Part shown: piece by piece, positions 1 through 44,700 of the stretch | How the letters are laid out: every line of letters starts with the position of its first letter | Position numbering within the stretch: the stretch's first letter is position 1 | DNA from: Limisphaerales bacterium | GTDB taxonomy: Bacteria; Verrucomicrobiota; Verrucomicrobiia; Limisphaerales; UBA11358 | Direction: 5' to 3' | Length of the DNA stretch: 44,700 nucleotides | Assembly: GCA_003139955.1 (NCBI GenBank) | Contig: PLHK01000085.1 | Location: 1-44,700 of the forward strand | Translations under genes and position numbers: made by a program | The notes under the pieces: model-generated | What the model was told of the DNA's origin: nothing | The model's database searches: none | What the model saw: only the letters and a program-made list of their open reading frames with translations

Positions 1-479
1 CGCGCCAGCAAGGTCCGCTTCCAATTCAGTCCGCCGGAAAAGCCGCCGATTTTTCCATCCGCCGCCAGCACGCGATGACATGGAATCAGAACCGGAACCG
101 GATTTGCACCACACGCGCCGCCCACGGCGCGCACCGCTTTTGGCTTGCCGATGACACGCGCGACTTCGCCGTAGCTTTTTGTTTTGCCAGAAGAAATTTT
201 CCGCAGCGCGCACCAGACGCCTTTTTGAAAATCAGTCCCGATCAAATCCAGCGGTGGAAATTTTTTGGGAGCGCGCCCGGCCAGGATATTTTTCAAAGCC
301 GCTTCCGTGATACCATGCCAGCCACGAATTTTTGCGGAAAATTTTTCTTTGTTCACGGCTCGCGATGACGCTCGTCCCGCCTTGGGGAAATTTAATTCCG
401 CCAGACCGATTTCCGAATAGCGCGCGATAAAATTTCCGTCGCGAGTGACGACTGCCAGTTCGAACAATTGATTTTTCAT
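1..479 (-). CDS. ogt: Methylated-DNA--protein-cysteine methyltransferase (partial)
   Basis: Suicide DNA-repair protein that transfers alkyl groups from O6-alkylguanine (and O4-alkylthymine) to its own cysteine. Translating the minus strand from the ATG at 477-479 gives 159 codons running off the window start. The active-site motif PCHRV is visible near the end of the readable part, preceded by the family's helix region (SYGEVARVIGKPKAVRAVGG) and followed by GKIGGFSGG, so only the last residues are missing. The N-terminal half is the poorly conserved Ogt-type domain. The start lies one base beyond the stop of the upstream gene, which suggests it is the last gene of a three-gene operon with two coiled-coil membrane proteins. 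The symbol could equally be adaB; the family call is secure. Confidence 0.93.
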   Translation of the reverse strand, partial: MKNQLFELAVVTRDGNFIARYSEIGLAELNFPKAGRASSRAVNKEKFSAKIRGWHGITEAALKNILAGRAPKKFPPLDLIGTDFQKGVWCALRKISSGKTKSYGEVARVIGKPKAVRAVGGACGANPVPVLIPCHRVLAADGKIGGFSGGLNWKRTLLA

Positions 480-480
480 T

Positions 481-999
481 TCAATGTCTCGGCAGGAACA
501 TCAGGAACAAACCCAGCAGCACGGCGGTCACGACGATGACGAGCGCAAAAAAACGGTTACGCGCCACGCGCTTTTCGTAGCGCAGCGGGCGCAATCCCTG
601 AACACCGCCGGCGGCGAGATAATTGACGAGGCGCGGATTGCTCGTCGTCGGGCCGCGAAAATGGTTGCGCACGCGGTTGAACAGCGCCGGCAGGTCGTAT
701 TTGCGCACGCCAAGTTCGTTGAAGATTTCCGGCGCTTCCGGCTCGTCGCGCGCGGCGAGCTTGGCGCGGTTGACTTCTTCAAAAACCGGCTCGCTCGCTT
801 TCGGCGCGGGCGCGGATTTTTCCACATGGTGGGAAACAGTTTCACCGAACGGCGTCGCGGTGGAGCGGAATTTTGGCTCCATCGTGCGCGTGAGTTGCGT
901 GTCGAGCGTCTTGATTTCGGCCTCGAGCGCGGCGATCTGATCGTTCAAGGCGCGCGCCTTGTCGGAAATCGGGTCAGGCTTTTTTTTTGACGACGCCAT
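481..999 (-). CDS. Tail-anchored coiled-coil membrane protein, hypothetical
   Basis: Function not recognised. The 172-residue protein has a charged N-terminus, a short coiled-coil-like stretch (about residues 13-42, KARALNDQIAALEAEIKTLD), a proline- and acid-rich middle, and a single hydrophobic helix at the extreme C-terminus (about 149-168) ending in RH. There is no signal peptide, so the bulk should be cytoplasmic with a C-terminal anchor. It lies 6 bases downstream of a second gene with the same topology and directly before the alkyltransferase gene, so the three are probably co-transcribed. Codon use is like the neighbours. The gene is supported by its tight spacing and sensible topology; the product is unknown. 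Confidence 0.8.
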   Translation of the reverse strand: MASSKKKPDPISDKARALNDQIAALEAEIKTLDTQLTRTMEPKFRSTATPFGETVSHHVEKSAPAPKASEPVFEEVNRAKLAARDEPEAPEIFNELGVRKYDLPALFNRVRNHFRGPTTSNPRLVNYLAAGGVQGLRPLRYEKRVARNRFFALVIVVTAVLLGLFLMFLPRH

Positions 1000-1005
1000 G
1001 CGGTC

Positions 1006-1677
1006 TTACTTTCGCAAAAGAATTGCGATGAAAATCCCCAACGCGCCCAGCGCGACGAGCAGCAGCGGCCATGTCATCGCAAAACCGATTTTGCAAAGCT
1101 GTCCGAGACTCAAATCCGCCAGCGACGGCGCGACCGACGCCAGAGCGGAATTTTTTTCAACGGCGTCCGCCGGTTTGTTTTCACCGGCGAGCACGGGCAG
1201 TTTGAGCCGCGCGGAATTCCATTCCATCCGCGCATTTTCAATTGTCGTCAGCGCGCGGGTGAGTTCGATCTGAAAATTTTCTTTCGTCCAGACCTCGTCA
1301 TGGATGGCCTGCACTTTGGCGAGCGCGTCGCGAAAATCGCCGACGGTCTTGACCATCTGCTCGGCGTCGCGGCGCGCGACAAATTCGGCTTCTTCGAGCA
1401 AACCGAGTCCGCGCGTGAGTTGCTGGACGATTTCCTGACGGCCCGTTTGAAATTCCGTCTGGCGGCGGCGCAATTCTTCCAGTCCGGCGCGTTCGCGTTC
1501 AAGTTCTTCCTGCGCGCGTTTGAGCGCGACCAGTTTTTGCTGCGCGTCCACCACCCGGCGATCCACATCCTCACGCGTGGGCGCGCGCAGCGGTTCAGGC
1601 GCGGGCGCGGCGAACGGCGATTTTTGCGCCGTGAAATCGGTGTCAATAAATTCCGTGGAATCGTATTCGCCAGCCAT
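1006..1677 (-). CDS. Tail-anchored coiled-coil membrane protein, hypothetical
   Basis: Function not recognised. The 223-residue protein has an acidic, proline-containing N-terminus, then a strongly predicted coiled coil at about residues 35-100 (heptad-like runs such as LVALKRAQEELERERAGLEE). A helical region up to about 165 follows, and a single C-terminal transmembrane helix lies at about 199-220, closing with RK. With no signal peptide it is probably a cytoplasm-facing tail-anchored protein. It is the first gene of a minus-strand operon with the similarly built protein downstream. The two may form a hetero-oligomer through their coiled coils, which is inference from architecture only. Confidence 0.82.
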   Translation of the reverse strand: MAGEYDSTEFIDTDFTAQKSPFAAPAPEPLRAPTREDVDRRVVDAQQKLVALKRAQEELERERAGLEELRRRQTEFQTGRQEIVQQLTRGLGLLEEAEFVARRDAEQMVKTVGDFRDALAKVQAIHDEVWTKENFQIELTRALTTIENARMEWNSARLKLPVLAGENKPADAVEKNSALASVAPSLADLSLGQLCKIGFAMTWPLLLVALGALGIFIAILLRK

Positions 1678-1809
1678 GAAGCGATTCTAGCCATGTGCGC
1701 CCCGGTGTAAAGCGGCTTTGCGTTTGTCACCCGCCAATTTTTCACCCAGCCCAGACTAATCCGGCCCGAAATTTATTTTCCTTGTCCAACTTTTGCTTAT
1801 CCTTCGCGG

Positions 1810-3537
1810 ATGAATTTATTGCCGTTCGGAAAACTGGCCGCGCACCGTCCGCGAACTTTTGTCCCTGAAAAAATTGACCTCGGCGACTGGCCGCAAATCG
1901 CGCCGCTGTTTGACCAATTGGAAACGCGCGCCGCGGCAGTGAAATCCGCCGCCGAACTGGAAAAATGGCTGCTCGACTGGAGCGAACTCAATGCCGCGCT
2001 CGACGAAGAGGCGTCACGCCGTTACATCGCGATGACCTGCCACACGGATAACGCGGACGCGGAGAAGGCGTATCTGCATTTCGTCGAGCACGTCGAGCCG
2101 GAACTCAAGCCGCGACAATTTACGCTGGAAAAAATTTACGTCGCGCATCCGCAGTTTAATCAGTTGCCAAAGGCGCGCTTTGAAGTTTTCAATCGCGACG
2201 TGAAAAATCACGTCACGTTGTTCCGTCCCGAAAACGTCGCGCTGGAAACTGAAGAAGCGAAACTTTCGCAACAGTATCAGAAACTCATCGGTGCGCAGAC
2301 TGTGAATTTTCGCGGCGAGGAAAAAACCCTCGTGCAGATGGGCCGTTATCTCGAAGAACCGGATCGCGCGCTGCGGCAGGAAGCGTGGGAACTCGTCGCC
2401 CAGCGCCGGTTGCAAGACGTGGAAAAATGCGAGGAAATTTTTGACGAGCTGATTAAACTCCGCACGCAGATCGCAAAGAACGCCGGTTTTGAAAATTACC
2501 GCGACTACGCGTTCCGCCAGAAATGCCGGTTCGATTACACACCGGAAAATTGTTTGCAGTTTCATGACGCGGTCGAAAAAGAAATCATGCCCGCCGTCCG
2601 CGAAATCCAGAATGAGCGTCAGCGGCAGTTGAAACTGGAAAAGCTGCGCCCGTGGGATTTGGCGGTTGACCCGCAAAATCGCTGGCCGTTAAAGCCTTTT
2701 GTGCAGGTCGGCGAAATGGTTGCGCGCACGCAAAAGATTTTTAATCACCTCGACGCGGAACTCGCGGCAGGCTTTCAACAGATGCAGGATTTGAAATTGC
2801 TCGACCTCGACAACCGCAAAGGCAAAGCGCCGGGCGGTTACCAATCCACTTTGTCCGAAGCGCGCGTGCCTTTCATTTTCATGAACGCGATCGGTTTGCA
2901 GCGCGACGTGGAAACGCTGTTGCACGAGGCCGGTCACGCGTTCCACGCGCAGGCGACGCGCGACGAGGATTTGTATGCGTATCGCGGCGCGCCGATTGAA
3001 TTTTGCGAAGTTGCTTCGATGGCGATGGAACTTTTGGGCAATGAATTTCTGGAAGAATTTTATCCGACGGCCGAGGCGAATCGCGCGCGCAAGACGCATC
3101 TCGAAGGCATCATCGGATTTTTTCCGTGGATGGCGACAGTGGACGCGTTTCAACATTGGATTTACACGCATGCGAATCATACGCGCGCCGAACGCAAGGC
3201 GGCGTATCTGCAACTAATGGATCGCTTCGGCGGCGACGTGGATTTTTCCGGCTTCGAGGAAGTGCGCGCGCATTCGTGGCATCGGCAGCTCCATATTTTT
3301 CTGCATCCGTTTTACTACGTCGAATACGGCATCGCGCAACTCGGCGCATTGCAGGTCTGGGCGAATTCCAAGGCGAACAAGGCGAAGGCGCTGAGAGATT
3401 ACAAAAAATCCCTCGCGCTCGGCGGCTCGCGTCCGCTGCCGGAATTATTTGCGGCGGCTGGCTGCAAATTTCAATTCGATGCGGCGACCATCAAGCCGTT
3501 GATTCAATTGGCGAATTCGGAACTGAAAAAACTTTGA
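1810..3537 (+). CDS. M3 family oligoendopeptidase (PepF-like)
   Basis: Zinc metallopeptidase expected to degrade short peptides in the cytoplasm. The 575-residue length suits the M3 oligoendopeptidase F group. The zinc site is HEAGH at residues 372-376 (nt 2923-2937), with catalytic E373. The third ligand is E400 in EFCEVASMAMELL, 24 residues after H376, the spacing typical of M3. The downstream family region FPWMATVDAFQHWIYTH and the C-terminal helical part (HIFLHPFYYVEYGIAQLGA) are present. No signal peptide is seen. It is transcribed alone, divergent from the coiled-coil operon and followed by a small hairpin. No lesion is visible. Substrate specificity cannot be read from the sequence. 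Confidence 0.95.
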   Translation: MNLLPFGKLAAHRPRTFVPEKIDLGDWPQIAPLFDQLETRAAAVKSAAELEKWLLDWSELNAALDEEASRRYIAMTCHTDNADAEKAYLHFVEHVEPELKPRQFTLEKIYVAHPQFNQLPKARFEVFNRDVKNHVTLFRPENVALETEEAKLSQQYQKLIGAQTVNFRGEEKTLVQMGRYLEEPDRALRQEAWELVAQRRLQDVEKCEEIFDELIKLRTQIAKNAGFENYRDYAFRQKCRFDYTPENCLQFHDAVEKEIMPAVREIQNERQRQLKLEKLRPWDLAVDPQNRWPLKPFVQVGEMVARTQKIFNHLDAELAAGFQQMQDLKLLDLDNRKGKAPGGYQSTLSEARVPFIFMNAIGLQRDVETLLHEAGHAFHAQATRDEDLYAYRGAPIEFCEVASMAMELLGNEFLEEFYPTAEANRARKTHLEGIIGFFPWMATVDAFQHWIYTHANHTRAERKAAYLQLMDRFGGDVDFSGFEEVRAHSWHRQLHIFLHPFYYVEYGIAQLGALQVWANSKANKAKALRDYKKSLALGGSRPLPELFAAAGCKFQFDAATIKPLIQLANSELKKL

Positions 3538-3544
3538 GATTGAA

Positions 3545-3562
3545 TCGGCCAAATTGGGCCGA
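3545..3562. other. Small GC-rich hairpin after the M3 peptidase gene
   Basis: A perfect 6-bp inverted repeat (TCGGCC / GGCCGA) with a 6-nt loop starts 7 bases after the peptidase stop codon. It is followed only by AGAAAATTT and not by a proper T-run, so it may be a weak terminator or an RNA 3' end element. A second tiny palindrome (GCCTATCTAGGC) follows a few bases later. Low confidence. Confidence 0.3.
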
Positions 3563-3594
3563 AGAAAATTTGTAGCCTATCTAGGCGTTTAGCC

Positions 3595-3864
3595 TCATTC
3601 GTTCGCGTATGAATCTAACCAAATACAGAATCCAATAAACACCGCAAAATAAATGAAATAATTTCTGAAGCGGAAGGTGCGCTTGTATATCTGCCAAGCA
3701 ACCCGGCAGAATACCAAAATGAACAATATCAACTTGGAACGGCTTGAAATCTCGCCATTAGTAGTAAAAATAGGCATAGTAAATATGCCGCCGATAATCA
3801 CAAACACGAATAGGGCAATCAGTTCTTTCAGCAAACGTCGTTTGATGACTGACTGTGCGCGCAT
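3595..3864 (-). CDS. Small membrane protein, hypothetical
   Basis: Function not recognised. The 89-residue protein has a basic N-terminus (MRAQSVIKRRLLKE) and three hydrophobic segments (about residues 15-33, 44-60 and 69-83), so it is probably a small integral membrane protein. The start ATG at 3862-3864 is 3 bases after the stop of the sigma-54 regulator gene on the same strand, suggesting co-transcription. The region is clearly more AT-rich than its neighbours, which may reflect recent acquisition or simply a membrane-protein codon set. Homologues are not known to me. Confidence 0.6.
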   Translation of the reverse strand: MRAQSVIKRRLLKELIALFVFVIIGGIFTMPIFTTNGEISSRSKLILFILVFCRVAWQIYKRTFRFRNYFIYFAVFIGFCIWLDSYANE

Positions 3865-3867
3865 GAT

Positions 3868-5211
3868 TTAAGTCTCAATCCCGTAAGCCTTGATTTTGTT
3901 GTAGAGCGTCTGGCGGCCGATGCCGAGTTTCTTGGCGGTCTCGAGTTTGTTGCCGCCGGTTTCGCGGAGCATCTGGATGATGGCGTTGCGCTCAACACCT
4001 TCGAGCAGCGTGAAGTTGGTGTCGTGGCCTTCGGACGGAACCATGCGGATTTCGCTGACGGACAAATCGCTGGCGTCCACGTCCGGCCCTTCGCAGAGCA
4101 GGACGGCGCGCTGGATTTCGTTCTGGAGCTGGCGGATGTTGCCTGGCCAGTCGAAACCGGCGAGGCGTTCGGCAGCCGCCGGCGTGAACCCTCGCAGCGT
4201 GCGGTTGGCCTGCGAGGCAAAGCGTTTCAGAAAGGCATTGGCGAGCGGCAAAATGTCCTCGCGCCGTTCGCGCAGCGGCGGGAGATAAACGGAAATCGCG
4301 CTGATGCGGTAAAACAGATCTTCGCGCAACTTGCCGTCCTTGATGGCGTCCTCGGGCTTGCGGTTGGTGGCGGCGATGATGCGGCAGTTGGTCTGGTAAT
4401 CGGTCTTGCCGCCGACGGGCCGGACTTTTTGATCCTGCAAGACGCGCAGCAGCTTGCTCTGCGTGTCAATCGGCATCTCGGAAATTTCGTCGAGGAACAG
4501 CGTGCCGCCCTCGGCTTGGCGGAACAAACCATCGCGGTCGGTGTGCGCGCCGGTGAACGCGCCCTTGACGGAGCCGAAAAGCTCGCTCTCGATGAGTTCG
4601 CGCGGGAGCGCGGCGCAATTGACCTTGACGATTTTATTTTTGCTGCGCGGGCTTAAATTGTGAATGAGGTCGGCGATGACTTCCTTGCCCGTGCCGCTTT
4701 CGCCGGTAATCAAAATCGTGACGTCGGCGGGCGCGACGCGTTCGACGGTGCGGACGACGTTCTGCATGGCAGGACTCTGAAAGACGGGCGCGGAACTGCC
4801 GCTCATGGTGGAGATGGCGCGGCGCAGGGAATTGTTTTCTTCTTTTTGCTGGCGGCTTTCCAGCGCGCGGCCAATGGTGACTTGAAGTGCCTGAAGGTTG
4901 AACGGCTTGTTGATGAAATGATACGCGCCGCGCTTGGTCGCCTCGACGGCGGCCTCGAAGGTGGCTTCGCCGGTCAGCACGACCACTTCGCAGTCCGGCC
5001 AGGTTTTTTTGATCTGCGGCAGCAGGTCAAGACCGTTGGCGTCGGGCAGTTTCAGGTCGAGGATGACGACGTCGGGCGCATCCTGTGAAAAACATTTCAG
5101 CAGTGCCGCGCCGCTGTCCGCCTCGGTCACGGTGAAGTCGGCTTCGACAACGGACTTGAGCAGGTCGCGCAAGTCCTTTTCATCATCAACGATTAGAATT
5201 TTACCTTTCAT
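3868..5211 (-). CDS. Sigma-54-dependent response regulator (NtrC/AtoC class)
   Basis: Two-component transcription activator that opens sigma-54 promoters. Domains in the 447 residues are as follows. Receiver domain (about 1-120): acidic pocket D9/D10, phosphoacceptor D52 in [10 protein letters not shown] and the conserved K in NKPF (101-104). AAA+ domain (about 140-375): Walker A GESGTGKE at 170-177, the sigma-54-contacting GAFTGA loop at 217-222 and Walker [10 protein letters not shown]-terminal Fis-type helix-turn-helix (about 405-445): [20 protein letters not shown]. Its ATG overlaps the stop of the upstream amidohydrolase gene in an ATGA arrangement, implying translational coupling. No partner histidine kinase is adjacent, so the signal is unknown. 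Confidence 0.95.
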
Positions 5212-5999
5212 GATTTTTTTGAACTTTTTCGGACACAGGCCGCAACAAAACTGTCAAAAATCGCGCGGTGCGCGGCGTAACGCGGCGTCAGCCGTTCGGG
5301 ATGAAACTGCACGCTCAACAGGAATGGCATTTTCTGCGCCGCCGGTTTTAATTCCATGGCCTCGACAATTCCATCCGCGCTGACCGCCGTGGCCGTGAAT
5401 GGTTCCGCCACCACTTGCACCGCCTGATGGTGCGAACTATTGACGCCCAAAACGCGCTTTCCGGTAATCTTGGCCAGCAAAGAGCCGGGTGTCAACGCCG
5501 CTTCATGCACCAATTCAAACGCCTTTTCGAGTTGTTGGTGGTTCAACGCGCCCGGCACTTGCTGCCGGATGTCCGCGACGAGCTGCCCGCCGAACGCAAT
5601 ATTGAGCAATTGATGGCCACGACAAATCGCCAGCAGTGGCTTGCGCTGGCGGAAAACTTCCTCGATCAAAATCAGTTCGCGCAAGTCGCGCGCACCGCCG
5701 TCGGGCGTTTGCTCGACGGTCTTTTTAATTTTGCGCGGCAGCTTGGGATCGTAGAGGTCGGAATTGATATCGTCGCCGCCGGTGAGCAGCACGCCTTCCA
5801 CGCGGCGCACGGCCTCGGCCAGCACGACGCGGTCGGTGGTCGTCGGCACGGTCACGGGAATACCGCCGGCATGCAGCACGGCGGAATCATATTTGACCGA
5901 AAGACTGGCGGATAAATCATGAAACTCCACGCCGCTCTTCTCAATGCTGGGGGAAACTAAAATCAACGGCCGGCTTGCCATGCACGCAATATAAAGCAT
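5208..5999 (-). CDS. Class I glutamine amidotransferase-like hydrolase (peptidase C26, PuuD-like)
   Basis: Member of the gamma-glutamyl-GABA hydrolase / peptidase C26 family, which cleaves gamma-glutamyl amides. The 263-residue protein contains the nucleophile elbow AICRGHQ (C126) and the VQFHPE motif (H233, E235), completing the Cys-His-Glu triad. The upstream LLTGGDDINSDLY segment is typical of PuuD homologues. The family role in putrescine degradation is known; here no other puu gene is present, so the substrate is open. ATG codons at residues 1 and 7 are both possible, and MASRPLILVSP (start 5981) resembles family N-termini. Its stop overlaps the start of the sigma-54 regulator gene by 4 bases. 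Confidence 0.9.
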   Translation of the reverse strand: MLYIACMASRPLILVSPSIEKSGVEFHDLSASLSVKYDSAVLHAGGIPVTVPTTTDRVVLAEAVRRVEGVLLTGGDDINSDLYDPKLPRKIKKTVEQTPDGGARDLRELILIEEVFRQRKPLLAICRGHQLLNIAFGGQLVADIRQQVPGALNHQQLEKAFELVHEAALTPGSLLAKITGKRVLGVNSSHHQAVQVVAEPFTATAVSADGIVEAMELKPAAQKMPFLLSVQFHPERLTPRYAAHRAIFDSFVAACVRKSSKKS

Positions 6000-6058
6000 G
6001 CGCCCGAAATGTCAGCGGAAAACCGCGCCGGAAATCTTGGCGGTGCGCGAAACCGGCT

Positions 6059-6763
6059 TCACCAGTCGGCACATTTAATCACGCCGGGCGATTTGCCTCG
6101 CCGGGTGCCAGACTTGGAAACGATGCCCTGTTTTTTCTCCAGCCGTTGAAGGATTTTTTCCACCGCCTGCGCGACGGTCAGCTTGTCCGTGCGCAGTTCG
6201 ATTTCCGGTTTCAGCGGCGGCTCATACGGCGCGGAGACGCCGGTGAAATTTTCGATTTCATTTTTACGCGCCTTCGCGTAAAGCCCCTTCGGATCGCGCT
6301 GCTCGCACACGGACAGCGGCGCGTTGACAAACACCTCAATGAACGCGCCGGGCGGCATGAGGTTGCGGACGAAGTCGCGATCGGCGCGGTGCGGCGAGAT
6401 GAACGCCGAGATGCAGATGAACCCCGCGTCCGCAAACAGCCGCGCCACCTCGCCCACGCGCCGGATGTTCTCGTGCCGGGCGGGTTCGGAAAAATCCAGG
6501 TCGCGGCACAACCCTTTCCGCATCGAATCGCCGTCGAGGATGAACGGCTGGCAGCCGCGTCGAAATAACTCGCGTTCCAGTTTGCAGGCGATGGTGGACT
6601 TGCCGGAGGCGGACAAACCGGTGAGCCATACGACACAGCCGCGATGGCCGTGGCGCAATTCACGTTCGCGCAACGGAATGTTTCCCGTGCCCGGGTGTAA
6701 ATTTGAGGCGCTGGAATTTGTTTTCACAAAACTCAAATTTTCATGAAATAATTGGAGAGACAA
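6059..6763 (-). CDS. cysC: Adenylylsulfate kinase
   Basis: Phosphorylates APS to PAPS with ATP. In the 234 residues the P-loop GLSASGKS lies at 49-56, followed by the APS-binding region LDGDSMRKGL and the ENIRRVGEVA helix. The FISPHRADRD motif starts at 121 and the lid-region sequence DPKGLYAKAR follows. The N-terminal stretch before residue 35 is divergent, but LRERELRHGHRG matches the way family members enter the core. The C-terminus extends about 20 basic residues past the usual end. No ATP sulfurylase (cysD/cysN/sat) or PAPS reductase is nearby, so it may feed sulfotransferases rather than an adjacent assimilation operon. It is probably transcribed with the minus-strand genes around it. 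Confidence 0.93.
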   Translation of the reverse strand: MSLQLFHENLSFVKTNSSASNLHPGTGNIPLRERELRHGHRGCVVWLTGLSASGKSTIACKLERELFRRGCQPFILDGDSMRKGLCRDLDFSEPARHENIRRVGEVARLFADAGFICISAFISPHRADRDFVRNLMPPGAFIEVFVNAPLSVCEQRDPKGLYAKARKNEIENFTGVSAPYEPPLKPEIELRTDKLTVAQAVEKILQRLEKKQGIVSKSGTRRGKSPGVIKCADW

Positions 6764-6829
6764 ACATAATTTCAGCCTTTCAGAGCCACATATTAACCAT
6801 TTGGTTACTAATAATCTTTGGCTAGACGG

Positions 6830-7099
6830 TCAAATTTTCGCCTCCGGAAATTTTTCGATGATTTGGGCGCGCAACCGCTTCTCATCATCCGGCATATAGC
6901 GCCGGCGGTTGACCAGTCGCTGCACGGCATCAAGTAATTCCAGCCAGTCTTCCAGAGGCGGTTCCTTCACGCGCTGCCAGACATCGAACCGCTTGGCGCG
7001 ATGAAAAAAATGATACTCGTGCCCGACGTGCTGGGCATAAACCTGCAATTTCTCACCGTCCTCGGTGACGCGCTTCCAACTGATCTCGGCTTTGGGCAT
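6830..7099 (-). CDS. Conserved small protein, hypothetical
   Basis: Function not recognised. The 89-residue soluble protein (MPKAEISWKRVTEDGEKLQV start) is rich in charged and aromatic residues, with a histidine-rich QHVGHEYHFFHRAKRF segment and an ordered C-terminal helical half (LEDWLELLDAVQRLVNRR). There is no signal peptide, membrane segment or cysteine pair. The start is 8 bases downstream of the PMT/TPR gene stop, so the two are likely co-transcribed. I regard the gene as real because of spacing and typical codon use. Confidence 0.7.
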   Translation of the reverse strand: MPKAEISWKRVTEDGEKLQVYAQHVGHEYHFFHRAKRFDVWQRVKEPPLEDWLELLDAVQRLVNRRRYMPDDEKRLRAQIIEKFPEAKI

Positions 7100-7107
7100 G
7101 ATTTATT

Positions 7108-8961
7108 TTAGTGCGGAGTTTGCGCGGGTGATGATTGCGAACCGAGGATGTTTTGGTAAGTTTTTAATTCATCTAAAATCTGGCCTGCCAGACTTGTTTG
7201 TTGGTCAGCTTGCGCCATTTTCAAGGCCACACTGGCCGTGTTGACGGCGTTGGATTGATCTCCGGCGGCGGCGTAGGCGCGGGCAAGATTTTGCAGCGCC
7301 TCGGGCCAGTCGGGGTCAAGCCGCGAGGCCACGATAAAGTTGGTGACGGCCATTTGGTTTCGCCCTTCGGCCAGCAGCGCTTTGCCCAGATTGAAATACG
7401 GTTTGGAATAATCCCGCTGGTTTGCGATGGCGCGGGAAAATTCAAGTTCTGCTTCATGCAGCCTGCCACATTGCATCAAAGCCACCCCGTGAGAATTGCG
7501 GAGAACCGGATTATCGGGCATTTGCAGCAGCGCGACGGACAGGTGGTTTTCAGCTTCGCCAAATCTTCCGGCGTCAATCAGTTCGCGGCCCAAGACATAT
7601 TGCATATCAGGGTCAGTGGGATGAAAATGCACGGCGACGGAATAATGTTCAATCGCTTCAGTGGTGCGGCCACTTCCGTGCAAAGCTGCACCTAGCATTT
7701 CCTGGGAGAAAAGGCTTTCCGGATTGATCGCCACCGCCTGGGTGAACAAGGTGACGCTGCTTTGCCATTGCATCAATTGCCGCCGGGTCAGCATCAGGCC
7801 GCAAAGGAGAAATATCATGACGCCACCAACGACAAACGGGCGGAGTTGCCGCCGTTCAAGCAGCACCTCATTCAGGGCAAAAGCCAGGATGAGAAATATG
7901 CCGACCATCGGCAAATAGGTGTGGCGATCCGCCATTGCCTGTGAACCGGTTTGCACCAGGCCAATAACGGGAACCAGCATACCCAAATACCAGAGCCAGC
8001 CAACCAAGAGCCAGCGGAATCTAGATCTCGAACGCCAGACCAAAAATGTCACCGCAAACAAAAACATTAATGAAAACAGGCCGGCCAGCATAGGCAGCCG
8101 ACCGGGAAAATCGTAGAAGACGCAAAGTTTTAATGGGCAAAACGCTTTTCCAAGATATGCCAGATAGGCTATCGGAATGTTCACCAAGCGCATGGCAAAC
8201 GTCACTTCAGCTAGGCTTCGGATCGAACCGCTTTGGCCTTGCACCACAAACGTGATCACGCAATCAGCCACCGAAAACAACAGGAACGGAATTTTTTCGA
8301 GCAATAATCCCCAGTTTTCCCATGCAGCCATTTTCAACCCATTTTGGCCAGACGAAAATCTTTGCAGCGGCCAGTAGTCCAGCAACAAAAAAATAAAAGG
8401 CAGCGTCACCAGCATGGGTTTGGCCGCTAGGCCCGCAGCGAACAGGAGCAATGCCATCGCATATCTTGCCGGTTGCGGATGCTCGACATATCTCAGATAG
8501 GTCCAGACCGTGAGGATGAAAAAAAATGTGCTTAAAACATTTTTCCGTTCGGCAATCCAGGCCACGGATTCCACGTTAAGCGGATGCCACGCAAACAGTG
8601 CCGCTACCAGCGCACTCGGCCAGGAACATTTTGTCATCCGTTTTAACAACAGCCAAAGCAGCACGGCATTGGTCGAATGCAGCAGGATGTTGGTCAGATG
8701 ATGGCCGCCCGCAAACCGCCCGTAGGCCGACCAATCGGCCATGTGCGACACCATGGTCAGCGGATGCCAGTTGGCCGCCACCACGGACGTTAAAGCCCAT
8801 CTGACTCCATCCCATGAAAGACCATGGACTACGTTGGGATTTTCATAAACATATAGCTGGTCATCAAAATTAACGAATGGAAATCCTATGGCGGGCCAAT
8901 ACAAAACCATCGTAACCACGAAAAGCACAGTCCCGACAAGCCAGTTTTCCCGCGGGTTCAT
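7108..8961 (-). CDS. PMT-like membrane glycosyltransferase with C-terminal TPRs
   Basis: Probable GT-C fold, dolichyl-phosphate-mannose-protein mannosyltransferase-related protein. The first ~410 residues hold about ten transmembrane helices. The first luminal/periplasmic loop carries the acidic motif NFDDQLYVYENP (D33, D34), followed by NWHPLTMVSHMADW, HHLTNILLHSTNA and HPLNVESVAWIAERK, the landmarks of the TMTC-like bacterial family. From about residue 415 to 590 there are several TPR units (for example PYFNLGKALLAEGRNQMAV), expected in the periplasm. It may glycosylate proteins or act on envelope lipid-linked sugars; donor and acceptor are unknown. It starts 3 bases after ispF. Codon use is less extreme than in the neighbours. 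Confidence 0.85.
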   Translation of the reverse strand: MNPRENWLVGTVLFVVTMVLYWPAIGFPFVNFDDQLYVYENPNVVHGLSWDGVRWALTSVVAANWHPLTMVSHMADWSAYGRFAGGHHLTNILLHSTNAVLLWLLLKRMTKCSWPSALVAALFAWHPLNVESVAWIAERKNVLSTFFFILTVWTYLRYVEHPQPARYAMALLLFAAGLAAKPMLVTLPFIFLLLDYWPLQRFSSGQNGLKMAAWENWGLLLEKIPFLLFSVADCVITFVVQGQSGSIRSLAEVTFAMRLVNIPIAYLAYLGKAFCPLKLCVFYDFPGRLPMLAGLFSLMFLFAVTFLVWRSRSRFRWLLVGWLWYLGMLVPVIGLVQTGSQAMADRHTYLPMVGIFLILAFALNEVLLERRQLRPFVVGGVMIFLLCGLMLTRRQLMQWQSSVTLFTQAVAINPESLFSQEMLGAALHGSGRTTEAIEHYSVAVHFHPTDPDMQYVLGRELIDAGRFGEAENHLSVALLQMPDNPVLRNSHGVALMQCGRLHEAELEFSRAIANQRDYSKPYFNLGKALLAEGRNQMAVTNFIVASRLDPDWPEALQNLARAYAAAGDQSNAVNTASVALKMAQADQQTSLAGQILDELKTYQNILGSQSSPAQTPH

Positions 8962-8964
8962 AGC

Positions 8965-9441
8965 TTAAGGCAGATCCACACTCGCCACCGCCATCGCGGC
9001 GATGCCTTCTTCACGACCAATGAAACCCATCAGCTCGTTCGTCGTCGCCTTGACGCCGATCTGTTTTTCCGAAACGCCCAGCGCGGCGGCGATGCGTCTT
9101 TTCATTTCTGTGATATGAGGATAAATTTTGGGCGCCTGCGCGATGACCGTGGCGTCAATGTTCATAATTTTTCCACCGCGCTTGATAACTTGTTTAGCCG
9201 CTTCTTCCAGAAAAATTTTGCTCGGCACACCTTTCCAACGCGGATCGGTATTCGGAAAAAAATGGCCGATGTCCTCCTCGCCAAGCGCGCCCAGTACAGC
9301 GTCGCAGATGGCGTGCATCAGCGCGTCGGCGTCCGAATGGCCGTCGAGACCTTTTGCGTGCGGAATCTCCACGCCGCCGAGGACGCACTTGCGCCCGGCG
9401 ACCAATTGATGAACGTCATAACCGATGCCAACGTGAACCAT
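8965..9441 (-). CDS. ispF: 2-C-methyl-D-erythritol 2,4-cyclodiphosphate synthase
   Basis: MEP-pathway enzyme that cyclises CDP-methylerythritol 2-phosphate with loss of CMP. The 158-residue length is normal. The metal ligands are D9 and H11 in GIGYDVHQL and H43 in ALMHAICDAVLGA. The substrate-binding DGHSDAD segment precedes H43, and the CDP-binding VKATTNELMGF with the GREEGIAAMAVA ending is intact. ispD is not adjacent or fused. It is encoded in the minus-strand array, 3 bases before the PMT-like gene and 42 bases after the pseudopilin gene. Confidence 0.97.
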   Translation of the reverse strand: MVHVGIGYDVHQLVAGRKCVLGGVEIPHAKGLDGHSDADALMHAICDAVLGALGEEDIGHFFPNTDPRWKGVPSKIFLEEAAKQVIKRGGKIMNIDATVIAQAPKIYPHITEMKRRIAAALGVSEKQIGVKATTNELMGFIGREEGIAAMAVASVDLP

Positions 9442-9483
9442 GGGCGAAGGATAAAATTTTCACACGAAGAAAGCGAAGAAAAA

Positions 9484-10149
9484 CTACGGAACAGCCAAAC
9501 GATTCGTTGACAAATTCTCGCGTTGAAAAACTGAATCCAAATTCATGTCTTGAACTGCTTCAGCATGCGTGTCGCCGAAGGAAAAAACTCCCAAAGTATA
9601 ATTTGGACTGGCTCCGTGAAGTTCCCGTGTCCAATTCATTTTTGAAGCGCGTGAATAAATAAACAAGCCAGGCTTAAGCGGTCCACCGCCGTTTGCCAAA
9701 TTTCGATCGCCGGTCAAAATATTGTTCGCCGCATTCGTCCCAGCATCAAGCGAAATAAAGTAACTGTTATTCTGATTTCTAAATTGAGCAAAGTTTGCGG
9801 CTGGGATTCGGTTCGTATCCGTCCGGCACATAAACAATGTCGTTTCGCGCAGATAATTTGACAGACATTGAAAACTTGACGCGGCATAGCCTCTGGCCGC
9901 GGCTTCTTGCGCTCCGCCGTTTGTGGTCGCAACCTGCCATGGAAATTGATCGTTGTTATCTGTTTTCCACATCGTAAAACCAATCGCTATTAGCTTCTGG
10001 TTGTGCATACACCAGACGGTGTAATTTGAGCCTCTACGGGATAAAGCTGGAAGGAACAATACGGCAATAATGAACAAGATAGCCAGCACTGCGAGGACTT
10101 CGATCAGTGTGAGTCCCTTACATTTTGCTTTGACAGAAAGCAGTTTCAT
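9484..10149 (-). CDS. Type II secretion/type IV pilus-like pseudopilin
   Basis: Prepilin-type protein of 221 residues from the ATG at 10147-10149. The reading frame stays open to a TTG at 10188, but the ATG puts the leader MKLLSVKAKCKG directly before the peptidase site. The motif GLTLIEVLAVLAILFIIAVLFLPAL contains the prepilin peptidase cleavage site after G, the conserved E at +5 and the hydrophobic helix. The remaining part resembles the secreted DUF1559-like pseudopilins abundant in Planctomycetes and Verrucomicrobiota, with cysteines and a late SFGDTHAEAV segment. It is isolated from other pilus or secretion genes in this strand, though gspE is elsewhere in the window. Base composition is lower in GC than the neighbours. 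Confidence 0.88.
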   Translation of the reverse strand: MKLLSVKAKCKGLTLIEVLAVLAILFIIAVLFLPALSRRGSNYTVWCMHNQKLIAIGFTMWKTDNNDQFPWQVATTNGGAQEAAARGYAASSFQCLSNYLRETTLFMCRTDTNRIPAANFAQFRNQNNSYFISLDAGTNAANNILTGDRNLANGGGPLKPGLFIYSRASKMNWTRELHGASPNYTLGVFSFGDTHAEAVQDMNLDSVFQRENLSTNRLAVP

Positions 10150-10197
10150 GGCTTGCCGGAAATTAATCTCAATTACGGCAACGAACAAGCCAGATTA

Positions 10198-11376
10198 TCA
10201 AGCTTCGATTTTAACTTCCGGCAGCGTCAAGAAAAATGTCGCGCCTTTGCCGGGTTCACTTTCCACGCGCACCTCGCCGCCGTGCGCCTGCACGATGTGT
10301 TTCACAATCGAAAGTCCCAAACCCGTGCCACCTTGGTCGCGCGAACGCGCCTTGTCCACGCGATAAAACCTTTCAAACACCCGGTCAATCGCTTCCGGCG
10401 GAATGCCCGGCCCGTCGTCGCGCACAAAAATTTCCAGCGCGCCGTCATCCCGTTTTTTCCCACCAACGATGACGCGGCCTTGCGCGCGACCGTATTTGAT
10501 GGCGTTGTCCACGAGGTTTGCGAGTACTTGATCGAGCCGGTTCACGTCACCGTTCGCCGTGAGTTCCGGCAGTTCGTTGACCAGCTCCACATTTTTATTT
10601 TCCGCCTTCGCGTTTAAGTCCGTTAAAACCTTTTCCGCCAGCGCGCGTATTTTGACCGGTTGCAAATTTAATTTAATTTTTTCGGATTCCAGCGCGGAAA
10701 TCGTCAGCAAATCCTGGATCAGCAAATCCAGCCGGTTCGCGTTGCGCTCGATGATTTTCAGAAAACGCTCGGCCACTTCGGGATTGTCGCGCGCGCCATC
10801 GAGCAGCGTCTCGACATAACCTTTGATGAGCGAAAGCGGCGTGCGCAATTCATGACTGACGTTGGCGACAAATTCCTCGCGCGTGCGCTCAAGCTGTTTC
10901 AGCCGCGTCAAATCGCGGAAGACCAAAATCGTTCCGTCGCGTTCGCCGGCGGCGTTTGTGATGACGGCGGCGTTGACCTGCAACCAGCGCTCGTTCAAAT
11001 CCGGCAGCTTGATTTCGTAATCCAGCACCTGCTGTTCCGCCTCGACGCGGCGGATGAGTTCGTCCAGCTCGTGCAGGCGGAGCGCTTCGACGATGGTTTT
11101 GCCGCGCAATTCCGTTTTGAGGCCGAAGAGATTTTTGAAAGCGCGGTTGACGAGATAAATTTTCCGGCTGCGGTCGAGCAGCAACAAACCTTCGAGCATC
11201 GAATTGAACAAAACTTGTTGCTGCGCCTTCGCGTCAAGCGAGGTTTGCTGCTGCTTGCGCTGGGAAGCTTCAATCTCCGCCGCGCGCCGTTCCGACTGCG
11301 CGTTGAACTTCGCGCGCCACCAGAAATGGAGGCCGACGAGCGCGGCGAGCGTGAGAATGAAAAGTAAAAGCCACAC
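10198..11376 (-). CDS. phoR: PhoR-like sensor histidine kinase
   Basis: Membrane sensor kinase, 392 residues from a GTG start at 11374-11376. One N-terminal transmembrane helix (about 2-20) is followed by a coiled coil (27-55) and a PAS domain (about 55-160). The HisKA domain carries phospho-accepting H175 in NVSHELRTPLS, and the HATPase domain has the N box (LANLVDNAIKYG), VRDDGPGIPPEA and GTGLGLSIVKHI. There is no sizeable periplasmic domain, as in PhoR-type kinases. It lies downstream of the matching OmpR-class regulator with a palindromic repeat between them. The phosphate assignment rests on the architecture and the Pho-box-like array upstream of the pair; no pst genes are in the window. 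Confidence 0.88.
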   Translation of the reverse strand: MWLLLFILTLAALVGLHFWWRAKFNAQSERRAAEIEASQRKQQQTSLDAKAQQQVLFNSMLEGLLLLDRSRKIYLVNRAFKNLFGLKTELRGKTIVEALRLHELDELIRRVEAEQQVLDYEIKLPDLNERWLQVNAAVITNAAGERDGTILVFRDLTRLKQLERTREEFVANVSHELRTPLSLIKGYVETLLDGARDNPEVAERFLKIIERNANRLDLLIQDLLTISALESEKIKLNLQPVKIRALAEKVLTDLNAKAENKNVELVNELPELTANGDVNRLDQVLANLVDNAIKYGRAQGRVIVGGKKRDDGALEIFVRDDGPGIPPEAIDRVFERFYRVDKARSRDQGGTGLGLSIVKHIVQAHGGEVRVESEPGKGATFFLTLPEVKIEA

Positions 11377-11387
11377 AGGAATTATTT

Positions 11388-11476
11388 AACCACGGATGGA
11401 TAAGGATGCACACGGATAAAAATCAAATACTGAATCGCCCTGCCCCATCCGTGTTTATCAGTGCCCATCCGTAGTT
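11388..11476. repeat. Palindromic dispersed repeat, ACGGAT type
   Basis: Two 30-nt arms (11388-11417 and 11447-11476) form an imperfect inverted repeat with 23 of 30 positions pairing and a 29-nt loop. Each arm contains a short internal repeat (CACGGAT twice in the left arm). It occupies nearly the whole gap between the phoB-like and phoR-like genes, so it should form a hairpin in their joint transcript and could adjust the ratio of the two products. It has the same overall build as the repeats at 23725 and 24701 but an unrelated sequence. Confidence 0.75.
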
Positions 11477-11479
11477 GAT

Positions 11480-12160
11480 TTATTCGACGAAGCGATAGCC
11501 CACGCCGCGCACCGTGTCCAAGTGCTTCGACGCCGCGCCGATTTTTTCGCGTAACCGCCGCATGTGCGTGTCCACCGTGCGCGTGTCAATCACACTGTCG
11601 TATTCCCACACGTCGCGCAAAAGCTGGTCGCGCGACTGCACACGACCCGCGCGCTGCGCGAGCACGGTGAGCAGCTTGAACTCCGTCGCCGTCATTTCGA
11701 TGGGCTTGTTCTTCCAACTCACGACGTGGCGCGGCAAATCAATCAGCAAATCGCCGAAGCGCAGTTGTTCCTTCGGCTTTTCCTCGGTTTGAAAACGCGA
11801 AAGAATTTTTTTCACGCGTAAGAGCAGTTCGCGCGGACTGAACGGCTTCGTCAAATAATCATCCGCGCCGAGTTCTAGGCCGAGCACACGATCAATCTCC
11901 GCAGCCTTGGCCGTGAGCATGATGATGGGCACCTTCGCCGTCGCCGCGTCGAGGCGCAGCGTCTTGCAGATCTCGAAGCCGTCCATCTCCGGCAACATCA
12001 CGTCCAGCACGATGAGGTCTGGCGTCTGCGCGCGGGCTTTTTTGAGCGCCTCCGCGCCATCGGCCGCCGTGGTCACGGCGTAACCGGCCTGCTTCAAATT
12101 GAACTCGACGAGTTCCACCGCTTCCGGCTCGTCATCCACAACTAAAATTCGCGGTTTCAC
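11480..12160 (-). CDS. phoB: PhoB-like OmpR-family response regulator
   Basis: DNA-binding response regulator of 226 residues, GTG start at 12158-12160. The receiver domain shows the acidic pair D9/D10, phosphoacceptor D53 in IVLDVMLPEMDG, the T in MLTAKA and the K in LTKPF. The C-terminal winged helix (about 130-226) has the family features EFKLLTVLAQRAG, RDQLLRDVWEYD and DTRTVDTHMRRLREKIG, ending in VRGVGYRFVE. It pairs with the PhoR-like kinase downstream. The name reflects this architecture and the 11-bp-spaced GTCAC array 46-72 bases upstream of the start, which suggests autoregulation. Other OmpR-class roles cannot be excluded. Confidence 0.88.
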   Translation of the reverse strand: MKPRILVVDDEPEAVELVEFNLKQAGYAVTTAADGAEALKKARAQTPDLIVLDVMLPEMDGFEICKTLRLDAATAKVPIIMLTAKAAEIDRVLGLELGADDYLTKPFSPRELLLRVKKILSRFQTEEKPKEQLRFGDLLIDLPRHVVSWKNKPIEMTATEFKLLTVLAQRAGRVQSRDQLLRDVWEYDSVIDTRTVDTHMRRLREKIGAASKHLDTVRGVGYRFVE

Positions 12161-12205
12161 GCTGGCAGTGTGACACGCCGCAATTCGTCACACAATTTCA
12201 ATCCC

Positions 12206-12232
12206 GTGACAACCGTGTGACGATTCGGTGAC
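12206..12232 (-). promoter_or_regulatory. Pho-box-like direct repeat array upstream of phoB-like gene
   Basis: On the minus strand GTCAC occurs three times at exactly 11-bp spacing (plus-strand GTGAC at 12206, 12217 and 12228). One further GTGAC in the same orientation is at 12170, and an inverted copy is at 12187. PhoB binds direct repeats of a TGTCA-type half-site with 11-bp period, so this fits an autoregulatory operator located 46-72 bases before the GTG start. It is an inference from spacing; no matching second site was found elsewhere in the window. Confidence 0.6.
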
Positions 12233-12310
12233 GGAAAGTTTTTGTCGCGCGAAGGCCGCGAAGAAAATTTACAACTTGTTTAGACATTAAGAAAACCACG
12301 AGTAAGCGGT

Positions 12311-12544
12311 CTAATCTGGCGAAGTAAAAACTCCCCATTGTGGCCGTCCGTCTGGTGGTGCTGTCGGCTTATAATCAGGATTTATCTGTTTCCACTGCCA
12401 ATCTGATTGCGCCTGATTGCTCATAACGCATCCGGTCATCAAGGTGACGAGTAAAACCAAAAATAATCCAATAAATATAAGATTGTGATTCACCAGTATT
12501 TGTAACCAGTCTCGTTTCACATTTGAAAAGTATGCACACGGCAA
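12311..12544 (-). CDS. Small putative lipoprotein, hypothetical
   Basis: Function not recognised. The frame is open for 77 residues from a TTG. A hydrophobic segment followed by a lipobox-like LMTGC suggests a lipoprotein. A GTG at 12491-12493 would give a typical short lipoprotein leader (about 22 residues before the cysteine), and a GTG at 12518-12520 is also possible. The mature part is short, with QWKQINPDYKPTAPPDGRP and no domain. It is AT-rich and lies 29 bases downstream of the DUF2442 gene. Support is only the signal-like segment, so the call is tentative. Confidence 0.45.
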   Translation of the reverse strand: MPCAYFSNVKRDWLQILVNHNLIFIGLFLVLLVTLMTGCVMSNQAQSDWQWKQINPDYKPTAPPDGRPQWGVFTSPD

Positions 12545-12573
12545 ATTTCTGTCTAGCGTTCTTTGCTCCGCGA

Positions 12574-12798
12574 CTATTTTTTCCGAAGCTGGCCGTAATC
12601 GCCTTCAAGCAGGCCGCGAAAAGACAAGTCCTTGTCCAAGTCCGGCCAGTGCAGACCGAACGGCGAGACTTCAATGCGGTTTAACTGACGAGGCGTGCCG
12701 TGCGCCAGCCGGGGATTGGCCGCGACAGGAAAACGAATCTCCACGCCGCTCTTCATGCAGACATTGATGAATCCATCCTTCTCAAAAATCGTCGGCAT
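12574..12798 (-). CDS. DUF2442 family protein
   Basis: A 74-residue protein matching the DUF2442 pattern: a short beta segment, then VEIRFPVAANPRLAHGTPRQ and the diagnostic FGLHWPDLDKDLSFRGLLEG ending. DUF2442 proteins often sit beside DUF4160 proteins in gene pairs that resemble toxin-antitoxin modules. No DUF4160 partner is seen here; the neighbour is a small putative lipoprotein. It is soluble, with no signal peptide. Molecular function of the family is not established. Confidence 0.8.
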   Translation of the reverse strand: MPTIFEKDGFINVCMKSGVEIRFPVAANPRLAHGTPRQLNRIEVSPFGLHWPDLDKDLSFRGLLEGDYGQLRKK

Positions 12799-12909
12799 AA
12801 TCGCAATGAGGTTTAATTCAATCTGGTAGTTCCAAACTTATTTTGCGTCCGTATTTTTGTCCACGACATTCCGCTTTCGCCGCATTAGAAAATTTGCCAC
12901 GCTCGCTTC

Positions 12910-14322
12910 ATGCCGATACCCGTCATCAGCACCGCGCAGATGCGCGAATGGGAACGCGCCACCTGGGCCACCGGCCAGACCGAAGCCGAGGTCATCCGCC
13001 GCGTCGGTAAACGTGTCGCGCGCCGCGCGCGCAAGCTGACACGGGCAGGCGACACGATTCTTTTTCTCGTCGGCAAAGGCCACAACGGCGACGACGTTCG
13101 CGCCGCCACCAAGCAGCTCGAAGGCCGCCGCGCCGAGGTTCTGGAAATGTTTTTGCCGGACACCGATCTGCTGCCGCTGGAACAAGCCTTGTCGGAAAAA
13201 CCCGCGCTCATCGTGGACGGACTTTTCGGCATCGGTTTGAACCGTCAGCTCTCCGCCGCCTGGCAGAAAATTATTTCCACCATCAACACTTCAAAAATTC
13301 CCGTGCTCGCGGTTGACGTCCCTTCCGGCCTGAACGCGGACACGGGCGAAAATTTTGGCGCGGCGATCGAAGCGGTGGTCACGCTCACCATCGGCGCGCC
13401 AAAAAATGGTTTGCTCGCGCCGGCCGCGTGGCCATTCGTCGGGCGATTGGAAGTGACGGAAGACATCGGCCTCGTCCCCTGCCCGCTGCAATCGGAATTG
13501 AACTGGACGCTACCGGAAGATTTTCAAAATTTTCCACCTACGCGCAATGTGGCTGGAAACAAAGGCGATTTCGGCCACGCCACCATTGTCGCAGGCAGTT
13601 TTGGTTTTCACGGCGCGGCGGTATTGACGGCGCGCGGCGCGCAGCGGGCGCAAACGGGGCTTGTCACCGTGTTCACGCAGGAAAATATTTTTGCGCCCGT
13701 CGCCGCGCAGTTGCAGGCCGCGATGGTGAATATTTGGAAACAGCAAATGGAGTTGCCAAAAAAGACTTCCGCGCTGCTCATCGGGCCGGGGCTGGCCGCG
13801 CCGGAAATTTCAACCGAACTTAAAATCTTCACGCAAAAGCTCTGGCGCACCGCGACATTTCCCTTGGTCGTGGATGCGAGCGCGCTGGATTTTCTGGTAA
13901 CCGAAGCGTTGCCGGAAAATTTCGTCCGTGTGCTGACGCCGCATCCGGGCGAGGCGGCGCGGTTGCTCAAAACGACGGCTGCGCAGGTGCAATCGAATCG
14001 CGTCGCAGCGTTGCGTGAGATTTCAAAAAAATTCGGCGACTGCTGGGTGGTGTTGAAGGGCAGCGAAACTTTGGTCGGACGCAGCGCGGGAAAAATTTTT
14101 GTGAACGGCTCCGGCAATCCGCAGCTCGCGCAGGGCGGCAGCGGTGATTTGCTGGCGGGCTTCATCGCGGGCTTGCTGGCGCAACCGACATTGGCGGCGC
14201 AGGTGGAAACGACGTTGCGCTACGCGGTCTGGCAGCACGGTGCGGCGGCGGACAAACTTTCACTCGCGCGGCACAACTGGACGGTGGAAGATTTGGCTGC
14301 GGAAATCGGGAATGCGCGGTGA
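12910..14322 (+). CDS. nnr: Bifunctional NAD(P)HX epimerase/dehydratase
   Basis: Repairs hydrated NAD(P)H. The 470 residues comprise an N-terminal YjeF_N epimerase domain (about 1-205) and a C-terminal ADP/ATP-dependent dehydratase domain (about 210-470). Dehydratase landmarks are GNKGDFGHATIVAGS, PLVVDASALDFL, VLTPHPGEAARLL and the GGSGDLLAGFIAGLLAQ loop. The epimerase domain is divergent: the usual glycine-rich nucleotide loop reads GKGHNGDDV, and the N-terminal helix lacks the common MENAG-like motif, while DVPSGLNADTG is conserved. The dehydratase half should be active; epimerase activity is less certain. The ATG at 12910 fits the family N-terminus. Confidence 0.92.
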   Translation: MPIPVISTAQMREWERATWATGQTEAEVIRRVGKRVARRARKLTRAGDTILFLVGKGHNGDDVRAATKQLEGRRAEVLEMFLPDTDLLPLEQALSEKPALIVDGLFGIGLNRQLSAAWQKIISTINTSKIPVLAVDVPSGLNADTGENFGAAIEAVVTLTIGAPKNGLLAPAAWPFVGRLEVTEDIGLVPCPLQSELNWTLPEDFQNFPPTRNVAGNKGDFGHATIVAGSFGFHGAAVLTARGAQRAQTGLVTVFTQENIFAPVAAQLQAAMVNIWKQQMELPKKTSALLIGPGLAAPEISTELKIFTQKLWRTATFPLVVDASALDFLVTEALPENFVRVLTPHPGEAARLLKTTAAQVQSNRVAALREISKKFGDCWVVLKGSETLVGRSAGKIFVNGSGNPQLAQGGSGDLLAGFIAGLLAQPTLAAQVETTLRYAVWQHGAAADKLSLARHNWTVEDLAAEIGNAR

Positions 14323-14337
14323 GGCGGAAAATTTTTC

Positions 14338-15384
14338 TCACCGCACTTTTTCAATCTCAATCCGCGACGGGTCATTGATGCCGAGTTGGAGCAGCACGGC
14401 GTTGGTGTAAATCTCATAGTTCATCTGCGGCGGCGGGATGTCGAAGAGTTTCCGCTGGTGTGCGAGTTCCTTGAGCGCGAGCGTGTCGAGCGCGACGGGA
14501 TCGCGGCTCAACCAAATCTGGTTGAGCACGGTCGCGTATTGCAGGTAGCTCGCGGGGCCGCCCTGATACTGGCCGAGCAAGGCGTCGGTGACGTTCAGCA
14601 CCACACGGTCGCCCACGCTGGGCAGCGCGTAAATCTCCGGCAGCGCGACGGACAAGCGATCGGGATCGCCTTCAAACCGGCGCGTGTTGTCAACGCTGCC
14701 GAGCGTGAGACTGAAAAAATGGCCGCACACGCCGGCGTCGTTTTCGTTCAGCAACGGCGCGACGGAAATGATTTTGGTCATCTGCTGGCTGACGAGCTTG
14801 GAGACAAAGGATTTTTTGCCGACGCCGACGCCTTTTTTTCCGAACTCCGAATCGCCCCACACGAGCGAGCCGACGACCGGCGAGTCGGGCAAATAAAAAT
14901 TCGTTTCGTCGTAACCGGCCTCGACCGCACCGGCCACGCGGACGCCAAATTGCGCGCCAAGTTGGAAAAATCCGGCAGTGCGCAAATCAGCGGCGTGCTT
15001 GTCCCAAATAATAATTTGGGTCGGCGGCAAGCCGGCGGCGAGCAGGCCGCGCACAATGGCGGCGACCACGGCGGGACGCGTGCCGGACAACGGACCGGGT
15101 TGCGAAAAAACTTTTATGCCGACGGTGTCGTTGGTCTGGACGAGGCTGCGCCACGCGTCGGAGACATTGGCGGTGCGGGTCAACGCGAACAGGCCGAGGT
15201 CAAAGGCGGCAGCCACGCGCGCGTCGTCCGCGAGAAAGGCGGATTGCAGGCCGACGCCGTCCACTTGGACGACGCGAACGGTGCTGTTAGTCGCGTGCAG
15301 CGGAAAAAAATCCGCCGCGAAGACGGAATTGAATCCGCCGAGCAGCGTGATTAAGAGAATTTGCAGCTGTGCGTTTCTTGACAC
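14338..15384 (-). CDS. Secreted DUF362 domain protein
   Basis: The 348-residue protein starts with GTG at 15382-15384, giving a signal peptide (QLQILLITLLGGFNSVFA) with likely cleavage near residue 23. The rest matches the DUF362 pattern: VGIKVFSQPGPLSGTRPAVV, a segment predicting an alpha/beta nucleotide-like fold with TQIIIWDKHAADL, and the late NQIWLSRDPVALDTLAL. No iron-sulfur cysteine motif is present, unlike DUF362 proteins fused to ferredoxins. It is convergent with the NAD(P)HX repair gene (15 bases between stops) and divergent from a TPR lipoprotein with at most 30 bases between starts. Function of the family is unknown. Confidence 0.85.
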   Translation of the reverse strand: MSRNAQLQILLITLLGGFNSVFAADFFPLHATNSTVRVVQVDGVGLQSAFLADDARVAAAFDLGLFALTRTANVSDAWRSLVQTNDTVGIKVFSQPGPLSGTRPAVVAAIVRGLLAAGLPPTQIIIWDKHAADLRTAGFFQLGAQFGVRVAGAVEAGYDETNFYLPDSPVVGSLVWGDSEFGKKGVGVGKKSFVSKLVSQQMTKIISVAPLLNENDAGVCGHFFSLTLGSVDNTRRFEGDPDRLSVALPEIYALPSVGDRVVLNVTDALLGQYQGGPASYLQYATVLNQIWLSRDPVALDTLALKELAHQRKLFDIPPPQMNYEIYTNAVLLQLGINDPSRIEIEKVR

Positions 15385-15396
15385 TTTCGAGCGCGG

Positions 15397-17145
15397 ATGT
15401 TACCACCTCGGCGGATGTCCGCAAAAATAAATCCAGTTGGGAGCGCAATTTTATTGCTGGCGCTGGTTCTGGCGATTTCCGGCTGCACACCCGCCGGCCC
15501 GCGCGCGCTGCTCAAGGGCAAAAAATATCTTGATCGTGGCGATGCCGCGAGCGCCGTGGCGGAGTTCAAAACCGCCACCGACCTGCTGGCGACGAACGCG
15601 GCGGCGTGGAATTATTATGGCGTGGCCTTGCAGCGCGCCGGGCAGCCGGACGACGCCCTGAACGCCTACAGCCGCGCGCTGGATTTGGATCGCGACCTGA
15701 TCGAGGCGCGATTGAACCTGGGCATTTTATTTTTGGAACAAAATAAACCGGACGAGGCCAAGGCGGAATTCACCGCCTACACTTTGCGACGTCCGAATGA
15801 CCCGATTGGGTGGCTCAAGCTCGGTTCCGCGCAGTTGCGGCTCGGCGAAATCGTGCCGGCGGAACGCAGTTTCAGCGCGGTGCTCGCCCTCAAGACCAGC
15901 GACGCGGAAGCTTACAACGGCCTCGGCCTCGCCCGCATCCAGCGCGTCCGGCCGCGCGAGGCAGCGCAATTTTTCACCGCCGCGATGCAGGCGCGACCGA
16001 ATTTTGCCGCCGCCATTTTGAATCTCGCGGCGGTCAATCAGGAGTATCTTCACGACAACAAAACAGCGCTGGAAAATTACCGCGCCTATCTCGCGCTCTC
16101 GCCCAAGGCCGCCAACTGGGACGCGGTGAACAGCATTGCCAACGGCCTCGAACAAAGTTTGACACCCGTCGTCGCCGTAACTTCGATGCCCGCGCCCGTG
16201 ATCAGGCCGAATCCGCAGCCGACAATCATAGTGGAAAAAAAACCGCAGCCGAAAAACTCAGACGTAATTTATACAGCACCGTCGCACGCACAAACCACCT
16301 ATCCCAACCCGCCGCAACCGGTGGTCAAGCCCACGATCACTTATATTTCACCGCCGGTGCAGGTCGTGCAGGTCGCGCCGGAACCCAAGATTGTGGCCAC
16401 CACGCCCGCCGTAGAACAACCCGTGCCAGAAGTTCCGATGCCGGAGCCGATACCCAAGCCGAGTTTGTGGAACCGGGTTTTCGCCTCGCCGCCGCCGGAT
16501 AATTCCGGTTCAAAATTCATGGCCGGCGGCATCACGCCTTTGCCCGGCGGACTAAGCGAGCCGCCAACGCCGCCCGCGCCGGAACCAAAACCGGCCCCGG
16601 TCATCATCGTTCCGCCCGCGCCAGTGGATTTTCCCCGCTACAATTACCTTTCGCCCGCGCGGCCGCAGCCCGGCGACCGGCGCGCGGCCACGGGCGCGTT
16701 CACGCAGGCGCGCATGGCCGAGCAGGATGAAAAATGGGGGCTGGCGTTGCAGGCATACCGCCAGGCTGTCGAGCTGGATCCGTCTTGGTTCGAGGCGCAA
16801 TACAATGCCGGCGTGATCGCACACCGGCAGCGGAATTATGATACCGCGCTCGCCAGCTACGAGACGGCGCTGGCGCTCCAGCCGGGTTCCGTGGATGCGC
16901 GCTACAATTTCGCGCTGGCGCTCAAGGCGGCGGGGTATGTGCCGGACGCGGCGAATGAGCTGAAAAAAATTCTCGCCGCCCATCCCAACGAAGTGCGGGC
17001 GCATCTGGCGCTCGCCAACATCTGCGCGCAGTCGCTGCACGACCCGGCGCAGGCGCGGGAACATTATCTTAAGGTGCTGGAACTCGATCCCGAAAGCCCG
17101 CAGACGGCGGACATCCGGTTCTGGCTGGCGGCGAATCCGGGGTGA
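15397..17145 (+). CDS. TPR repeat lipoprotein with proline-rich linker
   Basis: The 582-residue envelope protein has a hydrophobic leader ending in the lipobox LAISGC. It begins at the ATG at 15397, or more plausibly at the ATG at 15415, which gives MSAKINPVGSAILLLALVLA. An N-terminal TPR array (about residues 35-255) is followed by a long proline-rich, probably disordered linker (about 255-430) and a second TPR array (about 440-575, for example YNAGVIAHRQRNYDTALASY). The linker contains WNRVFASP (from W358) and GITPLPG (from G378), both also found in the secreted protein at 32179-33174. It is likely a periplasmic scaffold. The exact role is unknown. Confidence 0.88.
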   Translation: MLPPRRMSAKINPVGSAILLLALVLAISGCTPAGPRALLKGKKYLDRGDAASAVAEFKTATDLLATNAAAWNYYGVALQRAGQPDDALNAYSRALDLDRDLIEARLNLGILFLEQNKPDEAKAEFTAYTLRRPNDPIGWLKLGSAQLRLGEIVPAERSFSAVLALKTSDAEAYNGLGLARIQRVRPREAAQFFTAAMQARPNFAAAILNLAAVNQEYLHDNKTALENYRAYLALSPKAANWDAVNSIANGLEQSLTPVVAVTSMPAPVIRPNPQPTIIVEKKPQPKNSDVIYTAPSHAQTTYPNPPQPVVKPTITYISPPVQVVQVAPEPKIVATTPAVEQPVPEVPMPEPIPKPSLWNRVFASPPPDNSGSKFMAGGITPLPGGLSEPPTPPAPEPKPAPVIIVPPAPVDFPRYNYLSPARPQPGDRRAATGAFTQARMAEQDEKWGLALQAYRQAVELDPSWFEAQYNAGVIAHRQRNYDTALASYETALALQPGSVDARYNFALALKAAGYVPDAANELKKILAAHPNEVRAHLALANICAQSLHDPAQAREHYLKVLELDPESPQTADIRFWLAANPG

Positions 17146-17212
17146 TTTGGCGTGGCCGTGATTTGGTGAAATTTCGCTGGCGTTTCCGGTCAGACGGTTT
17201 AATGATTGAAGC

Positions 17213-17896
17213 ATGATTGCGGTCGCAACCTCAAATTTCGGCTCCGGAAGATTACTGTTCAACTGGTTTGACGTGGCGCTGGTACTCGTGATTGCCTTCG
17301 GCTTCTGGCGCGGGCGCACCAACGGCATGACCAAGGAAATTCTCCCGGTCTGCCAATGGCTGCTAATGGTGATCATCGCCGCCTTCGGCTACCAACCGTT
17401 GGGCGACCTGCTCATCCAGCAAGGCATCATCCGCAGCGTGTTCGGCGGACATTTCAATGAACGAACCGCCGCCTATGTCACCAGCTATCTGCTGATTGTC
17501 GTGGTGGTGTTCACCGTGTTCACGTTCGTCAAGCGGGCGCTCAAGCCGAAAATCGAGGGCAGCAATGCGTTCGGCTCGACCGAGTATTATTTCGGCATGA
17601 TTTCCGGGGTGATCCGTTATGCCTGCATGGTGGTCTTCGTACTGGCGCTGCTCCACGCGCCGTATTATTCCGCCGGGGACATTGAAGCGGCCCGGGCTTT
17701 CAACAACCGCAATTTCGGCGGCGGCTTGGCTGGCTACAGCGGCGATTTTTTTCCGACCCTGAGCGAAACCCAGTCCAGCATCTTCCGAGATTCGCTCACC
17801 GGGCCGCTCATTGAAAATTATCTTTCCGTGCTGCTCGTGAACACCTTTGGCCCCGGCGGTTCGGCCAAGTCGCCGGTTGTTTCCATCGGAAATTAA
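17213..17896 (+). CDS. CvpA-like membrane protein
   Basis: The 227-residue integral membrane protein has four predicted helices (about 17-32, 45-62, 86-105 and 128-148). The CvpA family pattern is visible: NWFDVALVLVIAFGFWRGR near the N-terminus (D followed by a helix and a G-x-RG turn), and a central WLLMVIIAAFGYQPLGDLL. The C-terminal third is soluble. CvpA was named for colicin V production, and homologues are linked to envelope homeostasis. It lies between the TPR lipoprotein and dnaG, 18 bases before the dnaG start, so co-transcription with dnaG is likely. Confidence 0.83.
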   Translation: MIAVATSNFGSGRLLFNWFDVALVLVIAFGFWRGRTNGMTKEILPVCQWLLMVIIAAFGYQPLGDLLIQQGIIRSVFGGHFNERTAAYVTSYLLIVVVVFTVFTFVKRALKPKIEGSNAFGSTEYYFGMISGVIRYACMVVFVLALLHAPYYSAGDIEAARAFNNRNFGGGLAGYSGDFFPTLSETQSSIFRDSLTGPLIENYLSVLLVNTFGPGGSAKSPVVSIGN

Positions 17897-17914
17897 CGCG
17901 CGCGGCGTCGAGCC

Positions 17915-19726
17915 ATGGCCGGTTTTCTTTCCCCCGCGACCCGCGAACAAATTCGCGCCGCCAGCGACATCGTGGACATTATCGGCTCCTATCTGCCGCT
18001 GAAAAAAACCGGCGCGAACTTCACCGCGCTCTGCCCGTTTCACAAGGAAAAATCTCCCAGCTTCAACGTCAATCCGCACAAGCAAATTTTCCACTGTTTC
18101 GGCTGCCACAAGGGCGGCGACGTTTTTAACTTTGTAAGAGATTACGAGAACATCGGTTTCATGGACGCCGTGCGCCGACTCGCCGAACGCGCGAAAATTC
18201 CACTCGAATTTGAAAATACACCCGGCGCGCAGGAATCGCGGCATCTCAAAGACCAGTTGCTTGACATCCACGAACAGCTCACGACGCGCTGGCAAAATTG
18301 TCTCGCCAACGAGGCCGCCGGCCAGCTCGCGCGCGATTATCTCGCCAAGCGCGGCGTCTCGGCGGACGCGATAAAACTGTTTCGGATCGGTGCCGCGCCG
18401 GAATTGTGGGACGACACGGTGAACTGGGCGAAGAGCAAAAATTTCTCGATTGAAACCGTCGAGAAGGCTGGTCTTATCATCAAAAAAGAAGAAGCCGGCC
18501 GCTATTACGACCGGTTTCGCGGACGCCTGATGTTTCCGATTTGCGACGAGCAAGGCCGCGTCATCGGTTTCAGCGGACGAGTTTTGTCCGGCGATGAAAA
18601 AACGGCGAAGTATGTCAACTCGCCGGAAACGCCGATTTTTACCAAGAGCAAAATTTTCTTCGGCCTCGACAAATCCAAACGCGCGATTCTCGACGCCGGC
18701 TTCGCCATTATTTGCGAAGGCCAGTTGGACTTGATCGCGTGTTTTACGAACGGTGTGCAAAACATCGTCGCACCACAAGGCACGGCCTTCACCGAATCGC
18801 ACGCGCGCATCATCAAGCGCTACGCCAACGAAGTCGTGTTGTGTTTTGATTCCGACAATGCCGGCCAAAATGCCATCGTGCGTTCGCTCGACCATCTGCT
18901 TGCGTCCGGCCTCGCCGTGCGCGTGGCCGTCGTGCCCACGCCGCATGATCCCGATAGCTTCATAAAATCCAATGGCGGCGCGGCTTTCAACGAACTCATA
19001 AAAAACGCGGCGGGATTTTTTGATTATTATTTGAACCGCCTTTGCGCGACGAACGAAATTAATTCCGACAAAGGTCGCCTCGTGATTTTGAAAAGCATGG
19101 CCGAGTCCGTGCATAAAACCGGTAACTTCGTTTTGATTGACACTTACGCGCAAAAAACGGCGTTACGTTTGGGCGTTCCTCCGGAATCCGTCCGCACCGA
19201 GTTCAAAAAAAATCCCGCGCCGCACACCGCAACACGCGCGGGCGAAGAAGAATCATTTGAATCCGCCGAACCGGTGGCGGAAGCCGCCCCGCCCTCGCCC
19301 ATCGAGCTTCATCTGCTAAAACTATTGCTGCAGCACGACGAACTGATCGCCACCGCCGCTTTGAATTTGGACGTGAACTGGATTTTGCATCCGCACGTCC
19401 GGCAGATTGTAGATTTGCGTTTCGCCGCGCAGGAACACGAAACGTGGCACAACCTCGCGGAATTTCTCGACAGTTGCGAATCTCCGGAACAACGCAATCT
19501 CATTACTGAAGCTGTGGCTGAAGACCGGAAAATTCCCAATCCCGAAACGCAGCTTGCCGATATGACGTTGAAATTACGGAATCAATTTCTCGACCGGCAA
19601 ATCGGCGCGCTCACGCAAAAAATCAGCCAGCCGCAAATCGCTGATGATGAAAAAGTCGCCTTGCTGCGCGAGCAAATGCAGTTGAAGGAACTGAAACGCG
19701 CGCCGCTTTCGCCATTAAAAAAATAA
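17915..19726 (+). CDS. dnaG: DNA primase
   Basis: Synthesises RNA primers at the replication fork. In the 603 residues, the CHC2 zinc finger at the N-terminus has ligands C40, H43, C61 and C64 (CPFHKEKSPSF then HCFGCHKGGD). The DnaG catalytic core includes RFRGRLMFPICDEQGRVIGFSGR. The TOPRIM domain carries E268 in CEGQLDLIA and D312/D314 in CFDSDNAGQ. The C-terminal helicase-binding region is shorter and divergent, as usual outside the Proteobacteria. rpoD is not adjacent. The gene ends directly at a strong intrinsic terminator. Confidence 0.97.
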   Translation: MAGFLSPATREQIRAASDIVDIIGSYLPLKKTGANFTALCPFHKEKSPSFNVNPHKQIFHCFGCHKGGDVFNFVRDYENIGFMDAVRRLAERAKIPLEFENTPGAQESRHLKDQLLDIHEQLTTRWQNCLANEAAGQLARDYLAKRGVSADAIKLFRIGAAPELWDDTVNWAKSKNFSIETVEKAGLIIKKEEAGRYYDRFRGRLMFPICDEQGRVIGFSGRVLSGDEKTAKYVNSPETPIFTKSKIFFGLDKSKRAILDAGFAIICEGQLDLIACFTNGVQNIVAPQGTAFTESHARIIKRYANEVVLCFDSDNAGQNAIVRSLDHLLASGLAVRVAVVPTPHDPDSFIKSNGGAAFNELIKNAAGFFDYYLNRLCATNEINSDKGRLVILKSMAESVHKTGNFVLIDTYAQKTALRLGVPPESVRTEFKKNPAPHTATRAGEEESFESAEPVAEAAPPSPIELHLLKLLLQHDELIATAALNLDVNWILHPHVRQIVDLRFAAQEHETWHNLAEFLDSCESPEQRNLITEAVAEDRKIPNPETQLADMTLKLRNQFLDRQIGALTQKISQPQIADDEKVALLREQMQLKELKRAPLSPLKK

Positions 19727-19765
19727 AAACGGCGTCAACTTTGCAGACGACGCCGTTTGGTTTTT
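19727..19765 (+). terminator. Rho-independent terminator after dnaG
   Basis: A perfect 10-bp stem (19727-19736 AAACGGCGTC with 19749-19758 GACGCCGTTT) and a 12-nt loop are followed by GGTTTTTCT. It starts on the base after the dnaG stop codon. The A-rich sequence on its left side gives a T-run on the other strand, so it can also end the convergent cytochrome transcript. Confidence 0.88.
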
Positions 19766-19772
19766 CTAAAAA

Positions 19773-20177
19773 TTATTTCGCGCCCTGATCAATCCACGCG
19801 CGGATGATGCCGATTTGTTCGTCCGTAAGTTTCGTCGCGCCTTTACCCTTGGGCATGAACGTGTCGGGATCACCGATGTGCGCGACGCTCAAGACAAGGT
19901 CGCTGTGCGCGCTGTCGCCGGGCGTGACGACCTTGCCATCGCGATCGCCTTTGAGCACGCCAGCGAGCGTGTCGAGCGACAGTTTGGCGGCTTGTTTCGG
20001 CTTTTGACTATCGTGGCATTTTAGGCAGGAAACTTCAAAAATCGGCTGGATGTCCGTGGCGAAAGTGACGCCGACTTTGGTCGAGGCCGGCGGCAGGGTG
20101 GCGTCTTGGGCAATCGCACCGGTAGCGCCCGCAAAACTTGCGGCCAGAGTCGCGATGATAAGGCTAGGTATTTTCAT
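19773..20177 (-). CDS. Secreted c-type cytochrome, planctomycete-type domain
   Basis: The 134-residue protein is taken from the ATG at 20175-20177; an upstream in-frame start would place 15 polar residues before the signal peptide and is less likely. The signal peptide MKIPSLIIATLAASFAGATG is followed by a heme-binding CLKCH (C51, C54, H55) in IQPIFEVSCLKCHDS. M108 in DTFMPKG is a candidate distal ligand. The pattern matches the cytochrome C domain common in Planctomycetes and Verrucomicrobiota, usually fused to DUF1549/DUF1553 proteins but here free-standing. It is probably a periplasmic electron carrier. It is convergent with dnaG and divergent from the CbiX-like gene. Confidence 0.9.
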   Translation of the reverse strand: MKIPSLIIATLAASFAGATGAIAQDATLPPASTKVGVTFATDIQPIFEVSCLKCHDSQKPKQAAKLSLDTLAGVLKGDRDGKVVTPGDSAHSDLVLSVAHIGDPDTFMPKGKGATKLTDEQIGIIRAWIDQGAK

Positions 20178-20290
20178 AGTTGAATTGTAATTAATAAATA
20201 GTTTAGACACCGCTGAAGTCAAAAGGTTTCGGTAAGTTTTTTTGCATCCGTCGGCTTGCAGGCGGGCGGTGTTCCGGCAAAATCATTCTT

Positions 20291-21145
20291 GTGAACGACA
20301 AAAGTTTTTCAGATGCCGCGCTCGTCGTCCTCGGCCACGGCACGACGTTGAACGACCAGTCAGCCGCGCCCGTATTCCAGCACGCAGCGGAACTGCGGCG
20401 GCGGAAAATTTTTGCGCAAGTGCGCGAAGGTTTTTGGAAACAGGAGCCGCACATAAAAAAAGTGCTTATGGAAATTTCCGGGCCGCGCGTTTTCATCGTG
20501 CCGTTTTTCATCAGCGAAGGCTATTTCAGCACGGAAATTATCCCCAAAGAACTCGGTTTTGCTTTTCCGGAAAACTTAAAACTTAAAACTCAAAATTCAG
20601 AACGCTTTTATTGTTCACCCGTTGGTTCGCATGATTTGATGACGAAAGTGATTCTGGCGCGCGCAAAAGAAGTCGCGGAAACATTTCCGTTCCCACGAAT
20701 GCCGAAAAATTCTGACACAACTTTATTGATCGCCGGTCATGGAACTGGTCGCAACGCCAATTCGCGCAAGGCGGTCGAGCGGCAAGTGGAATTGATCCGC
20801 GCGCAAAACTGTTACGCCGATGTCGGCGCGGTTTTTATGGAAGAAGCGCCGTTCATCAAAGGCTGCCATGAAAATGTTAAGACAAAAAACATCGTCGTCG
20901 TGCCGTTTTTTATCAGTGACGGTTTGCACGCGGTCGAGGACATACCGGTTTTGCTCGGCGAGCCGGAGCGGATCGTCAAAGAACGCCTCGCCGCCGGCCA
21001 ACCCACGTGGCGTAATCCGACCGAGCGCGGCGGAAAATTAATCTGGTATGCTTCGTCCGTCGGCACCGAGCCACTGCTGGCCGACGTGATTTTGGAACGC
21101 GTCAAAGAATCTTGTAGGAGTCGAGCTGACGAGACTCAAACTTAA
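20291..21145 (+). CDS. Two-domain CbiX/SirB-like chelatase family protein
   Basis: The 284-residue protein (GTG start) has two tandem CbiX-type domains. The first has LVVLGHGTTLND (H16) and VFIVPFFISEGYF; the second has LLIAGHGTGRN (H150) and IVVVPFFISDGLHAVEDIP. Family members insert cobalt, nickel or iron into sirohydrochlorin-type rings; the metal is not predictable. No other tetrapyrrole gene is nearby. Two stretches look repeat-derived: LKLKTQNSE in the linker, encoded by AACTTAAA-type repeats (20571-20599), and the C-terminal tail CRSRADETQT, encoded by the left arm of a palindromic repeat. The stop codon lies inside that repeat. Confidence 0.87.
   Translation: MNDKSFSDAALVVLGHGTTLNDQSAAPVFQHAAELRRRKIFAQVREGFWKQEPHIKKVLMEISGPRVFIVPFFISEGYFSTEIIPKELGFAFPENLKLKTQNSERFYCSPVGSHDLMTKVILARAKEVAETFPFPRMPKNSDTTLLIAGHGTGRNANSRKAVERQVELIRAQNCYADVGAVFMEEAPFIKGCHENVKTKNIVVVPFFISDGLHAVEDIPVLLGEPERIVKERLAAGQPTWRNPTERGGKLIWYASSVGTEPLLADVILERVKESCRSRADETQT
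20571..20599 (+). repeat. AT-rich short tandem repeat inside the CbiX-like gene
   Basis: AAAACTTA-like units repeat (AAAACTTA AAACTTA AAACTCA AAATTCA, 7-8 nt period) within the coding sequence, giving KLKTQNSE in the linker between the two CbiX domains. Its composition is unlike the surrounding GC-rich codons. Similar AT-rich stretches encode KLKNKN and KLKIKK in the large glycosidase gene at about 38736 and 39369. Confidence 0.6.
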
Positions 21146-21176
21146 AAATTAGAGACTCCTTACATCGTCTCCTACG
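21113..21176. repeat. Palindromic dispersed repeat, GTAGGAG type
   Basis: Arms 21113-21137 and 21152-21176 pair at 18 of 25 positions with a 14-nt loop. GTAGGAG and GAG(A/T)CTC sequences mark the ends. The left arm encodes the last residues of the CbiX-like protein and the right arm ends 11 bases before the start of the Gfo/Idh/MocA gene, so it covers the intergenic gap and might work as a transcript hairpin. Confidence 0.7.
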
Positions 21177-21187
21177 ATTAAAATTTT

Positions 21188-22264
21188 ATGAAAAAACTAC
21201 GAATCGGATTCTTAAGTACCGCCGGCATCGGCAAAAAAAACTGGAAGGCGATTTCTCATTCCGGCAACTGCGTCGTGGTCGCCGTCGCCAGCCGCGATGT
21301 TCAGAAAAGCCTTGAATTCATTGATGAATGTCAGCGCGAATTCACCTTCGCAGAAACGCCGCGCGCGTTTGGAAGCTACGAGGAATTAATTGCGTCGCCC
21401 GAAGTTGACGCGATTTATTTTCCGTTGCCGACCGGCCTGCGTAAAGATTTTGTCATCCGCGCTGCGAAAAATCGGAAGCACATTCTCTGCGAAAAACCGT
21501 GCGCCGTGGACGCGCGCGAGCTGGACGAAATGCTGGCCGCGTGCGCCAAAAATAAAGTGCAGTTCATGGACGGCGTGATGTTCATGCACAGCCCGCGCCT
21601 GAAAAAAGTCCGCGAAATTTTGGACGATGGCAAAAGTATCGGGCACATCCGCCGGATTTCCTCGGCGTTCAGTTTTTATGTTGGCGAGGATTTTTTCCAG
21701 TCGAACATTCGGGCGAACGGCGCGCTTGAACCCACCGGCTGTCTCGGCGATCTGGGCTGGTATTCCATCCGTTTCGCGCTCTGGACGATGAACTGGCAAT
21801 TGCCACGTGCCGTTGGCGGAAAAATTCTTTCGCAGTCCGCTGATTTACCGAAACGTCCGTCCGCACCGACGGAATTTTCCGGCGAACTGTTTTTTGACGG
21901 CGGCGTTTCGGTGGAATTTTATTCCTCGTTTCGCGCCGCCAAACAGCAATGGGTTCATGTCAGCGGCCAAAAAGGCTGGTTGCGACTGCCGGATTTCGTT
22001 CATCCATTTGACAGCTATGAACCGGCGTTCGAGGTGAATGAAAAATTCATCACCGTCGCCAGCGAGGTAAAATGTCCGCCGGGCGTTGACCCGTTTCCGC
22101 AAGGTCACGCGACCGCGCAAGACACGCGGATGTGGCGTAATTTTGCAAACCAGATTGCGTCCGGCAAACTCAACGAAGACTGGCCGATGTGGTCGCTACA
22201 GACGCAAAAAGTTTTGGACGCGTGCCACGAGGCAGCGCGGCGCGGCGCGATCGTTGAACTGTGA
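21188..22264 (+). CDS. Gfo/Idh/MocA family oxidoreductase
   Basis: NAD(P)-dependent dehydrogenase family, 358 residues. The N-terminal Rossmann domain begins RIGFLSTAGIGKKNWKAI, with AVASRD closing the second strand. The EKP motif is at residues 102-104 (HILCEKPCAVD) and its lysine is normally involved in catalysis. The C-terminal alpha/beta domain includes NGALEPTGCLGDLGWYSIRF, the usual GALxDxGxY-type segment containing a catalytic-region aspartate. The substrate, probably a sugar or sugar-like polyol, cannot be predicted. The last codons (VEL, stop) run into an intergenic repeat. Confidence 0.93.
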   Translation: MKKLRIGFLSTAGIGKKNWKAISHSGNCVVVAVASRDVQKSLEFIDECQREFTFAETPRAFGSYEELIASPEVDAIYFPLPTGLRKDFVIRAAKNRKHILCEKPCAVDARELDEMLAACAKNKVQFMDGVMFMHSPRLKKVREILDDGKSIGHIRRISSAFSFYVGEDFFQSNIRANGALEPTGCLGDLGWYSIRFALWTMNWQLPRAVGGKILSQSADLPKRPSAPTEFSGELFFDGGVSVEFYSSFRAAKQQWVHVSGQKGWLRLPDFVHPFDSYEPAFEVNEKFITVASEVKCPPGVDPFPQGHATAQDTRMWRNFANQIASGKLNEDWPMWSLQTQKVLDACHEAARRGAIVEL

Positions 22265-22320
22265 ACTGTTGAATTGTCCCATCGCTAGCGGTTCACGATT
22301 TAACCATTTAACAATTCAAC
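22253..22320. repeat. GTTGAACTG/GTTGAATTG repeat and inverted repeat
   Basis: Short direct repeats (GTTGAACTG, TGAACTG, TTGAATTG) cover 22253-22277, and a perfect 10-bp inverted repeat joins 22268-22277 (GTTGAATTGT) to 22311-22320. The element spans the end of the oxidoreductase gene and most of the gap before tyrA. There is no T-run, so it is not an obvious intrinsic terminator. Confidence 0.6.
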
Positions 22321-22341
22321 AAATAACGTTATTCTCCGCGC

Positions 22342-23226
22342 GTGCAATTTCGGAAAATCACCATCATCGGCGTCGGTTTGCTCGGCGGCTCCATCGGACT
22401 CGCTGCACGGAAAAATCGCGTCGCCAAGGAAATTGCCGGATTCGTCCGCAGCCAAAAAAATATTTCCGACTGCGAAAAATTTGGCGCAACGGATTTCGCC
22501 ACGACCGATTTGCTCGCCGCCGTTTCTAATTCTGATTTGATCATTCTTTGCACGCCACTCGCACAAATGCTTCCGCTCGCAAAACAATTTCTGCCCGCGC
22601 TCAAACGCGACGCGATCGTAACCGATGTTGGCAGCGTGAAAGCGGGCGTGGTGCGTGAACTGGAATCGTTCGTCCAAAAATCCGGCGCGCATTTTGTCGG
22701 CAGCCATCCGATGGCCGGCGCGGAAAAAACCGGCGTCGCCGCCGCGCGCGAAAATCTTTTTAAAAACGCTGTCTGCGTTTTGACGCCGACCAAAAAATCC
22801 AGCGCCGCTGCCGTCCGCAAATTGGAACAATTCTGGAAATCGCTCGGCGCGCGCGTTTTGAAACTGGCCGCCGCGCAGCACGATTTGCTCGTCAGCCGTT
22901 CCAGCCATTTGCCGCACGTCGTCGCCACGACGCTGGCGAATTTGGTTTTGAATCCGGCCAATCCGAAAACGCAGGCGCAACTTTGCGCGACCGGTTTCCG
23001 CGACACGACGCGCATCGCGTCCGGCTCGCCCGAGATGTGGCGCGACATCGCGCTGGCCAACCGTAAAAATATTTCACGGTCGGTGGATGCGTTTGTGGCG
23101 GAACTTAAAAAATTCCAAAGCGCGCTCAAAAGTGGCGAGGCAAACGCCCTTGAAAAAATCTTTGCGACGGCCAAATCGCGTCGCGACAACTGGTGCGCGA
23201 AAGGCGGTTCAACTTCGTCGGAATAA
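22342..23226 (+). CDS. tyrA: Prephenate/arogenate dehydrogenase
   Basis: Oxidative decarboxylation in tyrosine biosynthesis, 294 residues from a GTG start. The N-terminal NAD(P) site is IIGVGLLGGSIGLAARK (residues 8-24). The catalytic-region histidine H122 lies in FVGSHPMAGAEKTG, and DVGSVKAGVV and FRDTTRIASGSPEMWRDI are further family landmarks. No ACT or chorismate mutase domain is attached. Its stop codon overlaps the aroA ATG by one base (TAATG), so the two aromatic genes are translationally coupled. Confidence 0.95.
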   Translation: MQFRKITIIGVGLLGGSIGLAARKNRVAKEIAGFVRSQKNISDCEKFGATDFATTDLLAAVSNSDLIILCTPLAQMLPLAKQFLPALKRDAIVTDVGSVKAGVVRELESFVQKSGAHFVGSHPMAGAEKTGVAAARENLFKNAVCVLTPTKKSSAAAVRKLEQFWKSLGARVLKLAAAQHDLLVSRSSHLPHVVATTLANLVLNPANPKTQAQLCATGFRDTTRIASGSPEMWRDIALANRKNISRSVDAFVAELKKFQSALKSGEANALEKIFATAKSRRDNWCAKGGSTSSE

Positions 23227-24701
23227 TGGCGCTTCCCGAACTCATCGAAATCGTCCCGCTCTCCAAGCCCGTGCGCGCGGAAATCACCGTGCCCGGCTCG
23301 AAGAGCATCACGAACCGCGCGCTGATCCTCGCCGCGCTCGCGGACGGCGAAGTCACGCTCACCGGCGCGCTGTGGAGCGAGGACACGCAGATCATGGTCG
23401 AGTGTTTGCAGAAATTGGGATTTGAAATCCGCGTCGAAAATGACACCGCAGAATTTTGCAATCGCACGATCACGGTCAAAGGTCTCGGCGGAAAAATTCC
23501 GAACGCGGGAACGGCGGAAAAACCACTGGAACTGTTTGTGGGCAATGCGGGGACGGCGGCGCGGTTTTTGTCGGCGTTCGTTTGTCTGGGCGATGGCGTT
23601 TATCGTTTGAGCGGCGTGGCGCGGATGCACGAACGTCCGCAGGCGGCGCTGTTTTCGGCGTTGCGCGAACTCGGCTATCACGTCGAATCGGAAAATGGCA
23701 ATGACAAGTTGCCGGTGGTAATTAGCCACAGAGACACAGAGAACACAGAGGAAAAAAAATCCGGCTCTGTGTCCTCTGCGTCTCTGTGGCAAAATAAATG
23801 TAAAGTCAGCATTGAAAAAAGTTCGCAGTTCGCGTCGGCGCTGTTGCTTTGCGCGAAGCTTGGGAATTGGAAAGTTGAAGTCGTTGGCGAGAACGCGGAG
23901 GAATCGCCTTATGTAGTAATGACAACTCGATTAATCATGTCGTTTCCGAAAAATGGAGGCACATTTCAAATTGAACCGGACACTTCAAGTGGAAGTTATT
24001 TTTGGGCGGCGGGCAAGTTTGCAAAAAAAGACTTTGTAAAATCTGATGAACCTAAAATAGCTGGCAAAAATCGCCACAGAAAATCTGTGATCGTTAATAA
24101 TTGGCCGGAGTATGGCTGGCAAATTGACGAGGATTTTCCAAAAGTAATAGCGTCCAATTCTGCTTTAAGATTTGGGCTTATGTTAGCAAAAGCAAACGAC
24201 CCGGCTGAAGCAAAACAGCCTGAAGAATTTCAAAAATTTCTTCAAGAGCTTCCGCCGGAATCTGAAATTTCTCGGAAGCATGATTTGGGCGACAGCATCA
24301 TGACGGCAATTATTTTGGCACCGTTTTCAATTAAGCCAATTCATTTTACCGACCTTGGCCGTTTGCGCGTCCAAGAAACCGAGCGCGTCGTCGCGTTGCG
24401 GACGGAGTTGACCAAGTGCGGCGCGAAAGTAGTCGAGGAAGGCGACACGCTGACGGTCTGGCCGTCGCCGTTGCACGGCGCAGAGATTGAGACCTACAAC
24501 GACCATCGCATGGCGATGTGTTTTGCGATTCTGGGATTGAAAGTTCCCGGCATAAAAATTAAAAATCCCGCCTGCGTGAAAAAGACGTTCCCGAATTTTT
24601 TCCAAAAGCTGGCCGCGCAACCGCCGCACGGTTTGGGCGCGACGATTATAGACGCGAAGTCGGGGCGGAAATTGACGCATGAAGAGTTGTTTGCTGAATA
24701 G
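23226..24701 (+). CDS. aroA: 3-phosphoshikimate 1-carboxyvinyltransferase (EPSP synthase) with in-frame repeat insertion
   Basis: Transfers enolpyruvate from PEP to shikimate 3-phosphate. The ATG at 23226 overlaps the tyrA stop. The protein is 491 residues, long for the family (about 430). All landmarks are present: PGSKSITNRALILAALA, GNAGTAARFL, HERPQAAL, SSQFASALLL (from S199), EPDTSSGSYF, DLGDSIMTA, RLRVQETERV, YNDHRMAM and KKTFPNFF. The extra length has two sources: a 66-bp palindromic repeat read in frame as residues about 167-188 (SHRDTENTEEKKSG and following), and a longer segment before SRKHDLGDS. The middle part (about 23905-24345) is much more AT-rich than the ends. It is likely functional, since every active-site motif is intact. 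Confidence 0.95.
   Translation: MALPELIEIVPLSKPVRAEITVPGSKSITNRALILAALADGEVTLTGALWSEDTQIMVECLQKLGFEIRVENDTAEFCNRTITVKGLGGKIPNAGTAEKPLELFVGNAGTAARFLSAFVCLGDGVYRLSGVARMHERPQAALFSALRELGYHVESENGNDKLPVVISHRDTENTEEKKSGSVSSASLWQNKCKVSIEKSSQFASALLLCAKLGNWKVEVVGENAEESPYVVMTTRLIMSFPKNGGTFQIEPDTSSGSYFWAAGKFAKKDFVKSDEPKIAGKNRHRKSVIVNNWPEYGWQIDEDFPKVIASNSALRFGLMLAKANDPAEAKQPEEFQKFLQELPPESEISRKHDLGDSIMTAIILAPFSIKPIHFTDLGRLRVQETERVVALRTELTKCGAKVVEEGDTLTVWPSPLHGAEIETYNDHRMAMCFAILGLKVPGIKIKNPACVKKTFPNFFQKLAAQPPHGLGATIIDAKSGRKLTHEELFAE
23725..23790. repeat. Palindromic repeat (CACAGAG type) inserted in frame in aroA
   Basis: Arms 23725-23750 and 23765-23790 pair at 24 of 26 positions with a 14-nt A-rich loop. 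Each arm has three CACAGAG units. The element is 66 bp, exactly 22 codons, and removal would leave PVVIKNKCKVSIE in frame. No target-site duplication is obvious. This type of sequence is expected in intergenic positions, so a coding copy is notable. Confidence 0.88.
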
Positions 24702-24759
24702 ACACGAATTTCACGAATTAACACGGATTCAATTTGTGAAAATTAGTGTAATTCGTGTC
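24701..24759. repeat. Palindromic repeat (CACGAATT type) between aroA and cmk
   Basis: Arms 24701-24729 and 24731-24759 pair at 23 of 29 positions around a single central base. The arms are built from CACGAATT-like units. The element begins on the last base of the aroA stop and ends inside the first codons of cmk, covering the whole intergenic space and including the GTG at 24755. Confidence 0.8.
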
Positions 24760-25441
24760 AGAAATTTTTTTAAATTTGAAAAAACATCCGATTGTCATAG
24801 CGATTGACGGCACGAGCGCGAGCGGCAAGAGCACGAACGCCAAGCTCGTGGCGAAGGCGCTCGGCTACGTCTATGTGGACACGGGCGCGATGTATCGCAC
24901 GCTGGCGTGGCATTGCCTGCAAAAGCGCGTGGATGTCCACGATGCGAAGGTGGTCGCCGCGCTTTGCCGCAAATGGAAAACGTCGCTCGAATGCGTGGAG
25001 AAAAATCATCTGCGCGCAGTGCATCTGCTGGTTGAAAATTATTTCCCGGAACAGGAAATCCGCACTTCGGAAGTCAGCGCCGCCACGTCGGTCATCGCCG
25101 CCGTGCCGAAGGTGCGCGATTGGATGAAGAAAAAACAGCGCGAGTGCATCCAGTTCGGCAATCTCGTGATGGAAGGCCGCGACATCGGCACGAATGTTTT
25201 TCCTGAAACAGATTTCAAATTTTATCTCGACGCGAAGTTGGAAGAGCGCACCGCGCGCCGCGCCGCTGATGGGGTTCACGAAAATCTCGCCGCGCGCGAT
25301 TTGCGCGACAGCCAGCGGGCGAGCGCGCCGCTGATGATCGCGCTCGGCGCAAAGGTCATCAACAATTCCGCCATGACTTCCGAGCAAACGAGCCAGTTGC
25401 TGTTGGAAGAAATCCGCAGACTGATGCCGGTTGAAAAATGA
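24755..25441 (+). CDS. cmk: Cytidylate kinase
   Basis: Phosphorylates CMP and dCMP. In the 228 residues the P-loop is GTSASGKS (19-26), followed by YVDTGAMYRTLAW. The CMP-binding and lid parts include VMEGRDIGTNVFPETDFKFYLDA and the arginine-rich ERTARRAADG. Two starts are possible: the GTG at 24755, which lies inside the right arm of a palindromic repeat, or the TTG at 24776, which would give MKKHPIVIAIDG, closer to family N-termini. Its last codons overlap the plsC start (ATGA), consistent with the common cmk-plsC coupling. Confidence 0.95.
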   Translation: MSEIFLNLKKHPIVIAIDGTSASGKSTNAKLVAKALGYVYVDTGAMYRTLAWHCLQKRVDVHDAKVVAALCRKWKTSLECVEKNHLRAVHLLVENYFPEQEIRTSEVSAATSVIAAVPKVRDWMKKKQRECIQFGNLVMEGRDIGTNVFPETDFKFYLDAKLEERTARRAADGVHENLAARDLRDSQRASAPLMIALGAKVINNSAMTSEQTSQLLLEEIRRLMPVEK

Positions 25442-26076
25442 ATCCGTCTTATCGCATCGGCTGGATTGGTTTCCGCGTGATGTATGCCACTTATTTCCGC
25501 TGGCGCGTGTTCGGCGCGGAAAATGTGCCGCAAACCGGCGGTGTGATTTTGGCCTCAAACCACGCGAGCTTTCTTGATCCGCCGCTGGTCGGCGCGGGAT
25601 TGAATCGCGACATCAATTATCTCGCGCGCGAAAGCCTGTTTCGTTTTCCCGGCATCGGCGCGCTGTTGCGTTCGTGGAATTCCGTCCCGGTGGATCGCGA
25701 TGGTGGCGGCGCGCGCGGTTTGAAAATTATTTTGGAACGCCTGCTGGCGGGCGGCGCGATTATTTTGTTTCCCGAAGGCACGCGCACGCCGGACGGCCAA
25801 TTGCAGCCGGCGCGTTCGGGCATCGGACTGACGGTCATCAAATCCGATGCGCCCGTCGTGCCGGTGCGCGTGTTCGGGACATTTGACGCTTACGGAAAAA
25901 ATCATAAATTTCCGCGTCCGTATCGCGTCGCGGTGAAATATGGCGAGCCGTTGCATTTTGAAAAATTGCGCGCCGAGGCGAAAAACTGCGACAAGGCGCG
26001 GCTGAAGGAAATTTACCAGCAAGTCGCCGACGAAATCATGGCGGCGATTGCGAAGCTGGAACCGAAGGCGGGTTAA
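25438..26076 (+). CDS. plsC: 1-acyl-sn-glycerol-3-phosphate acyltransferase
   Basis: Acylates lysophosphatidic acid to phosphatidic acid at the inner membrane. The 212-residue protein has the catalytic HX4D motif as NHASFLD (H42, D47) and the substrate-binding FPEGTR at 111-116. A further conserved block is SWNSVPVDRDGGGARGLK. The N-terminus (IGWIGFRVMYATYF) is amphipathic or membrane-associated. It is translationally coupled to cmk. The stop codon overlaps that of the convergent DUF4404 gene. Confidence 0.94.
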   Translation: MNPSYRIGWIGFRVMYATYFRWRVFGAENVPQTGGVILASNHASFLDPPLVGAGLNRDINYLARESLFRFPGIGALLRSWNSVPVDRDGGGARGLKIILERLLAGGAIILFPEGTRTPDGQLQPARSGIGLTVIKSDAPVVPVRVFGTFDAYGKNHKFPRPYRVAVKYGEPLHFEKLRAEAKNCDKARLKEIYQQVADEIMAAIAKLEPKAG

Positions 26077-26405
26077 ATTCCCAAGTCCGACAGCGTCTTG
26101 CTGATGGAATTAACAATCTGGACGAGGCGCGGATGTGATTGCTCAATGCCGTCCACCGACGAACGCAAACCTTGATTCGACAATTCGCGCAATTGCGGAT
26201 TCGGTTCCGTGCGCGTGGCTTCGTGCGCGGAGAGCTTGGCGAAATTAGCGATGCTGTCGGCCTGTTCGCCATGCGTTTCAGAAAGTTTGGCGACTTCCGT
26301 CTTCAACGTGCCGAGCAGTTTCAGCAGTTCGGCCTTGTGTTCGGCGCTGACAGATTCCGCGCCGCCGATTTTCGCCTCAATCTCGCTGATGGTTTTTTCA
26401 ATCAT
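26073..26405 (-). CDS. DUF4404 family protein
   Basis: The 110-residue, probably all-helical soluble protein matches the DUF4404 pattern: a start with IEKTISEIEAKI, a central SIANFAKLSAHEATRTEPNP and the terminal SHPRLVQIVNSISKTLSDLGI. The function of the family is unknown. It lies 43 bases downstream of tmk on the same strand and overlaps the end of plsC by 4 bases on the other strand. Confidence 0.8.
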   Translation of the reverse strand: MIEKTISEIEAKIGGAESVSAEHKAELLKLLGTLKTEVAKLSETHGEQADSIANFAKLSAHEATRTEPNPQLRELSNQGLRSSVDGIEQSHPRLVQIVNSISKTLSDLGI

Positions 26406-26448
26406 GTCAAAAATAACTTACTCGGCCATTTGAATCCGGCAAACAAAA

Positions 26449-27105
26449 TCACCAGCGCCCAACCTTGGGCAGGCGCGACTGGACAATTTCCCAAATCGTT
26501 TTGCAGACGGCATCCACCGCCTGCGCGCCGTTGATAAACTTCACGCGCTGCGGTTCGCTCGCGGCGATGACGCCGTAGCCGTGCGCGACGCGCTCGAAAA
26601 ATTTCCGGTCGGCCTCCTCGATGCGGTCGCGCACAAATGGCAGCGTGGACTGCCGCGAGCGCAGCCGCTCGGCGCTGACGTCCGCGGGAACATGAAGGAA
26701 TAAAGTCAAATCCGGCTTTGTTCCGCCGACGGCGAACTCGATGACCGATTTCACTTTTTCCAAATCCAGTTCGCGGCCGAAGCCTTGATACGCGATCGTG
26801 GAATCGTAAAAGCGGTCGCACAAAACAATTTCGCCGGCGGCGAGCGCGGGGCGGATGATTTCGCGGACGATTTGCGCGCGGCTGGCGTTCATCATTAGCA
26901 ACTCGGCCTCGGCGGTCATCGCCGCGTTGTTCGGGCTGTGCTTGAGCGTGTGGCGGATTTCCTCGCCGATGGGCGTGCCGCCCGGCTCGCGCAACGCGCG
27001 CACGCGATGGCTGATGGCGCGCAACTGCCTCGCGAGCAGTTCAATCTGCGTGGACTTGCCGCAGCCTTCCGTGCCTTCAAACGTGATGAACAGGCCTTTC
27101 GCCAT
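26449..27105 (-). CDS. tmk: Thymidylate kinase
   Basis: Phosphorylates dTMP to dTDP. In the 218 residues the P-loop GTEGCGKS is at 11-18, the REPGGTPIGEEIR segment binds the nucleotide, and DRFYDSTIAYQGFGR (from D97) is the DRX signature. The lid region is SAERLRSRQS. Length is normal. It lies downstream of cysS on the same strand with about 40 bases between them. The usual neighbour holB is absent. Confidence 0.96.
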   Translation of the reverse strand: MAKGLFITFEGTEGCGKSTQIELLARQLRAISHRVRALREPGGTPIGEEIRHTLKHSPNNAAMTAEAELLMMNASRAQIVREIIRPALAAGEIVLCDRFYDSTIAYQGFGRELDLEKVKSVIEFAVGGTKPDLTLFLHVPADVSAERLRSRQSTLPFVRDRIEEADRKFFERVAHGYGVIAASEPQRVKFINGAQAVDAVCKTIWEIVQSRLPKVGRW

Positions 27106-27145
27106 GTGCGCTTGGTGATTTACGATTTATGCGCCGGCGAGTAAA

Positions 27146-28588
<1,443 letters not shown>

Positions 28589-28708
28589 TGGCAGCGCGCA
28601 AATTAAACTTCACGCCGCGAAAGAAAAGGCAAAATTCGCCGAGGGCTGGTGATAAGTTTCATTTGCGGCGGCGGGCGCTTTTGTTAAGTTAAGAATGAAG
28701 TTAAAGCC

Positions 28709-29983
28709 ATGCGTCGCTTTTGTGCCATCACGGTTTTGGGATTGCTCCTCGGGGCGACTGCTCACGCGGCACAAGTCGGGCTAATCAAAATTGACGGTGC
28801 CATCGGCCCGGCGACGGCCAATTACATTTCCCGCGCGCTCGATGTGGCCGCCGCGCAAGACGACGAATGCCTCGTCATCCAGCTCGACACGCCGGGCGGC
28901 CTCGTGGATTCGGCCTCGAAAATCGTCGCGTCCTTTTACGCCGCAAAAATTCCTACGGTGGTTTATGTGTCGCCCGCGCCAGCGCGGGCGGGCAGCGCGG
29001 GAGTTTTCATCACCATGGCGGCGGATTTCGCCGTGATGGCGCCGCACACCCGCATAGGCGCAGCGCATCCGGTGGAACTAGGCGCCAGCGGCACGGTCGA
29101 AAAAACTGACGACGTGATGAAGCAAAAAATGGAGAACGATACCGCCAGTTTCGCCAAATCCATCGCCGAAAAAAGGCATCGTAACGTGGATTGGGCGAAG
29201 TCCGCCGTTCTCGAAAGCGCGTCCATCACGGCGGAAGACGCGCTGGCCAAGGACGTCATTGATTTCATCGCGGAAGATATGCCGGATTTGTTGAAGCAAT
29301 TGGATCACCGGGTGGTCAACGGCAAAACCCTTCACACCGCCAACGCCTCCGTCGTGGAAATCCCGATGAACCCGTTTGAACAATTTTCGCAATTATTCCT
29401 GCGGCCGGAAGTGATGTTCATTTTGATGCTGATGGTGATTTACGGGATCATGGGTGAGTTGAGCAGTCCGGGCGCGATTCTGCCCGGCGTGGTCGGGGCA
29501 ATCGCGCTGATCCTCGTGCTTTATATGTCGGCGATTTTGCCGGTCAATGTCACCGGCCTTGTGCTCATTGGGTTGGCGGTGGTGCTGTTTCTCGCGGATG
29601 TCTATTCGCCGACGCATGGCGTGCTGACGGCGGGCGGCGTCATGACGTTTTTTCTCGGCGCGATGATGCTGTTCAGTCAGGCCGGCCCGGGATTTGGGCT
29701 GTCGCTGTTTTGGATTTTGCCAGGAACGTTTTTTACGGCGGCTTTTTTCATTTTCATCGTGGGCAAAGGCATTCGGGCGCAATTCAAACCGGCGCAAACG
29801 GGCATCGGCACAATGATTGGTAAAACCGTGAACGCGCTTTCGCGCATTGATTCGGCGGACGGCAAAGTATTTATTGAAGGCGAAACGTGGAACGCCACCA
29901 GCGAAACACCGGTTGAAGCTGGGAAGGCGGTGGAAATCACCGGCATCGCGGGGCTGACTTTGAAAGTAAAACCAAAAAACTAA
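28709..29983 (+). CDS. NfeD family membrane-bound serine protease
   Basis: ClpP-class membrane protease partner of slipins. The 424-residue protein begins with a signal peptide (to about A20), followed by the protease domain. This has DTPGGLVDSA and the nucleophile S96 in APARAGSAGVFITMAADF; K138 or K140 is the candidate general base of the Ser-Lys dyad. About five transmembrane helices (roughly 235-350) precede a C-terminal NfeD OB-fold (IGKTVNALSRIDSADGKVFI and GLTLKVKP end). This long form is the type paired with slipins. The slipin gene follows after 9 bases. Confidence 0.93.
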   Translation: MRRFCAITVLGLLLGATAHAAQVGLIKIDGAIGPATANYISRALDVAAAQDDECLVIQLDTPGGLVDSASKIVASFYAAKIPTVVYVSPAPARAGSAGVFITMAADFAVMAPHTRIGAAHPVELGASGTVEKTDDVMKQKMENDTASFAKSIAEKRHRNVDWAKSAVLESASITAEDALAKDVIDFIAEDMPDLLKQLDHRVVNGKTLHTANASVVEIPMNPFEQFSQLFLRPEVMFILMLMVIYGIMGELSSPGAILPGVVGAIALILVLYMSAILPVNVTGLVLIGLAVVLFLADVYSPTHGVLTAGGVMTFFLGAMMLFSQAGPGFGLSLFWILPGTFFTAAFFIFIVGKGIRAQFKPAQTGIGTMIGKTVNALSRIDSADGKVFIEGETWNATSETPVEAGKAVEITGIAGLTLKVKPKN

Positions 29984-29992
29984 AATAAAATT

Positions 29993-30769
29993 ATGGAAAC
30001 ACTGATTAGCATGGCGTTGCGGGGCGGACTCACTTCGGTTCTCGTGGTCGTAGTCATTCTGGCGATTTTTATTTTGCCGCAGGCCGTGCGCATTTTGCGC
30101 GAATACGAGCGCGGCGTGATTTTCCGGCTCGGCAAACTGCAAGGCGCAAAAGGGCCAGGATTGATTTTGCTGATTCCGATGATTGATAAAATGGTGAAGA
30201 TGGATTTGCGCGTCGTGACGATTGACGTGCCGAAGCAGGAAATCATGACGCGCGACAACGTGCCCGCCACGGTGGACGCGGTGATTTATTTCCGCGTCGT
30301 GGACCCGAACGCGGCGGTCGTGAAGGTGGAAAATTATTGGAAGGCAACTTCGCTCATCGCGCAGACGACATTGCGCAGCGTGCTCGGCCAATCCGCGCTC
30401 GACGAACTGCTTTCGCAGCGCGACGTCATCAACCAGAAGTTGCAGGAGATCATTGACAAGCAGACCGAGCCGTGGGGCATCAAGGTCACGAGCGTCGAGA
30501 CGAAGGAAGTGTCGCTGCCCGACAGCATGAAGCGCGCGATGGCCAAGCAGGCCGAGGCCGAACGCGAACGTCGCGCGAAGATTGTGAACGCGGAGGGTGA
30601 ATTTCAAGCCGCCGAAAAAATGGTGCAGGCCGCCGGCTTGATTGCCCGGGAGCCGATCGCGCTGCAACTGCGTTATCTCCAGACCATGCGCGAAATGGCG
30701 AGCGAACATAACACGACGACATTCCTGCCGCTGCCGATAGATTTGTTCAGCGCGTTTTTGAAGAAATAA
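29993..30769 (+). CDS. Slipin (SPFH/band 7, stomatin-like)
   Basis: Membrane scaffold of the stomatin family, 258 residues. An N-terminal membrane helix (about 15-35) is followed by the SPFH domain with [42 protein letters not shown] and [17 protein letters not shown]-terminal coiled-coil region follows ([19 protein letters not shown]). It is the standard partner of long NfeD proteases, which can cleave the slipin C-terminus in studied archaeal homologues. It is part of an operon with the NfeD gene upstream and a TPR membrane protein 18 bases downstream. Confidence 0.94.
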
Positions 30770-30787
30770 AACCGCCCCGGCCTTCCG

Positions 30788-31825
30788 ATGATTTTTCTGA
30801 ACATCGGGATCTTGGTAATCGTAGCGCTCGGCGCGTGGTGGCTGACCGGCTTGGACAAAAGTTTCAACGGCGAGAGCAAACGCGACCGGCATTTCACCCG
30901 CGCGCTGCGCACGGTGGCGGTAGTTTTCCTGATCGCAGGATTTCTCTGGACTGTAGAAGATGATTTAGGTTACGGCGGCGTTCCACTGCTACTGATTATT
31001 CCTGTTTCCATCGCGCTGTTGTTGCGCAGCAGTATTTCCGAACTGTTTGCGGGCGGATTTATGAGGCTCATTGATCCGACGTTGCACGACGAGCGCGAAC
31101 TGGACTTGAAACGCGCGCAGCGGCACCGCGACAACATCGCGTGGCTCATCCATCATGGCCAGCGCGATCAGGCCATCAAATTGTGCGAGGAATTGAAATT
31201 GTCCGGCGAGCTGGACGCGGCGACGTTGGAGACAACGCTGGAATTTCTCGGCATAAAACAGGAGCGCACGGTTTGGCAACGGCCGCTGAACGAGGCGGCA
31301 CAACTGCGAGCGCAGGGAAAGTTCGCCGAGGCCGAACAGTCGTTGAAAACGTTGCTGGAAAAAAATCCGGCGGATGCGAGCGCGGCGGTGATGCTGATGC
31401 GGCTTTACACGCAGGATTTGCGGCAACCGAATCGGGCGGCGGAAGTGTTGCGCGAGCTGAAAAAGCAGCCGCACGTTTCGGTGGACCACATCGGGTTCGC
31501 ACAACGCTCGCTCGTGGAATGGAGCCAGCCAAAATTGAATCCGGTCGTGGAAGAAACCGCACCGGAATCGCTGGAGGAAATGCTGGCGAAAAGTTTTTTT
31601 GGCTCGGCGATTGAATTATTGGAACAGAAAATAAAGGCGCAGCCGGACGATTTTGAGTTGCGGCTGAAACTGGCGGAGGTTCACGCCGTGCATTGCGACA
31701 ATTTTCCGCGCGCAGAAAAGATTGTCCGGCAGATTGAAACGGAAAATATTTTCAGCGCGGCGCAGGTCGCATCCGCCGACGCAAAATTAAAAGAGTGGCG
31801 GGAATCACGTCGGCAGCGTAAATAA
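30788..31825 (+). CDS. TPR-containing membrane protein, hypothetical
   Basis: Function not recognised. The 345-residue protein has three hydrophobic segments in the first ~100 residues (about 3-20, 40-58 and 66-83), then a charged helical domain with TPR-like units. Examples are NEAAQLRAQGKFAEAEQSLKT, SAAVMLMRLYTQDL and ELRLKLAEVHAVHC. It follows the NfeD-slipin pair closely and precedes the zinc-ribbon gene by 12 bases, so it is probably part of the same operon and could act with the slipin complex. This is inferred from position. Confidence 0.8.
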   Translation: MIFLNIGILVIVALGAWWLTGLDKSFNGESKRDRHFTRALRTVAVVFLIAGFLWTVEDDLGYGGVPLLLIIPVSIALLLRSSISELFAGGFMRLIDPTLHDERELDLKRAQRHRDNIAWLIHHGQRDQAIKLCEELKLSGELDAATLETTLEFLGIKQERTVWQRPLNEAAQLRAQGKFAEAEQSLKTLLEKNPADASAAVMLMRLYTQDLRQPNRAAEVLRELKKQPHVSVDHIGFAQRSLVEWSQPKLNPVVEETAPESLEEMLAKSFFGSAIELLEQKIKAQPDDFELRLKLAEVHAVHCDNFPRAEKIVRQIETENIFSAAQVASADAKLKEWRESRRQRK

Positions 31826-31837
31826 TTGGGAGATTTT

Positions 31838-32083
31838 ATGCCACTTTACGAATACGAACTGTGCGAGGGCGACTGCAATGTCTGCGGCGGGAAATTCACG
31901 TTGAACCGTCCGCTCTCGGCCAAGCCGCTCACTAATTGCCCAGCGTGCAAAAAACCGGTGCGCAAAATCTTTTCCAACTTCAGTTCGCCGCACAAGCTCA
32001 AGCCGCTGTCGGTGACGGACGCGAAGAAGGCCGGCTTCCAAGTCTATAAACGCCTCGGCAAGGGTGAATATGAAAAGCAGTAG
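31838..32083 (+). CDS. FmdB-type zinc ribbon protein
   Basis: The small 81-residue protein is taken from the ATG at 31838, which has a good GGGAG ribosome binding site at 31828-31832. It starts MPLYEYE, the standard FmdB opening, then two cysteine pairs (CNVCGGKF and CPACKKP) that would bind one zinc ion. The tail is basic and lysine-rich. The first knuckle is unusual (ELCEGDCNVC, with two extra cysteines). FmdB family proteins are regulatory or unknown; the role is not predictable. It is probably co-transcribed with the slipin operon. Confidence 0.85.
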   Translation: MPLYEYELCEGDCNVCGGKFTLNRPLSAKPLTNCPACKKPVRKIFSNFSSPHKLKPLSVTDAKKAGFQVYKRLGKGEYEKQ

Positions 32084-32138
32084 GATAGATTTCAGAAGCC
32101 AGAAACTGGAAGTCGTGAATTTCATTTTGAATTGTTTT

Positions 32139-32167
32139 TTGACGGAGGTTGTCCATTGCTTTAGCAT
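32139..32167 (+). promoter_or_regulatory. Candidate sigma-70-type promoter
   Basis: TTGACG (32139-32144) and TAGCAT (32162-32167) are separated by 17 bases in the AT-rich gap before the secreted proline-rich protein. The start codon follows the -10 element by only 11 bases, so a transcript from here would be almost leaderless unless the true start is the later ATG at 32209. Tentative. Confidence 0.3.
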
Positions 32168-32178
32168 ATAAGCGGTAG

Positions 32179-33174
32179 ATGTATTTTTTTCCGTCCAGAC
32201 TGGTCTTCATGTTTGCGGTGGTGGCGGTGGCGTTTTCCGCGCCGGCGCAGCAGACCATCATTTCTTCCAAACCGGCGGACTTGCCGGCGGACAAGGCCAA
32301 TTCCTTCCTGCCTAGCGCGAATCACCATGCGGGCGATTACAACGCGCCGGTCGAGTTGTTCCACGATTACACGCCGGATTTGCCGATGCCGCCGCCGTTG
32401 AATTTGAACAACAACGACGCCTCGGTCCAAGAGGCGCTGGACAAGCGCAAGAACTGGACGTTGCTGACGCCGGAGCAGATTTTGGGCGTCCAGACGCCGG
32501 AAGAAATCCTCGGCGTGGAAGACCGGCCGGAAGAAAAAAATCTGTCGCTGGAGGAGCAGTTTTTGCTGCGCGAGCGCCGCGAGACGGCGTTCGCGGCCAC
32601 GAACGGGCGGGCGGGCAACATTGACTGGCGCGGCGCGGACGATGACAATCCCTTCAACCGAAAAAATAAAAACGACGGAAGTGATTCCTTCCCCGAGGCG
32701 CAGGCAAAAATGGAGCCCGGCCAGCGATATTTTAACCAGCTTCTGGACGCGCAAAATGCCGCGCCGGGTTCCACCGCCGCGCCGGATGAAAAATCCAGTT
32801 CGGCTTGGAACAGCGTTTTTGCCCAGCCCGATCAACCGAAGCAGACCCCGGAGCAACTGGCAGACATGGAACGGTTCCGGGCGCTGATGGAGCCGAGTAC
32901 ACCTCCGGACAAGGCCTCGCTACAGACCAGTTTCTCCGTGCCAACCGCGCCGCCGGTGGATCCATTCCTTCAGCCGGCACCGGTTGTCAATCCGGCGGGA
33001 CGTGACATCACTCCGCTGGACAACGTATTTTCCCGGCCGACCGGCATCACGCCTTTGCCGGGCATCAGCACGCCGCCGCCAAAACCAGCTGCGGTCACAC
33101 CAAGCTGGCAGGCGCAATTGCCGCCGTGGATGCAGTCCGGGCCACCGGCGCAAAATCCGAACCGGAATTTTTAG
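32179..33174 (+). CDS. Secreted proline-rich protein, hypothetical
   Basis: Function not recognised. The 331-residue protein has a signal peptide (RLVFMFAVVAVAFSAPA) and is otherwise proline-, glutamine- and acid-rich and probably largely disordered. A short internal repeat reads TPEQILGV and TPEEILGV (about residues 97-112). It contains WNSVFAQP (from W210) and GITPLPG (from G289), which recur in the TPR lipoprotein at 15397-17145. The GITPLPG codons share 17 identical bases in the two genes. Its stop overlaps that of the convergent gspE gene. Export is likely; partner and role are unknown. Confidence 0.78.
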   Translation: MYFFPSRLVFMFAVVAVAFSAPAQQTIISSKPADLPADKANSFLPSANHHAGDYNAPVELFHDYTPDLPMPPPLNLNNNDASVQEALDKRKNWTLLTPEQILGVQTPEEILGVEDRPEEKNLSLEEQFLLRERRETAFAATNGRAGNIDWRGADDDNPFNRKNKNDGSDSFPEAQAKMEPGQRYFNQLLDAQNAAPGSTAAPDEKSSSAWNSVFAQPDQPKQTPEQLADMERFRALMEPSTPPDKASLQTSFSVPTAPPVDPFLQPAPVVNPAGRDITPLDNVFSRPTGITPLPGISTPPPKPAAVTPSWQAQLPPWMQSGPPAQNPNRNF

Positions 33175-34916
33175 TAGGCGGAAGTGCCGAGCATGACCTG
33201 CTCGAGCGTGGTAATCCCGTCACGGGCGCGGTCGAGCGCGACCATGCGCAGCGTGCGCATTCCCTGATTGACGGCCAGCTTGCCCATTTCGCGCGTGCTG
33301 GCGCGGGCGATGATGAGTTTGCGGATTTGGTCGGATAGAGTCATGGCCTCGATGATGGCCATACGGCCGACGTAGCCGGAGTTTTTACAACGGTCGCAGC
33401 CGCGTCCGCGAAAGAGTTGGGTGCCATCAAAAGCGATGGGATCAATGCCAAGGTCTTCAAACATTTTCGCCGGATACGTCACCGGCTCCTTGCAATGCGA
33501 ACAGATGCGGCGCACCAAACGTTGCGCGCAGGACAAAACCACAGAGGATGAAATCAAGAACGGCGCAATGCCCATGTCATCTAGGCGCGCAATGGCACCG
33601 GGCGCATCGTTACAGTGCATCGTGGATAAAACCTGGTGGCCGGTGAGCGCGGCTTCGATGGCGATTTCCGCCGTCTCGGTGTCGCGAATTTCCCCGATCA
33701 TGATGATGTCTGGGTCTTGGCGCAAAATGGAGCGCAGCGCGTTAGCGAAGGACAATCCGATGTCTTTTTTCGTCGGCACCTGGTTGATGCCGGGAATCTG
33801 GAATTCCACCGGGTCCTCGACGGTGATGATGTTCCATTGCGGATTGTTCAACTCATTCAGGGCGGAATAAAGCGTCGTGGTCTTGCCAGAACCCGTCGGG
33901 CCGGTCACCAGAATCAAACCGTGCGGCGCATCAATCGCGCTCTTGAACTGTTTGAAGGTGCTTTCGTCGAGACCAAGCTTGTCGAGGCTGGCGGACAGGT
34001 TGGATTTGTCGAGCACGCGCAGCACGATTTTTTCACCGTGTACCGTCGGCAAAATTGAGACGCGCAAATCAAAATCCTTGCCGCTGACCTTGACGCGCAT
34101 ACGACCGTCCTGCGGCAGGCGGCGTTCGGCGATGTCGAGGTTCGACATGATTTTGAAGCGCGAGGCCAGCGCGAGCTGCATCTGCTTGGGTGGCGGCGTC
34201 GCATCCAGCAGCACGCCGTCAATGCGGTAACGCAGGCGCATCACTTTTTCAAACGGTTCGAGATGAATGTCGCTCGCACGATCTTTGATGGCCTGCAGCA
34301 CAATAAGGTTGGCCAGCTTGATGACCGGGGCTTCCTCGCTGGATGCGGCCAGTTGGTCGAGATTGACTTCTTCCCTAGATTCCCTAACGGACTCGATGGT
34401 GTCGGCCTCGCCCTCCGCATCGCTGCGCTTTTGCGCGTCCTGAATGATGTCCTCCATGGAACCGCTCTTGGAGGCGTCAATGGAATTCAGTTTATCCGTG
34501 ATGGCTTTTTCCGAGGCGATGAGCGGGGAAATTTCCAGCTTGGTGATGCGCTTGACATCATCTAGCGCCATGACATTCAGCGGATCCGCCATCGCGAGGA
34601 ACAATTTATTTTCCAACCGGCTGACGGGAACGACCTTGTGGTTGTGCGCCGTCTCGCGCGGAACCAAGTCAATCACGTCGGGCAAAATATTGATGCGCGC
34701 CAGATTAATGGGCGAGACGTTCAACACCCGGCCCATGCAGACCGCCAAATCGTCCGGGCTGACATACTGCTTGTCCTTGTCGAGAATCAGCTTCACCAGC
34801 CGCGCGCCCTCTTTTTTCTGGCGCTCCAGCAACTCCTCAATCTGGTTCGGACTCAATAATCCGTCCTCGACGAGGGCGTCGGCGATGCGTTCGGCAAATG
34901 ATTTGATTTTGGCCAT
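33171..34916 (-). CDS. gspE: Type II secretion/type IV pilus assembly ATPase (GspE/PilB)
   Basis: Cytoplasmic hexameric ATPase that powers pseudopilus or pilus assembly. The start is taken as the ATG at 34914-34916, 2 bases after the upstream gene's stop, giving 581 residues. An N-terminal MshEN-type domain (DGLLSPNQIEELLERQKKEG, then DPLNVMALDDV) leads to the ATPase core. The core has Walker A TGPTGSGKTTT (339-347), the aspartate-box region ITVEDPVEFQIPG, Walker B IIMIGEIRDTETAE and the histidine-box region TMHCNDAPGAIARL. The zinc tetracysteine is C472/C475 and C507/C510. No gspD, gspF or gspG is adjacent. Confidence 0.94.
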   Translation of the reverse strand: MAKIKSFAERIADALVEDGLLSPNQIEELLERQKKEGARLVKLILDKDKQYVSPDDLAVCMGRVLNVSPINLARINILPDVIDLVPRETAHNHKVVPVSRLENKLFLAMADPLNVMALDDVKRITKLEISPLIASEKAITDKLNSIDASKSGSMEDIIQDAQKRSDAEGEADTIESVRESREEVNLDQLAASSEEAPVIKLANLIVLQAIKDRASDIHLEPFEKVMRLRYRIDGVLLDATPPPKQMQLALASRFKIMSNLDIAERRLPQDGRMRVKVSGKDFDLRVSILPTVHGEKIVLRVLDKSNLSASLDKLGLDESTFKQFKSAIDAPHGLILVTGPTGSGKTTTLYSALNELNNPQWNIITVEDPVEFQIPGINQVPTKKDIGLSFANALRSILRQDPDIIMIGEIRDTETAEIAIEAALTGHQVLSTMHCNDAPGAIARLDDMGIAPFLISSSVVLSCAQRLVRRICSHCKEPVTYPAKMFEDLGIDPIAFDGTQLFRGRGCDRCKNSGYVGRMAIIEAMTLSDQIRKLIIARASTREMGKLAVNQGMRTLRMVALDRARDGITTLEQVMLGTSAY

Positions 34917-34918
34917 AG

Positions 34919-35770
34919 TCAGCGGAAGGCTTTGCGCAGGTTGGCCACGATGTCGTTCGGCGGCGTGACATACCACAGCAAACGGTGCGTGGTCGCCTCG
35001 GCGAGTTCCTTGGCCGCCTGCTGGTTGAAGGGATTGGCGGTCGCCACCAAGATCGCCTTGCTCATGCGGTCAAACGGCAGCACGCACCAGCGGCGGCAGA
35101 CATCCGAAGGAAACCCGCGCGCCAAGTCCATTTCCACGTCATAGCGATCCAGCGGCAGATATGCCACGCGCGACTTGTCTGACAGCAACCGCAGCGATTT
35201 ATCAATCAGCAAAATTCCTTTTTCATGCAGCGTCTGGATGAACGGCTCCACCGGATCCGTCGGCGCGACGGCCAAATCCACATTTCGCCAGCACAAGTCA
35301 AAATCGCCCGCCGTGATGATTTTGCTCTCCACAAAAATTTTATACATCGTCTTGCGGCCATCATCTACTTCCTCCGTTGCCGTCGTCCGCACTTTGCGCC
35401 GCGAAATCGTGGTATCGGATGATACCGATGCCAGCGAGACCGCGTCGTTCGCCGGTTGCACCACCGCGCTGCTCGCCTTGTCCTCGATTTGCCGCAATGC
35501 CGCCCGCACATCCGCATCCTCCGGCCGCCGCTGCAAGACCGTCTCATATTCCAGAATCGCGGACGACAACTGCCCTTGTTGCAAATAACCCTGCGCAATC
35601 CGCTTCGACGTGTTGATCACGTCATCCTCGCGCCCGAGCTTCGAATAGGCCTCCTTGAGGATCTCCAACGACTGCGTGTCGCTCGACTGCGACTGCACAA
35701 TAACCTCGAACATCTCAATCGTCTGCAACAATTGAGCTTCCTCACCCGGGTTTAATGTTGGCGTCGCCAT
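34919..35770 (-). CDS. TPR plus MshEN-like protein, companion of GspE
   Basis: The 283-residue soluble protein precedes gspE by 2 bases. The N-terminal half is TPR-like helical (EILKEAYSKLGREDDVINTS, LSSAILEYETVLQRRPEDAD). The C-terminal part (about 185-283) resembles the N-terminal domain of GspE/PilB ATPases: AYLPLDRYDVEMDLARGFP, then CVLPFDRMSKAILVATANPFN. It has no ATPase domain. It may regulate or dock the ATPase. The family assignment of the C-terminal domain is by pattern only. Confidence 0.78.
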   Translation of the reverse strand: MATPTLNPGEEAQLLQTIEMFEVIVQSQSSDTQSLEILKEAYSKLGREDDVINTSKRIAQGYLQQGQLSSAILEYETVLQRRPEDADVRAALRQIEDKASSAVVQPANDAVSLASVSSDTTISRRKVRTTATEEVDDGRKTMYKIFVESKIITAGDFDLCWRNVDLAVAPTDPVEPFIQTLHEKGILLIDKSLRLLSDKSRVAYLPLDRYDVEMDLARGFPSDVCRRWCVLPFDRMSKAILVATANPFNQQAAKELAEATTHRLLWYVTPPNDIVANLRKAFR

Positions 35771-35914
35771 CGGTGAAAGTTCAGCAAATTCGCTGCCAAG
35801 TTAATTCGCCCCTGCCGCCAACGCAACCCAAAGTAAAAACGATTTTTGTTTTTGGATTTCGCCAGCGGCGGATTATTGGTAAAAACTTTGCAGGTGGATC
35901 AACCCCAGCCAGCC

Positions 35915-38900
35915 ATGACGCCCGCGCCCGGCGAACGCCTCCTGCGTTTCGTCGGCGACAAAGTCATTTTTACGCTCCGTGCGGAAATCAATTCCGCCGC
36001 GCCAAAAAATGTCGGCGCGTTCCTGCGCACCAATCTCGGCCGCGCCGCCCAATTGCGCCGCGAAATTGTTTCCGCCCACGCCGGCGGAGCCGCCGCCGCC
36101 GGCGCGTCATGGCGTGACCTGCCGATGCAAAAAATCGCCGACAGCTGGCAGATCGAACTGCCGCTCGCCGAAGTCGGCTACTTCAAAGCCAAACCTTATT
36201 TGCTCGACGAAAAAAACTGGCAGCACTGGCCCGACGGCGCGGATGTCGGCATTTCCGTCCATCCAGATTTCGCGCGAACAGCGAATACAATTTACTGCGC
36301 CTTCACGCGTTTGTTTGGCGCGACCAAAAATTTGGCTTCCACCGCCGACGAAAAACTGGAAACCCAATTAAAATCGCTCGAAGCGCTCGGCTACGCGACG
36401 TTGCCGCCGTCGGGAAAATTGCGCGACCTCGCAAAACAATTACCGCACATCGTCCAGACCCTCGGCTGCCGCATTTTGCATTTGCTCCCGATTCATCCGA
36501 CGCCCACGACTTACGCGCGCTTTGGACGTTTCGGCAGCCCCTACGCCGCGCTCGACCTGACCGCGATTGATCCCGCGCTCGTCGAGTTTGACAAGCGCAC
36601 GACCGGCATTGATCAATTTTGCGAACTCACTTACGCCGCCCATTCGCTCGGCGCGCGCGTCTTCATTGACATCGTCATCAACCACACTGGCTGGGGTTCG
36701 ACACTTCAGGAAAATCATCCCGAATTTTTTCTGAAAAAACCCGATGGCGAATTTGAATCGCCCGGCGCGTGGGGAACCGTTTGGGAAGATTTGGTCGAAC
36801 TCGAACAGCACGACGTCAAACTCTGGGATCTCATCGCCGATTCGCTCATTACTTGGTGCCGTCGCGGCGTGGACGGTTTTCGCTGCGACGCCGGCTACAA
36901 AATCCCCGTGCCCGCATGGCAATACATCATCGCGCGCGTGCAGGAGGAATTTCCCGAAACCATTTTTCTGCTGGAAGGCCTCGGTGGCTCGTGGGAAGCC
37001 ACGGAAAATCTTTTGACCGACGGCGGAATGCAATGGGCGTATTCCGAACTGTTCCAAAATTATTCCGGTGCCGAGGTTGCAAAATATCTTGATTATTCCA
37101 TCCGCCAAAGCGCGCGCATCGGCGGTTATTTTCATTATTCTGAAACGCACGACAACGACCGTCTGGCCAAAAAAGGCCGCGCGTGGTCGCTTTTGCGAAA
37201 TCGTTTGTGTGCGCTCACCAGTCCCAGCGGCGGTTTCGGTTTCACCTGCGGCGTCGAATGGCTCGCCGCCGAAAAAATCCACGTCCACGGCAACACCGGT
37301 TTGAACTGGGACGCCAAAGAAAACATCGTCCCCGAACTCGCGCAGCTCAACGCGCTTCTCTCCGATCATCCGTGCTTTTTCGACGGCGCAAAACTCACGC
37401 GCTTGAGCGCGCCCGACTCGCCGGTCTACGCGCTGCTCCGCGAATCCGCCGAGGGCAAGGATTCCGTTTTGATTTTGGTCAACACCGACGTGGTAAGTTC
37501 CAATCAATTCGCGTTGGCACCCGACAATCCGAAAATTAAAATCCTAAATTTCAATTTCAACCTGCTCGGCGAACCGCATCTGCTGCTCGACCGCGAAAGC
37601 GGTGAAATCATTTTTCCCCTCGCGCCCGGCGCAATCCATTGCCTAGCGCCATCGCAAAAACCCATAGGCTTGAGCGGCGAAAATTATCGTCGCACGCGCG
37701 CTCAAGCCGCTTTTGCCATTCAGGCATTAAGCAAAATTGTTCCCGCCGAAACCGTGGACGAACTCGACTGGCATTGGCTCGCGGAACAGGTCGTGGCGGC
37801 GCCGAGAAATTTTCTCGCCGCCGCCAGCGAATTTGCCGCGCGCAATGCCAAAATTACGCTGGCCGAACTATTGGGTGAAACGGCCGCCGGAAAAATTTTC
37901 CCGCGCGTCGTCACGTCGACTCTGATTGACGCCAACCGCGTCACGCTCATCCCGCCCGGCCACTGGCTGTTGATTGAAGATTCCGCACCGTTCCGCGCGA
38001 CGCTGGTAATTCAGAATTCCGGCGTCCATGTCCAATCTATCGCCGTCGGCGACCGGCACATCGCCAGCTTCGCGCCGCGCGATTCGGCCGGAGAAGCCGA
38101 ATTGATTTTGGAGCGCTACGCCGAAACCTTGCAGAAAATTTCCGCCGCCATCAGGTTTCTCGCACCCGAACCAGCACTCCCAACTGCCAGCTCCCAACTG
38201 CCAGCTCCCGATTCCATAGTTTTGTTGACGAACGGCATCGGCGGTATGGCGCGGCTCTGTGTGGATTTAGGCCGCGTGAATTCCAAATACGACTGCGCGC
38301 TCGGTGCAAATCTGAACCCGTCCGTGCCGGTGGACCGCCACATTTTCGCCAAACGCCTCCGCGTCTGGGTAAACGCCGACGGTTTTCTCTCGCCGCTGGA
38401 TTTTAATAATCTCGCGGCGTTCCAAGCCGGTTCGCCCGCCATCTGGAATTTTGTGGCGAACGCCGGTGACGGACGAACGGTGGAAATCGAATTGCGCACC
38501 GAAATGCTCGAAGGCAAAAACACGACGGTTTTTCATTTTAGCCGACCACCCGAAAAATTCGCGCACGGAAAACAACTGCCCGCCAACGCTGACGTCCGGC
38601 TGACCGTCCGCGTGGACATTGAAGACCGGAATTTTCATTCCGAAACCAAGCGCAACGCAGGCGCAGATTTTCATTTCGCGTCGAATACGCGGGATATAAA
38701 AAATTCAATTGCCGCGTCAAAATGGGATGAAGGCTGGAAATTAAAAAATAAAAATTGCATTGGCTTTGAATTCACGCCGGCGGGCGACCGGCAGCTCCGC
38801 GTCTTTGCCAATGCGGGCGAATATCATCCGCAGCCGGAATGGTGCGAGAACATACCGCATCCGGTCGAAGCTTCGCGAGGTCAGACCGCCAGCGGCGACG

Positions 38901-40297
38901 CCTACAGCCCCGGCTGGTTTGAACTGCCGCTGGCGAAAGGGGAAAATGTCGCGCTGGTAGCTACGGCGGAAACTGAAAGTGCGGCTGATCTTTTATCGAA
39001 CATTTTCACCAGCCAAAATAATCTTAGGAAAACATTTTTGTCTCAATTGGTCGTCGCCACCAAGCAGTTCGTCGTCCGCCGCGACGCGGGCAAAACCGTC
39101 ATCGCCGGCTATCCGTGGTTTTTGGACTGGGGCCGCGATTCGTTGATTTGTGCGCGCGGATTGTTGGCAGCGGGCATGATAAATGATGTGAAACAACTAT
39201 TGCTCACGTTCGCCAAATTTGAAAAGGACGGCACGCTCCCCAACACGATTCACGGCAACGATGTTTCCAATCGCGACACGTCGGACGCGCCGCTCTGGTT
39301 CGCCGTTGTATGCGAGGAATTTTCAGAAGCCGTCAATAATTTACCCGCGCCAGATCCATTAAGTGCCTCCTCGAAATTAAAAATTAAAAAACAATTTGAT
39401 GCGCCCGTGGACGAAAATGGCCGCACCATCCGCGATGTGCTGACGAGCATCGCGGAAAATTATGCCAAAGGCACGCCCAACGGCATCCGCATGGATGCCG
39501 ACTCCGCGCTGATCTGGAGTCCGAGCCATTTCACCTGGATGGATACGAATTATCCCGCCGGCACCCCGCGCGAAGGTTATCCCGTCGAGATTCAAGCGCT
39601 GTGGATTCGCCTGCTGCGGCTGCTCGAAAAAAATTCTGCGACCGCCGAACAAAAAAAATGGCGCGACCTCGCCGACCACGCGACCGCCTCGTTTGAAAAA
39701 TTATTTTGGCTAGAAGACAAAGGCTGGTTCGCCGACGTGTTGCTTGGAGCTTCGCGCGTCATCGCGCGCGACGCGACGGCGAGCGACGCGCTGCGGAGCA
39801 ATTGCCTCTTCGCCATCAGCCTCGGCCTCGTCACCGGCGAACGCGCAAAGCGCTGCGTCGAGGCCGCGCAAAAATTTCTCGTCGTGCCGGGCGCATTGCG
39901 CTCGCTCGCGCCGCTGCCGATCGCCGTGCCGCTGGCGGTTTTTTCCAACGACGGACGCCCGCTGAACGATCCGCGCAATCCCTATTGGCCGCGCTACGAA
40001 GGCGACGAGGACACGCGCCGTAAACCCGCATATCATAACGGCACGGCATGGACGTGGACGTTCCCGGTTTTCTGCGAGGCGCTCGCGCGCGCGTGGGATT
40101 TTTCGCCGCAAGTGGTCGCGGCGGCGAAAAGTTATCTGGGCAGCTCGGAAAAAATTCTGAACGAAGGCTGCCTCGGTCAAATCCCGGAAATCCTTGACGG
40201 CGACGCACCGCACGCGCAACGCGGCTGCGACGCGCAGGCGTGGGGCGTGACCGAGGCGTTGCGCGTCTGGAAACTGCTTTCTAAAAATCCGGATTAA
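35915..40297 (+). CDS. Large GH13 plus amylo-alpha-1,6-glucosidase fusion (glycogen debranching-like)
   Basis: A 1460-residue cytoplasmic enzyme taken from the ATG at 35915. The frame is open upstream to a TTG at 35846, but that would prepend a non-conserved stretch. An N-terminal beta-type region (1-110) is followed by a GH13 barrel with VFIDIVINHTGWGS, nucleophile D325 in DGFRCDAGY, acid/base E354 in LLEGLGGS and D413 in SETHDNDRL. A linker with a tandem repeat (38179-38209) leads to a debranching-enzyme central domain and a C-terminal (alpha/alpha)6 domain. That domain carries FLDWGRDSLI (from G1073), GTLPNTIHGND, RMDADSALIWSPSHFTWMD and NGTAWTWTFPVF. It probably debranches glycogen or transfers glucans. 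No signal peptide. Confidence 0.9.
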   Translation: MTPAPGERLLRFVGDKVIFTLRAEINSAAPKNVGAFLRTNLGRAAQLRREIVSAHAGGAAAAGASWRDLPMQKIADSWQIELPLAEVGYFKAKPYLLDEKNWQHWPDGADVGISVHPDFARTANTIYCAFTRLFGATKNLASTADEKLETQLKSLEALGYATLPPSGKLRDLAKQLPHIVQTLGCRILHLLPIHPTPTTYARFGRFGSPYAALDLTAIDPALVEFDKRTTGIDQFCELTYAAHSLGARVFIDIVINHTGWGSTLQENHPEFFLKKPDGEFESPGAWGTVWEDLVELEQHDVKLWDLIADSLITWCRRGVDGFRCDAGYKIPVPAWQYIIARVQEEFPETIFLLEGLGGSWEATENLLTDGGMQWAYSELFQNYSGAEVAKYLDYSIRQSARIGGYFHYSETHDNDRLAKKGRAWSLLRNRLCALTSPSGGFGFTCGVEWLAAEKIHVHGNTGLNWDAKENIVPELAQLNALLSDHPCFFDGAKLTRLSAPDSPVYALLRESAEGKDSVLILVNTDVVSSNQFALAPDNPKIKILNFNFNLLGEPHLLLDRESGEIIFPLAPGAIHCLAPSQKPIGLSGENYRRTRAQAAFAIQALSKIVPAETVDELDWHWLAEQVVAAPRNFLAAASEFAARNAKITLAELLGETAAGKIFPRVVTSTLIDANRVTLIPPGHWLLIEDSAPFRATLVIQNSGVHVQSIAVGDRHIASFAPRDSAGEAELILERYAETLQKISAAIRFLAPEPALPTASSQLPAPDSIVLLTNGIGGMARLCVDLGRVNSKYDCALGANLNPSVPVDRHIFAKRLRVWVNADGFLSPLDFNNLAAFQAGSPAIWNFVANAGDGRTVEIELRTEMLEGKNTTVFHFSRPPEKFAHGKQLPANADVRLTVRVDIEDRNFHSETKRNAGADFHFASNTRDIKNSIAASKWDEGWKLKNKNCIGFEFTPAGDRQLRVFANAGEYHPQPEWCENIPHPVEASRGQTASGDAYSPGWFELPLAKGENVALVATAETESAADLLSNIFTSQNNLRKTFLSQLVVATKQFVVRRDAGKTVIAGYPWFLDWGRDSLICARGLLAAGMINDVKQLLLTFAKFEKDGTLPNTIHGNDVSNRDTSDAPLWFAVVCEEFSEAVNNLPAPDPLSASSKLKIKKQFDAPVDENGRTIRDVLTSIAENYAKGTPNGIRMDADSALIWSPSHFTWMDTNYPAGTPREGYPVEIQALWIRLLRLLEKNSATAEQKKWRDLADHATASFEKLFWLEDKGWFADVLLGASRVIARDATASDALRSNCLFAISLGLVTGERAKRCVEAAQKFLVVPGALRSLAPLPIAVPLAVFSNDGRPLNDPRNPYWPRYEGDEDTRRKPAYHNGTAWTWTFPVFCEALARAWDFSPQVVAAAKSYLGSSEKILNEGCLGQIPEILDGDAPHAQRGCDAQAWGVTEALRVWKLLSKNPD
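38179..38209 (+). repeat. Tandem 14-bp repeat in an interdomain linker
   Basis: CCCAACTGCCAGCT occurs twice in tandem (38179-38192 and 38193-38206) followed by CCC. Because 14 is not a multiple of 3, the two copies are read in different phases, giving LPTASSQLPAPDS in the proline/serine-rich linker between the GH13 part and the debranching part of the large fusion. Confidence 0.8.
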
Positions 40298-40380
40298 AGC
40301 GCCAAAATAGATGCAAATATTTTGACCAGATTTCTTTTCTTCGTGTCTATTGGAGTGGATTCGTGGTTTAATTTCGGAAA

Positions 40381-40935
40381 ATGAAACTGTCTTTGCTGAC
40401 CATTTTGCTGGGTGCCGGTTTGAGCGTGCCGCAGATTTACGGCCTCGCGCGGCCAAAAGATTTCACTGCGACCGTCCGTAAATTTCCGCGCAATTATCCC
40501 GTTGGCGTCGGGCTGATGCTGCTCGCGACCGGCTGGTTCGCCTGGATTGTGAACAACGAGCCGATTGCGGATTTTTCCGCGTTCAAGCCTTATATGCTCG
40601 CAGGTTTCGTCGCCGTGGGCGTTTTGTCGTGTGTCTTCGTGCGGGATTTTCTGGCGGTGCGCGCGCTGGCGGTGATTTTTCTGCTGCTCGCAAAACTGAT
40701 GGTGGACACCTGCCGACCGCACCTCGACGAATCGCCGTTCGTCCTGGTCAACCAAACGCTCGCCTATCTATTCGTGTTGGGCGGCATCATTTTCACCATC
40801 GCGCCCTGGCGACTGCGCGACTGGTTGGAGTGGTTCACGGCGAGCGACAAAATTGTGCGCGCGGGCTGCGCGGTGCGGCTGGCGTTCGACCTGTTCCTCG
40901 TCGGGCTGGGCCTGACGGTTTTCCGGGGAATGTGA
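40381..40935 (+). CDS. Integral membrane protein, hypothetical
   Basis: Function not recognised. The 184-residue protein has about five hydrophobic helices (roughly 3-20, 41-57, 70-86, 92-107 and 125-142, plus a C-terminal segment 163-180). Charged loops contain RPKDF and DTCRPHLDE. It starts 83 bases after the large glycosidase gene and its stop is 1 base before the pdxH start, so it is likely coupled to pdxH expression. Codon use is typical of the window. Confidence 0.78.
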   Translation: MKLSLLTILLGAGLSVPQIYGLARPKDFTATVRKFPRNYPVGVGLMLLATGWFAWIVNNEPIADFSAFKPYMLAGFVAVGVLSCVFVRDFLAVRALAVIFLLLAKLMVDTCRPHLDESPFVLVNQTLAYLFVLGGIIFTIAPWRLRDWLEWFTASDKIVRAGCAVRLAFDLFLVGLGLTVFRGM

Positions 40936-40936
40936 A

Positions 40937-41641
40937 ATGAACCTCGGCGACTTCCGTGAAGATTATCAGCGCGGCGCGCTCGACCGGGCGGGGCTGGACG
41001 CAAATCCGCTCGCGCAGTTTGAATCGTGGTTCCGCGAAGCCACCGGCGACAAATCGCAAAGCCGCTGGGAGAAAATCGCCATCGCGCTTTATAAGCTCTG
41101 GAGCGCGATTTGTAATCATCGTCCCGCCGACAGCAACGCGATGACGCTGGCAACGGTGGACAAAAATGGAAAACCCTCGACGCGCACGGTGCTGCTGAAA
41201 TCGGTCGACACGCGCGGCTTCATTTTTTTCACGAACTACGGCAGCCGCAAAGGCCGGGAACTGGCGGAAAATCCCAGCGCAGCACTCACGTTTTTCTGGC
41301 CCGATTTGGAGCGGCAAATCTGCGTGGCGGGAACGGTTACGAAACTGCCAGTCGCCGAATCCCTGGCCTATTTTGTAACGCGTCCGCGCGGCAGCCAACT
41401 GGCGGCATGGGCTTCCAGTCAAAGCGAATCGGTTCCCGACCGCGCGACGCTTGAAGCGCAGTGGCGTGAACTCGAATCAAGATTTCCCAAGTCAATTCCG
41501 CTGCCGCCGAACTGGGGCGGCTTTATTTTGCAGCCGGAGCGGATTGAGTTCTGGCAGGGCCGGCCAAGCCGGTTGCACGACCGTTTCAATTACGCACGCG
41601 CGGCGGACGGTTCGTGGAAGATCGAACGGTTGTCGCCTTGA
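40937..41641 (+). CDS. pdxH: Pyridoxamine 5'-phosphate oxidase
   Basis: FMN-dependent oxidation of PNP/PMP to pyridoxal 5'-phosphate. The 234-residue protein has the FMN-binding blocks AMTLATVDKNGKPSTRTVLLK, FIFFTNYGSRKGRELAENP and FWPDLERQI. The PLP-binding segments are RGSQLAAWASSQS and the WGGFILQPERIEFWQG, RLHDRFNYAR end. Between the N-terminal helix (DANPLAQFESWFREA) and the AMTLATVD block there is an extra ~25 residues (GDKSQSRWEKIAIALYKLW) not found in typical members. It is translated just after the membrane-protein gene. Confidence 0.95.
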   Translation: MNLGDFREDYQRGALDRAGLDANPLAQFESWFREATGDKSQSRWEKIAIALYKLWSAICNHRPADSNAMTLATVDKNGKPSTRTVLLKSVDTRGFIFFTNYGSRKGRELAENPSAALTFFWPDLERQICVAGTVTKLPVAESLAYFVTRPRGSQLAAWASSQSESVPDRATLEAQWRELESRFPKSIPLPPNWGGFILQPERIEFWQGRPSRLHDRFNYARAADGSWKIERLSP

Positions 41642-41655
41642 TTTGCGGCAATAAA

Positions 41656-41699
41656 AAACGACGGCGGAAAATAAATTCCCGACAGCCGTTTTGGTTTTT
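41656..41699 (+). terminator. Probable terminator between pdxH and the DUF481 gene
   Basis: AAACG and ACGGC on the left (41656-41665) can pair with GCCGTTT (41685-41691) to form an imperfect hairpin followed by TTGGTTTTTC. The tail CCGTTTTGGTTTTTC closely matches the one after dnaG. It lies between convergent genes, and the A-run on its left would serve the minus strand. Pairing is weaker than at the dnaG site. Confidence 0.5.
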
Positions 41700-41703
41700 C
41701 CAA

Positions 41704-42558
41704 TCAGAATTTATAGGAGACACCGCTGATGAGTTTTACGTCATTGCGGTAATGGTTGGCGGCCGGTTCGCTTTGGTAATTGTCATCCAAAAAAGTTTTC
41801 AAGCCAAAGGTTTTGGTGATGGAAGCTTCCAGGCCGATTTCAAAATTGATGGCGTAGTTTTGCAGCTTGTCCACCTGCGGCAGGAACTCGGCGTTTTGCC
41901 AGAACCGTGCCCGGTCGCTGAATTTATGTTCAAACCGTTCGGCCAGACGCGCGGTGGCAAAAGAGTTATATTCGTCGCCCAAGTGTTCGTTCTGATAGCC
42001 GACGCCCGCTTCGACCGCGAGCGTGGTGTTAGTCTGCTTGATCAGATAATAACCGACACCGGGGCCAAGGTTGAAGCGGTAATCCAAATCGGCAATGACA
42101 TCGCGCATGGCGTCCACGCGCGCATAAGCGTAAAACCTTTCCGAGAACAGATGATTCCACTGCGCAAAACCGCTGTAATTATTCACGTTTTCAACCGAAT
42201 CCTGACTTCCGTAAGCACCGGAAGCGCCCAGGGAAAATTCGTTGTCCGGCGTTTTTCTGTCGGTCGCGATGGAACCGGAGTAAAGCAGTGTGTGGCTGTT
42301 GCCGCGCGTCAACGTCAGGCCAGCGGAAACTGAACTGGCCCACGGATATTTCACAGCCATCTCCATGGCGGCGGGCGGCGCAGGCGCAGGCGCCGGCGCG
42401 GGTGTAGCGTCAACGACATTAGTCACGGTGACAACGTTGGTCACCAAAATACTGACCACATTGGTCACGGTCACGATGTTGGTTTGCGCCGTGGTTGATA
42501 AAGAAAATGCCGTCAGGACGGCGGCGACAATGGACAGGATTGCGGGGTATTTTTTCAT
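41704..42558 (-). CDS. DUF481 outer-membrane beta-barrel protein
   Basis: The 284-residue protein has a signal peptide (AILSIVAAVLTAFSLSTTAQ) and then an N-terminal stretch of repeated TNVV units with an APAPAPAPP linker. The following DUF481 domain has alternating beta-strands: SVSAGLTLTRGNSHT, YSGFAQWNHLFSERFY, GPGVGYYLIKQTNTTLAVEAGVG. It ends in SYKF, a terminal aromatic residue typical of outer-membrane proteins. E. coli YdiY is a DUF481 member; the transported compound is unknown. It is transcribed alone after the gyrA terminator. Confidence 0.88.
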   Translation of the reverse strand: MKKYPAILSIVAAVLTAFSLSTTAQTNIVTVTNVVSILVTNVVTVTNVVDATPAPAPAPAPPAAMEMAVKYPWASSVSAGLTLTRGNSHTLLYSGSIATDRKTPDNEFSLGASGAYGSQDSVENVNNYSGFAQWNHLFSERFYAYARVDAMRDVIADLDYRFNLGPGVGYYLIKQTNTTLAVEAGVGYQNEHLGDEYNSFATARLAERFEHKFSDRARFWQNAEFLPQVDKLQNYAINFEIGLEASITKTFGLKTFLDDNYQSEPAANHYRNDVKLISGVSYKF

Positions 42559-42563
42559 TCAAT

Positions 42564-42601
42564 AAAAAATGGCCGCACAAAAAACACGATTTGTACGGCC
42601 A
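42564..42601 (-). terminator. Rho-independent terminator of gyrA
   Basis: A 12-bp stem with one mismatch (42570-42581 with 42590-42601) and an 8-nt loop is followed on the minus strand by a run of six T (complement of AAAAAA at 42564-42569). It lies 20 bases after the gyrA stop and 5 bases before the start of the DUF481 gene, so the DUF481 promoter must overlap or lie upstream inside gyrA. Confidence 0.85.
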
Positions 42602-42621
42602 AGGCAAGTGCGATTAAAAAA

Positions 42622-44700
42622 TTATTTCACTGGTTCGATTTCAACCGCGGAAGCTTCCTTGTCCTCGCCAATAACTGAGGCAATGGCCTGCAGCTTGTCG
42701 CCGGCGTCGAGGTTCACCAGTTTTACACCTTGCGTGTTGCGGCCGGCTTCGCGGATGCCCGCAACGGGAATCCGCACCATCTGTCCGCCAACGGTGATCA
42801 ACATGATTTCGTCGGTATCACGCACGGTCAGCGCACCGACCACGCCGCCGGTCTTGTCACCGGTTTTCATCGTGATAATGCCTTTGCCGCCGCGCGACTG
42901 GACGCGGTATTCATCGAAGCCCGTGCGCTTGCCGATACCGTTCTCGCCGGCGACCAGCAGAGCCGAGTCGGCAACCACGATCGCCGCCGCCACCAGTGCG
43001 TCCGTTTTTTCCAAACTGATGCCGCGCACGCCGCCCGCCGCCCGCCCCATCGAGCGCACGTCCGTTTCGTGGAAGCGGATGCTCATGCCTTCTTTGGTGA
43101 TCAAAACCACGTCGTCGCCCGGATCGCCTTCGCCCGTGCTGCCGCGTGTCAACTTAACGTCAATCAGCGTATCGCCCGGCTCGATGCCGATGGCGATGAT
43201 GCCGCCTTTGCGCACGTTGGAAAATTCGTTCAGCGACGTTTTTTTCACCGTGCCCTGCTGCGTGGCAAAAAATAATTCGCCCGACTGTTCCCATGTCACG
43301 TCTTTCTTATCTGCGTCGGTCTTCGACAAGATGCGGATGAGCGCGGCGACTTTTTCATCCGCCTTGAGTTCCAAAAGGTTCGCGATGCTCCGGCCCTTCG
43401 CGGCGCGGCCCATATCAGGGATCTCGTGAACTCGCTCGACATACACACGGCCCGTGTTCGTGAAGAACATGAGGTAATCATGCGTGCTCGCCGTGAACAG
43501 ATGCTCGACGAAATCCTTGTCGTCCGGCGTCTCGCCTTCCTTTGTCGTCATGCCGATGACGCCTTTACCGCCGCGCCGCTGCGCGCGATACTGGCTGACG
43601 TTCGTGCGCTTGAGGAGACCATTGTGCGTGAGCGTGATGATGACACCTTCGTTCGCGATCAGGTCTTCGATGGCGATTTCGCCTTCGTCTGGCACAATTT
43701 CCGTTTTGCGCGGCGTTGCGTGCTTTTCCTTGATCGCCAGAAGTTCGGCCTTGATGATGGCCATCACGCGCGATTCTTTAGCGAGAATGTCGAGCAGGTC
43801 TTTGATGACTTCAATCAACGCCTTGTATTCCTTGTCAATTCGGTCAATTTCTAAACCGGTCAACTGATACAAACGCAGTTCCAAAATCGCGTCCACCTGC
43901 CGCTCGGTCAGCGCGTAGCGCCCGGCTTCCAAGCGCGTCTCGCTGCGAATAAGGATGCCCCACTTCTCGACTTGTGCGCGCGACCATTCAAACGCCAGCA
44001 GTTTGACGCGCGCCTCATCGCGGTTTTTGCTCGAACGGATGATGTGGATGAACTCGTCGAGGTTCGACAATGCGGCGATGTAGCCTTCGAGCAGCTCGGC
44101 GCGCTCCTCGGCCTTGCGCAATTCAAAGCGCGTGCGGCGCAAAATCACTTCACGGCGATGCTCGATGTAGCACTGGATGATCTGCTTGAGATTGAGCGTC
44201 TTCGGCCGGCCGTGATCAATCGCCAAGGAATTGACGCTGAACGAAACTTCGAGTTGCGTGTGCTGAAACAGTTTTGCGATGACCACCTTCGGCATGCCGT
44301 CACGCTTCAATTCAATGACCAATCGGCAATGCTCGTCCGACTCGTTGCGCATCGCGGAAATTTCCGTGATGATCTTTTCATTCACAAGGTTCGCGATCTG
44401 TTCTTCCAGCGCCGCGCGATTCACGTTGAACGGAATTTCCGTGATAACGATCTGCTCGCGATTGCCCTTCATCTCCTCCACGCCAATGCGGCCGCGCAAC
44501 TTGAGACTGCCCTTACCCGTCGCAAAATAATTCTTGATGCCCTCGACCCCACAGAGAAAGCCACCCGTCGGAAAATCCGGGCCCTTGATGAATTTCATCA
44601 ACTCCGGAATCGTGATGTCCGGCTTGTCGATCTGCGCGCAAATGCCGTCCACGACTTCGCCTAAATTATGCGGCGCCATGTTCGTCGCCATGCCGACGGC
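42622..44700 (-). CDS. gyrA: DNA gyrase subunit A (partial, N-terminus outside window)
   Basis: Type IIA topoisomerase subunit; introduces negative supercoils with GyrB. The frame runs off the window end: AVG precedes MATNMAPHNLGEV, a segment inside the breakage-reunion domain, so the first part with the catalytic tyrosine is outside. Visible parts are GPDFPTGG, the coiled-coil arm and the C-terminal beta-pinwheel with six-blade-type repeats. The GyrA box QRRGGKG (in YRAQRRGGKGVIGM) identifies it as GyrA and not ParC, and a second QSRGGKG is present. The C-terminus is acidic (DKEASAVEIEPVK). It is followed by a clear terminator. Confidence 0.96.
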   Translation of the reverse strand, partial: AVGMATNMAPHNLGEVVDGICAQIDKPDITIPELMKFIKGPDFPTGGFLCGVEGIKNYFATGKGSLKLRGRIGVEEMKGNREQIVITEIPFNVNRAALEEQIANLVNEKIITEISAMRNESDEHCRLVIELKRDGMPKVVIAKLFQHTQLEVSFSVNSLAIDHGRPKTLNLKQIIQCYIEHRREVILRRTRFELRKAEERAELLEGYIAALSNLDEFIHIIRSSKNRDEARVKLLAFEWSRAQVEKWGILIRSETRLEAGRYALTERQVDAILELRLYQLTGLEIDRIDKEYKALIEVIKDLLDILAKESRVMAIIKAELLAIKEKHATPRKTEIVPDEGEIAIEDLIANEGVIITLTHNGLLKRTNVSQYRAQRRGGKGVIGMTTKEGETPDDKDFVEHLFTASTHDYLMFFTNTGRVYVERVHEIPDMGRAAKGRSIANLLELKADEKVAALIRILSKTDADKKDVTWEQSGELFFATQQGTVKKTSLNEFSNVRKGGIIAIGIEPGDTLIDVKLTRGSTGEGDPGDDVVLITKEGMSIRFHETDVRSMGRAAGGVRGISLEKTDALVAAAIVVADSALLVAGENGIGKRTGFDEYRVQSRGGKGIITMKTGDKTGGVVGALTVRDTDEIMLITVGGQMVRIPVAGIREAGRNTQGVKLVNLDAGDKLQAIASVIGEDKEASAVEIEPVK

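Follow-up and report, generated by a model that had tools for sequence, protein, structure and literature searches.

The window, that is, the whole stretch of 44,700 nucleotides that was analysed, belongs to a draft genome in 174 contigs (G000, 91.7% complete) whose nearest named relatives are found in Verrucomicrobia subdivision 3. On its forward strand it holds aroA, the gene for EPSP synthase, and inside this gene a palindrome of CACAGAG-type units is found in frame, at a loop which in related species holds other kinds of repeat or none. The features concerned are the following.

23226..24701, + strand: aroA (EPSP synthase), with an open frame across the insert and matches to PF00275 and TIGR01356; the ATG at 23226 is the probable start, from the alignment of relatives
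23725..23790, + strand: CACAGAG-family palindrome, 66 nt, from the sequence, the inverted-repeat listing, genome repeats, fold and model
23725..23750, + strand: left arm, GCCACAGAG-A-CACAGAG-AA-CACAGAG, from the sequence and the inverted-repeat listing
23765..23790, + strand: right arm, CTCTGTG-TC-CTCTGCG-T-CTCTGTGGC, from the same two sources
23725..23790, + strand: the palindrome as the predicted tip of a beta-hairpin, residues about 166-187 counting from the Ala at 23229, from the AlphaFold2 model
23724..23804, + strand: the AroA loop that holds different repeat kinds in relatives, with 27 residues here and 11-13 where uninserted

The palindrome within aroA

The two arms pair at 24 of their 26 positions by hand count, each of them consisting of three CACAGAG-type units, and in the extended arms (23719-23750 and 23765-23796) 88% of the positions are paired. 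It is the strongest of the nine inverted repeats listed for the window (at least 18 nt, within 200 nt). The RNA of 23719-23796 folds at -44.2 kcal/mol, compared with -13.66 +/- 2.65 kcal/mol in 200 shuffles, none of which equalled it (z -11.5), and is therefore a stable hairpin of the kind that characterizes protein-coding palindromic repeats. When GCCACAGAGACACAGAG was searched with up to three mismatches, the only two matches in the window were the two arms, against an expectation of 0.01, and Rfam gave no match over 22000-26500. The first nucleotide of the element falls within a codon, AGC at 23724, as its second base; the element contains no stop and is translated as SHRDTENTEEKKSGSVSSASLW, with SSQF following ten residues later. 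Its ends have the form T/A-GCCAC...GTGGC-A/T, carrying neither a GTAG nor a CGTC tag. The in-frame palindrome described in a preliminary account of this DNA is thus confirmed as real, and the CACAGAG units of its arms and its position ten residues before SSQF are borne out by sequence and translation. The same account held that deleting the 66 bp would restore a plausible junction, which is not the case: what is left differs from the loop of relatives, since a loop of 27 residues instead of 11-13 amounts to a net gain of about 16 codons, with about six ancestral codons gone.

Outside the insert, AroA looks like an intact enzyme at the level of its sequence. It scores 250 bits against PF00275, above the cut-off, and 272 bits against TIGR01356, slightly under the cut-off of 287. 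The 48 invariant columns of 54 aligned AroA proteins, SSQ among them, are all present in the window protein (by definition, as it is part of the alignment), in agreement with the earlier statement that the other EPSP synthase motifs are intact. An AlphaFold2 model built from these 54 sequences reached a mean pLDDT of 89.6 and a pTM of 0.89, and placed the insert between the strands 163-166 and 190-194, with a mean pLDDT of 53 for residues 171-180 and 63 for residues 181-190. This points to an exposed beta-hairpin tip, modelled with low confidence. A structure prediction from the single sequence was poor (pLDDT 43.4) and was discarded. The insert is probably translated, and AroA has probably retained its activity with it.

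Repeats in the AroA loop and in other proteins

The CACAGAG palindrome is a dispersed repeat. A query of 78 nt gave 43 alignments in the window's own genome, a palindrome being counted twice, once for each strand. Besides the window's own, these merge into 19 places at E up to 0.06, or 13 at E up to 1e-4; the weakest of the 19 may be other repeats. Twenty places, the window's included, were inspected by eye. The majority fall outside recognisable genes, in several cases with a start codon only a few bases downstream; some are crossed by open frames at the N-terminus, and two are in frame within known proteins, namely AroA and peptidase U32. Copies are therefore present both inside and outside genes, as in other protein-coding palindromic repeats. 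The preliminary claim that this lineage has a protein-invading palindrome stands as to the dispersed repeat and its second in-frame copy, and falls as to a clean insertion and as to one palindrome in one enzyme; its interpretation is supported in this wider form. Of the 49 genomes of the genus, 19 contain the pattern CCACAGAGNCACAGAGNNCACAGAG, as do 11 of the 387 in a phylum set, and its reversed control gave no match in either set. A protein search with the element returned few recognisable coding cases besides aroA (judged by eye); many copies were situated directly 5' of genes. Translated heptamer-like stretches (QPST/NSQPST; L028, L023) were also seen in the peptidase U32 of the window's genome and in a second protein, which we take to be UbiD-like.

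The loop was compared in 98 distinct AroA sequences, obtained from 113 Verrucomicrobia loci after removal of 14 duplicates and one partial sequence. The search for relatives had covered 80 loci, of which 45 came from outside the Verrucomicrobia and were omitted from the loop count, 11 of them entering alignment A1; G040 gave no match to aroA. In 54 of the 98 proteins the loop is short (11-13 residues, mostly GxGPxxGKC-like), 53 of these fitting the loop pattern and one, L171, being entered as short by eye. The insert is in this way both in frame and absent from homologues. The remaining 44 loops have at least 14 residues, and 36 of them were labelled by eye as repeat-derived, in kinds A to J, with eight left unlabelled. 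Kind A, the CACAGAG palindrome, is found in six proteins, and kind B, a GTAGCAGCCG dimer, in eight, including one degenerate copy and one remnant; three more hold b, which may be a variant of B. The other palindromic kinds are C (3), D (2), E (3), F (2), and H (1), and heptamer arrays make up G (6), I (1), and J (1). A single loop of AroA is in consequence occupied by seven or eight palindromic kinds in addition to heptamer arrays, and different kinds must be separate insertions. A count of strong inverted repeats in the 98 aroA genes gave 18, of which 13 fall in this loop, at reference residues 160-199, and the other five are weaker.

The six CACAGAG inserts all follow one and the same Ile codon, beginning at the same codon and in the same frame, and five of the six are 66 nt long, a uniformity that counts against the reading preferred below. 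Most of the GTAG-tagged inserts join after ATT-TTY-GG or similar. In the relatives' aroA genes, kinds B, C, and E carry the GTAG tag and form inverted dimers, as in L032, L085, and L040. The fetched loci, 1.36 Mb in all, were searched for copies outside aroA, and every kind except F and J had some; for C, D, and E these amount to one or two places, and for H and I they are matches of 24-40 nt. Whole-genome searches confirmed A, B, and E as repeats, family E giving 53 matches in G009. In the same genome, about a dozen E palindromes are arrayed head to tail, one roughly every 85 bp (G009:C59:50560-52211; L379, L383).

The pattern of the AroA loop is the same in two other proteins. Peptidase U32, matched in 42 of the 49 genus genomes, has a linker between PKRW and LIVLVRN which, among 30 loci labelled by eye, holds A in five and B in nine, and in several others a heptamer array or a different palindrome. 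Valyl-tRNA synthetase (ValRS) is matched in 45 of the 49, and 26 of the 30 loci examined fit the pattern used for its loop: ten have a short loop of 12 residues, five hold B or b, one a CCCTCACCC-type palindrome, two other palindromes, two could not be clearly classed, and six share an insert of 30-31 residues that is not repeat-like. The last of these is proline-alanine-rich and occurs in six genomes (L349-L354). A translated B query gave 30 matches, distributed over 18 of the 49 genomes; 23 of the matches lie in open frames of at least 300 residues, which a protein search favours. The proteins spanned by B include ValRS, RecQ (in two genomes, at the same site), an AAA_2 ATPase, and an altronate/galactarate dehydratase.

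The kind of insert does not follow the gene tree. The AroA tree was made with the loop columns removed, from 94 rows (four partial ones being omitted), by a quick method that leaves 43 of its 91 inner branches open; six long unlabelled loops were scored as short and two as X. Insert kind requires 36 changes on it, against a mean of 36.1 in shuffled labels, with 121 of 200 shuffles as low, and the presence or absence of an assigned insert requires 18 changes against 29.5, with none of 500 shuffles as low. Presence is therefore clustered on the tree and kind is not. Reading the 36 label changes as 36 insertions was dropped, as descent or exchange is possible, and for this reason only the number of distinct kinds is taken as a lower bound of separate insertions.

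Relations among copies of one family

The scatter of a single family over the tree could be mostly a matter of descent or exchange, where few entries took place and the loop was later kept, lost, or swapped by short-tract recombination. We regard this as somewhat unlikely, with evidence on both sides. In a partial sample of loci, the best partner of the 27 palindromic aroA inserts is another aroA insert in 18 cases and a copy elsewhere in seven, with two ties, a proportion that would favour descent or exchange and count against the preferred reading. For kind E, the aroA inserts of three genomes resemble one another more than they resemble the other copies of those genomes. Identity between the aroA E inserts of G049, a genome from another family of the order, and G009 is 93%, the best other copies reaching 88-90% in G009 and 83% in G049, which also speaks for descent or exchange. 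In whole-genome searches, the B inserts of aroA match each other at full length and most other copies by one arm, and a full-length B copy in G001 (L263) is 91% identical over 68 nt. Identity along aroA is uneven between close pairs, as recombination of short tracts would predict: L059, which holds B, and L148, with a short loop, share 88% of their DNA outside the loop, and their identity of 0.88 overall dips to 0.76-0.79 in the loop windows. In keeping with this, same-family pairs share 3.2% more DNA in the ten codons upstream of the loop (1 of 300 permutations) and 1.7% more in upstream codons 10-20 (15 of 300).

Against descent or exchange, this flank excess is small and tapers off within 30 codons on the upstream side; in the codons immediately downstream it is +0.9% (46 of 300), with scattered single windows further down being higher (14-21 of 300). 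The host genes of same-family pairs are 66-80% identical, so that homologous exchange between them would be hard. The CACAGAG inserts are about as close to their best genomic copies as to each other. In G010, the aroA insert and the ValRS insert of the same genome are mutually closest (93% over 76 nt, 115 bits, compared with 75 bits for the best other aroA insert), which is as expected from spread and would be the clearest case of it within a genome. The entry of several families into the AroA loop, moreover, is left unexplained by descent or exchange.

In all 69 same-family pairs the inserts are more alike than the third positions of shared-residue codons, and in 66 they also exceed the whole gene in identity, the pairs being non-independent and gaps being excluded. 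An excess over synonymous identity was considered as proof of youth and rejected, as it proves little for family A, given an intergenic control. In aroA, the inserts of this family are 70-92% identical and the gene 70-80%. The control is one CACAGAG copy found at the same place in five genomes (G000, G013, G016, G029, and G035; L010, L208, L191, L215, and L239), adjoining the start of a gene that is presumably valS. The control copies are 72-89% identical and their flanks 82-97%, the pair G013/G029, which is identical throughout, being left out; between G000 and G016, the intergenic copy is 81% identical and the aroA inserts 84%. A place common to five genomes means that copies can be kept by descent, their conservation there being somewhat below that of the flanks, and, with 72-89% identity among them, descent may also account for family A in aroA; these values add to the case for descent or exchange. 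In G013 and G029, which were counted as different species, the element and both 260-nt flanks (L208/L191) are identical, which may be due to very recent transfer or to shared contamination. Other intergenic CACAGAG copies seem, by their flanks, to be common to several genomes, for example L002, L195, L199, and L231.

Known systems and origin of the inserts

In-frame palindromes as such are already known, from Rickettsia and from Opitutus terrae, those of Rickettsia reportedly from papers by Ogata. Cyanobacterial short tandem heptamer repeats (STRR) are also built of seven-base units, and it is by unit length alone that the CACAGAG element, which also occurs as inverted arms, is likened to them. 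According to sections of PMC2229807, dispersed palindromes lie in frame inside conserved proteins of Rickettsia and also between genes, these elements (RPEs) are 105-146 bp long, and the Gmk protein of Rickettsia is made and active with its insert; a reference title there names protein-coding palindromes of Wolbachia. Those sections make no mention of one loop being re-used by several families. The CACAGAG element resembles RPEs in being dispersed, in frame in conserved proteins, and also present between genes, and differs from them in its length of 66 nt, its heptamers, and its phylum. It also lacks the CGTC end that, in portions of PMC3733652, is given as the tag of RPE-4 and RPE-6, and by length and tag it would not be an RPE proper.

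The GTAG REPs are closer to some of the other kinds. Parts of the same article (Di Nocera 2013, PMC3733652) report that intragenic GTAG repeats were most numerous in Opitutus terrae, one of the Verrucomicrobia, suggest loops and linkers as neutral places for REPs, and describe two species of Xanthomonas that have different REPs at nearly the same site of recB. Kinds B, C, and E likewise have GTAG at the start and CTAC at the end, are arranged as inverted dimers, and are found within genes. The transposase domain Y1_Tnp (PF01797) is present in 44 of the 49 genus genomes, and the GTAG-tagged families are probably moved by Y1/RAYT-type transposases. The window's CACAGAG family differs in having no GTAG or CGTC tag and no PF01797 match in its own genome (G000, 91.7% complete), although CGTC REPs also occur without such a transposase, as mentioned in part of PMC3733652. 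In contrast to the known REP case, one loop is here used by many families in dozens of species, with the same pattern in three proteins. A literature search (titles and starts of abstracts of the papers listed, full texts being limited to open-licence ones) found no description of such re-use of one loop across a genus or of an untagged coding CACAGAG family, and CCACAGAG as a text string gave no such repeat among the titles of the matches listed. What this case adds to the known systems is a coding family that has neither tag, together with the genus-wide re-use of single loops by unrelated kinds in three proteins.

We consider it likely that many repeat families insert in these genomes and that their in-frame copies survive in permissive loops. 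The genomes of the group carry many small families (GTAG-tagged REP-like dimers, CACAGAG palindromes, and heptamer arrays), which would be mobile, and selection would act as a filter: a copy within a gene would last only in positions where it keeps the frame open and where the protein can bear some 5 to 50 additional residues. Such permissive sites would be few, consisting of certain loops or linkers, and unrelated families would for that reason come to lie at the same loop in different species. In the window, a 66-nt copy of the dispersed CACAGAG palindrome would have landed in aroA and now lengthen a beta-hairpin turn by a floppy stretch. The copies in 19 of the 49 genus genomes and the wide presence of PF01797 count for this reading, and the lack of a PF01797 match in G000 counts against it. 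Because about six ancestral codons are missing from the filled loop of the window, it has also been considered that a few loops of core enzymes are standing docking places, emptied and refilled by unrelated mobile palindromes or heptamer arrays in the course of a genus's existence, with the loop replaced and not simply inserted into. This is a tentative idea, and a rather unlikely one; if true, it would represent a natural loop-diversifying system for housekeeping proteins.

The remaining alternatives have less in their favour. Insertion itself might be site-biased, the glycine-rich stretch of the loop offering GG ends to GTAG-tagged elements, which would agree with the shared ATT-TTY-GG junctions and with the Ile codon common to the six CACAGAG inserts. 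That the loop DNA is such a preferred target is nevertheless unlikely, as three unrelated loops (in aroA, U32, and ValRS) with different DNA have received both tagged and untagged families. A role in the mRNA, in pausing, stability, or the timing of folding, for which the hairpin would be kept and not only tolerated, could be proposed from its high stability; heptamer arrays without a strong hairpin (G, 6 of 98), or nothing at all (54 of 98), stand at the same place in relatives, which makes such a role improbable. Long loops in 44 of 98 proteins might suggest an ordinary, old part of the enzyme, inherited vertically, and the preliminary account had named this as the outcome that would refute it. 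With the CACAGAG insert in 6 of 98 AroA proteins and a short loop in 54, that refutation fails; the insert DNA matches dispersed genomic repeats, and the kinds differ between near relatives such as L059 and L148 without fitting the gene tree, so that an old part is very improbable. As to an assembly artefact or a pseudogene, the genome is a draft in 174 contigs, but the open frame, the 48 invariant residues, and the presence of this family at the corresponding position of five other assemblies leave this next to no probability.

Some loops of core proteins in this group thus look like shared landing places for small repeats. Coding palindromes have mostly been shown as single cases, whereas AroA, an essential enzyme, provides across about a hundred related species a natural series in which the loop is empty or variously filled. 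This series makes it directly testable whether selfish repeats are tolerated or bring a gain, and reveals the places at which core enzymes take up tens of additional residues.

Further repeats were noted close to the palindrome. AroA has a second highly variable region, residues 265-350 (window about 24020-24280), whose length differs greatly among species and in which no strong inverted repeat was found in the 98 aroA genes. It contains here a hairpin, CCACAGA-AAA-TCTGTG (24074-24089), which may be a remnant of another CACAGA-type repeat. A different palindrome (GACACGAATTTCACGAATTAACACGG / ..AATTCGTGTC, 79% paired) is located between aroA and cmk at 24701-24759, overlapping the final base of the aroA stop codon and holding the likely GTG start of cmk (24755) inside its right arm. 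L145 is the only one of the fetched loci in which another arm of this palindrome was found.
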